Virus record (IMG/VR): IMGVR_UViG_3300044971_001528
Span: 1-36,171 of that record
DNA: 36,171 bases
From: a virus
Strand: one strand, 5' to 3'
The notes under the pieces were generated by a model. The model did not search any database. It was given only the letters and a program-made list of their open reading frames with translations, and was not told the origin of the DNA. Position 1 is the stretch's first letter. The number at the start of each line of letters is the position of its first letter. Below are positions 1 to 36,171 of this stretch, one piece after another. A program made the position numbers and the translations under genes.

Positions 1-17
1 ATTACACTTTAATTTAA
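1..17 (+). CDS. 3' end of an Ig-like structural protein gene (fragment)
   Basis: Bases 3-17 read Tyr-Thr-Leu-Ile-stop. They align with Phe-Thr-Leu-Val-stop at the end of the gene at 34912-35718, and the next bases (TTCATTC) also match. I infer that these are the last codons of a second, slightly diverged copy of that gene, lying upstream of the capsid gene in both places. Only five codons are present, so the call rests on synteny. Confidence 0.5.
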
Positions 18-48
18 TTCATTCATATAAAAATAAAAAATAATTATA

Positions 49-1038
49 ATGGCTACATACGAAAACGGTCAATTTAATATAAATTTGATTGGCGAACAGG
101 CTCAGGAACTGTTACTTAAACCGATATTTTTTGATGCTGAAGTGTCTGATATTTTCGACACTATGGTAACAATTAACAAAAAGCAAAATATCGGATATGT
201 TGGTTTATTGGAAAATCCTTTGCAGTTGGGAGATGGCTGCGGTTGGACTCCAAAAGGTAATTTTAGCATTTTTGAAAGATGTATCGAAACTGAATTTGTA
301 AAGGCAAACGTTGAACTTTGCTTTGATGAATTTAAAGATACAATCTATAAGCAGTTACTCAAAAAAGGAACTCAGATCGACAACCTTGAAGGTACAATCT
401 TTATGGATTTGTTGATGTTAAGATTACAACAGTCAGTAAGAAAACAGGCTTTACTACTTGCATTTTTTGGCGACAAGGCGAGCGGTAACAACGATGTTAA
501 CATTGTGGATGGAATGTGGAGCGTTTACCTTCCTAACCTCGTTGCTCAAAACTTGGTTCCTTATATCAATTCCAATAGCGGTATTCCATTGGGTGCGGGC
601 GATGGTATCGACTTATTAAACGCAGTTTGGGATAACGCTTCCAACGTTTTAACAGCGGTTCCTGAGGCTGACAAGGTAATGCTTGTTTCTGCTAACGTTT
701 ACAGACAATATTTGAAAGACTTACAAAATAATGGTATTTCTTCAAATATGCACCTTGAGTTATTGATGAACGGTCAGTCCAGATTGACTTACAACGGCAT
801 CGAGGTTAAGCCGATGTACGATTGGCAACAATACGCTTTAGATTATCAAGGAATCAATAATGCAAACTATGTACTTTACACTAAGCGCGACAACATGGTA
901 ATGGGTACTGACATTGCAAGTCCATTGAATCAAGTTTTCAGTTGGTACGATCTACACGATGAAAAATTGAAAGCAAAGTTAAAATTCTACTTAGGATTTA
1001 ACTATAAGCATAACGAATTGATTACGGTTGCATACTAA
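49..1038 (+). CDS. Major capsid protein (HK97-fold candidate)
   Basis: A 329-residue protein that probably forms the phage shell. I recognise the overall style of Bacteroidota-phage capsid proteins: a soluble alpha/beta protein with no signal or membrane segment, ending in a strand-rich C-terminus (YVLYTKRDNMVMGTD, then LKAKLKFYLGFNYKHNEL). Its position supports the call: it follows a ClpP-like protease/scaffold gene and an Ig-like structural gene at the other end of the circle, and precedes the portal. The start is the only good ATG, after an A-rich leader with no Shine-Dalgarno. A partial second copy starts at 35750 and is identical in protein for its first 140 residues, which shows strong purifying selection. 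No database search was possible; a structure prediction would settle the fold. Confidence 0.8.
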   Translation: MATYENGQFNINLIGEQAQELLLKPIFFDAEVSDIFDTMVTINKKQNIGYVGLLENPLQLGDGCGWTPKGNFSIFERCIETEFVKANVELCFDEFKDTIYKQLLKKGTQIDNLEGTIFMDLLMLRLQQSVRKQALLLAFFGDKASGNNDVNIVDGMWSVYLPNLVAQNLVPYINSNSGIPLGAGDGIDLLNAVWDNASNVLTAVPEADKVMLVSANVYRQYLKDLQNNGISSNMHLELLMNGQSRLTYNGIEVKPMYDWQQYALDYQGINNANYVLYTKRDNMVMGTDIASPLNQVFSWYDLHDEKLKAKLKFYLGFNYKHNELITVAY

Positions 1039-1055
1039 TTTAACCTATCTATTAT

Positions 1056-1080
1056 GCCGGTGTCACAACCGGCTATTTTA
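1056..1080 (+). terminator. Hairpin after the capsid gene
   Basis: GCCGGT (1056-1061) pairs with ACCGGC (1068-1073) around a 6-nt loop, followed by TATTTTA. The U-tract is weak, so this may be a partial terminator or an mRNA-stabilising 3' hairpin that lets abundant capsid mRNA accumulate. The same design (GC-rich stem, then TATTTT) recurs at 19079 and 33176. Confidence 0.5.
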
Positions 1081-1105
1081 AATAACAATAATAAAAAATA
1101 AAAAT

Positions 1106-1639
1106 ATGAGTTGCTTAAGCACAGGTTATTCTGTTGATTGTTCGCTCAGTTGCGCCGGCGGTTTATATCGTTTCTGGCTTGCAAGCGTTGGGGATATTGC
1201 ATCTTTGACTTTTGTATCTGGCGAATTAACAGCCATTACAATGACAGGTATTACAAAATTTTATGAGATTATACCATTTCAAGAAACAGGCTCTTTTGTT
1301 GAAACAGGCGAGCGCGTAAACTGTAACACAGTAGTAACGCAGACCATCACAGGCGTTTTTCCTTGCCACAATCAAAGCGTTAAAGAATTGATTGATGAGT
1401 TGAAAAATTGTTGCTGCGGTTTTGTAGTTATTCACGAAGAAAACAACGGGTCGCGTTGGATTTGGGGCGCGCCTCAAAGTTTGACATCTGCAGCCGTTCA
1501 ATTTCCTGCACAATTAACAGCGTTCGAAACTACAACAGGAACGGCTATCAATGACCAAAATCAGGCGACCGTTACATTAGTTTCACGTGGAACATCTTTG
1601 GCCTACCCGGTAGATCCTGCGGTTGTTATACCAGTATAA
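1106..1639 (+). CDS. Putative virion structural protein (head completion or tail tube)
   Basis: A 177-residue protein lying between the capsid and portal genes. It is rich in Thr, Val and Gly and looks mostly beta-stranded, as expected of a virion component. It has an N-terminal Cys cluster (Cys3, Cys12, Cys16) and an internal CCC triplet in NCCCGF near residue 102. The N-terminus (CAGGLYRFWLASVGDI) resembles small structural proteins I associate with Bacteroidota siphoviruses, but I cannot name a family with certainty. Tail tube, head-tail stopper and decoration protein all remain possible. It has its own terminator at 1665-1698. Confidence 0.45.
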   Translation: MSCLSTGYSVDCSLSCAGGLYRFWLASVGDIASLTFVSGELTAITMTGITKFYEIIPFQETGSFVETGERVNCNTVVTQTITGVFPCHNQSVKELIDELKNCCCGFVVIHEENNGSRWIWGAPQSLTSAAVQFPAQLTAFETTTGTAINDQNQATVTLVSRGTSLAYPVDPAVVIPV

Positions 1640-1664
1640 ATTATGATTAAAAAAAGTGTTTTAA

Positions 1665-1698
1665 AGGGGGTTGTATTTAATTATGCAACCCTTTTTTT
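1665..1698 (+). terminator. Rho-independent terminator
   Basis: GGGTTG (1668-1673) pairs with CAACCC (1686-1691); the stem can be extended by G-U pairs, and seven T follow (1692-1698). It ends the capsid/structural transcript before the small gene at 1714 and the portal. Confidence 0.8.
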
Positions 1699-1713
1699 AA
1701 ATAAATATAGATT

Positions 1714-1923
1714 ATGTTTAAAATAAAAGAAAAATTCAAAGGTTGTTTTGTAAGTTGCAATAAATTTGCAGTCAAAATAGACGATGCTACTCAGGAACAG
1801 TTAGAACATTTGTTTCATTTAGGGCATTCAGGTGTTGAGGCTACAAAAAAAGTAAGTAACAAAAAAATAGACAATAAGAATGAGTCGCAGACAACCAATA
1901 CAAAAGATTCAATCAACGAATAA
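1714..1923 (+). CDS. Small hypothetical phage protein
   Basis: 69 residues, mostly hydrophilic. The N-terminal half (FKGCFVSCNKFAVKIDDATQ) could form a small folded unit; the C-terminal 25 residues are Lys/Asn/Ser/Thr-rich and probably disordered. The last 44 bases overlap the portal gene in another frame, so the two are likely translationally coupled. Its position between the capsid/structural block and the portal suggests a head-assembly accessory role. Function unknown. Confidence 0.55.
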   Translation: MFKIKEKFKGCFVSCNKFAVKIDDATQEQLEHLFHLGHSGVEATKKVSNKKIDNKNESQTTNTKDSINE

Positions 1924-3604
1924 ACCCGAAAAGGTTAACGCGTGGACAGGTGTTCAATTAGGAATCACTCCTTTTTTGATTGATGACATTTTTAGGCAAC
2001 CGACAAAGAGATGGTTAGACACAACAACCATTCAATATATACCATTTCAAACGTTCGACCTCTGGCAGTTAGATAGGATTCAGGCTATTACTACAAATAG
2101 TCCAACCACTTCGGCAATAATTCAGCAAAAAGTTAATTATTCTGTCGGAGATGGTTTTTTTGTCGTTCCGTCGGCCACTATGTCGATGTTAACATCATTA
2201 AGACAACAAAAGATTGACAAAAATTCAATTACTTTAGAACAGGAACAACAATTAAACGAATTTTTAACGGTTGTTAATGCGGAAGGCGAGAATATTGAAG
2301 AGTTTACAAGTAAGGTTATCAATGATTTTTGCAGTTTTGGTAATGCTTTTATCGAAATTAGCAAAATAAAAGTTGGTAAAACGTTAAAATACTATATGCG
2401 GTTGTTGCCGATTATGTGGTGTCGACCTAAAAAAGCGGCTGAAAATGAAATGTACCCAACGCACATCGGAATAAGCAGCGAATTTGAGCAGCACTATTGG
2501 ACAACTCCGACTGCGCCTTATGAATTACCATTATATCCGCACTTTGAAAAGATTGACGGCGTAGAAAAAAGCGTCGTTCACCTTAAAAATTATGAGCCGA
2601 CGCTAACTTATTGGGGCGTTCCGGATTGGATCAGCGCAAAAATCTGGGCTGAACTTGAATATAGAATTCCAAAATTTAATCAATCAAAATTTGAAAACGG
2701 TTTTACTCCTTCTGCAATTGTTAGTCTGTTTGGTTCGACAAATCAGGAGGAAGCGGAAACGTTAGTCAGGGCCATGAAGGATTGTTTCACAGGTACCGGA
2801 AATAATTCTAAGATGTTTATTCAGGCTTTGAGAGATGAAACATACAAGGCCGACGTGCAAATATTGGAAAGTAAAAATGACGGCGAGTTCACGAAGTTGC
2901 AGGAAATGAGCCAAACGGCTATAATTAGCGCGCATCGTTGGACTCACTCATTAACCGGATTAAGAACCGCCGGCAGCCTGGGAACAAATCAGCAAATAAG
3001 ATCTGAATTTGATATTGTTTATAATACTGTCATCAGGCCGATTCAAAGATTGTTTTTAACAAAGTTTTTGAATCCGGTTATACAAGATGCCGCCGCGTTT
3101 TTTGGCTACGATTGGTCGAATATGGCGGTTGATATAGCAAAACCAATGCCGGTATCATTCGCGGGCGATTTGGATATAAAAACCGTTCTAACAATGGACG
3201 AACAACGCGCTGAGTTAGGATTCCCGCCGTTGGAAGTTCAACCGGTTGTTATGGCAAAGGTAAAAAATGATGACACCTATTTCAGAAATGAGGAGACCTA
3301 TAATGACTATCCAGAGGCAGCCGTAAATAACGCAAAACGCGCGATTAAGTGGGCGAAGGAAAACGGATGGGGTGATTGCCTCGAAGCAACCGGAAAAGCA
3401 CGCGCAAACCAGTTAGCAAATAAAGAAAAGATTTCGAGAGATACAATCGCACGCATGGCAAGTTTTAAACGCCACCAACAACATAAAAACGTTCCTTATA
3501 ATGAAGGCTGCGGCGGTTTGATGTGGGACGCTTGGGGCGGCGATGAGGGTATAGAATGGGCAATAAGAAAGTTAAAACAAATTGACAATGCAAACACTAA
3601 TTAA
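1880..3604 (+). CDS. Portal protein with C-terminal extra domain
   Basis: 574 residues. Residues about 1-450 look like an HK97/PBSX-type portal, the ring at the capsid vertex through which DNA is packaged. Features include an early TSAIIQQKVNYSVGDG segment, a middle FCSFGNAFIEISK segment, the YWGVPDWISA region and the long helical stem region, then the C-terminal crown leading to PPLEVQPV. Residues about 467-574 form a separate domain (YPEAAVNNAKRAIKW, RDTIARMASFKRHQQHK, CGGLMWDAWGG). I have seen this domain attached to head proteins of other phages, but its function is unknown to me. It overlaps the connector gene start at 3588. The ATG at 1880 sits inside the preceding small gene. Confidence 0.85.
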   Translation: MSRRQPIQKIQSTNKPEKVNAWTGVQLGITPFLIDDIFRQPTKRWLDTTTIQYIPFQTFDLWQLDRIQAITTNSPTTSAIIQQKVNYSVGDGFFVVPSATMSMLTSLRQQKIDKNSITLEQEQQLNEFLTVVNAEGENIEEFTSKVINDFCSFGNAFIEISKIKVGKTLKYYMRLLPIMWCRPKKAAENEMYPTHIGISSEFEQHYWTTPTAPYELPLYPHFEKIDGVEKSVVHLKNYEPTLTYWGVPDWISAKIWAELEYRIPKFNQSKFENGFTPSAIVSLFGSTNQEEAETLVRAMKDCFTGTGNNSKMFIQALRDETYKADVQILESKNDGEFTKLQEMSQTAIISAHRWTHSLTGLRTAGSLGTNQQIRSEFDIVYNTVIRPIQRLFLTKFLNPVIQDAAAFFGYDWSNMAVDIAKPMPVSFAGDLDIKTVLTMDEQRAELGFPPLEVQPVVMAKVKNDDTYFRNEETYNDYPEAAVNNAKRAIKWAKENGWGDCLEATGKARANQLANKEKISRDTIARMASFKRHQQHKNVPYNEGCGGLMWDAWGGDEGIEWAIRKLKQIDNANTN

Positions 3605-4238
3605 GCCTCAGGAGGTCGTAAATACAGGATTATACAGGGCAGCGCCGGTTAATGCACGTTTCGATATAAATTTAATCAGTCCTTATATTTTATCGACTGA
3701 GGAACGGTTTTTAATTCCTGTTTTGGGGCGCGCTTTCTACGATGATTTAGTTTTAGAACAAAATAGCGCGGTTAGTAATTATAATCCAGACGCGGGCGCA
3801 TTGGTTAACAAATTTATTCCTCCTGCACCGGCACCTTACGAAACACTTTGGGTTTCTTATTTGCTTAGATACGCGGCTTATACTGTTTATTATGAGGCCT
3901 TACCCTTTATAACTTTTCAAGTTGCAAGCAAAGGTATTTTTTTAAATGATTCTGAGTTCGCTCAAAATGGCGGCGCTCAGGCTTTTAAGATTATGCAAGA
4001 TAACATGATGCAAAAGATTGACAACCTTAAAGAATATTTAATTAAATTTCTTTGTCAAAATAAGGCCGATTATCCTTTATTTGATGCAAAAAAACATTGT
4101 CCTTGCGACTCAGGTTGTGACGACTGCGGTTGCGGTTCAAATACTTACCTTTGCAATTATTATTCTATTTATGGCGTTTATTGTAACACGTGCCAAAACA
4201 AACGTAATCCTTCAACCAATATAATTTTTTACAGATGA
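3588..4238 (+). CDS. Head-tail connector/adaptor (DUF6712-like)
   Basis: 216 residues from the ATG at 3588; a TTG two codons upstream is a less likely start. The N-terminal part (FDINLISPYILSTEERFLIP followed by LGRAFYDDL) fits the pattern of the DUF6712-type adaptor found beside portals in Bacteroidota phages. It is largely helical. The C-terminal tail is remarkable: between residues about 166 and 206 there are ten Cys (CPCDSGCDDCGCG, then LCNYY, YCNTC), suggesting metal binding or disulfides in the virion. It overlaps the portal end by 17 bases and shares an ATGA overlap with the next gene, so these three genes form one translational unit. Confidence 0.65.
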   Translation: MQTLIKPQEVVNTGLYRAAPVNARFDINLISPYILSTEERFLIPVLGRAFYDDLVLEQNSAVSNYNPDAGALVNKFIPPAPAPYETLWVSYLLRYAAYTVYYEALPFITFQVASKGIFLNDSEFAQNGGAQAFKIMQDNMMQKIDNLKEYLIKFLCQNKADYPLFDAKKHCPCDSGCDDCGCGSNTYLCNYYSIYGVYCNTCQNKRNPSTNIIFYR

Positions 4239-5842
4239 CATTATTTACAATTGTTAAACAGACGACAGGAAATGTCGTAATAAAAGATTCAAGCACAAAT
4301 TTAGTTTTGTTTGTGTTTGTAAATGTTAATGCTTTAGAAGTCAAAAGCGATACTGAAGTGATTGTTAAGTTTGGCTTTAATCAATGGAAAAGTTTAAATA
4401 CTGAACAAGTTAATTTTACACAAATTGACCCGGCTTCCTCGATACCTTTTTCTGGCGATGCTTACGATTTGGCCGACTTGTTATCGACCTCTTTTTTTTT
4501 TGAATTAAGCGGCGGCGGAGGTTCACAGGACTTAGCAAGTGTTTTAAATGTTGGCAATACATCAGGTTCAAACGATATTGCGTTCGATTCTACTTATGGT
4601 CTTTATTTTAATAATACTTCCAGACTAAGAGAGGGAACAATTGATGCAGGTCTTGGAGGCACAAAAGGAATTGCTCAAATATGCGCCGTTGGTTACGAGT
4701 TAAAATGGGAAGCGGGGCGATTGTATGTAATGGATGGAAATGGTGTTTTTATAAGACATTCTTTGTATAATTTTAATGTTACACCAACAGTAAATGATGA
4801 TGATACAAAAGGATATCAGATTGGCTCGCTTTGGACTTTAGATAACGGAGATACTTATTATTGTGCTGATTCAACAACAGGCGCAGCTATTTGGGCAGTA
4901 CAATCGAATGCAGTTCCTACTTTAGACCAAGTTTTAGGATCAGGTAATACAGCTAATAATAAATCAATAATTGATTTGGATTATTTAGATTTTGAAACAA
5001 CACTTGGACATTCTGTTGGTGTTGGTGAATTGGCGTGGAATAATAACGATGGAACGCTCGATTTAGGTTTGCAGGGCGGTTTAAAAAATAAACTTGGTCA
5101 GCAATTAGTAGTTAAGGCACGTAACACAAGCGGTTCTTTAATTAGTAAGGGCAGCGTAGTTAAAGTAGTTGGTGTTGCAGGCGGATTTGTTGGTATAAAC
5201 TTAGCACAAGCAGACAGCGTAGCAAATAGCGATACAACTTTTGGTATTGTTGCCGAAGATATTGCAGATAGTAGCAACGGCTTTGTGGCTATAAACGGAA
5301 TAATTCACGGAGTTAACACAAACGCATTTACTGAAGGTGATATTTTGTATCTTAGTCCAACAACACCGGGTGCAATTACAAATGTTAAACCTGCATCACC
5401 TAATTATATCGTTGTAATCGGATATTGCGCAAAGAAAAGCGCAGTAGATGGACACATCTTGCTACACGTTCAAAAAGATACAAGACAAGCTGTCGAAATA
5501 CAAGCGGCAGCGAGTGATGAAACGACCGCACTAACAACAGGCGCGGCAAAGGTTACATTTAGAATGCCTCACGCTATGACATTAACTTCGGTTCGTGCAT
5601 CGCTTACAACGGCACAAGCATCGGGTTCTATATTTACGGTTGACATAAATCAAAGCGGTAGTTCTGTACTCGGCACTAAATTGACCATTGACAATACAGA
5701 AAAAACATCTGTTACGGCCGCAACTTCTGCAACAATAACAACAAGCGCGCTAACTGACGATGCCGAAATTACAATAGATATTGATCAGGTCGGAAATGGC
5801 ACGGCAACAGGTTTAAAAATTACTTTAATCGGAACAAGATGA
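4235..5842 (+). CDS. Tail fibre / virion surface protein
   Basis: 535 residues, rich in Gly, Thr, Ser and Asn. A central unit at about residues 263-411 (GELAWNNNDGTLDLGLQGG, later FGIVAEDIADSSNGFVAING) is a module I recognise from fibre-type proteins of many phages, and the repeated short-strand pattern suggests a trimeric beta structure. The last about 110 residues (SDETTALTTGAAKVTFRMP to LKITLIGTR) are another widely shared phage structural module. Host-surface binding is the likely role. The gene starts at the ATGA overlap with the connector and ends in an ATGA overlap with the next gene. A run of ten T (4492-4501) encodes Phe-Phe-Phe. Confidence 0.7.
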   Translation: MTLFTIVKQTTGNVVIKDSSTNLVLFVFVNVNALEVKSDTEVIVKFGFNQWKSLNTEQVNFTQIDPASSIPFSGDAYDLADLLSTSFFFELSGGGGSQDLASVLNVGNTSGSNDIAFDSTYGLYFNNTSRLREGTIDAGLGGTKGIAQICAVGYELKWEAGRLYVMDGNGVFIRHSLYNFNVTPTVNDDDTKGYQIGSLWTLDNGDTYYCADSTTGAAIWAVQSNAVPTLDQVLGSGNTANNKSIIDLDYLDFETTLGHSVGVGELAWNNNDGTLDLGLQGGLKNKLGQQLVVKARNTSGSLISKGSVVKVVGVAGGFVGINLAQADSVANSDTTFGIVAEDIADSSNGFVAINGIIHGVNTNAFTEGDILYLSPTTPGAITNVKPASPNYIVVIGYCAKKSAVDGHILLHVQKDTRQAVEIQAAASDETTALTTGAAKVTFRMPHAMTLTSVRASLTTAQASGSIFTVDINQSGSSVLGTKLTIDNTEKTSVTAATSATITTSALTDDAEITIDIDQVGNGTATGLKITLIGTR

Positions 5843-6636
5843 TAATAAATCCATACGTTTATGCTGGTTTAGACCCTGACGCGCTCGCGTTTTTGACTGC
5901 GACAGGAATAACTGACGCGACAATTACCGGCGCAATAAATACCTTAGTATTAGATTTAAAAGGTTTCAACCTATGGTCTAAATTTTACGCGATTTATCCT
6001 TTTGTAGGTGGTACTTCTGTGACGCACAAATACAATTTAAAAAACCCTTTAGACACAGACGCGGCGTATAGGTTAGCATTTAACGGAGGTTTTACCCATA
6101 GCAGTACAGGCTTATTAGGTAATGGCGTAAACAGTTACGCAGACACAAAATTTCCAATGAATGGATTGCCTCAGGATAATTCGCATCTATCTATTTATTG
6201 CCGTACAAATACGACCGCAAATATTATAGATTATGGCGTTCAATTTACTTCAATTTCTTATAGTAGTTTTATTTCTTGTAAGCTATCAGGAAATTTTAAC
6301 AGTAGATTAAATACAAACGGATTCACAGACGGTTTAACGGCAAACGCAGATTCAAGAGGTCAGTTTATAAGTTCACGTTCAGACGCCATTAAGATAACAA
6401 CCAGAAAAAATAATAATACTGCGACAAATTTCACGCAGGCGTCCACTACGGCAGGCGCAAATGTGCTACCTATTTTTTTAGGCAACTTAAATTTTAATGG
6501 CACGCCTTTGGGCGGTTATTATTCAAATAGGGAATATGCTTTTGCCACTATTGGAACGGCATTTAATACAACTGAAAGCGGCGATTTATATACCGCTATA
6601 CAGACATTTCAAACCACTTTAGGAAGGCAAGTTTAA
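5839..6636 (+). CDS. LamG/concanavalin-like fibre or adhesin protein
   Basis: 265 residues. It starts with a short helical segment (DPDALAFLTATGI, then NTLVLDLKGFNLWSKF), followed by what looks like a beta-sandwich domain: YPFVGGTSVTHKYNLKNP, GLLGNGVNSYADTKF, then NREYAFATIGTAFN and a final helix ending TLGRQV. This pattern is common in receptor-binding or carbohydrate-binding proteins of Bacteroidota phages. It is translationally coupled (ATGA) to the fibre upstream and shares one base with the endolysin downstream. No enzyme motif is visible. Confidence 0.6.
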   Translation: MIINPYVYAGLDPDALAFLTATGITDATITGAINTLVLDLKGFNLWSKFYAIYPFVGGTSVTHKYNLKNPLDTDAAYRLAFNGGFTHSSTGLLGNGVNSYADTKFPMNGLPQDNSHLSIYCRTNTTANIIDYGVQFTSISYSSFISCKLSGNFNSRLNTNGFTDGLTANADSRGQFISSRSDAIKITTRKNNNTATNFTQASTTAGANVLPIFLGNLNFNGTPLGGYYSNREYAFATIGTAFNTTESGDLYTAIQTFQTTLGRQV

Positions 6637-7262
6637 TGAAACATTTTCAACAGATATTAAAAGATAGGGGATATTATTCCGGTGCGATTGACGGTATTAT
6701 CGGCTCATTAACGTTGACCGGCGCAAAACGTTTTGTAAATGACGAACTATTCAAACGTGATTGGAAACAACCGCAAACAGAATTAGTCTGGCTTAGGTTA
6801 AATAAAACTTTTGATAATAAATTTAGCGATATTTGTCTACGTTTCAACAATGGAATTGTAGATCTTATTTTGCCATGTTCAACCAGACCGGGTAATTATT
6901 GGATATATAACCCAACAACGACCGGAGGCATTACAGGAACGGCCATAGCGTGCGAACAACAAGTCATAAATAGTCATACTTTTATAACTTCCGCAAATTG
7001 GAAATCACTTTGGCTCGGCGCTCCTTACTTTATGCAGACCGGCGCGGTTGGAATTTATCGAGATGGTAACAAAGATGTTAACATTGACAAAAACATAAAG
7101 ACAAATGGTTTTTATGGCATAAACTTTCACAGGGGCGGCATAGGTTCAGCGGTCGATAATTGGTCGGCTGGTTGTATGGTGGTGCCAGATAATCGTTGGT
7201 TCGAGGCTATCAAAGTTTTTAAACATAATCAAATAACAAATTTTACTTTATTGGAAATATGA
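6636..7262 (+). CDS. Endolysin: peptidoglycan-binding plus L,D-transpeptidase-like domain
   Basis: 208 residues. Residues 1-40 (FQQILKDRGYYSGAIDG, LTLTGAKRF) form a PG_binding_1-type peptidoglycan-binding helix bundle. The C-terminal domain carries FHRGG (His165) and NWSAGC (Ser177, Cys180), the His...Ser-x-Gly-Cys arrangement of the L,D-transpeptidase (YkuD-like) catalytic site. In phages such domains are thought to cut the stem peptide or cross-link. There is no signal peptide, so export would depend on a holin, and a holin-like gene follows at 7471. An alternative is a structural protein with a wall-degrading tip domain. Confidence 0.7.
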   Translation: MKHFQQILKDRGYYSGAIDGIIGSLTLTGAKRFVNDELFKRDWKQPQTELVWLRLNKTFDNKFSDICLRFNNGIVDLILPCSTRPGNYWIYNPTTTGGITGTAIACEQQVINSHTFITSANWKSLWLGAPYFMQTGAVGIYRDGNKDVNIDKNIKTNGFYGINFHRGGIGSAVDNWSAGCMVVPDNRWFEAIKVFKHNQITNFTLLEI

Positions 7263-7471
7263 TCTACGTTGGACTATTAACGCCGGAACAGGCAGAGGAA
7301 ATAAACGGCAAGGAATACGCGCCGGATTCATTTTATAATGTCATTACAGATTTCAACGAAAATTTCGTCATAAGTACGGAAGAAATTGACAATACGACAA
7401 ATCCTCTTTATCTTTGGGTCAAAAATTTACCTTTGATTGAATACATTCCTAAACAATTAGATTTTCAGTAA
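7259..7471 (+). CDS. Small hypothetical protein in lysis cluster
   Basis: 70 residues, acidic, no signal or membrane segment (MIYVGLLTPEQAEEINGKEY at the start; NPLYLWVKNLPLIEYIPKQL near the end). It overlaps the endolysin by four bases (ATGA) and shares the base of TAATG with the holin-like gene, so it is made together with lysis proteins. I do not recognise a family. Regulation of lysis timing is one possibility, based on position only. Confidence 0.6.
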   Translation: MIYVGLLTPEQAEEINGKEYAPDSFYNVITDFNENFVISTEEIDNTTNPLYLWVKNLPLIEYIPKQLDFQ

Positions 7472-7800
7472 TGGATAATAACACAATTATAGATTTAACG
7501 GCGGCCACAGGTTTGTTTCTTTTTACCGGAGCAGAAGTTGGTTTAGATTCTACACTTTTCGAAATTATATCTAAGTTTGGCGTGGTTGCGGTTTTATGGT
7601 TCTGGCTTAGAGATATGAAAATCCAAATGAAAGATCAGCTTACAACCTTTAGCACAGAAACGGAAAAACTAAGAATTGAACATCAAAGTAACTTGAAAGA
7701 TATTAGCGACATTCACAAAGACTTTCGCGACCGTATGGAAAAACAAATAACGGTAAAGGATGAACAGATAAAAACCCTTCAGGACAAACTCAAAGATTGA
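7471..7800 (+). CDS. Holin-like membrane protein with coiled coil
   Basis: 109 residues. One hydrophobic segment (FEIISKFGVVAVLWFWL, residues about 28-46) is followed by a long charged, probably coiled-coil tail rich in Lys and Glu (MKIQMKDQLTTF, LRIEHQSNLKDISDIHKDF, IKTLQDKLKD). One membrane span plus a charged tail is the architecture of BhlA/UviB-type holins. It is the last gene of the structural/lysis operon, immediately before a strong terminator. Length and context fit, but a spanin-like or anchoring role is not excluded. Confidence 0.6.
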   Translation: MDNNTIIDLTAATGLFLFTGAEVGLDSTLFEIISKFGVVAVLWFWLRDMKIQMKDQLTTFSTETEKLRIEHQSNLKDISDIHKDFRDRMEKQITVKDEQIKTLQDKLKD

Positions 7801-7826
7801 TTTTATTGACTATTTTTAGGGAATTG

Positions 7827-7859
7827 ATAGGCAGCTTTAACCGGTTGCCTATTTTTTTT
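7827..7859 (+). terminator. Rho-independent terminator after lysis cluster
   Basis: ATAGGCA (7827-7833) pairs with TGCCTAT (7846-7852), followed by eight T. It closes the late structural/lysis transcript just upstream of the operator-bearing promoter of the early region. Confidence 0.88.
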
Positions 7860-7889
7860 GTAAAAAAGTGAAAATATTTTTATAAAATG

Positions 7890-7927
7890 TTTGTAATTAT
7901 CAAAAGTTGTTATATCTTTGTAACAAC
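7890..7927 (+). promoter_or_regulatory. Promoter P1 with inverted-repeat operator
   Basis: TTTG at 7890-7893, a 19-nt spacer, then TATCTTTG at 7913-7920 match the Bacteroidota -33/-7 consensus exactly. GTTGTTA (7906-7912) and TAACAAC (7921-7927) form a perfect 7-bp inverted repeat whose 8-nt centre is the -7 box itself, so a bound protein would block promoter opening. The same element occurs at 12331, 18714 and 32828. It should drive the early operon from 7951. Confidence 0.82.
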
Positions 7928-7950
7928 AAATTAAATAACAATTAAAAATT

Positions 7951-8178
7951 ATGACAATCATGACAACATTAGACGCAATCAAATTCGCAGCACAAATCAA
8001 AGTTGGTTCAAGAATCAGAGGTGGTAAGCAAGTAATGATAGTTACTGAAATTACTCCTAAATACATCAAAGGTTATTCAGAATATGCAAAATTAAAATAC
8101 AATACAGAATCTGAAATGATACTTGAGTATAGTAAATTATTAAACCACCACTACAATACAAGTTTTGAACTTTTATAA
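7951..8178 (+). CDS. Small hypothetical early protein
   Basis: 75 residues, slightly basic. The first gene after promoter P1 and therefore probably expressed immediately after infection. The Met at 7960 (MTTLDAIKFAAQ) is an alternative start; the double start ATGACAATCATG resembles the starts of the P3 and P4 genes. The middle (VGSRIRGGKQVMIVTEITP) looks like a small beta domain. No family recognised; early genes of this size often interfere with host functions, but nothing in the sequence proves that here. Confidence 0.6.
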   Translation: MTIMTTLDAIKFAAQIKVGSRIRGGKQVMIVTEITPKYIKGYSEYAKLKYNTESEMILEYSKLLNHHYNTSFELL

Positions 8179-8234
8179 AACAAACGGGGCGCAGCATCCG
8201 AACAACTGCAAATATTAAATAACAATTAAAAATT

Positions 8235-8519
8235 ATGACAATGAAAACAAATTATGTTTGGATTAGACGCAATCACGCACCATGTGATATCTTCGAAGAA
8301 AGTACACACAAAAGAAATGAAAGAATCAAAAATTATAATGATTGGTTTTTAGCCATTCAATTGGACGAAAACTTTTATCAGTCATTTAGTGGAAATCAGT
8401 TCTGGGTTCAAAAAATTGAGGTTAGTCCGGAGCAGGTTACAAGGCCTTACAACAATGACGAACTCGAAATGCTTTACGAACAGGAAGACGAACTTAAAAA
8501 GATTTTTTCAATACTTTAA
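8235..8519 (+). CDS. Small hypothetical protein
   Basis: 94 residues, polar, with Trp/Tyr-rich N-terminal half (NYVWIRRNHAPCDIFEE) and an acidic C-terminal helix (DELEMLYEQEDELKKIF). It lies in the P1 operon, 56 bases after the previous gene and 11 before the ERF recombinase. The start ATGACAATGAAA is preceded by the same ACAATTAAAAATT leader as the 7951 gene, so the two leaders are a short repeat (7939-7950 and 8223-8234). Function unknown. Confidence 0.6.
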   Translation: MTMKTNYVWIRRNHAPCDIFEESTHKRNERIKNYNDWFLAIQLDENFYQSFSGNQFWVQKIEVSPEQVTRPYNNDELEMLYEQEDELKKIFSIL

Positions 8520-8530
8520 AAAATAAAACT

Positions 8531-9112
8531 ATGGAATACAAACAATCAGACAACGTGAGCCTCTTAATTGAGGCTCTTATCAACTTTCAAAAAGATTTAC
8601 ATGAGATAAGCCTAAAAAAAGACAGGAAAAACGACCATTTAAAGAACGCCTATCTCACTTTGGACAATATTCTTAACAATATCCGACCTTTACTTAGTAA
8701 AAACGGTTTAGTTATCGTACAAAGTCTTACAGGCGCTTATTTAACTACGGTTTTATATCATGTTTCAGGGCAATATTTACGAACTGAGATGCCATTTAGC
8801 GCAATGAATGGAAGTCGCGGAACGAATGATCTTCAAAATTTGGGCGGTGGTTTGACTTATGCGAAACGCTATCAAATTTGTGCGATGCTTTCAATCAGCG
8901 CGGACAACGACGACGATGCACAAACCTCTGGCCACATAACAAACGAATTACTTCGGCCGACAAAAAAGAAGGTACAAACGATTGAGGAATGCAACAAGTT
9001 AATTGAGTGGTTAAAAAAGAATCCGGATAAGCGCGAAACATTATTAAATCACTACGAAATAAGCAAAACACACCTTGAATTTATCGATAATACAATAAAA
9101 GATGAGAATTAA
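8531..9112 (+). CDS. erf: ERF-family single-strand annealing protein
   Basis: 193 residues. The pattern is that of the Erf superfamily: an N-terminal helical segment, LDNILNNIRPLLSKNGLVIV, a strand pair (YLTTVLYHVSGQYLRTEMPF), then NLGGGLTYAKRYQICAMLSI, which is the family's conserved GS-x-x-TYAKRY-type helix. Such proteins anneal complementary single strands and help circularise or recombine phage DNA. An SSB-like protein (21004) and RuvC-like nuclease (18194) elsewhere would complete a recombination set. The C-terminal 50 residues (PTKKKVQTIEECNKLIEW) form a small tail domain common in this family. Confidence 0.87.
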   Translation: MEYKQSDNVSLLIEALINFQKDLHEISLKKDRKNDHLKNAYLTLDNILNNIRPLLSKNGLVIVQSLTGAYLTTVLYHVSGQYLRTEMPFSAMNGSRGTNDLQNLGGGLTYAKRYQICAMLSISADNDDDAQTSGHITNELLRPTKKKVQTIEECNKLIEWLKKNPDKRETLLNHYEISKTHLEFIDNTIKDEN

Positions 9113-9542
9113 CATAAGAATAAGCGCAACAAGTAGAGACTTTATATTCAGGATTGCCACGCCCGTAAGTGTGGCAACCCCTAATCTAATCGTAAGTGAT
9201 GCAAAAGGAAATAATATCTTAGTACAGGTAACCTTAAAACAACAACTTAATCAATATTTAGAACGGTTATCAAAGGATTTTAAATGTAACAAGTCCGAAA
9301 CGCTAACGGCGATAATTGAAACCTTTGCAACCTCCGGAATAAAGATTGATGAACTGTTACAGGTTACTTATTTCGCTAAGGAATTTAATCCTCCTGGCTC
9401 ACTAAAATTGAAGCAGAGTTCTATTTGTGCGGCTTTGTTAATGTATCTATCAAAATTAAATTTAAACGCCTCAGAATGGCAGATTTTAAAAGATACGGCC
9501 GAAGAACTCAGAGGACAAAAACGAAAATATAACAGGAAATGA
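9102..9542 (+). CDS. Hypothetical protein, possible DNA-associated
   Basis: 146 residues, basic at the C-terminus (GQKRKYNRK). It overlaps the ERF gene by 11 bases and the next gene by four. The middle (QQLNQYLERLSKDFKCNKSETLTAIIETFA) looks helical and resembles a ribbon-helix-helix-type arrangement, but I cannot confirm that. The exact start is uncertain, since the first 30 residues are atypical and span a DNA inverted repeat at 9154-9177. Operon position next to a recombinase suggests a DNA-metabolism accessory. Confidence 0.5.
   Translation: MRINIRISATSRDFIFRIATPVSVATPNLIVSDAKGNNILVQVTLKQQLNQYLERLSKDFKCNKSETLTAIIETFATSGIKIDELLQVTYFAKEFNPPGSLKLKQSSICAALLMYLSKLNLNASEWQILKDTAEELRGQKRKYNRK
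9154..9177 (+). repeat. Inverted repeat inside coding sequence
   Basis: TTGCCAC (9154-9160) and GTGGCAA (9171-9177) are perfectly complementary around a 10-nt loop. No U-tract follows, so it is not a terminator. It could be a protein site or an mRNA hairpin affecting the start region of the 9102 gene, or chance. Confidence 0.4.
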
Positions 9543-10159
9543 AAACAATATTTATGATTTTGAGCGGTTGTTTTCTTTATTGCACCGCTTATTTAGAATT
9601 TAACCCTAAAATTGACAAAAAATGTCAAGTTATTAAGCCACAAAAAACGGTTTTTAAGACAGTTTTACAAGATAGTGCGGTAAATACTACCAACGTGACA
9701 CAAAACGCGCTAAAAACGGACAATAAAAGCAAATTTGAGGCATATATCGAAAGGTTTACAAAGGTTGCGCTAATCGAACAGGACAAATTTGGCATTCCGG
9801 CATCCATTACTCTGGCACAGGGTATAATTGAAAGCGCAGCCGGACAAAGTAAGATGGCGATTAAAGATAATAATCACTTCGGTATTAAATGTTATTCAAA
9901 ATGTATCGGTTGCCGGTGTGCTAATTACGCGGATGACGACATTTATGATATGTTTAGAATCTTTGATACAGCGTGGGAATCTTACCGGGAACATTCTAAA
10001 ATTTTGCTCAATGACCGTTACAAAAGTTGTTTTAAATCTAAAGATTACAAGCACTGGGCTAAGGAATTACAGCGCTGCGGATATGCAACCTCGAAACGTT
10101 ACGAAAAGAATTTAATCAGTATTATTGAAACTTATAAACTTTATAAATTAGACAAATGA
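9539..10159 (+). CDS. Secreted N-acetylglucosaminidase, probable lipoprotein
   Basis: 206 residues. The N-terminus (MKTIFMILSGCFLYC) has a short hydrophobic stretch ending in LSGC, a lipobox candidate with Cys11. After a linker, residues about 65-205 form a glucosaminidase (lysozyme-subfamily) domain: GIPASITLAQGIIESAAGQS with probable catalytic Glu98, then NNHFGIKC, the YREHSKIL helix and the C-terminal CGYATSKRYEKNLISII. It would cut the glycan backbone of peptidoglycan. An early-region, membrane-anchored version is odd for an endolysin; superinfection or wall-remodelling roles are possible. Overlaps both neighbours by four bases. Confidence 0.8.
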   Translation: MKTIFMILSGCFLYCTAYLEFNPKIDKKCQVIKPQKTVFKTVLQDSAVNTTNVTQNALKTDNKSKFEAYIERFTKVALIEQDKFGIPASITLAQGIIESAAGQSKMAIKDNNHFGIKCYSKCIGCRCANYADDDIYDMFRIFDTAWESYREHSKILLNDRYKSCFKSKDYKHWAKELQRCGYATSKRYEKNLISIIETYKLYKLDK

Positions 10160-10773
10160 AATTAGGAAAATTTGATTGTTCAACAGGTTTAATAAATATC
10201 CTATATCATGACCAATTAAAAAATATTTCTGTTAGAACTTCAACTATAAAAGATATTCTTTTAATTGATAAACTACAAAAAGAAAATTCATATGCAGTTG
10301 GTTTTATACAAAAAACAATCTGGGATAAATATGTTTTTGGTGGTGAAAGAAATTTTGTTGTATTTATTTGCGAGGCTAATAATGATGCAGTTGGATATGT
10401 TTTAATTACACCCGGAAAAGGCGCTTATAAATATGCAAAGATTCAGCAAATAGCAGTAAGAAATGATGCAAGACGATTGTATTATGGAACTGCATTATTA
10501 GATGTTTGTAGACAATTTTGTGAACAATTTCATAGAGTTGGATTTACTTTAAGATGTAGACAAGATTTAGAAAGTAATAATTTTTGGAAATCATTAGGCT
10601 TTGAAAATTATGCAGTTTGGGAAAAAGGTAAAATAAATCATGTAGGTTTTAAAGCAAGCGATGATATAAATTTGTGGAAAATAGATTTAAATAAAAATAT
10701 AATAACTTTATTTGATGATATAGACCATTCTGATGTTAAATTATATGATAATTCACTTTGGGAAAAAATTTAA
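10156..10773 (+). CDS. GNAT-type N-acetyltransferase
   Basis: 205 residues. The core shows the GNAT order: an N-terminal strand/helix (ISVRTSTIKDILLIDKLQKE), strand FVVFICEANNDAVGYVLI, then the acetyl-CoA-binding region IQQIAVRNDARRLYYGTALL (a variant of the Q/R-x-x-G-x-A motif), and the C-terminal NNFWKSLGFENYAVWEKGK typical of the fold. The substrate is unknown. The last 40 residues extend beyond the usual domain. By eye this gene is more AT-rich than its neighbours and uses AT-ending codons almost throughout, consistent with later acquisition. It overlaps the glucosaminidase by four bases. Confidence 0.78.
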   Translation: MKLGKFDCSTGLINILYHDQLKNISVRTSTIKDILLIDKLQKENSYAVGFIQKTIWDKYVFGGERNFVVFICEANNDAVGYVLITPGKGAYKYAKIQQIAVRNDARRLYYGTALLDVCRQFCEQFHRVGFTLRCRQDLESNNFWKSLGFENYAVWEKGKINHVGFKASDDINLWKIDLNKNIITLFDDIDHSDVKLYDNSLWEKI

Positions 10774-10782
10774 ATTAGACAA

Positions 10783-10965
10783 ATGAAAAATTTAATCTAT
10801 CTTTTGTTAGTTGTTTTCTGTATGAGTTGCGCTCCGGTGCCAATCATGAAGACAAAGAGTTACGGATCTAACTGCGAGACCACTCAGTGCGGAGGCATGA
10901 CAAAAAGTAAAACGAGATGCAAAAATAAGACTACTAATTGTAGTGGGAGATGTTATCAGCATTAG
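10783..10965 (+). CDS. Small Cys-rich lipoprotein
   Basis: 60 residues. MKNLIYLLLVVFCMSC is a lipoprotein signal with probable lipidated Cys16. The mature part has six further Cys (ETTQCGGMTKSKTRCKNK, NCSGRCYQH), spaced like small zinc- or disulfide-bound phage proteins that end in C-x(n)-C-x-x-H. Small lipoproteins expressed early by phages often block receptors or DNA entry of later phages; this role is inference. Followed at once by a palindrome and the tRNA-like gene. Confidence 0.68.
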   Translation: MKNLIYLLLVVFCMSCAPVPIMKTKSYGSNCETTQCGGMTKSKTRCKNKTTNCSGRCYQH

Positions 10966-10980
10966 GGACAAATTGTCCCC
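10965..10980 (+). repeat. Palindrome GGGACAAATTGTCCC
   Basis: A 15-bp palindrome with one central base (10965-10979) begins at the last base of the lipoprotein stop codon and ends five bases before the tRNA-like gene. It could fold as a hairpin marking the tRNA 5' processing region or serve as a protein site. No U-tract follows. Confidence 0.5.
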
Positions 10981-10984
10981 ATGT

Positions 10985-11088
10985 AACCCTGTGGCGTAAG
11001 TGGGAATGAATACCACAATTGGCAACGCATCAGAGTGATAGCATCACTTAAAATCTGATAGATACAGGTTCGAATCCTGTCAGGGTTA
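10985..11088 (+). tRNA. tRNA-like gene with two hairpin insertions (apparent anticodon UAA)
   Basis: Acceptor AACCCTG (10985-10991) pairs with CAGGGTT (11081-11087); discriminator A, CCA not encoded. T arm ACAGG-TTCGAAT-CCTGT is perfect. D stem GCGT (10994-10997)/ACGC (11025-11028) encloses a 27-nt loop that keeps TTGG but contains an extra hairpin, GTGG...CCAC (11000-11016). Anticodon stem TCAGA (11030-11034)/TCTGA (11054-11058) encloses 19 nt rather than 7; GTGAT-AGC-ATCAC (11035-11047) can form a hairpin, leaving (C)TTAAAA. Removing the insertions gives a canonical cloverleaf with loop CTTAAAA, anticodon UAA (Leu), but the variable loop is short, unlike normal tRNA-Leu. Function is uncertain: degraded tRNA, decoy, or unusual active tRNA. 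Confidence 0.7.
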
Positions 11089-11113
11089 TTTTTAAACATT
11101 TAAAAATTAAATT

Positions 11114-11338
11114 ATGACGGCAGTAGAAATATTTTTTAATGATTTAGTTAATCTTGGATTTATTGAATATAAAGATGATTCTTTAGTTCAAAACATTTTT
11201 AATGCAGCCTTAGAACTTGAAAAGAAACAGATAATAGATGCTCACGGCTTGATTGCTAAACTTCAAGAAGATGGAAGTCACAAACTAATTTCGGGAGAAA
11301 CCTATTACGATGAAACCTACAAAAACAAAACAAAATGA
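11114..11338 (+). CDS. Small MTAVE-family phage protein, copy 1
   Basis: 74 residues. The opening MTAVE followed by a hydrophobic helix, an ALELEKKQIIDAH helix and a Tyr-rich end (GETYYDETY) is a pattern I have seen in many Bacteroidota phages and prophages; no function is known to me. The following gene starts with the same motif and is a diverged paralogue. It overlaps that gene by four bases. Confidence 0.68.
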   Translation: MTAVEIFFNDLVNLGFIEYKDDSLVQNIFNAALELEKKQIIDAHGLIAKLQEDGSHKLISGETYYDETYKNKTK

Positions 11339-11580
11339 CGGCAGTAGAATTTATAATTAAAGAATTATCAAAATCAAAATACTTTCAAAGGATATTGAAT
11401 GAAATCAATGAAAATTCAACAATTGAAAGAGATGTTTTGAAGGAAGCCAAACAATTAGAAAAGTCAAACATGATAAATTTTTTTAGTTACGGTTGCATGA
11501 CTCAAAGTAACAATCTTACATCAGAGGAGATTTTAGAACAATTTAGAAACTATTACGATAAACAATTTAACAATGCCTGA
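11335..11580 (+). CDS. Small MTAVE-family phage protein, copy 2
   Basis: 81 residues, paralogous to the previous gene: both begin MTAVE, both contain an A-x-x-LEK helix (LKEAKQLEKSNMI here) and end with an aromatic Tyr-Tyr segment (FRNYYDKQF). Tandem duplication followed by divergence is the simplest origin. Function unknown. Overlaps the next gene by eight bases. Confidence 0.68.
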   Translation: MTAVEFIIKELSKSKYFQRILNEINENSTIERDVLKEAKQLEKSNMINFFSYGCMTQSNNLTSEEILEQFRNYYDKQFNNA

Positions 11581-11770
11581 CCTCACACTTTGCACAAATT
11601 CAGACTGCCAGTTTACCGATTTTTGTTTTCGGTACAAGGCAAAACCGAGCGAACATGTACAAAGTTATTGCAGGTTTGAACCACAACATGACCATTGCGA
11701 ATTTTTTATACAGGTTATAGACGAACCTAAACAAACAGATTATTTAACTAAAGCATCAGAATTATTATGA
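11573..11770 (+). CDS. Small Cys-rich protein, possible zinc binding
   Basis: 65 residues with Cys at 7, 12, 18, 33 and 42 and several His (LTLCTNSDCQFTDFCFR, SYCRFEPQHDHCEFF). The spacing suggests a metal-binding knot, though no named family is recognised. No signal peptide. It is embedded in a chain of overlapping small genes, so it is very likely translated. Confidence 0.6.
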   Translation: MPDLTLCTNSDCQFTDFCFRYKAKPSEHVQSYCRFEPQHDHCEFFIQVIDEPKQTDYLTKASELL

Positions 11771-12003
11771 CACCGAAAGAAAAAAAAGAACAGTTAATTG
11801 CAGAGTATAAAAATATCTTGCAAAATGAAGACACCGAGTGCGGAAATGAGATTCTTTGCACGCTTATCGCGATACGTTGCGCTCAGTTGACAGTCAGGCA
11901 CGTTCTGGCATCTAATCCTCATAGTAACCCATTTAACACACAACAACAAACAACCTTTGACTGGTGGTTTGAAGTGTATAACGAACTAAATAAAGATTTA
12001 TGA
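11767..12003 (+). CDS. Small hypothetical helical protein
   Basis: 78 residues, predicted mostly helical (KEKKEQLIAEYKNIL, LCTLIAIRCAQLTVRHVLA) with a C-terminal FDWWFEVYNEL segment. Similar small proteins occur beside MazG-like genes in Bacteroidota phages, in my recollection, but no function is known. Overlaps both neighbours by four bases. Confidence 0.6.
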   Translation: MTPKEKKEQLIAEYKNILQNEDTECGNEILCTLIAIRCAQLTVRHVLASNPHSNPFNTQQQTTFDWWFEVYNELNKDL

Positions 12004-12284
12004 AACAAAACATTATCAACTGGGCGAAGGAACGCAACCTTATCACGAAGGACAACCAGAACAAACAATTTTTAAAGTTGATCGAGGAGACCGGCGAACT
12101 CGCTTCAGCTATGGCAAAGAATGATATTATCAAAATCATTGATAGCATAGGCGATATTCAGGTTGTTTTGATTATTTTGGCCAAACAGTACGACCTTGAT
12201 GTCGACCATTGTTTGGAGGCAGCGTGGCATGAGATTAAAGACCGAAAAGGTAAAACAGTAAACGGAATATTTATTAAAGAATAA
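12000..12284 (+). CDS. MazG-like nucleotide pyrophosphohydrolase
   Basis: 94 residues. FLKLIEETGELASAMAK gives the E-E-x-x-E metal-binding motif (Glu29, Glu30, Glu33) and DSIGDIQVVLI the second acidic motif (Asp48, Asp52). These are the catalytic features of all-alpha NTP pyrophosphatases of the MazG/dUTPase superfamily, which hydrolyse (d)NTPs; phage versions may clean nucleotide pools or lower alarmone levels. The C-terminus (AAWHEIKDRKGKTVNG) is typical of the family. Last gene of the P1 operon before promoter P2. Confidence 0.83.
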   Translation: MKQNIINWAKERNLITKDNQNKQFLKLIEETGELASAMAKNDIIKIIDSIGDIQVVLIILAKQYDLDVDHCLEAAWHEIKDRKGKTVNGIFIKE

Positions 12285-12307
12285 AAGTTAAAAAAAAACT
12301 TTAAATA

Positions 12308-12345
12308 TTCTTTTTTATTAAAAGTTATTGTAATTTTGTAACAAC
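12308..12345 (+). promoter_or_regulatory. Promoter P2 with operator
   Basis: TAATTTTG (12331-12338) is a TAnnTTTG -7 box. It is flanked by GTTATTG (12324-12330) and TAACAAC (12339-12345), the same operator layout as P1 with a degenerate left arm. The -33 position (12308-12311, TTCT) is a poor match. Probably drives the helicase-methyltransferase; its degeneracy may mean weaker control. Confidence 0.65.
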
Positions 12346-12378
12346 AAATCAAATTTATAACATCTAATTATTATTTTT

Positions 12379-14568
12379 ATGACAGAGTACTTAGAATTTT
12401 TAAAGAAAAAACAAAAAACTCAGGAATTATCTGGTTTTGATGTTAATGAAAATCAATTGAACACTAATTTGTTTAATTTCCAAAAACACATTGTAAAAAA
12501 AGCGTTAAAAGTTGGTAAATATGCAATATTTGCTGATTGTGGATTAGGTAAAACTTTAATGCAACTTGAATGGGCAAATCAAGTTTCTAAATTTACTCAA
12601 AAGCCTGTTTTAATATTAGCGCCTTTGGCAGTTTCAGGGCAAACAATTAAAGAGGGTTCTAAATTTGGAATTGAAGTTGTTAAATATACTGGATTAAATA
12701 ATCCAATTCAAATTAGCAATTATGAACAACTTGAAAATATAAACTGTGAATTATTTTCAGGAATAGTTTTAGATGAAAGTAGTATTTTAAAAAATTTTAC
12801 TGGCGTTTATAAACGTTTAATAATAGATAAATTTTATAATACTAATTATAAATTAGCCTGTACTGCCACTCCTGCGCCTAATGATCTTAATGAAATAGGG
12901 AATCACTCAGAATTTTTAAGCGTAATGGATGCAAATGACATGAGAATGAGATGGTTTGTAAGAGATGAAGGAATGAACAATTATAGATTAAAAGGTCATG
13001 CTGAAAGTGATTTTTATTCATGGATAGCATCTTGGGCAAGTGTTTTGAGAAGTCCTAATGATATAGGTTTTAAAGCTAATGGTTATGATTTACCGTCTTT
13101 GAATTACTTTGAAAAAATGATTGAAACTAATAAAAAAGATAACGGTAAATTATTCAATGATACTTCAGTAAATGCAACTGAATTTAATAAAGAATTAAGG
13201 CTAACTTTAATACCAAGATTAGAATCAGTAGCTGAAATAGTTAATAAATCAACTGAAAATTTTATTATTTGGGTTAATCAAAATGAAGAAGAGGAAAAAC
13301 TATTGTCTTTGATTCCAGATGCAAAAGCGGTTAGAGGTAGTGAAAATCCTGATGCAAAAGAAAAAAAGTTAATAGGTTTTGGGAATAATGAATTTAGAGT
13401 TTTAATCACAAAAAAGAAAATAGCTCAATTTGGTTTAAATTACCAAAATTGCAGGAATCAAATATTTGCAGCTTTAGATTTTAGCTTTGAAGGTTTATAT
13501 CAAGCAATTAGAAGGAGTTATAGGTTTGGCCAAAAGAATGAAGTTAATATTTATCTGATTACAACAGATACAATGACAAATGTAATTGAAACAATAAATT
13601 ATAAACAATCACAATTTAATAGAATGATGGAAGAGATAACAAAACAAGTCAATGCAAAAGAATATAGTTTAGCTTTTGATTATAATAGAACTGAAGTTAA
13701 AACAGATAGATATCATATTATAAATGGAGATAGTTGCGATTTAATTAAAGAGGTCCCGGATAACTCAATTGATTTATCAGTTTTTAGTCCTCCATTCAGT
13801 ACTTTGTTTACTTATTCTGATAATATTAGAGATATGGGTAATTGCGTTTCAGATGAAGAGTTTTTTGAGCAGCAAGATTATTTATTAAAAGAGTTATATA
13901 GAATCATTAAACCCGGACGGTTAGTTTGTGTTCACACAAAAGACCTTGCAAGATATAAAAACAGTTCAGGTTTTAGTGGTATGTGGGATTTTACTGGAGA
14001 ATATCATAGGGCAATGGAAAAAGCAGGATTTAAATATCATTCAAAAGTTACTATTTGGATTGATCCAGTACTTGAGATGCAACGTACAAAAACACAAAGA
14101 TTACTTTATAAACAAGTAACTTCTGATTCAAGTTATACAGGAATAGGAATGCCAGAATATATTACTATATTTAGAAAGTGGGAAGGAGATGAAAAGGAAT
14201 GGACACCTATTACAAATAAGACAAAAGAAAATTTTGATCTTAACACTTGGCAAAAGTGGGCAAGTCCAGTATGGTCAGATATTAAACGTACTAATGTGTT
14301 AAATAACTATCAAGGCGCTAAGGGAGAAAAAGATGAAAAGCATATTTGCCCACTTCAATTGGATATTATTGAACGCTGCATAGCTTTATGGAGCAATAAA
14401 GGCGAAACTATATTTACTCCATTTTTAGGAATAGGTAGTGAAGTTTATCAGGCTTTAAAGATGGAACGTAAAGGAATAGGTTTTGAATTAAAAGAGTCTT
14501 ATTTTGAGATGGCTAAAAAGAACCTTAAAGATATTTTGATGCAGAAAAACCAAACATCTTTATTTTAA
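12379..14568 (+). CDS. SNF2-type helicase fused to DNA methyltransferase
   Basis: 729 residues. Residues about 25-430 are a superfamily 2 helicase: DCGLGKT (53-59, Walker A), LDESS (131-135, motif II with Ser-Ser in place of the usual Ala-His), TATPAPNDL (162-170, motif III) and RRSYRFGQ (378-385, motif VI, as in SNF2 ATPases). Residues about 445-729 are a beta-class-order methyltransferase: SPPF (470-473, motif IV, the form usual in N4-cytosine enzymes), HICPLQ, then FTPFLGIGS (679-687, motif I) and GIGFEL. The pairing suggests DNA translocation coupled to modification, protecting phage DNA or altering replication. No nuclease domain is visible, so this is not a complete restriction enzyme. 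By eye more AT-rich than flanking genes; likely acquired. Confidence 0.87.
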   Translation: MTEYLEFLKKKQKTQELSGFDVNENQLNTNLFNFQKHIVKKALKVGKYAIFADCGLGKTLMQLEWANQVSKFTQKPVLILAPLAVSGQTIKEGSKFGIEVVKYTGLNNPIQISNYEQLENINCELFSGIVLDESSILKNFTGVYKRLIIDKFYNTNYKLACTATPAPNDLNEIGNHSEFLSVMDANDMRMRWFVRDEGMNNYRLKGHAESDFYSWIASWASVLRSPNDIGFKANGYDLPSLNYFEKMIETNKKDNGKLFNDTSVNATEFNKELRLTLIPRLESVAEIVNKSTENFIIWVNQNEEEEKLLSLIPDAKAVRGSENPDAKEKKLIGFGNNEFRVLITKKKIAQFGLNYQNCRNQIFAALDFSFEGLYQAIRRSYRFGQKNEVNIYLITTDTMTNVIETINYKQSQFNRMMEEITKQVNAKEYSLAFDYNRTEVKTDRYHIINGDSCDLIKEVPDNSIDLSVFSPPFSTLFTYSDNIRDMGNCVSDEEFFEQQDYLLKELYRIIKPGRLVCVHTKDLARYKNSSGFSGMWDFTGEYHRAMEKAGFKYHSKVTIWIDPVLEMQRTKTQRLLYKQVTSDSSYTGIGMPEYITIFRKWEGDEKEWTPITNKTKENFDLNTWQKWASPVWSDIKRTNVLNNYQGAKGEKDEKHICPLQLDIIERCIALWSNKGETIFTPFLGIGSEVYQALKMERKGIGFELKESYFEMAKKNLKDILMQKNQTSLF

Positions 14569-14759
14569 TGAAAGTAATTTACAATGTCAGCAAAACCAAT
14601 TATAGCATCGTTGCGAAGTTGTATGGAAGCGTTACTATCGACAAGGTTGTTTATATTTACCTACACCAACACGATGCTTTAATCCGGCGCGACTTATACT
14701 CGGCTTATAAAAATTCAAAAAGTTTTGAAGATTTTTTGTTGTTAGTTGCTGATAAATAG
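14568..14759 (+). CDS. Small hypothetical protein
   Basis: 63 residues (KTNYSIVAKLYGSVTIDKVV, then FEDFLLLVADK). It shares one base with the stop codon of the helicase-methyltransferase (TAATG), so it is translationally coupled to it and may be a partner. Base composition is less AT-rich than the upstream gene. No family recognised. Confidence 0.6.
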   Translation: MKVIYNVSKTNYSIVAKLYGSVTIDKVVYIYLHQHDALIRRDLYSAYKNSKSFEDFLLLVADK

Positions 14760-14778
14760 AATATTATTACTATATTTG
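14746..14778 (+). promoter_or_regulatory. Promoter of the structured RNA
   Basis: TTG (14746-14748), a 22-nt spacer and TATATTTG (14771-14778) fit the Bacteroidota promoter with a slightly long spacer. Transcription would start near 14784, at the 5' side of the structured RNA. It lacks the operator arms of P1-P4, so it should be regulated differently. Confidence 0.6.
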
Positions 14779-14783
14779 TGCAT

Positions 14784-14911
14784 GGAATAATTTTCACGAT
14801 TTGTTTTTAGTGTAGTGGCTAAAGGTAAATCGAATAAATACTAACATAAACATTTTACCCGTATCAATTCAAAGGAGCCCACTACCTCCGGCGAATTGTT
14901 ATGGGTTTTTT
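14784..14911 (+). ncRNA. Structured RNA with complementary (kissing) hairpin loops
   Basis: No ORF fits here. Hairpin 1: 14797-14810 pairs with 14819-14832 over 14 uninterrupted base pairs (three G-U) and an 8-nt loop TGTAGTGG (14811-14818). Hairpin 2: 14857-14870 pairs with 14893-14906 with one mismatch, then an inner stem GGAG/CTCC (14874-14877/14886-14889) and an 8-nt loop CCCACTAC (14878-14885). The loop bases GTAGTGG (14812-14818) and CCACTAC (14879-14885) are perfectly complementary over 7 bp. Hairpin 2 ends in six T and is a terminator. It has its own promoter upstream and an ORF beginning 14 nt after the T-run, so it is either a phage small RNA of about 128 nt or a leader that attenuates the replication operon. 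It matches no family I can identify. Confidence 0.72.
14857..14911 (+). terminator. Terminator formed by hairpin 2 of the structured RNA
   Basis: ACCCGTA...CAATTC (14857-14870) pairs with GAATTG...ATGGGT (14893-14906), followed by TTTTTT (14906-14911). The unusually large apical part with its own stem-loop suggests it is more than a terminator. It stands directly before the gene at 14926. Confidence 0.8.
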
Positions 14912-14925
14912 AATTTTATAGAGTT

Positions 14926-15171
14926 ATGGAATTAAAGTATGGAATTTTTAGGATTGCAGAAATTGGTAAAGGTTACTATAATCATTCAGTTGATAAATTA
15001 GAATTTTTAGAAAATAGACAACTTTGGAATAACGAAATTGATGCAATTGATTTTATACCTGACGAACCTGGTAAATATGTGGTTTTACCTATTTTTATAA
15101 GAGAAAAAAAAAAGGTAGATAATTTTGATGAAACTTTAGACAAGTTTATAAATGCTTTAAAAAAAATATAG
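14926..15171 (+). CDS. Small hypothetical protein downstream of the structured RNA
   Basis: 81 residues (MELKYGIFRIAEIGKGYYNH at the start, a PDEPGKYVVLPIFI strand region, charged C-terminal helix). First gene after the RNA's terminator, so its translation needs either read-through or another promoter. Three bases separate it from the replication initiator gene. Function unknown; if the RNA is a cis-regulator, this is its first target. Confidence 0.62.
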   Translation: MELKYGIFRIAEIGKGYYNHSVDKLEFLENRQLWNNEIDAIDFIPDEPGKYVVLPIFIREKKKVDNFDETLDKFINALKKI

Positions 15172-15174
15172 ATT

Positions 15175-16050
15175 ATGGAATATATTTTTGATGTTGAATT
15201 AGCCAAAAGGTATGGAGTTGACGAAGCTATAATGATTAAATCTTTTCAATATTGGATCAGGTTAAACAAAGCTAACAATTCTAATTATTACGATGGCCAT
15301 TATTGGACATATAATACAATTAAAGCACTATCTGAGTTATTTCCTTTCTGGAGTGAAAAACAGGTAAGGGCAATACTTCAAAACCTTTTAAACCTCAAAA
15401 TCTTAATTAAGGGCAATTATAACAAATTAGGTTTTGATAGAACTATCTGGTATGCTTTTGATAATGAGAGTCAATTTTTGCAAATGCCTAAAAAGGAAAA
15501 TGCAAGTAACCAAACGGTAAAATCCATTTGCCCAAATGGTAAAATGGAAATGCCCAAACAGGAAAATGGATATGCCCAAACGGTCAATACAATACCAATT
15601 ACTAACTCAATTACTAACTCAAATACTAACACAATTAAAAAAGAAAGTAAAAAGAATTTTACTTTAGTTTTTCCTCCGGAATTTTCCCCTAATTTAATTC
15701 AGAAAATAAATGACTTTTTTGAATACAGGAAGGAGATTAAAAAACCATTCAAATCCGATAAAAGTATTAACATAAGAATTAAACAATTTTCAGATGAACT
15801 GGCTCAATTTGGCGAAGAGGTTGTAATTGCAAGTATTGATAACTCAATCGCGAACGGTTGGCAAGGAACATTCATAAATAAAGAATTATTAAACAAATTT
15901 TCAAATAACAAACAAATTTTAAAAGATGGCAACGGAAATTACGCAGATACACAAGCAGGTCGGGAACTCTTTATTACTGACATTAGAGAAGGCGTCAAAA
16001 GGAGACTCGAAGCACGCCGCAACGGTCAAACAGATAATTTTGGGTTTTGA
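15175..16050 (+). CDS. Replication initiator / replisome organiser
   Basis: 291 residues. N-terminal about 100 residues form a winged-helix-type DNA-binding domain (YGVDEAIMIKSFQYWIRLNK, HYWTYNTIKALSELFPFW, SEKQVRAILQNLLNLKIL). A polar linker follows, encoded by the repeat array at 15485-15633 (MPKKEN, MPKQENGYAQT, then TNSITNSNTNT). The C-terminal domain (FFEYRKEIKKPF, then SIDNSIANGWQGTFINKEL) is the piece that recruits helicase or loader in DnaD/O-type phage initiators. As in phage lambda O, the likely origin lies within the gene. Ends 125 bases inside the longest form of the next gene. Confidence 0.82.
   Translation: MEYIFDVELAKRYGVDEAIMIKSFQYWIRLNKANNSNYYDGHYWTYNTIKALSELFPFWSEKQVRAILQNLLNLKILIKGNYNKLGFDRTIWYAFDNESQFLQMPKKENASNQTVKSICPNGKMEMPKQENGYAQTVNTIPITNSITNSNTNTIKKESKKNFTLVFPPEFSPNLIQKINDFFEYRKEIKKPFKSDKSINIRIKQFSDELAQFGEEVVIASIDNSIANGWQGTFINKELLNKFSNNKQILKDGNGNYADTQAGRELFITDIREGVKRRLEARRNGQTDNFGF
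15485..15633 (+). other. Probable replication origin: five 22-bp iterons plus AT-rich 12-mers
   Basis: Iterons begin at 15485, 15507, 15529, 15551 and 15573, exactly 22 bp apart, consensus TGCCCAAACGGTAAAATGGA. The period is two helical turns and is not a multiple of three, so the repeats change reading frame and are maintained as DNA, not protein. Directly downstream, a 12-bp unit ATTACTAACTCA occurs at 15598, 15610 and, with changes, 15622: an AT-rich candidate unwinding element. Iterons plus AT-rich repeats inside the initiator gene reproduce the design of the lambda origin. Confidence 0.8.
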
Positions 16051-16786
16051 AAATCCAATCCGGACAACAGATGAACAGTTTGTAGTCGATACCCTCACAT
16101 TTGTTTTACCACTATGCGCAGAACTTTACTGCGGAGTTAAGAAAACAGAATTTAACTATGCGACACTTGAAGAATGTTCATTATTTATCTACGATCATTT
16201 TTATAATCTCGGCGTGAACGAAATTAAACAGGCCTTTGAACTATGCGCAGCAAACAAAATAGAAAACGTAAACATGACCGCATACTATGGTAAGTTTACG
16301 GTCGCAATTTTGGGCGATATCCTGACCGCTTACACAAAGTACAGGAATAATGAATATCTAAAAATAAAAGATTTGCATCAAAAAAACCTACGCGGCGAAA
16401 CATTCGTCAACGAGGTAGACCATAAAAATTTTATCGCACGTCAGGAAGTAATCGCCGAATTTAAGGCCGAACTTGAAAAGAAAAAAAACGGTAAACCTCT
16501 TAAGTATAACAGTCACGAAGAAATCCGAATCCATTGGCCAAAAATTTTAATCGACAACGGCATTATACAACTTGATGAAGAAACAAAAAAAAGAATCTGG
16601 TCAGAGGCTCAGCACTTAGTTAAACGCGAACATCAGAAAAAGGCCGCAGACTTTACTAATATGATGGAGGCTAAACACAACCGCGCACTACTAAAAAGTT
16701 TTGAAGGAGCGGGTAATGAAACGTTTCAGGCCAAATGTGATGCCATGTATTCTAAATTATTTGTTTGGGAATTCTTAAAACCTTAA
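15926..16786 (+). CDS. Hypothetical replication-associated protein (possible helicase loader)
   Basis: 286 residues from the ATG at 15926, but this start overlaps the initiator gene by 125 bases. A start at the TTG near 16037, just before the initiator's stop, would be more usual for such gene chains. The common core begins around GFENPIRTTDEQFVVDTLTF, followed by PLCAELYCGVKK, NLGVNEIKQAFELCAA and a Lys/Glu-rich helical region (FKAELEKKKNGK), with a final VWEFLKP. The position next to an initiator and origin suggests a loader or replisome accessory; I cannot identify a P-loop, so an ATPase loader like DnaC is excluded. Confidence 0.6.
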   Translation: MATEITQIHKQVGNSLLLTLEKASKGDSKHAATVKQIILGFENPIRTTDEQFVVDTLTFVLPLCAELYCGVKKTEFNYATLEECSLFIYDHFYNLGVNEIKQAFELCAANKIENVNMTAYYGKFTVAILGDILTAYTKYRNNEYLKIKDLHQKNLRGETFVNEVDHKNFIARQEVIAEFKAELEKKKNGKPLKYNSHEEIRIHWPKILIDNGIIQLDEETKKRIWSEAQHLVKREHQKKAADFTNMMEAKHNRALLKSFEGAGNETFQAKCDAMYSKLFVWEFLKP

Positions 16787-16789
16787 ATC

Positions 16790-17446
16790 ATGAAAATATT
16801 AAACCTTTACGCCTGTTTAGGCGGCAACCGATACAAATGGAACGAAGTCAAAAATGATATTCAAGTTACGGCAGTAGAATTAGACCCTGAACTTGCAAGG
16901 CTTTACAAAGAGCGTTTTCCAAATGATACGGTAATAATAGCTGATGCTCACGAATATTTACTTAAAAACTATATGAATTTTGATTTCATATGGACTTCAC
17001 CGCCTTGCCCTTCACATTCAAGAGTAAGATTTAGCCAAAAAAATAGAAAAAATTGCGATGCAGTTTATCCAGATTTAAAACTTTACGAAGAAGTTGTTTT
17101 ATTGAATAATTACTTTGATGGAAAATATGTCGTTGAAAATGTAATTCCATTTTACGAACCATTAATACCTGCAAAAAAACGAGGTAGGCATTTATATTGG
17201 ACAAACTTTAATTTACCAAATAATATTGGTGAACGAAGCGAAGGAAATGGAATAATTAGCAAGGCAAAAAATGAAGTTGATGTATTATGTGAATTTCATG
17301 ATTATGATTTTTATAAATATAAAGGAGAACAAAGGAGAGATAAGATTGCAAGAAACTTAGTAGATTATGAAGCAGGTAAAACAATCTTTGCAACAGCTTT
17401 AGGGATATTAGAAAACAAAAATCATAAACAATCAACACTTTTTTAA
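16790..17446 (+). CDS. dcm: DNA C5-cytosine methyltransferase (compact)
   Basis: 218 residues. Motif I is NLYACLGGNRYKW (5-17), AVELDPELA gives the SAM-binding acidic residue, SPPCPSHSR (70-78) is motif IV with catalytic Cys73, and VVENVIPF (114-121) contains the ENV motif VI. GRHLYWTNF fits motif VIII, and NLVDYEAGKTIFATALGIL the closing motifs. It is shorter than typical enzymes (over 300 residues) because the target-recognition region is reduced, so it may recognise a short site or use a partner. Together with the 12379 protein it gives the phage two methylation systems, probably against host restriction. The 3' two-thirds is more AT-rich than the 5' part. Confidence 0.85.
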   Translation: MKILNLYACLGGNRYKWNEVKNDIQVTAVELDPELARLYKERFPNDTVIIADAHEYLLKNYMNFDFIWTSPPCPSHSRVRFSQKNRKNCDAVYPDLKLYEEVVLLNNYFDGKYVVENVIPFYEPLIPAKKRGRHLYWTNFNLPNNIGERSEGNGIISKAKNEVDVLCEFHDYDFYKYKGEQRRDKIARNLVDYEAGKTIFATALGILENKNHKQSTLF

Positions 17447-17449
17447 ATC

Positions 17450-17758
17450 ATGTTAAAATTTTTTAGACCTCGCAATAATTCAAAAGAACCTTTAATTGTA
17501 AAAGGTTGCGAATATTACAAATACCACACAGGCCTAAACGGTAATGTGGCCTATTATTCAAAAGCAAAATTTGGATATAGAGAAATTGTAATCGAAATAA
17601 TAAAACTGCCAGATCTTAGATGGGTTTTTCATGTAGAATGCCATGATAAAATGGTACTCGATAGCCGTTTAGGAAATTGTTTCTATGATAGCGCAGAAAA
17701 GGCACACTCAGCAATGTTAAACGCTTTATCAGACAAATTCAATCCGCAAGTAATATGA
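17450..17758 (+). CDS. Hypothetical protein
   Basis: 102 residues (VKGCEYYKYHTGLNGNVAYY, LPDLRWVFHVECHDKMV, then SAEKAHSAMLNAL). Probably a compact alpha/beta protein. Three bases follow the methyltransferase stop and four overlap the glucosaminidase start. No family recognised. Confidence 0.6.
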   Translation: MLKFFRPRNNSKEPLIVKGCEYYKYHTGLNGNVAYYSKAKFGYREIVIEIIKLPDLRWVFHVECHDKMVLDSRLGNCFYDSAEKAHSAMLNALSDKFNPQVI

Positions 17759-18213
17759 CACTAATCTATAAAATCGCGCTCGTTCTATTCCTACAACCGC
17801 AAAACCAAACGGAATACATAACAAAGTATTATCCGGTGGCCAAACTTTGCGAGGTTATCTATGGCGTGCCTACAAGCGTACAATTGGCGCAGGCGCTTGC
17901 AGAATCCGGCGGCGGTGTATCTTATATCGGTAAACATAGCAATAACCATTTCGGCATTAAATACTATCCAGAGGCTTTTCGCGGCGATTGTTTTACAGAC
18001 CGATCCGGTGGGGAATGGCGCAAATATAACTCAGTTGCTGAAGGCTATTTTGACCATGCGGAATTTCTAACCTTCCACTATAAACACGCGACCGGAAAAG
18101 ATTATAAATATTGGCAGATGCTCAGAGGATACGGCGCCGGTAATTACTGGCATCATATCGGCAAAATCATTGAACACTATAAACTCAATAAACTTGATCT
18201 ACATAGGAATTGA
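17755..18213 (+). CDS. Second glucosaminidase-like peptidoglycan hydrolase
   Basis: 152 residues. A short N-terminal hydrophobic stretch (IYKIALVLFL) could be a signal or membrane segment. The domain matches the one at 9539: YGVPTSVQLAQALAESGGGV with probable catalytic Glu50, NNHFGIKYY, AEGYFDHAEFL, and the terminal GYGAGNYWHHIGKIIEHYKL. It lacks the long linker of the 9539 protein. Placed in the replication region, not with the holin. Both enzymes end with YKL-x-KLD, a sign they are homologues. Confidence 0.75.
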   Translation: MTLIYKIALVLFLQPQNQTEYITKYYPVAKLCEVIYGVPTSVQLAQALAESGGGVSYIGKHSNNHFGIKYYPEAFRGDCFTDRSGGEWRKYNSVAEGYFDHAEFLTFHYKHATGKDYKYWQMLRGYGAGNYWHHIGKIIEHYKLNKLDLHRN

Positions 18214-18670
18214 TCCAGCATTCAGGAAGAACGGTTTTTGTGCCTGTATTATAGAAAATCAAACCGTTGATTTTATTGTTTTTCGTGACTTTATGCACTT
18301 TTTAGATTGGATCTGGACTGCTCCGGTTGGTATTTATACGGTCGAAAACAGTTATCTTCAAGATCTAACTTTTGACATGAAAGGAAGCAAGCCGGAAATT
18401 GCCAAAAAAAGCCGGCATGTTGGAATGAATCAGGCAATATCGGAAGCTACATTCAGAATATTACAAAAAATGTTTGCAGATCACGTTTTTGAGGTAAGTC
18501 CGAAACTCAAAGGGCAAAAGTGGAACGATGCTCAGTTAAAATTATATTCAAAACACTTTAATCACACCGTTTTTTTGAACTATAAAGGCCTAATTTCAGA
18601 ACAGGATAAGCGAGATGCGTACAAATTAGCCCTGTTTTCTATTGATTTTGAAAAAAAATTAAAAAAATAA
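18194..18670 (+). CDS. RuvC-like Holliday junction resolvase
   Basis: 158 residues from TTG 18194; no ATG is available and TTG 18170 is the alternative. The RNase H fold begins with YIGIDPAF (Asp7), and YTVENSYL (Glu51) and EQDKRDAYKLAL (Asp138, Asp141) supply the other metal-binding acids, the RuvC signature. It would cut branched DNA before packaging or during recombination. In front of promoter P3. Overlaps the glucosaminidase by 20 bases with this start. Confidence 0.78.
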   Translation: MIYIGIDPAFRKNGFCACIIENQTVDFIVFRDFMHFLDWIWTAPVGIYTVENSYLQDLTFDMKGSKPEIAKKSRHVGMNQAISEATFRILQKMFADHVFEVSPKLKGQKWNDAQLKLYSKHFNHTVFLNYKGLISEQDKRDAYKLALFSIDFEKKLKK

Positions 18671-18690
18671 TAAAAAAAAATCAAAAAAAC

Positions 18691-18728
18691 TTTGCAAATA
18701 ATAAAAGTTGTTATAACTTTGTAACAAC
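18691..18728 (+). promoter_or_regulatory. Promoter P3 with operator
   Basis: TTTG (18691-18694), 19 nt, TAACTTTG (18714-18721): an exact consensus promoter. GTTGTTA (18707-18713) and TAACAAC (18722-18728) flank the -7 box exactly as in P1 and P4. Drives the small gene at 18770. Confidence 0.82.
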
Positions 18729-18769
18729 AAATAAGGAAAACAATTTATAACAAACAAATTTTTAAGATT

Positions 18770-19066
18770 ATGACAACTGCAAATCAAATTTTCGCTCAAT
18801 TAGGTGGTAACAAATTTTTAGCAATGACAGGCGCTCACACTTTAATTAGTCATGGTAACGCTTTATCAATGAAACTCAGAACAAACAAAAGCAAAGCAAA
18901 TTATTTGATTATTACTCTTAATGGTTTAGACCTTTACAATGTAGAATTTTTAAAAGTTAATTACTCAAAAGATACAACTACTGAAGTTAAAATATTTGAG
19001 AATGTTTATAATGACCAACTGCAAAATATTTTTACTGAAATAACAGGAATGTACACTAAGTTATAA
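18770..19066 (+). CDS. Small hypothetical protein in a stand-alone cassette
   Basis: 98 residues. The N-terminal MTTANQIFAQLGGNKFLAM and the following TGAHTLISHGNALSMKL belong to a small family I recall from phages and mobile elements, with no known activity. The gene sits alone between promoter P3 and the terminator at 19079, a moron-like unit. Its small size and strong own promoter suggest high early expression. Confidence 0.68.
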   Translation: MTTANQIFAQLGGNKFLAMTGAHTLISHGNALSMKLRTNKSKANYLIITLNGLDLYNVEFLKVNYSKDTTTEVKIFENVYNDQLQNIFTEITGMYTKL

Positions 19067-19078
19067 AATAAAAAGGTT

Positions 19079-19105
19079 GCCGGATCCTAAAAACCGGTAT
19101 TTTTT
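19079..19105 (+). terminator. Terminator closing the P3 cassette
   Basis: GCCGG (19079-19083) pairs with CCGGT (19094-19098, one G-U), followed by A then six T. Same style as 1056 and 33176. Confidence 0.68.
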
Positions 19106-19125
19106 AACTCTTAAATAATTGAACC

Positions 19126-19380
19126 ATGATTGAAACAACAATAAGATTCCGTAACTACTCAATACAAGTAGTGGCAGAACATCACGAAGGTTATTCCGCA
19201 ACACTCGAGGAACCTGGACTGGATGAACAATTTGATATAATATCTTTAGTAATCAAAGAAACGGAATATGAGCCAGAAGAACTCGCAGAACTTCTGGAAA
19301 TGACCGAAAAAGAATTAGACGATTTTTTATTTTTAAGACTTAAACAACAAATTGAATATGACAAACACAACAATTTTTGA
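19126..19380 (+). CDS. Hypothetical acidic protein
   Basis: 84 residues, strongly acidic C-terminal half (EPEELAELLEMTEKELDDFL). The N-terminal strand region (IETTIRFRNYSIQVVAEHHE) suggests a small alpha/beta fold. It overlaps the Gp157-like gene by 23 bases, so the two are probably coupled. Acidic small phage proteins can be DNA mimics, but that is not shown here. Confidence 0.6.
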   Translation: MIETTIRFRNYSIQVVAEHHEGYSATLEEPGLDEQFDIISLVIKETEYEPEELAELLEMTEKELDDFLFLRLKQQIEYDKHNNF

Positions 19381-19849
19381 GATTGGTAACGAATACCAAA
19401 ACATTATAAGCCTTATTGAGCAAAATAACGGCGAAATAAGCGATGATTTACATGAAGCCTATATCAATAGTCGCGACGAACTAAATAACAAGGCTAAGGC
19501 CTATATTTACGTTATCCGGAATAAAGAAAACCTCATCTCAAATATTGACGCAGAGATTGATAGGCTCAAAGAGATGAAAAAACGTACTGAAAACGAAATT
19601 CACCGGATTAAAAACTTCCTCAGTATGGCAGTCGATACTTTCGGGAACTTTGAAACAGGCCTACACAAAATAAGTAATCGAATATCGAAAAGCGTGGAGG
19701 TTACAGATTATAACCAACTGCCAAAAGAATATTTGAAAGAGAAAATCGAAATAAGCGCGGACAAAACCGCAATCAAAAAAGCGATCGAATCCGGTGTCAA
19801 TATTTCAGGCGCTTTATTAGTAACAAAATCAAACCTACAAATTAAATGA
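19358..19849 (+). CDS. Siphovirus Gp157-like protein
   Basis: 163 residues from ATG 19358; an in-frame TTG two codons upstream is less likely. The sequence matches the Gp157 family pattern: an N-terminal acidic helix with NNGEISDDL, a long coiled coil (AEIDRLKEMKKRTENEIHRI), then KNFLSMAVDTFG and the C-terminal module ISKSVEVTDYNQLPKEYLKE, EISADKTAIKKAIESG, ISGALLV. The family is named for streptococcal phage Sfi11 Gp157, linked to phage resistance of carrier cells. Exact biochemical role unknown; often near recombination genes. Confidence 0.8.
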   Translation: MTNTTIFEIGNEYQNIISLIEQNNGEISDDLHEAYINSRDELNNKAKAYIYVIRNKENLISNIDAEIDRLKEMKKRTENEIHRIKNFLSMAVDTFGNFETGLHKISNRISKSVEVTDYNQLPKEYLKEKIEISADKTAIKKAIESGVNISGALLVTKSNLQIK

Positions 19850-20190
19850 TTGACAACAAAAGCGCGGCCGATTTTTATCTACTCATTACCTGTCTAAATG
19901 CTGCCTGTTACGCCATTACTGAGATGGAGCCGGATAAGATGAAAGGCAACGACAAAGTTTCATTTAAAAACCTTAGATGTAACCTACTCAATTTTCTTAA
20001 AGGTCTGGAACGCCGGACAACAAAAGAAAAATTTGATGAACTAAAACAGTATAATTTCGATAACGTAGTTTTAATGACAGAACTAATGGCAACCATGAGT
20101 TTATTACCTCCGGGTCAAGTGGATTGGTTTTTAGGCGAGGTTAACAAACTAACTTTTGCCGCAGTAAATAGGGCGCTATCTGAAAAATAA
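19846..20190 (+). CDS. Hypothetical helical protein
   Basis: 114 residues, probably all helical (FYLLITCLNAACYAITEME, LNFLKGLERRTTKEKFDEL, VVLMTELMATMSLLPPGQVD). It starts in an ATGA overlap with the Gp157-like gene. Last gene before the 219-bp noncoding interval at 20191-20409. Confidence 0.6.
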   Translation: MIDNKSAADFYLLITCLNAACYAITEMEPDKMKGNDKVSFKNLRCNLLNFLKGLERRTTKEKFDELKQYNFDNVVLMTELMATMSLLPPGQVDWFLGEVNKLTFAAVNRALSEK

Positions 20191-20191
20191 T

Positions 20192-20199
20192 TATATTTG
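20192..20199 (+). promoter_or_regulatory. Possible -7 box (TATATTTG) before a short transcript
   Basis: A perfect TAnnTTTG, but no good -33 element at the right distance. If used, RNA would begin near 20206 and stop at the terminator at 20230-20267, giving a roughly 60-nt RNA. Confidence 0.3.
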
Positions 20200-20229
20200 T
20201 ACTGTTTACAGGTTTAGTAATTGGCATTC

Positions 20230-20267
20230 AAAGAGGTTGGTAAAAAAGATACTGACCTCTTTTTTTT
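20230..20267 (+). terminator. Rho-independent terminator (+)
   Basis: AAAGAGGT (20230-20237) pairs perfectly with ACCTCTTT (20255-20262), with T from 20260 to 20267. Ends transcription from the 18.8-20.2 kb genes. Confidence 0.85.
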
Positions 20268-20273
20268 ATACAC

Positions 20274-20305
20274 AAAAAAAACCCTTCCTAATTACTCAGG
20301 AAAGG
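20274..20305 (-). terminator. Rho-independent terminator (- strand)
   Basis: Read on the minus strand, CCTTTCCT pairs with AGGAAGG (one bulged base) and is followed by eight T (plus-strand A-run 20274-20281). It would stop antisense transcription coming from the packaging region. No minus-strand gene is visible. Confidence 0.6.
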
Positions 20306-20364
20306 CTAACAAATTAAAATATATAACAACAAATTTTATGATACAACAAATGTAATCAATTTAC

Positions 20365-20395
20365 TTGAAAATGTCAATTAACCTTATTATATTTG
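20365..20395 (+). promoter_or_regulatory. Promoter of the spanin-like/packaging operon
   Basis: TTG (20365-20367), 20 nt, TATATTTG (20388-20395). Start would be near 20401, nine bases before the ATG at 20410. No operator arms, so this may be a middle/late promoter. Confidence 0.65.
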
Positions 20396-20409
20396 TTTAA
20401 AATAGTTAC

Positions 20410-20676
20410 ATGAAACAAACAACTTTAATGATAGTCGCGGCCGGATTGATACTTTTTACCTTTGCGATAATCTATATTGTCCGCTACCAGACATCAGCCG
20501 TTCATCAGATCTTCAAACACCATCGAGAACAACTCGAAAACGAAATTCAGGCCATTAAGTTGGAACGCGAACGACTGAGGAAATCAATTGATAGCCTCGA
20601 ATACAGAATAAACCTCGAACAGGAAAACTTAATAATTGACATCGACAATTTCCTCAAAAATCATGGCAAAAGATAG
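20410..20676 (+). CDS. Membrane-anchored coiled-coil protein (spanin-like candidate)
   Basis: 88 residues. One N-terminal membrane segment (LMIVAAGLILFTFAIIYIV) is followed by a long helical, charged region (HREQLENEIQAIKLERERL, RKSIDSLEYRI) that should form a coiled coil. This is the layout of an inner-membrane spanin. The following gene overlaps its end by 14 bases and is also an exported coiled-coil protein. A role in outer-membrane disruption is plausible in a Gram-negative host but unproven; a structural or assembly membrane protein is an alternative. Confidence 0.6.
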   Translation: MKQTTLMIVAAGLILFTFAIIYIVRYQTSAVHQIFKHHREQLENEIQAIKLERERLRKSIDSLEYRINLEQENLIIDIDNFLKNHGKR

Positions 20677-20998
20677 TTTAATTTTCATGCTACTTTTGTT
20701 CTGTTTTCGAACAATGGCCCAGTCAGAATTACCGGAATGTTTGAATTTATTACAAAGGTCCCGGACAATAATATTGCAACAAGATACCTTGATTAAACTA
20801 CTCAAAGACGATGCAAGGCTGATCACTTCCGAAAATATTGTACTTAGAAAACAGTTCGACAATTCAGAAATAACAATGCGCTACCTAAACATAGAACTCA
20901 AAAAAGAGAAAACACAAAAAAAGGTCTGGCAGATGATCGGAATCTCAGCATTGACCGGATTATTAACAACCTCAATAATTTTAATTACAAAACCATAA
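20663..20998 (+). CDS. Exported coiled-coil protein with C-terminal membrane segment
   Basis: 111 residues from ATG 20663; an upstream in-frame TTG at 20636 would spoil the signal peptide. LIFMLLLFCFRTMAQS is a signal peptide with cleavage expected after Ala-Gln. The mature part is helical and charged (LLQRSRTIILQQDTLIKLL, YLNIELKKEKTQKKVW), ending in a hydrophobic segment (MIGISALTGLLTTSIILI). Together with the 20410 gene, with which it overlaps, it may be the second half of a spanin-type pair. There is no clear lipobox, which weakens that call. Confidence 0.6.
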   Translation: MAKDSLIFMLLLFCFRTMAQSELPECLNLLQRSRTIILQQDTLIKLLKDDARLITSENIVLRKQFDNSEITMRYLNIELKKEKTQKKVWQMIGISALTGLLTTSIILITKP

Positions 20999-21003
20999 AT
21001 ATC

Positions 21004-21333
21004 ATGTACAAATTTAAAGGCACAATCAAAGAGGTTAAGGACACTCAAATATTCGAAACAAAGTCTTTCAAAAAACGTGAATTTATCCTTACTGAATCAG
21101 AATCAAAATATCCGCAGACAATCAAATTTGAACTCTTTAAAGATAACTGTAACCTAATCGAGGGATACAAAACCGGAGAGGAAGTGGAAGTAAAATTTAA
21201 TATCAAAGGGCGCGAATATAACGGCAACTATTATATCACTCTGGAGGCTTATTCAGTCATAGGCACTAAGATACAAGCCGCAAAATCTATGTTAGTAACA
21301 GAATCGCAACCAGAGGAAGGATTTCCATTTTAA
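21004..21333 (+). CDS. OB-fold DUF3127 protein, SSB-like
   Basis: 109 residues matching the DUF3127 pattern of Bacteroidota phages: IKEVKDTQIFE, KKREFILTESESKYPQTIKF, GEEVEVKFNIKGREYNGNYY, ITLEAYSV. The strand order suggests an OB fold. The tail, QPEEGFPF, resembles the acidic, Phe-ending C-terminus of bacterial SSB that recruits partners. It probably binds single-stranded DNA during replication or recombination. It follows the spanin-like pair by five bases. Confidence 0.75.
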   Translation: MYKFKGTIKEVKDTQIFETKSFKKREFILTESESKYPQTIKFELFKDNCNLIEGYKTGEEVEVKFNIKGREYNGNYYITLEAYSVIGTKIQAAKSMLVTESQPEEGFPF

Positions 21334-21353
21334 ACAGGGAAAAATCAGGGAAT

Positions 21354-21686
21354 ATGAAAGGCGTACCTCCAGAACATAGTAAATTTAAAAAAGGGCAGTC
21401 AGGCAACCCCAATGGCCGACCTAAAGACGAACTTCGGGAAATAAAAACCGTAATCGCTGACTTACTCAAACAACAAAAGAACAATCAGCAACTTGTTGAC
21501 GGCTTAATGACAGTCGTAGTAAACAAGGCACTCAAAGGCGATCTAAAGGCCGTTGATATGCTTTTGTCGTACTGCTATGGTAAACCAACACAACGCACCG
21601 AAATAACAGGCGCAGATGGCGAAAAAATAGATTTTAAAGTGGAAGTATTGCAAGGCGAAAAAACACTACCATACAAACCGGAATGA
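21354..21686 (+). CDS. terS: Terminase small subunit candidate (DUF5681-like)
   Basis: 110 residues. FKKGQSGNPNGRPKDEL is the DUF5681 signature often found just before terminase large subunits. The rest is helical (VIADLLKQQKNNQQLV, VVNKALKGDLKAVDMLLS), then CYGKPTQRTEITGADGEKID, a motif common at the end of phage small terminases. It would bind the packaging site and load the large subunit. ATGA overlap with terL. Confidence 0.75.
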   Translation: MKGVPPEHSKFKKGQSGNPNGRPKDELREIKTVIADLLKQQKNNQQLVDGLMTVVVNKALKGDLKAVDMLLSYCYGKPTQRTEITGADGEKIDFKVEVLQGEKTLPYKPE

Positions 21687-22879
21687 AAACAAGCTGCCTT
21701 TATTTGTGGAATAAATACCCGGACAAATATTATCCAAAATTAGATAATAAAAAAAAGGTTACAATCGTAAATCAGGGCGGCACTTCCTCCGGTAAGACTT
21801 ATTCTATATTACAGGTTTTGTTTACTATCGCAATCGAGAACCCTAAATTTGTTATTACTATTGTAGGTCAGGATATACCGAATCTAAAACGTGGTGCGAT
21901 AAGAGACGCTCAAAATATTGTATCGGAAAATTTAAGCGTTTCAAGTCAGGTTTTAAAGTGGAATAATAGCGATAAGATTTATACGTTCCGCAACGGCTCA
22001 ATTATCGAGTTTACAAGCTATGAAAGCAGTCAGGATGCAAAGAACGGTAAAAGACACGTTCTATTTGTGAACGAGGCAAACGGTATAGATTACAATGTTT
22101 TTTCTGAATTAGACTTGCGTACAAGTTATCGTACATTTATAGACTACAATCCAAACGCTGAATTTTGGGTACATGAAAAAGTGATACCACTTCCAAACGT
22201 GGCCTATTTTATCAGTAACTTTGAACACAATCCGTTTTTAAGTGAAAATATTATTCAAGGTATATTAAGACTCAAAAATATTGATTCGCAACTGTGGCGC
22301 GTGTACGGATTAGGACAGACCGGAAAAATACAAGGCTTAGTATTTAACTATCGAACAACGGACAGAATGCCGGAACAACTAAATAAACTTGCTTACGGTA
22401 TGGACTTCGGGTTCACGAATGACCCAACAACACTCGTAAAATGTGGCCTATCTGACGGCGTTCTATATGGCGAAGAATTGATTTATCAAACAGGACTAAC
22501 AAACCGCGATATAAACAAACTATTGATTGAGGCCGGCGTAACTAAACATGATTTAATCTTTGCTGATAGCGCAGACCCGAAAAGCATTCAGGAACTTAAA
22601 CTTTACGGTTGGAATATTAAAGGCGCGGACAAAGGCGCGGACAGTATAAACTATTCAATCGATATTTTACGAAGCTACGGCGATATAAACCTCACGCGTA
22701 ATTCTTACAATTGGATTAAAGAGGCAAATAGTTACAAATGGAAGGAGGAACGATCCGGGACCAAAATAAACAAGCCGATTGACGCGTTCAATCATTGTTG
22801 GGATGCGTGCCGGTATTACGCGCTCGGAATGTTAGCAGCAAATAAAGGAAAAGGCATTTTATCATTCACAACTAAATAA
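21683..22879 (+). CDS. terL: Terminase large subunit
   Basis: 398 residues. ATPase domain: GGTSSGKT (32-39, Walker A), HVLFVNEA (124-131, Walker B with the catalytic Glu130). Nuclease domain: YGMDFGFTNDPTTL (Asp240), FADSADPKS (Asp294, Asp297) and DAFNHCWDACRYY with the final acid near the C-terminus. This is the PBSX/Terminase_3-type packaging motor that translocates DNA into the prohead and cuts concatemers. Whether it uses pac or cos cannot be read from sequence, although the circular permutation inferred from the contig ends would fit headful packaging. Confidence 0.93.
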   Translation: MKTSCLYLWNKYPDKYYPKLDNKKKVTIVNQGGTSSGKTYSILQVLFTIAIENPKFVITIVGQDIPNLKRGAIRDAQNIVSENLSVSSQVLKWNNSDKIYTFRNGSIIEFTSYESSQDAKNGKRHVLFVNEANGIDYNVFSELDLRTSYRTFIDYNPNAEFWVHEKVIPLPNVAYFISNFEHNPFLSENIIQGILRLKNIDSQLWRVYGLGQTGKIQGLVFNYRTTDRMPEQLNKLAYGMDFGFTNDPTTLVKCGLSDGVLYGEELIYQTGLTNRDINKLLIEAGVTKHDLIFADSADPKSIQELKLYGWNIKGADKGADSINYSIDILRSYGDINLTRNSYNWIKEANSYKWKEERSGTKINKPIDAFNHCWDACRYYALGMLAANKGKGILSFTTK

Positions 22880-22887
22880 TTATTAAA

Positions 22888-23229
22888 ATGACAAACGAAG
22901 AGTTAAAAACACTAACTGAAATTATCGTACTCAGCGCGAAATATCCTTCCGACTTTGGACTGCGCGCACTATCTCAACAGGTTCAGAGATACCTACAAAA
23001 TAATAAAGGTTCTGGAAATAGATTCCAACCTCAAAAAAATACTGGCGGCGGAATTTTAAAGCCGGAAGAAAAATCAATATCTGAAATCATCACCGAAAAG
23101 CGCGTGACATTGATGGAGGCAAAAGAGATACGCGAGGAACTACTCGCAAACGAACCAGAACAGGAAGCAAAACCAAAGCGTTTTAAAAAGTCTAACAAAT
23201 ACAAAGCGGACGAAGATGCTCAAAATTAG
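22888..23229 (+). CDS. Hypothetical protein between terminase and tail module
   Basis: 113 residues. The N-terminal half is helical (ELKTLTEIIVLSAKYPSDFG, LRALSQQVQRYL), the middle is Gly/Asn-rich and flexible, the C-terminus is highly charged (EELLANEPEQEAKPKRFKK). It overlaps the chaperone gene by 14 bases. I do not recognise a family. Confidence 0.58.
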   Translation: MTNEELKTLTEIIVLSAKYPSDFGLRALSQQVQRYLQNNKGSGNRFQPQKNTGGGILKPEEKSISEIITEKRVTLMEAKEIREELLANEPEQEAKPKRFKKSNKYKADEDAQN

Positions 23230-23914
23230 TACAGAATCAGGCATTGAAATAAACATACCAAGCGAGTTAAAAGAAATAACACTAAAGCGTTACATTGACT
23301 TCCTTCAGTTTGTCGAACCAACAAAGCCGGAATGCTTAAAAAAGATTGACAAGGCCGAAACGGAAGAGGAACGCGAAACCGCTATTTCAGAAATTGACGA
23401 ACTGACTATTTCAAAACAGGTGCATCCGTATTTTATCCGGTGCATCTGTTACTGGTCGGGAAATAATGAAAGCGATTTGCAAGATTTGGAGGTTGGATCG
23501 TTAGTTTGGTTATTTCAATACATCACTAAGTTATTAAACAACCTTCCGGAGCCTGAATATAGCAACGTGATTGAGGTTAACGGCGAATTTTGGTATTTGC
23601 CGGAGCGTTACATGGAAAACAGTACGGTTATTGAATACGCAGAGTCAGCACAATTCCAACAAAACATGAAAGACCTTGCAGGCGGCGATTGGGTATCAAT
23701 GGCTAAAATACTTTGCGTTCTATGTAGGAAAAAAGATGAAAAATATCATAGTTCATTATTGAAACGCGAAAAGATGTTTTTAGATTGGAACTTATATGAT
23801 GTTTGGCGCGTGGGTTTTTTTTTGTTGAAACGCAACGAACTATTGCATCTAAGTTTTCAAGCCTATATAAACGCTCAAGCTTTATCGAAATTAAGGCGGG
23901 AATTGAGCAATTAA
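23216..23914 (+). CDS. Tail assembly chaperone, short form (gpG analogue)
   Basis: 232 residues. N-terminal ISTESGIEINIPSELKEITL resembles the beta part seen in tail chaperones and related proteins, followed by a helical body. Near its end the gene contains nine T (23815-23823), where a -1 shift leads into a long downstream frame (23821-24111). The two-product arrangement upstream of the tape measure is characteristic of gpG/gpGT chaperones that guide tail-tube assembly. Without the shift the protein ends 31 residues after the slippery site. Confidence 0.7.
   Translation: MLKISTESGIEINIPSELKEITLKRYIDFLQFVEPTKPECLKKIDKAETEEERETAISEIDELTISKQVHPYFIRCICYWSGNNESDLQDLEVGSLVWLFQYITKLLNNLPEPEYSNVIEVNGEFWYLPERYMENSTVIEYAESAQFQQNMKDLAGGDWVSMAKILCVLCRKKDEKYHSSLLKREKMFLDWNLYDVWRVGFFLLKRNELLHLSFQAYINAQALSKLRRELSN
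23815..23824 (+). promoter_or_regulatory. -1 ribosomal frameshift site (T TTT TTT G)
   Basis: In the chaperone frame the codons are GGT-TTT-TTT-TTG, so T TTT TTT (23815-23821) fits X-XXY-YYZ exactly. Slipping back one base enters the frame that stays open to 24111. I could not verify a stimulatory hairpin or pseudoknot downstream. Confidence 0.7.
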
Positions 23915-24111
23915 CATCTAAATACGGTTGGTATCTTACTTTAAAACGTTTGGCCGAAAGTGGTATATTTAACAGGCCAGACATGACACCAATGGAATCA
24001 GCAGAGGCCGCGCCACTTTATGATGCTTTTGTTTATTTGTCCGCAGTTGAGGCCGAACATGAATATCAAAATAAATATAATGATGAACAAAGTAAAAAGA
24101 AAAAAAAATAA
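23821..24111 (+). CDS. Frameshifted extension of the tail chaperone (gpT part)
   Basis: This frame has no good start codon (only TTG 23803 ahead of the slippery site) yet encodes protein-like sequence: SKYGWYLTLKRLAESGIF, PDMTPMESAEAAPLYDAFVY, LSAVEAEHEYQNKYN and a Lys-rich end. I infer that it is made only by -1 frameshifting, giving a fusion of about 298 residues (202 from the first frame plus 96). In lambda, gpGT bridges tail tube and tape measure proteins. Its frame is -1 relative to 23216, as required. Confidence 0.7.
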   Translation, partial: FVETQRTIASKFSSLYKRSSFIEIKAGIEQLTSKYGWYLTLKRLAESGIFNRPDMTPMESAEAAPLYDAFVYLSAVEAEHEYQNKYNDEQSKKKKK

Positions 24112-24112
24112 T

Positions 24113-24120
24113 TACTTTTG
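24113..24120 (+). promoter_or_regulatory. Possible -7 box before tail gene
   Basis: TACTTTTG matches TAnnTTTG 24 bases before the ATG at 24144, but I see no -33 element at the expected distance. Weak candidate. Confidence 0.3.
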
Positions 24121-24143
24121 TTTGATAATTAAAAAATATTTAT

Positions 24144-24716
24144 ATGAAATTAGTTCAAATATCGAACCTGTTTAACCAGATATGTCAGGGCATAAACGCG
24201 CAGACTGCCGGCCGAATAGGTTTTTATCATTATGGTTATTATTCAGACATAAACATCAATATCCAGAATAATTGGACAGGCACAAATACCGTCGGGGTTT
24301 TATATCCGTCGGTTTTGTTTTTATATCCAACTGCTCAGGTCGAAATAAAGGAAAAATCAGTCAAAGGTACTTTAAATTGCAGCCTTATCTTTTCAGATCT
24401 ACAATATTACAACAACGACGCAACAACGAACCAACGTTCTATTATCGAGGTGCAAAGTGATTTGGAAGATTTGGCCGTTAACGTACTGAGCGAATTTAAC
24501 CGCGTAGGCCGGACACCTAATTATCAATGCGGTATCAATGGCGCGATTGACATAGAATATTTAAGCGATGCACACAATAACAGTTTAGTGTTGTTAGAAA
24601 CAAGATTCACTCTTTACTATATCTGGGATTGTCCGACCGATGTAGTTAATATTGCAGGGTTGCCAGCTCCGTTTGACGATATTCCACCACCTACAACTGA
24701 CTACGAACTTCAATGA
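24144..24716 (+). CDS. Putative tail completion/terminator protein
   Basis: 190 residues, no signal or membrane segment. The sequence alternates strands and helices (VQISNLFNQICQGINAQ, CSLIFSDLQYYNND, VQSDLEDLAVNVLSEF, VLLETRFTLYYIWDC). The size, position after the chaperone and order (helix, strand, helix) fit a tail terminator or head-tail joining protein, but I recognise no family with certainty. It overlaps the next gene with ATGA. Confidence 0.48.
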   Translation: MKLVQISNLFNQICQGINAQTAGRIGFYHYGYYSDININIQNNWTGTNTVGVLYPSVLFLYPTAQVEIKEKSVKGTLNCSLIFSDLQYYNNDATTNQRSIIEVQSDLEDLAVNVLSEFNRVGRTPNYQCGINGAIDIEYLSDAHNNSLVLLETRFTLYYIWDCPTDVVNIAGLPAPFDDIPPPTTDYELQ

Positions 24717-25261
24717 TAGAAACATTCCAAAGTTTAGGCGATGAAGTCGGAAAAGTCATTGTAATGGCCGTTAAAAAGGCTTTTATCATGCAAGGCCATA
24801 AGATGACAGGCGCGTTAAATGATAGCATAGAATACAAAGTTAATGCGACTATGGATAGCGTTATGCTGGAATTTTTGATGCTCGATTACGGAATGATTCA
24901 AAACTTTGGAATAGCGCCTGAAAAGATTCCATTTAATCCGGGCAGCGGCGCAAAAAAATCAAATTATATCGATGGTTTGAAAAAGTTTGCTAAATTAAAG
25001 TTAGGAAAAAACGATAAGGAAGCCGAGCGCGTAGCTTTTGCCATTGCATACAAACAAAAAAAAGACGGAATGCCTACAAATGGCAGTAAACGAATGGGTA
25101 AAAAGACCGGAGCGGTACTGGATGCGCTCAAAGATTCTGAAGACGAAGTACAAAAACTAATAAATAAGGCTTTTGAAGAACTTTTAATAGGTAAATTTTA
25201 CGATGTTATAACCGAAGTGAACAAAAAAGATTCTGATAATATTAAATTTTATATAAAATGA
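24713..25261 (+). CDS. Head-tail joining/minor tail protein (HK97 gp10-like)
   Basis: 182 residues. The segment GHKMTGALNDSIEYKV, followed by LDYGMIQNFG, is reminiscent of HK97 gp10-type proteins, which have an N-terminal helix then T-G-x-L-x-x-S and a strand pair. The rest is basic and helical (GLKKFAKLKLGKNDKEAERV, YKQKKDGMPTNGSKRMGKK). Expected role: linking tail to head or terminating the tail. It is followed by an ATGA overlap. Confidence 0.52.
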   Translation: MIETFQSLGDEVGKVIVMAVKKAFIMQGHKMTGALNDSIEYKVNATMDSVMLEFLMLDYGMIQNFGIAPEKIPFNPGSGAKKSNYIDGLKKFAKLKLGKNDKEAERVAFAIAYKQKKDGMPTNGSKRMGKKTGAVLDALKDSEDEVQKLINKAFEELLIGKFYDVITEVNKKDSDNIKFYIK

Positions 25262-25566
25262 CATTAGAACAGGCACAGGCAAGCGCAGCCGCGAACAACG
25301 AAATAATAGGGGAATATTTAGAAACAATTATTTATTACGTTTTTGAATATTGGAATTTAAAATTTGAGAAACAATGGAATATTGTTCTAATTCCGGCAGT
25401 TTATAAAAACAATTTTACTGCAGCGGACAATTCGCAGGCTTTAGCATTCGCGAGGGTATCGAGAAGGACAAATATTTTGCCTTATACAACGGCCGAAAGT
25501 TGGGTTGCAAATTTTAACGCTGAGGTAAACAATGATCCTGAATTGAAAAACTATTTAAATTCTTAA
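25258..25566 (+). CDS. Hypothetical tail-module protein
   Basis: 102 residues, acidic to neutral, with helices (LEQAQASAAANNEIIGEYLE) and a strand region (KQWNIVLIPAVYKNNFTAAD). Overlaps the previous gene by ATGA and precedes the 437-residue structural protein by two bases. Virion accessory or assembly role inferred from location only. Confidence 0.55.
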   Translation: MTLEQAQASAAANNEIIGEYLETIIYYVFEYWNLKFEKQWNIVLIPAVYKNNFTAADNSQALAFARVSRRTNILPYTTAESWVANFNAEVNNDPELKNYLNS

Positions 25567-25568
25567 TA

Positions 25569-26882
25569 ATGGCAGTATTTTACACGCCTCCATACTTGCC
25601 TAATAGCATGTATCGGCCTAACTATTATGTGACATCTCAGCCGAGCGCGAATCCCCTTGTTTTGGCGAAGGCTTTTGTTTTTGTAGATGGTGTTTTCGTA
25701 ACTGAATTATACAAACCGCCGGCATATACCGTAGGAGTAGCACCGATAAACTATTATTTCGAGTTCGATGTCGCAAAGGTATTGCAAACACTCAGCGCAC
25801 CAAACCCAACAGATATATCGAGGCCGTTCCCAAAGTTTTTAAATGCGGCTTATGATGTTTTGTGTACGGATTGCCATACTGATACGGCGTTATTGGTTTA
25901 TTATTCTTACCGAGATCCAATAACAAACGATTTGGTACCTCTTATGAGTGGTTCATCGCCGGTAGTCGATGTTATACCTATTGGTAATTATTCTGTAATA
26001 GGTTGCAGGCAAACATTAGATTTTGTCGGCATGGATAGTTACGCAATTGATTATCCGACCGTCGGAGGCGTTTATGACCGTTATTTCTTAACAAATTTAC
26101 CCTATGTTTACCCAACTGCGGCGACTACAACAACAAACCCGATTCCTATTTGCCGTACGGATAACCTAAACATGACTTATATTCCTACATCAGGAACAAA
26201 CGCGATAAGAGTGATTATTTATGATAATAATCAGGTAGTACAAGGAACTGCAGGGTTTATATCAGTTGTTCCAAATTTGACATTCACGCCGCGTAGTATT
26301 GGTGTAGGTATTCCACAATTGGCAGTAACTACATTTACGCCTCCTTCATTTCCGATAGGCCTTCCGGGCATTCCAAACGGTTGGTATTATAGTATTCAAG
26401 CCGGAAATTTTACCGCTCCTTCAACTTTCATTTTACAATCTGTTAAATATATGTTTCAGATTGTCGATTGTTGTGCAAATAAAATACGTTTACATTGGCT
26501 CAATAGGTTGGGAGGCGTAGATGCTTACACGTTCACAAACAAAAAGACTGTCTTTGAAGGTACAAAAAGCGATCAGGCACAAAAACCTCAATCGTTCAAC
26601 TATTCCAACACTCCACCAACGACTACATACGACAAAGGGCGGTTCAAAATTCAGCAAATAGTAAATAAATCTTACGAAGTTGAAAGCACTTTTTACGATG
26701 CCTTTTGGGGGCAATGGATAGCAGAATTATTGAGCAGTCCAGAGGTCTACATGGAAACATCAACCGGATTAGTGGCCGTAGTGATTGAGGATTCGCAGAT
26801 TAAAATCGAGGAAACGAACGAACTTGTTAACGTGACTTTGACTATTGTAGAGGCTAACGAAATAAGCGTACAACAAAACTAA
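25569..26882 (+). CDS. Large tail structural protein (distal tail candidate)
   Basis: 437 residues, beta-rich, with many Pro, Thr and Tyr. Segments such as PNYYVTSQPSANPLVLA, NYYFEFDVAKVLQTL and CCANKIRLHWLNRLGGVDAY are typical of a tail protein found next to the tape measure in Bacteroidota siphoviruses; the RLHWLNRLGG part is the clearest signature in my memory. It lies upstream of the tape measure, whereas lambda-type genomes place distal tail genes downstream. Confidence 0.58.
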   Translation: MAVFYTPPYLPNSMYRPNYYVTSQPSANPLVLAKAFVFVDGVFVTELYKPPAYTVGVAPINYYFEFDVAKVLQTLSAPNPTDISRPFPKFLNAAYDVLCTDCHTDTALLVYYSYRDPITNDLVPLMSGSSPVVDVIPIGNYSVIGCRQTLDFVGMDSYAIDYPTVGGVYDRYFLTNLPYVYPTAATTTTNPIPICRTDNLNMTYIPTSGTNAIRVIIYDNNQVVQGTAGFISVVPNLTFTPRSIGVGIPQLAVTTFTPPSFPIGLPGIPNGWYYSIQAGNFTAPSTFILQSVKYMFQIVDCCANKIRLHWLNRLGGVDAYTFTNKKTVFEGTKSDQAQKPQSFNYSNTPPTTTYDKGRFKIQQIVNKSYEVESTFYDAFWGQWIAELLSSPEVYMETSTGLVAVVIEDSQIKIEETNELVNVTLTIVEANEISVQQN

Positions 26883-26883
26883 G

Positions 26884-29028
26884 ATGCAAAATATAAAAGT
26901 TCTAATTGACAATAAACAGGTAGATCTTCCGACAGATTCTTTTATCCTAAACATGACCTATTCATTAAAGGATAAAAACGGAATTGCTATCAATACCGGT
27001 TCGCGCTCAGAATATAGTTTTGAATTTCCGGCGACAAATAACAATAATTTGATATTTAGCAGGTTTTGGGATATAGCAGAAAATACGGCAAACAAACAAG
27101 TTTTTCTTGATGCCTATATCGAGGTTAATGGCATGGCGTTTTTTCAGGGCAAATGTCAACTTACCGGCGTAGACATCAGGCCAGATTTATATTATTGGCA
27201 AGGCAAAACTTATAAAGTAGCGTTTTACGGAAATAATGTCGATTGGACTGTTCAAGTAGGAAATAAATTTTTGTATGAGTACAATTATGGAACGCACGTT
27301 TATGATTCATCAAATATTATATCAGGCATTTATGTAAATAATTATTTCGGTAATAATTATAAATATATTTTAATTAAGTGGAAGGACTGGTTAGTCGCAA
27401 ATGAAGTCAGCGTTTTTGAATTTACGCCTGCATTATTTATTAAAACAATTGTAGATAAAATTTTTGCAGATATAAATTACACAGTCGTAAGCAATTTTTT
27501 TAATTCGAATTGGTTTGCAAAGTTAGTGATGCCCGTTCCATTACAAGATAAAATATATGACCCTCAATATGGTTTAGATTATTTAAATGTTAATACATTT
27601 GATAATGGAAATGCAAACGTTGCAGGTTTTTATATTTTAGCAAATCAAGATTATACCCCACCGTTAGCAGTTCCTAACCCTTATGATAATTTAACAGGAA
27701 TTTATACTGTACCAGTAACAGGTTATTATTTAATAGAGGGTATTGGTACGATATCAAACATAACTACAACAGCATCATTAGCTTTTGGGTTTAGCATTAA
27801 CGGAAACCCGCCGTTAAATATATTTGGACAAAGCAATTTAACGCCTCCGCAACCTTTTACAGCAGATACGACAGTAACAGGAGAAGAAATAAATTTATTA
27901 ACGGCAGGCGATACGATTCAATTTACTTTATTAAGTACTGTAACAGGCGGCGGTACATTTAATAGAGAAGTAAGAATGAATATAACAGGTGAGGCAATAG
28001 TTCAAAGTGGTTTAACAATAGATTTTCGTTATTTTATAAATAAAACGTGGAACTCTTTAGACTTTATAAAAGGTTTGGCTCACGCGTTTAATCTTACCTT
28101 CCAGACAGATGTAAACAATCAAACCGTAACAATTGAACCGGCAGATACTTATCTTTATCAAAGTAGTTTTCCGACCGTTACAAATTTACAAGGCGGTTTT
28201 TATACCACACAAACAATAGACAAAACTCAGAATGTAGACCTTGATAAAGAGGGCGAAATATTCAGCGTGTCCGAAATTCCTAACCAGTTTATTTTGTCAT
28301 GGCAGTACGATTCAAACGACCCGACACTTGATGCAATTAACGCCGGCGCCGGATTGGACTTGATGCAAGCGCAATTTAATTTTCCATCTGACAGGTTTCA
28401 ACGTGGGCAAGATGTTATTGAAAATCCTTTTTTTAGTGCGAGTTTATGTATTGCCGATCCAGATATTCAAACCCCTACATCTTTAGTTACTTTTATTTGT
28501 CCTATTATTTGGAGTCAAAACTTTTTAACAACACCAACAAGTACTGAGGCAAATTATGATATTTTGCCACGTATTTTTATTAGCGAAGTAGGAATAAATT
28601 ATAATTGGGGCGAAATTTATGTTAATACAGGCATTGGAACTTTTGCATATTCCGCGCCTTTGTGTTACATGGTAGACTATAACACAAATAACGGTAATTT
28701 TATTTCACTTACTTTTGGGAATGAAACTGTAAACGGTTTTGTTATCAAAGGATTACTTGAAAGGTTTTATTTATACGAATTTATAAGGCAGCAATCCGGC
28801 AAACAAGTTGAATGTTATGTTTTTTGGGATATAGTAGAAATATTCAACTTAGATTTTAGAAAACTTGTAAAAATTCATGGCGATAATTTTATCTTGCAAG
28901 AGGTAAACAGTTTTAATGTCGCTTTGAACCGTTCAACAAAAACATATTTACTAAACAATTATTTAGGCGATGGAACTGAAGCAAGCCAGATAAGTTCATC
29001 TTTATTATTAAGTAGATTAAACGCGTAG
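26884..29028 (+). CDS. Baseplate/tail-tip protein with inserted C1q-like domain
   Basis: 714 residues. The N-terminal region (SFILNMTYSLKDKNGIAINT, SRSEYSFEFPATNNNNLIF) is the start seen in large Bacteroidota tail proteins. At about residues 239-375 a jelly-roll-like insertion appears (YDNLTGIYTVPVTGYYLIEG and the following strands, ending FNREVRMNITGEAIV), like C1q/TNF-type domains that often bind ligands. The base composition of the insertion looks more AT-rich than the flanks. After it, the tail domain resumes (KTWNSLDFIKGLAHAFNLTF, then EIFSVSEIPNQFILSWQYD). Probably a hub/tip protein contacting the host. A lysine-type enzyme motif is not visible. Confidence 0.6.
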   Translation: MQNIKVLIDNKQVDLPTDSFILNMTYSLKDKNGIAINTGSRSEYSFEFPATNNNNLIFSRFWDIAENTANKQVFLDAYIEVNGMAFFQGKCQLTGVDIRPDLYYWQGKTYKVAFYGNNVDWTVQVGNKFLYEYNYGTHVYDSSNIISGIYVNNYFGNNYKYILIKWKDWLVANEVSVFEFTPALFIKTIVDKIFADINYTVVSNFFNSNWFAKLVMPVPLQDKIYDPQYGLDYLNVNTFDNGNANVAGFYILANQDYTPPLAVPNPYDNLTGIYTVPVTGYYLIEGIGTISNITTTASLAFGFSINGNPPLNIFGQSNLTPPQPFTADTTVTGEEINLLTAGDTIQFTLLSTVTGGGTFNREVRMNITGEAIVQSGLTIDFRYFINKTWNSLDFIKGLAHAFNLTFQTDVNNQTVTIEPADTYLYQSSFPTVTNLQGGFYTTQTIDKTQNVDLDKEGEIFSVSEIPNQFILSWQYDSNDPTLDAINAGAGLDLMQAQFNFPSDRFQRGQDVIENPFFSASLCIADPDIQTPTSLVTFICPIIWSQNFLTTPTSTEANYDILPRIFISEVGINYNWGEIYVNTGIGTFAYSAPLCYMVDYNTNNGNFISLTFGNETVNGFVIKGLLERFYLYEFIRQQSGKQVECYVFWDIVEIFNLDFRKLVKIHGDNFILQEVNSFNVALNRSTKTYLLNNYLGDGTEASQISSSLLLSRLNA

Positions 29029-29031
29029 AAA

Positions 29032-32000
29032 ATGGCAAATAAGATAGTAGGATTCACAATTAACATAGATGGAATTGATAGCATAAATGACCTAAATAAA
29101 GCTATCAAACAAACGGAAGCGGAACTTAAAAACCTCGCGGCCGGAACTCAGGAATTTGCCGATAAGGCAGAGGAACTCGCACGACTAAAGGCCGAACAAA
29201 AGGCAATCAAAAAACAACAAGACGACCTCAATAAATCGTTCATAGAACAATCTAATGCAATCGGTTCTTACGATAAGCTATCCAACAAATTAAATAGGCT
29301 TAGAAAGGAATATAAAGACCTTGCAGTAAGTGAAAAAGCAAGCACAAAAGAAGCGCAGGATTTACTTGACGAAATTCAAAAACTCGATAAACAGTTAAAA
29401 GATGTTGACGCAAGCGCCGGACAATTTCAGCGCAATGTCGGTAATTATCCGAAAACATTCGCAAAAATAACCCGAAGTTTAGTCAGTACGATTCCGGGTT
29501 TTGAGGCGTTTGATTCTATGCTTAGAAATGGCGAAGGTAATTTAACAGGATTTGGAAAGGCTTTAATCGGTGGTTTTGTAGCGTTTCAAGCCGGTAAATT
29601 TATCGTTCAAGCAGTCGGGCAATTAAACGAATTAGTTAAAAAGATTGACGAAACAAAAAACGCGGTTGCTAACTTTTCCGGTGCCAGCGGTGATGAACTT
29701 AATAATTTAACGCGCGATGTTACGGCATTGGCTCAGACTTTTGGCGTTGATGCAAATGAGATTAACGAGGCGGCAAAAAGCATAGCAGATAAGACCGGCG
29801 TAAGTTTTGCCGATGCTTTAAAGCAAGTAGAAACAGGGTTGTTATCCGGTACAATGGCCAGCGATGAATTTCTTTCATCAGTTAGCGAAACGCCTGAAAT
29901 TATGGCGCAGATTGGCGAGGCAACCGGCGAATATGCTGAAAGGCAAAAGGATTTATTAGGCGCAAATAAGGAACTCGCACAGGCGCAGATTGAAACGGCT
30001 GCAAAGTTTGCAGACTTTGGGAACCAGATGCAGACATTTGGAACGTATGTACAAACCTATTTACTCAAGGCCTTACTTTATCTATTCGATTTAATTAAAC
30101 CTATTGCCGGTCTTTTCTTTGACATTGGAAAGGCAGTTTATGATTTTATACAAAATAGCGAACCTTTAAAAACGTTATTTACTGCGATTGGCGACTTCTT
30201 CCAAAACTTACCTTTTATATTTGCCGGAAACATTGAGGCCTTAAAACAGTTAGGTAAAAACTTTGTAAACTTTTTTAAGGTACTGGCGCTTGATGCTCAG
30301 ATTTTTGGCGAAAACATAAAATCATTTTTTGGTGCTAATGTAGACGCAGCCATTGAGGAACTAAGAAAGAAACGCGCTGCTATTACAGACGAAAGCAGAA
30401 CAGTTGGCGAGGCATGGCGCGAAGGGTACGAAAACGCGCGTAAGGAATCAGAAAAAAGTATTACAGACACAACACAGGCCGAAACGGCAAAGCGCACGCA
30501 GATAAACGCGGAGGCAATAAAGAAAGCAAAGGAACAGGCAGAACAGGCAAAGAAAGACCGCGAAAAGTTTTTAAATGACGAAGCGAAATTCAGGGAACAA
30601 CAACTGGGCGTTATTGCAAACCTACAACAAAAAGCCGCAGACCTTACAATTCAGTTACTTAAAGACGAACAGGAAAAGCGCAAAGCGGAGGCAAAAAAAG
30701 CATTTGATGAATCTATCAGCGCGGCTAAAAAACAGACTCAGGAACTAAACAAACTAAACAAAGATAGGGAATCAGAAGCGGTCAAAACTTTTGGCGAGGC
30801 ATCGCAGGAAGTCGCACAATTAAGAAAACAAAACAACGAGGCCGAACAACAGGCGCAAAGTGATTTTCAGGCGTTCACGTTATTGGAAGAACAAAAGTAT
30901 CAGGAAGATTTAATTGCTATTCAGAAAGATGGATTTGAAAAAGCAAAGGAACAAAGGACAGAAGCATACAACAAAAGAATCGATGAAATTGCAACCGTTC
31001 AAGATCGCGAAATTAACGCTTTAGAACAGGCAAGGTTAAAAGGTATTGTCAGCGAGGAACAATACAACCGACAATTATTTGACATCAATAAAAAGCGAAT
31101 TGACGCCGAAATTGAGGCTAACAAAAAGATGTTTGAAGAAAACGAAAAACTAAAGGCCGACGGCGTGATGATAGATGAGGAATTGAACGCCTCTTTATTA
31201 GACAAAAATCAAAAGTTATATACCGACCTTTTAAACCTTGAAAAGGATTACACAGATAAGTCCGGCGCATTGATTGAGGAACGTATCGCCAAAAGTGACG
31301 AAGAATTACAAGCGCGCCGCGATGCTATCCAAAAGAATATTGAGGATGCTGCAAATTATACAACTCAGGCGCTCGATTTAGTTAATCAATTCGCTCAGGC
31401 AGCGGATGAACAAAGGAACGCGAGATTTGCCGCACAGGAAGAACAGAACCAAAAGGCGATAGAGGATTTAAACGAAAGGTTACAAAATGCGACAGGTTTA
31501 GAACGTAGGTACCTACAACAACAACTGCAACGCGAAGAAAAAAACGCGGATCAGATAGCGAAGGCAAAAGAGGAAGCAGAACAGGAAGCGGCCAAACGTG
31601 AGAAAGCAATCGCGATAATTCAATCTATTATACAGGGCGCTTTAGCAGTAAGTAAGGCAATCGCAAGCGCACCGCCTCCCTTTAATATTCCGGCAATAGT
31701 GGCGGCAGGTATTCAGGCAGCAGCACAAACGGCATTGATCGCCGCGCAACCTCTGGCGACCGGTGGCGTAGTTGGTAAACTTAATGGTGAAATCGTACAA
31801 TTTGCCAGCGGTGGCGTAGTTAAAAGTAAAGGTAATATAAAACCATTATCCAACGGAGATAATGTCTTAGCAACGCTAAAAACAGGCGAAGTCGTACTAA
31901 ATAAACAACAACAAAATAGAATAGGATATTCTACTTTAAAAAGCGCAAAAATACCCGGATTCGCAGCCGGTGGCGTGGTTGGTGCGCCAACTTCCTTGAT

Positions 32001-32181
32001 AGCTGAGTCAAACATGGTAGCAGCCGAACAAAAGAATCAGGCAAGTATGTTTGAAAATACTATACAGGCTATCAATGGCCGTATGGATAGGTTGCAGGTC
32101 GTTTATACTGCATCAACTGATTACGATGTCGAACTTTCACGCGCGGATAAGAAAACAATAAAGGCAAATGCAAGTTTTTAA
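29032..32181 (+). CDS. Tape measure protein
   Basis: 1049 residues, largest gene in the window. Long helical, Lys/Glu/Gln/Ala-rich stretches in the N-terminus (KQTEAELKNLAAGTQEFADK) and from about 480 to 820 form extended coiled coils. Hydrophobic segments at about 340-400 (LLKALLYLFDLIKPIAGLFF) suit a protein that inserts into host membranes. The C-terminal region has the Gly-Gly-Val repeats (LATGGVVGKL, FASGGVV, FAAGGVVG) and NGDNVLATLKTGEVVLN that I recognise from Bacteroidota tape measures. At roughly 1.5 A per residue the tail would be about 150-160 nm, an estimate from the known rule. Confidence 0.9.
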   Translation: MANKIVGFTINIDGIDSINDLNKAIKQTEAELKNLAAGTQEFADKAEELARLKAEQKAIKKQQDDLNKSFIEQSNAIGSYDKLSNKLNRLRKEYKDLAVSEKASTKEAQDLLDEIQKLDKQLKDVDASAGQFQRNVGNYPKTFAKITRSLVSTIPGFEAFDSMLRNGEGNLTGFGKALIGGFVAFQAGKFIVQAVGQLNELVKKIDETKNAVANFSGASGDELNNLTRDVTALAQTFGVDANEINEAAKSIADKTGVSFADALKQVETGLLSGTMASDEFLSSVSETPEIMAQIGEATGEYAERQKDLLGANKELAQAQIETAAKFADFGNQMQTFGTYVQTYLLKALLYLFDLIKPIAGLFFDIGKAVYDFIQNSEPLKTLFTAIGDFFQNLPFIFAGNIEALKQLGKNFVNFFKVLALDAQIFGENIKSFFGANVDAAIEELRKKRAAITDESRTVGEAWREGYENARKESEKSITDTTQAETAKRTQINAEAIKKAKEQAEQAKKDREKFLNDEAKFREQQLGVIANLQQKAADLTIQLLKDEQEKRKAEAKKAFDESISAAKKQTQELNKLNKDRESEAVKTFGEASQEVAQLRKQNNEAEQQAQSDFQAFTLLEEQKYQEDLIAIQKDGFEKAKEQRTEAYNKRIDEIATVQDREINALEQARLKGIVSEEQYNRQLFDINKKRIDAEIEANKKMFEENEKLKADGVMIDEELNASLLDKNQKLYTDLLNLEKDYTDKSGALIEERIAKSDEELQARRDAIQKNIEDAANYTTQALDLVNQFAQAADEQRNARFAAQEEQNQKAIEDLNERLQNATGLERRYLQQQLQREEKNADQIAKAKEEAEQEAAKREKAIAIIQSIIQGALAVSKAIASAPPPFNIPAIVAAGIQAAAQTALIAAQPLATGGVVGKLNGEIVQFASGGVVKSKGNIKPLSNGDNVLATLKTGEVVLNKQQQNRIGYSTLKSAKIPGFAAGGVVGAPTSLIAESNMVAAEQKNQASMFENTIQAINGRMDRLQVVYTASTDYDVELSRADKKTIKANASF

Positions 32182-32204
32182 CCTATAAACAAAATTAAAA
32201 TATT

Positions 32205-32447
32205 ATGTACGTCAGAGAAATACCGATTGAATCCAGGTCTATTGTAAAAAAGATCATGGAAAAACAACAAACCAACTTAATTTTGTCCGGCAATGACAAA
32301 GAAACATTGTTTAACCTTTATTATCGGTATATTGTTAAACTTAGGAACGGCGAAACATTCCAATCAAGAATGAAACAGGATTTTAACTGTTCAGCGTGTA
32401 TCGGAAAAGTAATCTATTATTTTAAAAATGAGGTTTTGAAATGGTAG
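32205..32447 (+). CDS. Small hypothetical protein
   Basis: 80 residues, basic, helical (IVKKIMEKQQTNLILSGND, FNLYYRYIVKLRNGETFQSR, CIGKVIYYFKNEV). It may bind nucleic acid given its charge, but no family is recognised. It overlaps the next gene by seven bases. Located after the tape measure, outside the structural unit. Confidence 0.58.
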   Translation: MYVREIPIESRSIVKKIMEKQQTNLILSGNDKETLFNLYYRYIVKLRNGETFQSRMKQDFNCSACIGKVIYYFKNEVLKW

Positions 32448-32776
32448 AAAACATACTGACTTCAAAAACGCGAAAAGCAAACGTTAAATTTTGCGAGGTT
32501 TTGGAGGCTCAGATAATTGAAAGTCTACAATCTGAGAAAAAAGACCAGAATCTTTTTAATATATTGGCTTTTTTAGTCAAACATAACGTGATCAGACAGT
32601 CAATTGTCAATCGTTACCTTGTTATTATGCTTTATCCCGAATATATCGAGCGATTCGACACGCGCCACGAGGCAGTAAAGGAACTTTCAAAGGTCGTACC
32701 GTTGGAAATTAACGCCATTTATCACATTTTGAGCAATCATTATTGCTATTTTCACCCGAACAAAATGAAAATTTGA
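32441..32776 (+). CDS. Hypothetical helical protein
   Basis: 111 residues, helix-rich (NVKFCEVLEAQIIESLQSEK, LAFLVKHNVIRQSIVNRYLV, HEAVKELSKVVPLEINAIY). The last part resembles a helix-turn-helix or DnaD-like helical bundle but this is not certain. Immediately followed by promoter P4, so it ends the tail/tape-measure transcript. Confidence 0.58.
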   Translation: MVENILTSKTRKANVKFCEVLEAQIIESLQSEKKDQNLFNILAFLVKHNVIRQSIVNRYLVIMLYPEYIERFDTRHEAVKELSKVVPLEINAIYHILSNHYCYFHPNKMKI

Positions 32777-32804
32777 AATTTTTTTAAAAAAAAGTGCAAA
32801 AATG

Positions 32805-32842
32805 TTTTTTTATTCAAATTGTTGTTATATCTTTGTAACAAC
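32805..32842 (+). promoter_or_regulatory. Promoter P4 with operator
   Basis: TATCTTTG (32828-32835) is preceded by TTTT at the -33 position (32805-32808) and flanked by GTTGTTA (32821-32827) and TAACAAC (32836-32842), a perfect copy of the P1/P3 operator. Drives the 32880 gene, after a 5' leader of about 40 nt. Confidence 0.78.
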
Positions 32843-32879
32843 AAATAAGGGAAATAAAATTATAACACACAAAAAAATT

Positions 32880-33158
32880 ATGACCATGTACACAAGAACA
32901 ATTTTCACAGAAATGAAGGCTCAGATTGAAACTATTCAATCAATGTTTAACAACATTGCTTCTGATATTACATCAGAAAACCTTTCAAAAGGTTGCGAAG
33001 GCGTTCAATGGCCTCAATACCGTTCTATTTATTCAGTTTTACCTACTGAATCAATTTCTAAACTTGAAAGATTAGGTTCTGCAATAGGCTTATCTGCTCA
33101 TGATATGATTCATTTTATTAAAATATATGATTTTAAATATTACCTTTCTTTAGTGTAG
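32880..33158 (+). CDS. Small hypothetical protein in a stand-alone cassette
   Basis: 92 residues from the ATG at 32880. A longer frame opens at 32802 but would start inside promoter P4, upstream of the transcription start, so I reject that start. Helices (IFTEMKAQIETIQSMFNNIA, ISKLERLGSAIGLSAHDMIH) and a short linker containing GVQWPQYRSIYS. The start ATGACCATG resembles the P1 and P3 genes. It lies between promoter P4 and the 33176 terminator. Function unknown. Confidence 0.65.
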   Translation: MTMYTRTIFTEMKAQIETIQSMFNNIASDITSENLSKGCEGVQWPQYRSIYSVLPTESISKLERLGSAIGLSAHDMIHFIKIYDFKYYLSLV

Positions 33159-33175
33159 TATTTTTACATAGGTTT

Positions 33176-33202
33176 GCGGTCAACCTTAAACCGCTATTTT
33201 TT
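33176..33202 (+). terminator. Terminator closing the P4 cassette
   Basis: GCGGT (33176-33180) pairs with ACCGC (33190-33194), then TATTTTTT. Same pattern as 19079. Confidence 0.7.
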
Positions 33203-33216
33203 CACAACAAAATTTT

Positions 33217-33567
33217 ATGACAATGAGAACTTTAATTTTTGTTTTTGCAATGCTTTTTTCAGTTTTGGCATTTAGTCAGGAGACTTCAAAAACTGGTCTT
33301 TACTATTGTGTTCAGGTAGTTTCGACTGAAAACCCAGAACTATTAAAACCGGATTATTTTGTAATGATGTATGATAAACCTATGGTTGAGGAGGCAGTCG
33401 TTAAAGGAAAAAAATATTATCGGATTATTTTTATCTATGAATCAGTTGACGATCAGGATTCCGCCCTTCACAATTGGCAGTTTCAATGGGGCAAAGCGTT
33501 CAGAGTGACTCGCACGAAGGAACAGATTGAAAAAATGTACTTATTATTTAAAGACGAAAAAATTTAA
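33217..33567 (+). CDS. Secreted hypothetical protein
   Basis: 116 residues. RTLIFVFAMLFSVLAFSQ is a clear signal peptide with cleavage after Ser-Gln region. The mature part is strand-rich (GLYYCVQVVSTENPELL, KKYYRIIFIYESVDDQD, HNWQFQWGKAFRVTR). It resembles SPOR-type small domains in length and layout, but I cannot confirm this. Periplasmic or surface action is likely. ATGACAATG double start. Confidence 0.62.
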   Translation: MTMRTLIFVFAMLFSVLAFSQETSKTGLYYCVQVVSTENPELLKPDYFVMMYDKPMVEEAVVKGKKYYRIIFIYESVDDQDSALHNWQFQWGKAFRVTRTKEQIEKMYLLFKDEKI

Positions 33568-33569
33568 CT

Positions 33570-33647
33570 ATGACTTTATTACTTATAATAGCTTTTATTT
33601 GTATCTTGATTGGACTTATAATGGCTACAACAGAACAACCGAAATGA
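33570..33647 (+). CDS. Tiny membrane protein 1 (25 aa)
   Basis: MTLLLIIAFICILIGLIMAT plus EQPK: a single membrane segment with almost no flanking residues. It starts two bases after the previous stop and overlaps the next tiny gene at ATGA, evidence for translation despite its size. Confidence 0.55.
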   Translation: MTLLLIIAFICILIGLIMATTEQPK

Positions 33648-33742
33648 TTAGATTTTTTTTAATATTGATAATCGTTTTAATAACCGCCAGCGTTTTTGTT
33701 TCTTTGCATAAGTACAAAAGGAAATATAAACGCCGAAGATAG
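33644..33742 (+). CDS. Tiny membrane protein 2 with basic tail (32 aa)
   Basis: Residues 2-20 (IRFFLILIIVLITASVFVS) form one membrane span; the rest, LHKYKRKYKRRR, is strongly basic and would lie in the cytoplasm. Translationally coupled to the 33570 gene through ATGA. Two-gene pairs of this kind can be membrane toxins, holin/antiholin helpers or exclusion factors; the sequence alone cannot decide. Confidence 0.55.
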   Translation: MIRFFLILIIVLITASVFVSLHKYKRKYKRRR

Positions 33743-33771
33743 TTTTCATTTTTTTGTTTTTCAAGTGTTGA

Positions 33772-33801
33772 CCTCTTACCACTCCGGTAAGGGGTTTTTT
33801 T
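33772..33801 (+). terminator. Rho-independent terminator before the head module
   Basis: CCTCTTACC (33772-33780) pairs with GGTAAGGGG (33786-33794, one G-U) around ACTCC, followed by seven T. Separates accessory genes from the head genes. Confidence 0.9.
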
Positions 33802-33831
33802 ATTTCGTTATTTTTTGGAATTATACAAATT

Positions 33832-33839
33832 TAGTTTTG
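33832..33839 (+). promoter_or_regulatory. Possible head-module promoter (-7 box)
   Basis: TAGTTTTG fits TAnnTTTG and lies just downstream of a strong terminator and 18 bases before the protease start, where a promoter is needed. The best -33 match (TTG at 33815-33817) is too close. Confidence 0.4.
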
Positions 33840-33856
33840 TATAAATTTTGCATTTT

Positions 33857-34900
33857 ATGGCTAAGAAATTAAATCAAATAGAATTTAATATACTGGGGAC
33901 AATCGATAGTTTTCTGGAATCAAATAAAGGGGTTTTAAAATCGACTTTAGATTCCGCTGAGGGCAAACCGGTAGTTTTTAACATAGCATCAGAAGGCGGC
34001 GACTTTTTCGAAGGTCTGGCAATGGCCGAACTTATCGCTCAGTATTCAGGCGAAACAACTGCAAAAGGTGTCGGATTAGTTGCAAGCGCGGCCACGATTA
34101 TAATGATGGCCTGTGACGAAAAGGTAATGACACAGAATAGTTATTTTATGATTCACTCAGCGTGGACAATGGTTGAAGGCAACGCGGATAAGATGCAAAA
34201 GTCTTTAAACCTTTTGAATAGTATTGACGATCAGATGGCCAAAATCTATACGGCTCAGATACAAAGTAAAGACAAACTAATAAAGGGCAGTTATGACAAA
34301 ACCTTTGAAACAGTTAAACAAATGATGAAGGCCGAAACATGGTTGACTGCAAGCGAGGCGATGGAATTGGGTTTTATCGATAGCGTGATTGAAGAAAGCG
34401 AGGTTGACGGTTATCAGAATTACGAGGCGGTAATGAATAAGGTTAGGGCACAAAGCAAATTTAAAAATATTCCTAAATTAAAAATTGAAAAAAGTATGAA
34501 TGACAAAAAAACATTCTTACAACAACTCGCATCGTTTTTCGGTATGAAAGCCGAATATGTTGAGGAAATTGTAGAGGATAAAGAAATGCCAGCGTCAGAG
34601 ATGGAAATCGAAATAGAAAAATCTTTTGAAGATTACACGCCGGAGGAAAAAATCGACTGGTACAAAAAAAGAATTGCAGAACTCGAATCCGGTATGTCCG
34701 AAATGGAATCTAAAATGAAAGAGATGAAATCCGCGATGGAGATGGGCGAAAAGAAAATGGAGGAGGCCGCTGCGGTTGCATTGGCTAAACAACAAAATTA
34801 TAAAGTTGCTGCTCAGACAAATAATGTTAGTAGTAACAAATATACAAAAGACCAAATTAAGGCGTCTTCTGATTTAGTAAAACAATTATTTAAAAAATAA
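33857..34900 (+). CDS. ClpP-like prohead protease with C-terminal scaffold
   Basis: 347 residues from ATG 33857; an upstream TTG at 33848 is less likely. Residues 1-200 are an S14/ClpP-like domain: NIASEGGDFFEGLAMAE, GVGLVASAATIIMMACDE with catalytic Ser77, YFMIHSAW with His100, and the closing AETWLTASEAMELGFIDSV. Residues about 214-347 are acidic, helical and coiled-coil-like (DWYKKRIAELESGMSEMESK), as in capsid scaffolds. An internal ATG at 34496 begins exactly at the scaffold, a possible second start producing free scaffold of 134 residues, as Nu3 within lambda C. Confidence 0.87.
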   Translation: MAKKLNQIEFNILGTIDSFLESNKGVLKSTLDSAEGKPVVFNIASEGGDFFEGLAMAELIAQYSGETTAKGVGLVASAATIIMMACDEKVMTQNSYFMIHSAWTMVEGNADKMQKSLNLLNSIDDQMAKIYTAQIQSKDKLIKGSYDKTFETVKQMMKAETWLTASEAMELGFIDSVIEESEVDGYQNYEAVMNKVRAQSKFKNIPKLKIEKSMNDKKTFLQQLASFFGMKAEYVEEIVEDKEMPASEMEIEIEKSFEDYTPEEKIDWYKKRIAELESGMSEMESKMKEMKSAMEMGEKKMEEAAAVALAKQQNYKVAAQTNNVSSNKYTKDQIKASSDLVKQLFKK

Positions 34901-34911
34901 AAATCAAAATC

Positions 34912-35718
34912 ATGGCTTTTAATAAAGAAAACTTTTATCAAGAGGGAAACTCACAAGAGTATTTTTTCAGCCGCACAAACCCATTGGCCAACGCTGGCAA
35001 TGTTGAAATTCTTAGAATTAAAGATTGTTGCTGCTCAGGTGTATCAATTGAATTAGTTGCAGAGGGTACTGTCGGCGGCGGTGGTGCTTTAACTGTTACC
35101 TTTGACAGTCCTACAGATGCTATCGATTCACGTTATATCAAAGTTGTTGTAACGGACGGACAGGGCAACTTTGCAACCTCAGTAGGAACAGGAACTGTTT
35201 CATCTTTGGTGGTTGATACAACTACTTTAAACCAAAATCAACATTGGACAGTAAACATCGTTATCGAGGTAGTAGACAATCCCGGTATTGAATGCCCTTG
35301 TATGAAAGAGTATGATTTTACATTTGTTCCTTCTGTTGGTTTTGATATTGATACTACTACATTAGGCGCTCAGGCTTTAAGAATATTGAAATCTGACAAC
35401 AGTACAGTAGTTGCCGATGGTGGCAATTATGCGCTTGGTACATTTGCCGCAGGTGGTACAACTCAGCCCTTTACGGTTTATGTTAGAAATGTAGGCAGTC
35501 AAGTTTTGACGGTTTCTTCGGTTTCTTTTTTAGCAGATGTTTCTGCGTTTACTTTAGCACCTTTTGCGGATGTTATTTACCCTAATCAATCAATAGCTTA
35601 TAGTGGAACAGTTGACACTTCAGGCGCGGCTGGCGCATACGGTGGGGACATTACAATAAACAGCAATGACCCTTTAAATGCTGCATATACTATAAACATT
35701 TTATTTACTTTAGTTTAA
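34912..35718 (+). CDS. Virion structural protein with Ig-like C-terminal domain
   Basis: 268 residues. The N-terminal part (FYQEGNSQEYFFSRTNPLAN, CCCSGVSIELVAEGTV) is beta-rich with a CCC triplet and, later, ECPCMKEYDF. From about residue 145 an Ig-like domain follows (GAQALRILKSDNSTV, FTVYVRNVGSQVLTVSSVSF, GGDITINSNDPLNAAYTIN), the choice-of-anchor/HYDIN-type fold. Placed between protease and capsid genes it could be a decoration protein; an Ig-bearing tail tube protein is the alternative. Its 3' end is duplicated at the window start. Confidence 0.6.
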   Translation: MAFNKENFYQEGNSQEYFFSRTNPLANAGNVEILRIKDCCCSGVSIELVAEGTVGGGGALTVTFDSPTDAIDSRYIKVVVTDGQGNFATSVGTGTVSSLVVDTTTLNQNQHWTVNIVIEVVDNPGIECPCMKEYDFTFVPSVGFDIDTTTLGAQALRILKSDNSTVVADGGNYALGTFAAGGTTQPFTVYVRNVGSQVLTVSSVSFLADVSAFTLAPFADVIYPNQSIAYSGTVDTSGAAGAYGGDITINSNDPLNAAYTINILFTLV

Positions 35719-35749
35719 TTCATTCTTTAATTTTAAAAAAATAATATAA

Positions 35750-36171
35750 ATGGCTACATACGAAAACGGTCAGTTTAATATAAATTTGATTGGCGAACAG
35801 GCTCAGGAACTTTTACTAAAACCGATATTTTTTGATGCTGAGGTGTCTGATATTTTCGACACTATGGTAACAATTAACAAAAAGCAGAATATCGGATATG
35901 TTGGTTTATTGGAAAACCCTTTGCAGTTGGGTGACGGCTGCGGATGGACTCCAAAAGGTAACTTTAGCATTTTTGAAAGATGTATAGAAACTGAATTTGT
36001 TAAGGCAAACGTTGAACTTTGTTTCGATGAATTTAAAGATACAATCTACAAGCAGTTACTTAAAAAAGGAACTCAGATAGACAATCTTGAGGGAACAATC
36101 TTTATGGATTTGTTGATGTTAAGATTACAACAGTCAGTAAGAAAACAGGCTTTGTTATTGGCTTTCTTTGG
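35750..36171 (+). CDS. Major capsid protein, second partial copy (runs off window)
   Basis: The first 140 codons of a capsid gene, identical in protein to residues 1-140 of the gene at 49. By my count 25 codons differ, through 26 base changes, all synonymous, about 94% DNA identity. Incomplete at the window end. It continues the same gene order as at the window start (Ig-like protein, then capsid). Confidence 0.9.
   Translation, partial: MATYENGQFNINLIGEQAQELLLKPIFFDAEVSDIFDTMVTINKKQNIGYVGLLENPLQLGDGCGWTPKGNFSIFERCIETEFVKANVELCFDEFKDTIYKQLLKKGTQIDNLEGTIFMDLLMLRLQQSVRKQALLLAFF

Follow-up and report, generated by a model that had tools for sequence, protein, structure and literature searches.

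The locus examined here raises the question of whether two hairpins with complementary loops, lying ahead of the replication genes of a phage, form a kissing-loop element at the RNA level and, if so, how such an RNA would act. The window, meaning the whole stretch of DNA that was analysed, is IMG/VR virus record IMGVR_UViG_3300044971_001528 (36,171 bases). Its gene set is that of a tailed phage and includes a terminase large subunit, a head maturation protease, a tape measure protein, an Erf-type annealing protein and an O-like replication initiator. All coordinates in the original prediction (stems, loops, -7 box and T-tract) agreed with the sequence, and the perfect complementarity of GTAGTGG and CCACTAC over 7 bp, with both segments in apical loops, was confirmed. 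The -7 box was compared with the TAnnTTTG consensus for Bacteroidota (PMC7366714). The features of the region are as follows.

14771-14778, + strand: -7 promoter box, TATATTTG, which fits TAnnTTTG and is of the Bacteroidota sigma-ABfr type
14797-14832, + strand: hairpin 1, with a stem (14797-14810/14819-14832) of 14 uninterrupted pairs, including 3 G-U
14811-14818, + strand: loop of hairpin 1, TGTAGTGG, 8 nt
14812-14818, + strand: kissing sequence 1, GTAGTGG, the complement of 14879-14885
14833-14856, + strand: A/U-rich linker of 24 nt, a length that by a rough estimate fits cis kissing in the window's clade
14857-14906, + strand: hairpin 2, the terminator hairpin, with an outer stem (14857-14870/14893-14906) in which 13 of 14 positions pair
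14874-14877/14886-14889, + strand: inner stem GGAG/CTCC of hairpin 2, preceded by an internal loop AAA/GGC
14878-14885, + strand: loop of hairpin 2, CCCACTAC, 8 nt
14879-14885, + strand: kissing sequence 2, CCACTAC, within the terminator loop, the exact complement of 14812-14818
14906-14911, + strand: U-tract of the intrinsic terminator, TTTTTT, directly 3' of the GGG of hairpin 2
14926-15171, + strand: 81-aa ORF with no assigned function, starting 14 nt past the RNA and kept downstream of it in loci L004 and L005
15175-16050, + strand: O-like/DnaD-like replication initiation protein (phrog_11233, E 1.9e-34; phrog_6493, E 5.6e-23)

The O-like gene supports the predicted position ahead of the replication region. 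Replication genes had been placed 14 nt after the RNA, which holds for the region but not for the nearest gene: the ORF at 14926-15171 had no Pfam or PHROG match, and the initiator is the gene that follows it. No link between the RNA and a replication origin was found in the window or in the analysis of the relatives. Just 5' of the RNA is a 63-aa ORF (14568-14759), a counterpart of which is kept in L004 (9269-9459). In the window this ORF is preceded by a single 729-aa ORF (12379-14568) made up of an SNF2-type helicase part and an N6/N4 DNA methyltransferase, whereas the helicase-methyltransferase gene is absent from that position in L004. Two other window ORFs (9539-10159 and 17755-18213) resemble glucosaminidase-type cell-wall hydrolases by eye (ITLAQGIIESAAGQSKMA and QLAQALAESGGGVSYIGKHSNNHFGIKYY, respectively).

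Both hairpins were predicted by RNAfold (-35.5 kcal/mol, z = -4.07). The two-hairpin architecture occurred once in the window and in none of 60 dinucleotide shuffles. In 2.9 Mb of fetched loci, a set chosen partly for motif resemblance and for which the cross-locus test described below is the cleaner control, there were 78 strict matches compared with 2 in a Markov control, or 68 compared with 0 when a TAnnTTTG box was also required.

The first relatives were fetched by protein similarity to the adjoining replication gene and not by the RNA. The same arrangement was found 5' of the replication gene in these relatives, with different letters in the loops. The window pair GTAGTGG/CCACTAC is replaced by GTCGGAG/CTCCGAC in L004 and by GTGGACG/CGTCCAC in L005, and the loops GTACCAG, GTAGCAG, GTGGTAG, GTAGGAG, GCACTAC and GTAGAGG were found at other loci. 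Between the window and L004 the linker and the outer part of hairpin 2 are nearly identical, whereas the loops and the whole of hairpin 1 differ. In L004, moreover, the -7 box and hairpin 1 are separated by approximately 140 nt (9479-9620) containing extra hairpins, one of them G+C-rich and terminator-like (GGCAGTCGGGCAACGTTCGGCTGCC); the corresponding spacing in the window is about 18 nt. A T-run after hairpin 2 was present also in family members that were found without demanding one.

Hairpin-2 flanks common to three relatives, TAGAG...CTCGAAA, formed the basis of a loop-blind pattern (TAGAG-N7/8-CTCGAAA-N3/25-GGNTTTTT) with which IMG/VR was searched, leaving the loop letters and hairpin 1 unconstrained. 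At least 120 rows were recovered, with 95 distinct stretches among the matches listed. In 89 of these 95, a segment exactly complementary to the final seven letters of the loop was found upstream, 40-57 nt 5' of TAGAG. Five of the six complement-negative matches lacked the surrounding features and resemble chance matches rather than family members, and in the sixth (L132) seven positions pair, one of them as G-U. When each of the 85 listed loci with enough upstream sequence was compared with its own loop, a match was found in 79, but the rate fell to 0.5% with the loop of another locus. The loop-blind and cross-locus tests are the central, independent evidence for the kissing pair and, with the shuffles and the Markov control, they rule out a chance origin of the loop match. 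Picking hairpin 1 by stem score alone gave seven pairs in only 36 of 85 loci, a choice that is uninformative because hairpins of the A/T-rich background score best. Uncompensated loop changes in homologous phages, which the original prediction had singled out as evidence against the pairing, were not encountered: approximately 90 of 90 recognisable relatives among the loop-blind matches listed keep seven pairs, one with a G-U. Approximately 30 different loop 7-mers were present in the loci collected.

The loci were grouped into three clades. Clade A, the window type, has long stems, an internal loop AAA/GGC or AAA/GGA and an inner stem GGAG/CTCC or similar. Clade B has a hairpin 1 of only 4-6 bp and, within hairpin 2 (L060-L179), a nearly invariant AGUA-GAG...CUC-GAA(A), in which AGUA and GAA flank the GAG/CUC inner stem; these flanks look like a bulged-G (sarcin-ricin type) motif within the terminator hairpin. 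Clade C (L031 at 7400-7500, L027, L028, L030 and L052) has a straight hairpin 2 and a third, small hairpin in the linker, the letters of which vary by phage (GAACAAA..TTGTTC, GGACAAT..ATTGTTTC and GAGGAAA..TACCTC). In all clades the loops are 7-8 nt with seven letters paired, and hairpin 2 closes with a U-tract. Among the 95 matches listed, TAnnTTTG was found within 30 nt 5' of loop 1 in 78, compared with 3.6% of random 45-nt windows. The clade-B covariance model R1 recognised L038, L039, L053 and L059 and gave no convincing recognition in the window's clade. That the three clades share an ancestor is likely, judged from layout and position rather than from this model. A possible further relative lies 5' of a replication gene in Bacteroides uniformis phage C3_41T2LP (L054, 2424-2560; CGAGA-GGTGATAG-TCTCG), where the downstream hairpin region contains CTATCAC and has no U-tract directly after it.

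Covariation was examined in an alignment of 21 clade-B sequences, which were all complement-positive members. Standard pairs made up 96.4% of pair cells, compared with 72.3% after shuffling and at most 42% after sliding, and the covariation score of this alignment was 0.66 vs 0.18. In the kissing helix 7 of 7 pairs form in all sequences, with double changes at 5 of the 7 and no G-U, though this complete pairing is partly the result of selection because the members were drawn as complement-positive. The stems also covaried, with double changes at 5 of 5 pairs of the hairpin-1 stem and covariation at 8 of 9 pairs of the outer hairpin-2 stem. The proposal of a kissing-loop element at the RNA level is supported, and the loop pair covaries almost perfectly across relatives.

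The position of the RNA relative to the next gene was then considered. Among the matches listed, the distance from the U-tract to the next ATG on the same strand had a median of 9 nt and was 30 nt or less in 82 of 89, and in 94 of 95 the segment from loop 1 to the U-tract held no further TAnnTTTG (one match had it). Because the U-tract is close to the ATG and no second -7 box lies between, expression of the downstream gene probably needs read-through of the terminator, from the RNA's own promoter or one farther upstream. In L031 the genes upstream of the RNA are on the opposite strand and face the other way, so the block that follows is likely to be driven by the RNA's own box. The tight placement a few nucleotides ahead of the ATG favours a leader or attenuator over an unrelated sRNA gene. 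The sequence features of an attenuating leader, a promoter box, a leader and an intrinsic terminator directly ahead of an ORF, were found, and no alternative antiterminator helix in the linker was conserved or apparent by eye. The next genes include those for O-like replication proteins, NUMOD4/HNH and HNH/AP2 endonucleases, DUF6291 proteins and an N6/N4 methyltransferase, and at some loci no replication gene adjoins the RNA, an HNH/NUMOD4 gene being found instead. In L062, L146, L069 and many clade-B loci a NUMOD4/HNH homing-endonuclease gene very often lies a few nucleotides after the RNA, and L143 includes two RNA plus HNH-like units on one contig.

The reading that we prefer, though tentatively and at somewhat less than an even chance, is that of a leader attenuator or sRNA with a terminator locked by homotypic kissing and type-specific feedback by the released RNA. 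In phages of Bacteroidota the -7 box would start a leader RNA of approximately 90-130 nt, with hairpin 1 at its 5' end and hairpin 2, the intrinsic terminator, at its 3' end a few nucleotides ahead of where an early gene starts. Kissing of these hairpins would involve their 8-nt loops and 7 Watson-Crick pairs. Hairpin 1, made first by RNA polymerase, would then capture the emerging terminator loop, and this capture would fix the outcome, either termination with release of a stable short RNA or read-through into the early gene. Because the same two loops are present in it, the released RNA could act as a competitor for the kissing partner carried by nascent same-type leaders, and the result would be a dosage-dependent, type-specific feedback. 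Also in favour of this reading, L015 and L184 each carry two copies of the RNA, and each copy lies ahead of a different gene.

The alternative that survives best, which we nonetheless consider unlikely, is a stand-alone phage sRNA in which kissing merely folds or stabilises the molecule by locking the 5' hairpin to the terminator, the target is reached via another feature and the loop letters drift neutrally, pairing alone mattering. Both ends of the RNA are structured, and it has its own promoter box and terminator. Nearly the same RNA is found ahead of three different genes in L005, L013 and L015, so it moves independently of the gene that follows and is not tied to one product. However, such an sRNA has no need for constant placement 3-30 nt before an ATG, and no single-stranded segment that could serve as a seed is kept across clades. 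Coordinated changes in the loops on unchanged stems would also be hard to achieve via slow neutral compensation, though recombination could produce them.

Changes of this type were seen in three pairs of near-identical loci. L063 and L137 share 94% identity across approximately 350 nt that take in the downstream region; their promoter is the same and their stems are almost so, but they differ in loop 1 (CGT/AAC) and in loop 2 (ACG/GTT), and the linker letters differ too. The same kind of coordinated change was found in L093/L120 and L101/L127, and in each of the three pairs both loops differ at 2-3 of 7 positions, with little change to the stems or promoter. Phages with two copies of the RNA (L015, L143, L184 and near-copies; three phage types) had different loops in each copy, though three cases are too small a number to establish orthogonality. 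The matched loop pairs look as though they are exchanged or rapidly diversifying, and selection for loop specificity is suggested; loci that are nearly identical but have coordinately different loop pairs look like cases of type specificity. Crossovers in the shared stems would suffice to produce the loop swaps by recombination and, because the linker changes too, exchange between alleles can account for them with no need for selection on specificity. A broader proposal, and a doubtful one, is that this is a widespread RNA-only system of self-recognition between co-infecting phages, in which each early leader would carry a matched loop pair, terminated leader RNAs would act in trans on leaders of the same type only, and loop types would behave like incompatibility or immunity alleles in the way they diversify and recombine.

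Whether the loops would pair within one molecule or between two was considered using a rough model, in which cis kissing was sterically feasible in clade A and most of clade B. In clade C the middle hairpin shortens the linker and coaxial cis kissing was strained in the same rough model (ratio of approximately 0.7); there, the middle hairpin would need to open or the pairing would be in trans. A correlation between linker and helix length that was obtained at first proved to be artefactual, as A-U pairing had extended the stems into the linker and U-tract. The original prediction had raised an intermolecular dimer, and a homodimer or multimer like the rings of phi29-like pRNA, with hairpin 1 kissing hairpin 2 of the next molecule and the loop type deciding assembly, would be consistent with a loop pair that covaries with free sequence and with the strained geometry of clade C. 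We regard it as improbable, since the linkers of clade A and most of clade B allow cis kissing, which would outcompete dimers, and the neighbours are early or replication genes and not packaging genes; an ordinary terminase large subunit is encoded by the window phage.

Many of the stem pair cells in the clade-B alignment are G-U on the + strand, and these would become A-C mismatches on the other strand, which indicates that the functional molecule is the + strand RNA. A DNA-level element (a replication origin, cruciform or recombination site) mistaken for an RNA is thus very improbable despite the adjoining replication genes and a loop helix that is almost purely Watson-Crick, as the stem G-U pairs are found on one strand only, the -7 box and U-tract are consistently on that strand, and there are loci with no directly adjoining replication gene (HNH/NUMOD4).

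The RNA was also found in cultured phages, with loops GTGGAGG/CCTCCAC in Flavobacterium phages elemoE/F, GTGAGAG/CTCTCAA (six pairs) in elemoA-D and GTGGTGG/CCACCAC in Olleya phage Harreka_1. The elemoE and Harreka_1 RNAs have one compensated pair difference inside conserved flanks, and the -7 boxes of the elemo and Harreka_1 leaders read TATCTTTG or TATATTTG. BLASTN of single RNAs against cultured phages detected only the elemo and Olleya phages, and a scan of genome contigs found only three loci, which were distant and non-Bacteroidota. When the window and eight relatives were searched against Rfam (cmscan, 4227 models, release 15), no RNA matched the element at the gathering score, the only hits being tRNAs elsewhere in L031 and L053, and for 10 further relatives there was no match at E<=0.5. 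A resemblance of the window stretch to Rfam pntA was a chance match (E 0.65; 20.4 bits compared with a 54-bit cut-off). The scans of the window and relatives rule out a known Rfam family, which bears out the earlier view that the layout belongs to no named family, and no earlier description of the RNA was found in the literature searched, the coverage of which left many subscription papers outside.

The element appears to represent a structured RNA family, not described before, that many phages of Bacteroidota carry; little is known of how these phages regulate their genes. Covariation of a tertiary loop-loop helix is unusually clear here, with approximately 30 loop types, and matched loops with varying letters point to a previously undescribed RNA switch with type-specific recognition. 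Should termination be controlled by the kissing pair, the element would amount to a simple RNA switch, one in which compensating loop changes allow rewiring and which could be studied in the cultured Flavobacterium and Olleya phages.

Several known RNAs share parts of this layout. GOLLD and ROOL are phage-encoded RNAs of no known function with covarying kissing loops (PMC12286853), but they are hundreds of nucleotides long and form cages. The element described here is only approximately 100 nt, with two or three hairpins and its own terminator beside an ORF. Attenuating leaders and riboswitches, e.g. the purine riboswitch, also combine a leader, kissing loops and an intrinsic terminator ahead of an ORF. 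However, no conserved ligand-binding core is visible here, one of the kissing loops is the terminator's own and the loop letters are free. In ColE1 RNA I/RNA II and other plasmid copy-control kissing RNAs the loops kiss over approximately 7 nt, and the two partners are encoded on opposing strands of a single locus. The kissing length is similar here, loop changes could set specificity types and replication genes are adjacent, but antisense control of the ColE1 type was rejected as both loops are on one strand and in one predicted transcript, with a promoter box, a terminator and strand-specific G-U pairs.

The pRNA of the phi29 family is a phage RNA of approximately 120 nt in which two loops pair and covary while their sequence changes, as they do here. 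The ends of pRNA pair together, its loops pair between molecules over a few bp and its role is in packaging. In contrast, the 5' end region here forms a hairpin by itself, a separate terminator hairpin makes up the 3' end and the two ends are unpaired with each other, the pairing is 7 bp and the neighbours are replication or HNH genes; the pRNA family was therefore rejected. The c4 antisense RNA of phage P1 is a short RNA from the leader of a lytic gene that acts by pairing and premature termination, with type specificity. No homology to the C4 antisense RNA was detected by cmscan of all Rfam families in the window and relatives. By analogy, the phage RNA would work most like the CI RNA of P4 immunity, which is short and leader-derived and, by pairing type-specifically with leader sequences complementary to it, prematurely ends transcription of the phage replication genes (PMC4825925). 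As with P4 CI and C4, complementary segments, here of 7 nt, are found in one predicted leader transcript upstream of an O-like replication gene. Processing of a longer transcript yields the P4 CI RNA, and its partners are the separate seqA and seqC sites (PMC4825925), whereas the two partners here are each an apical loop, one of them in an intrinsic terminator.
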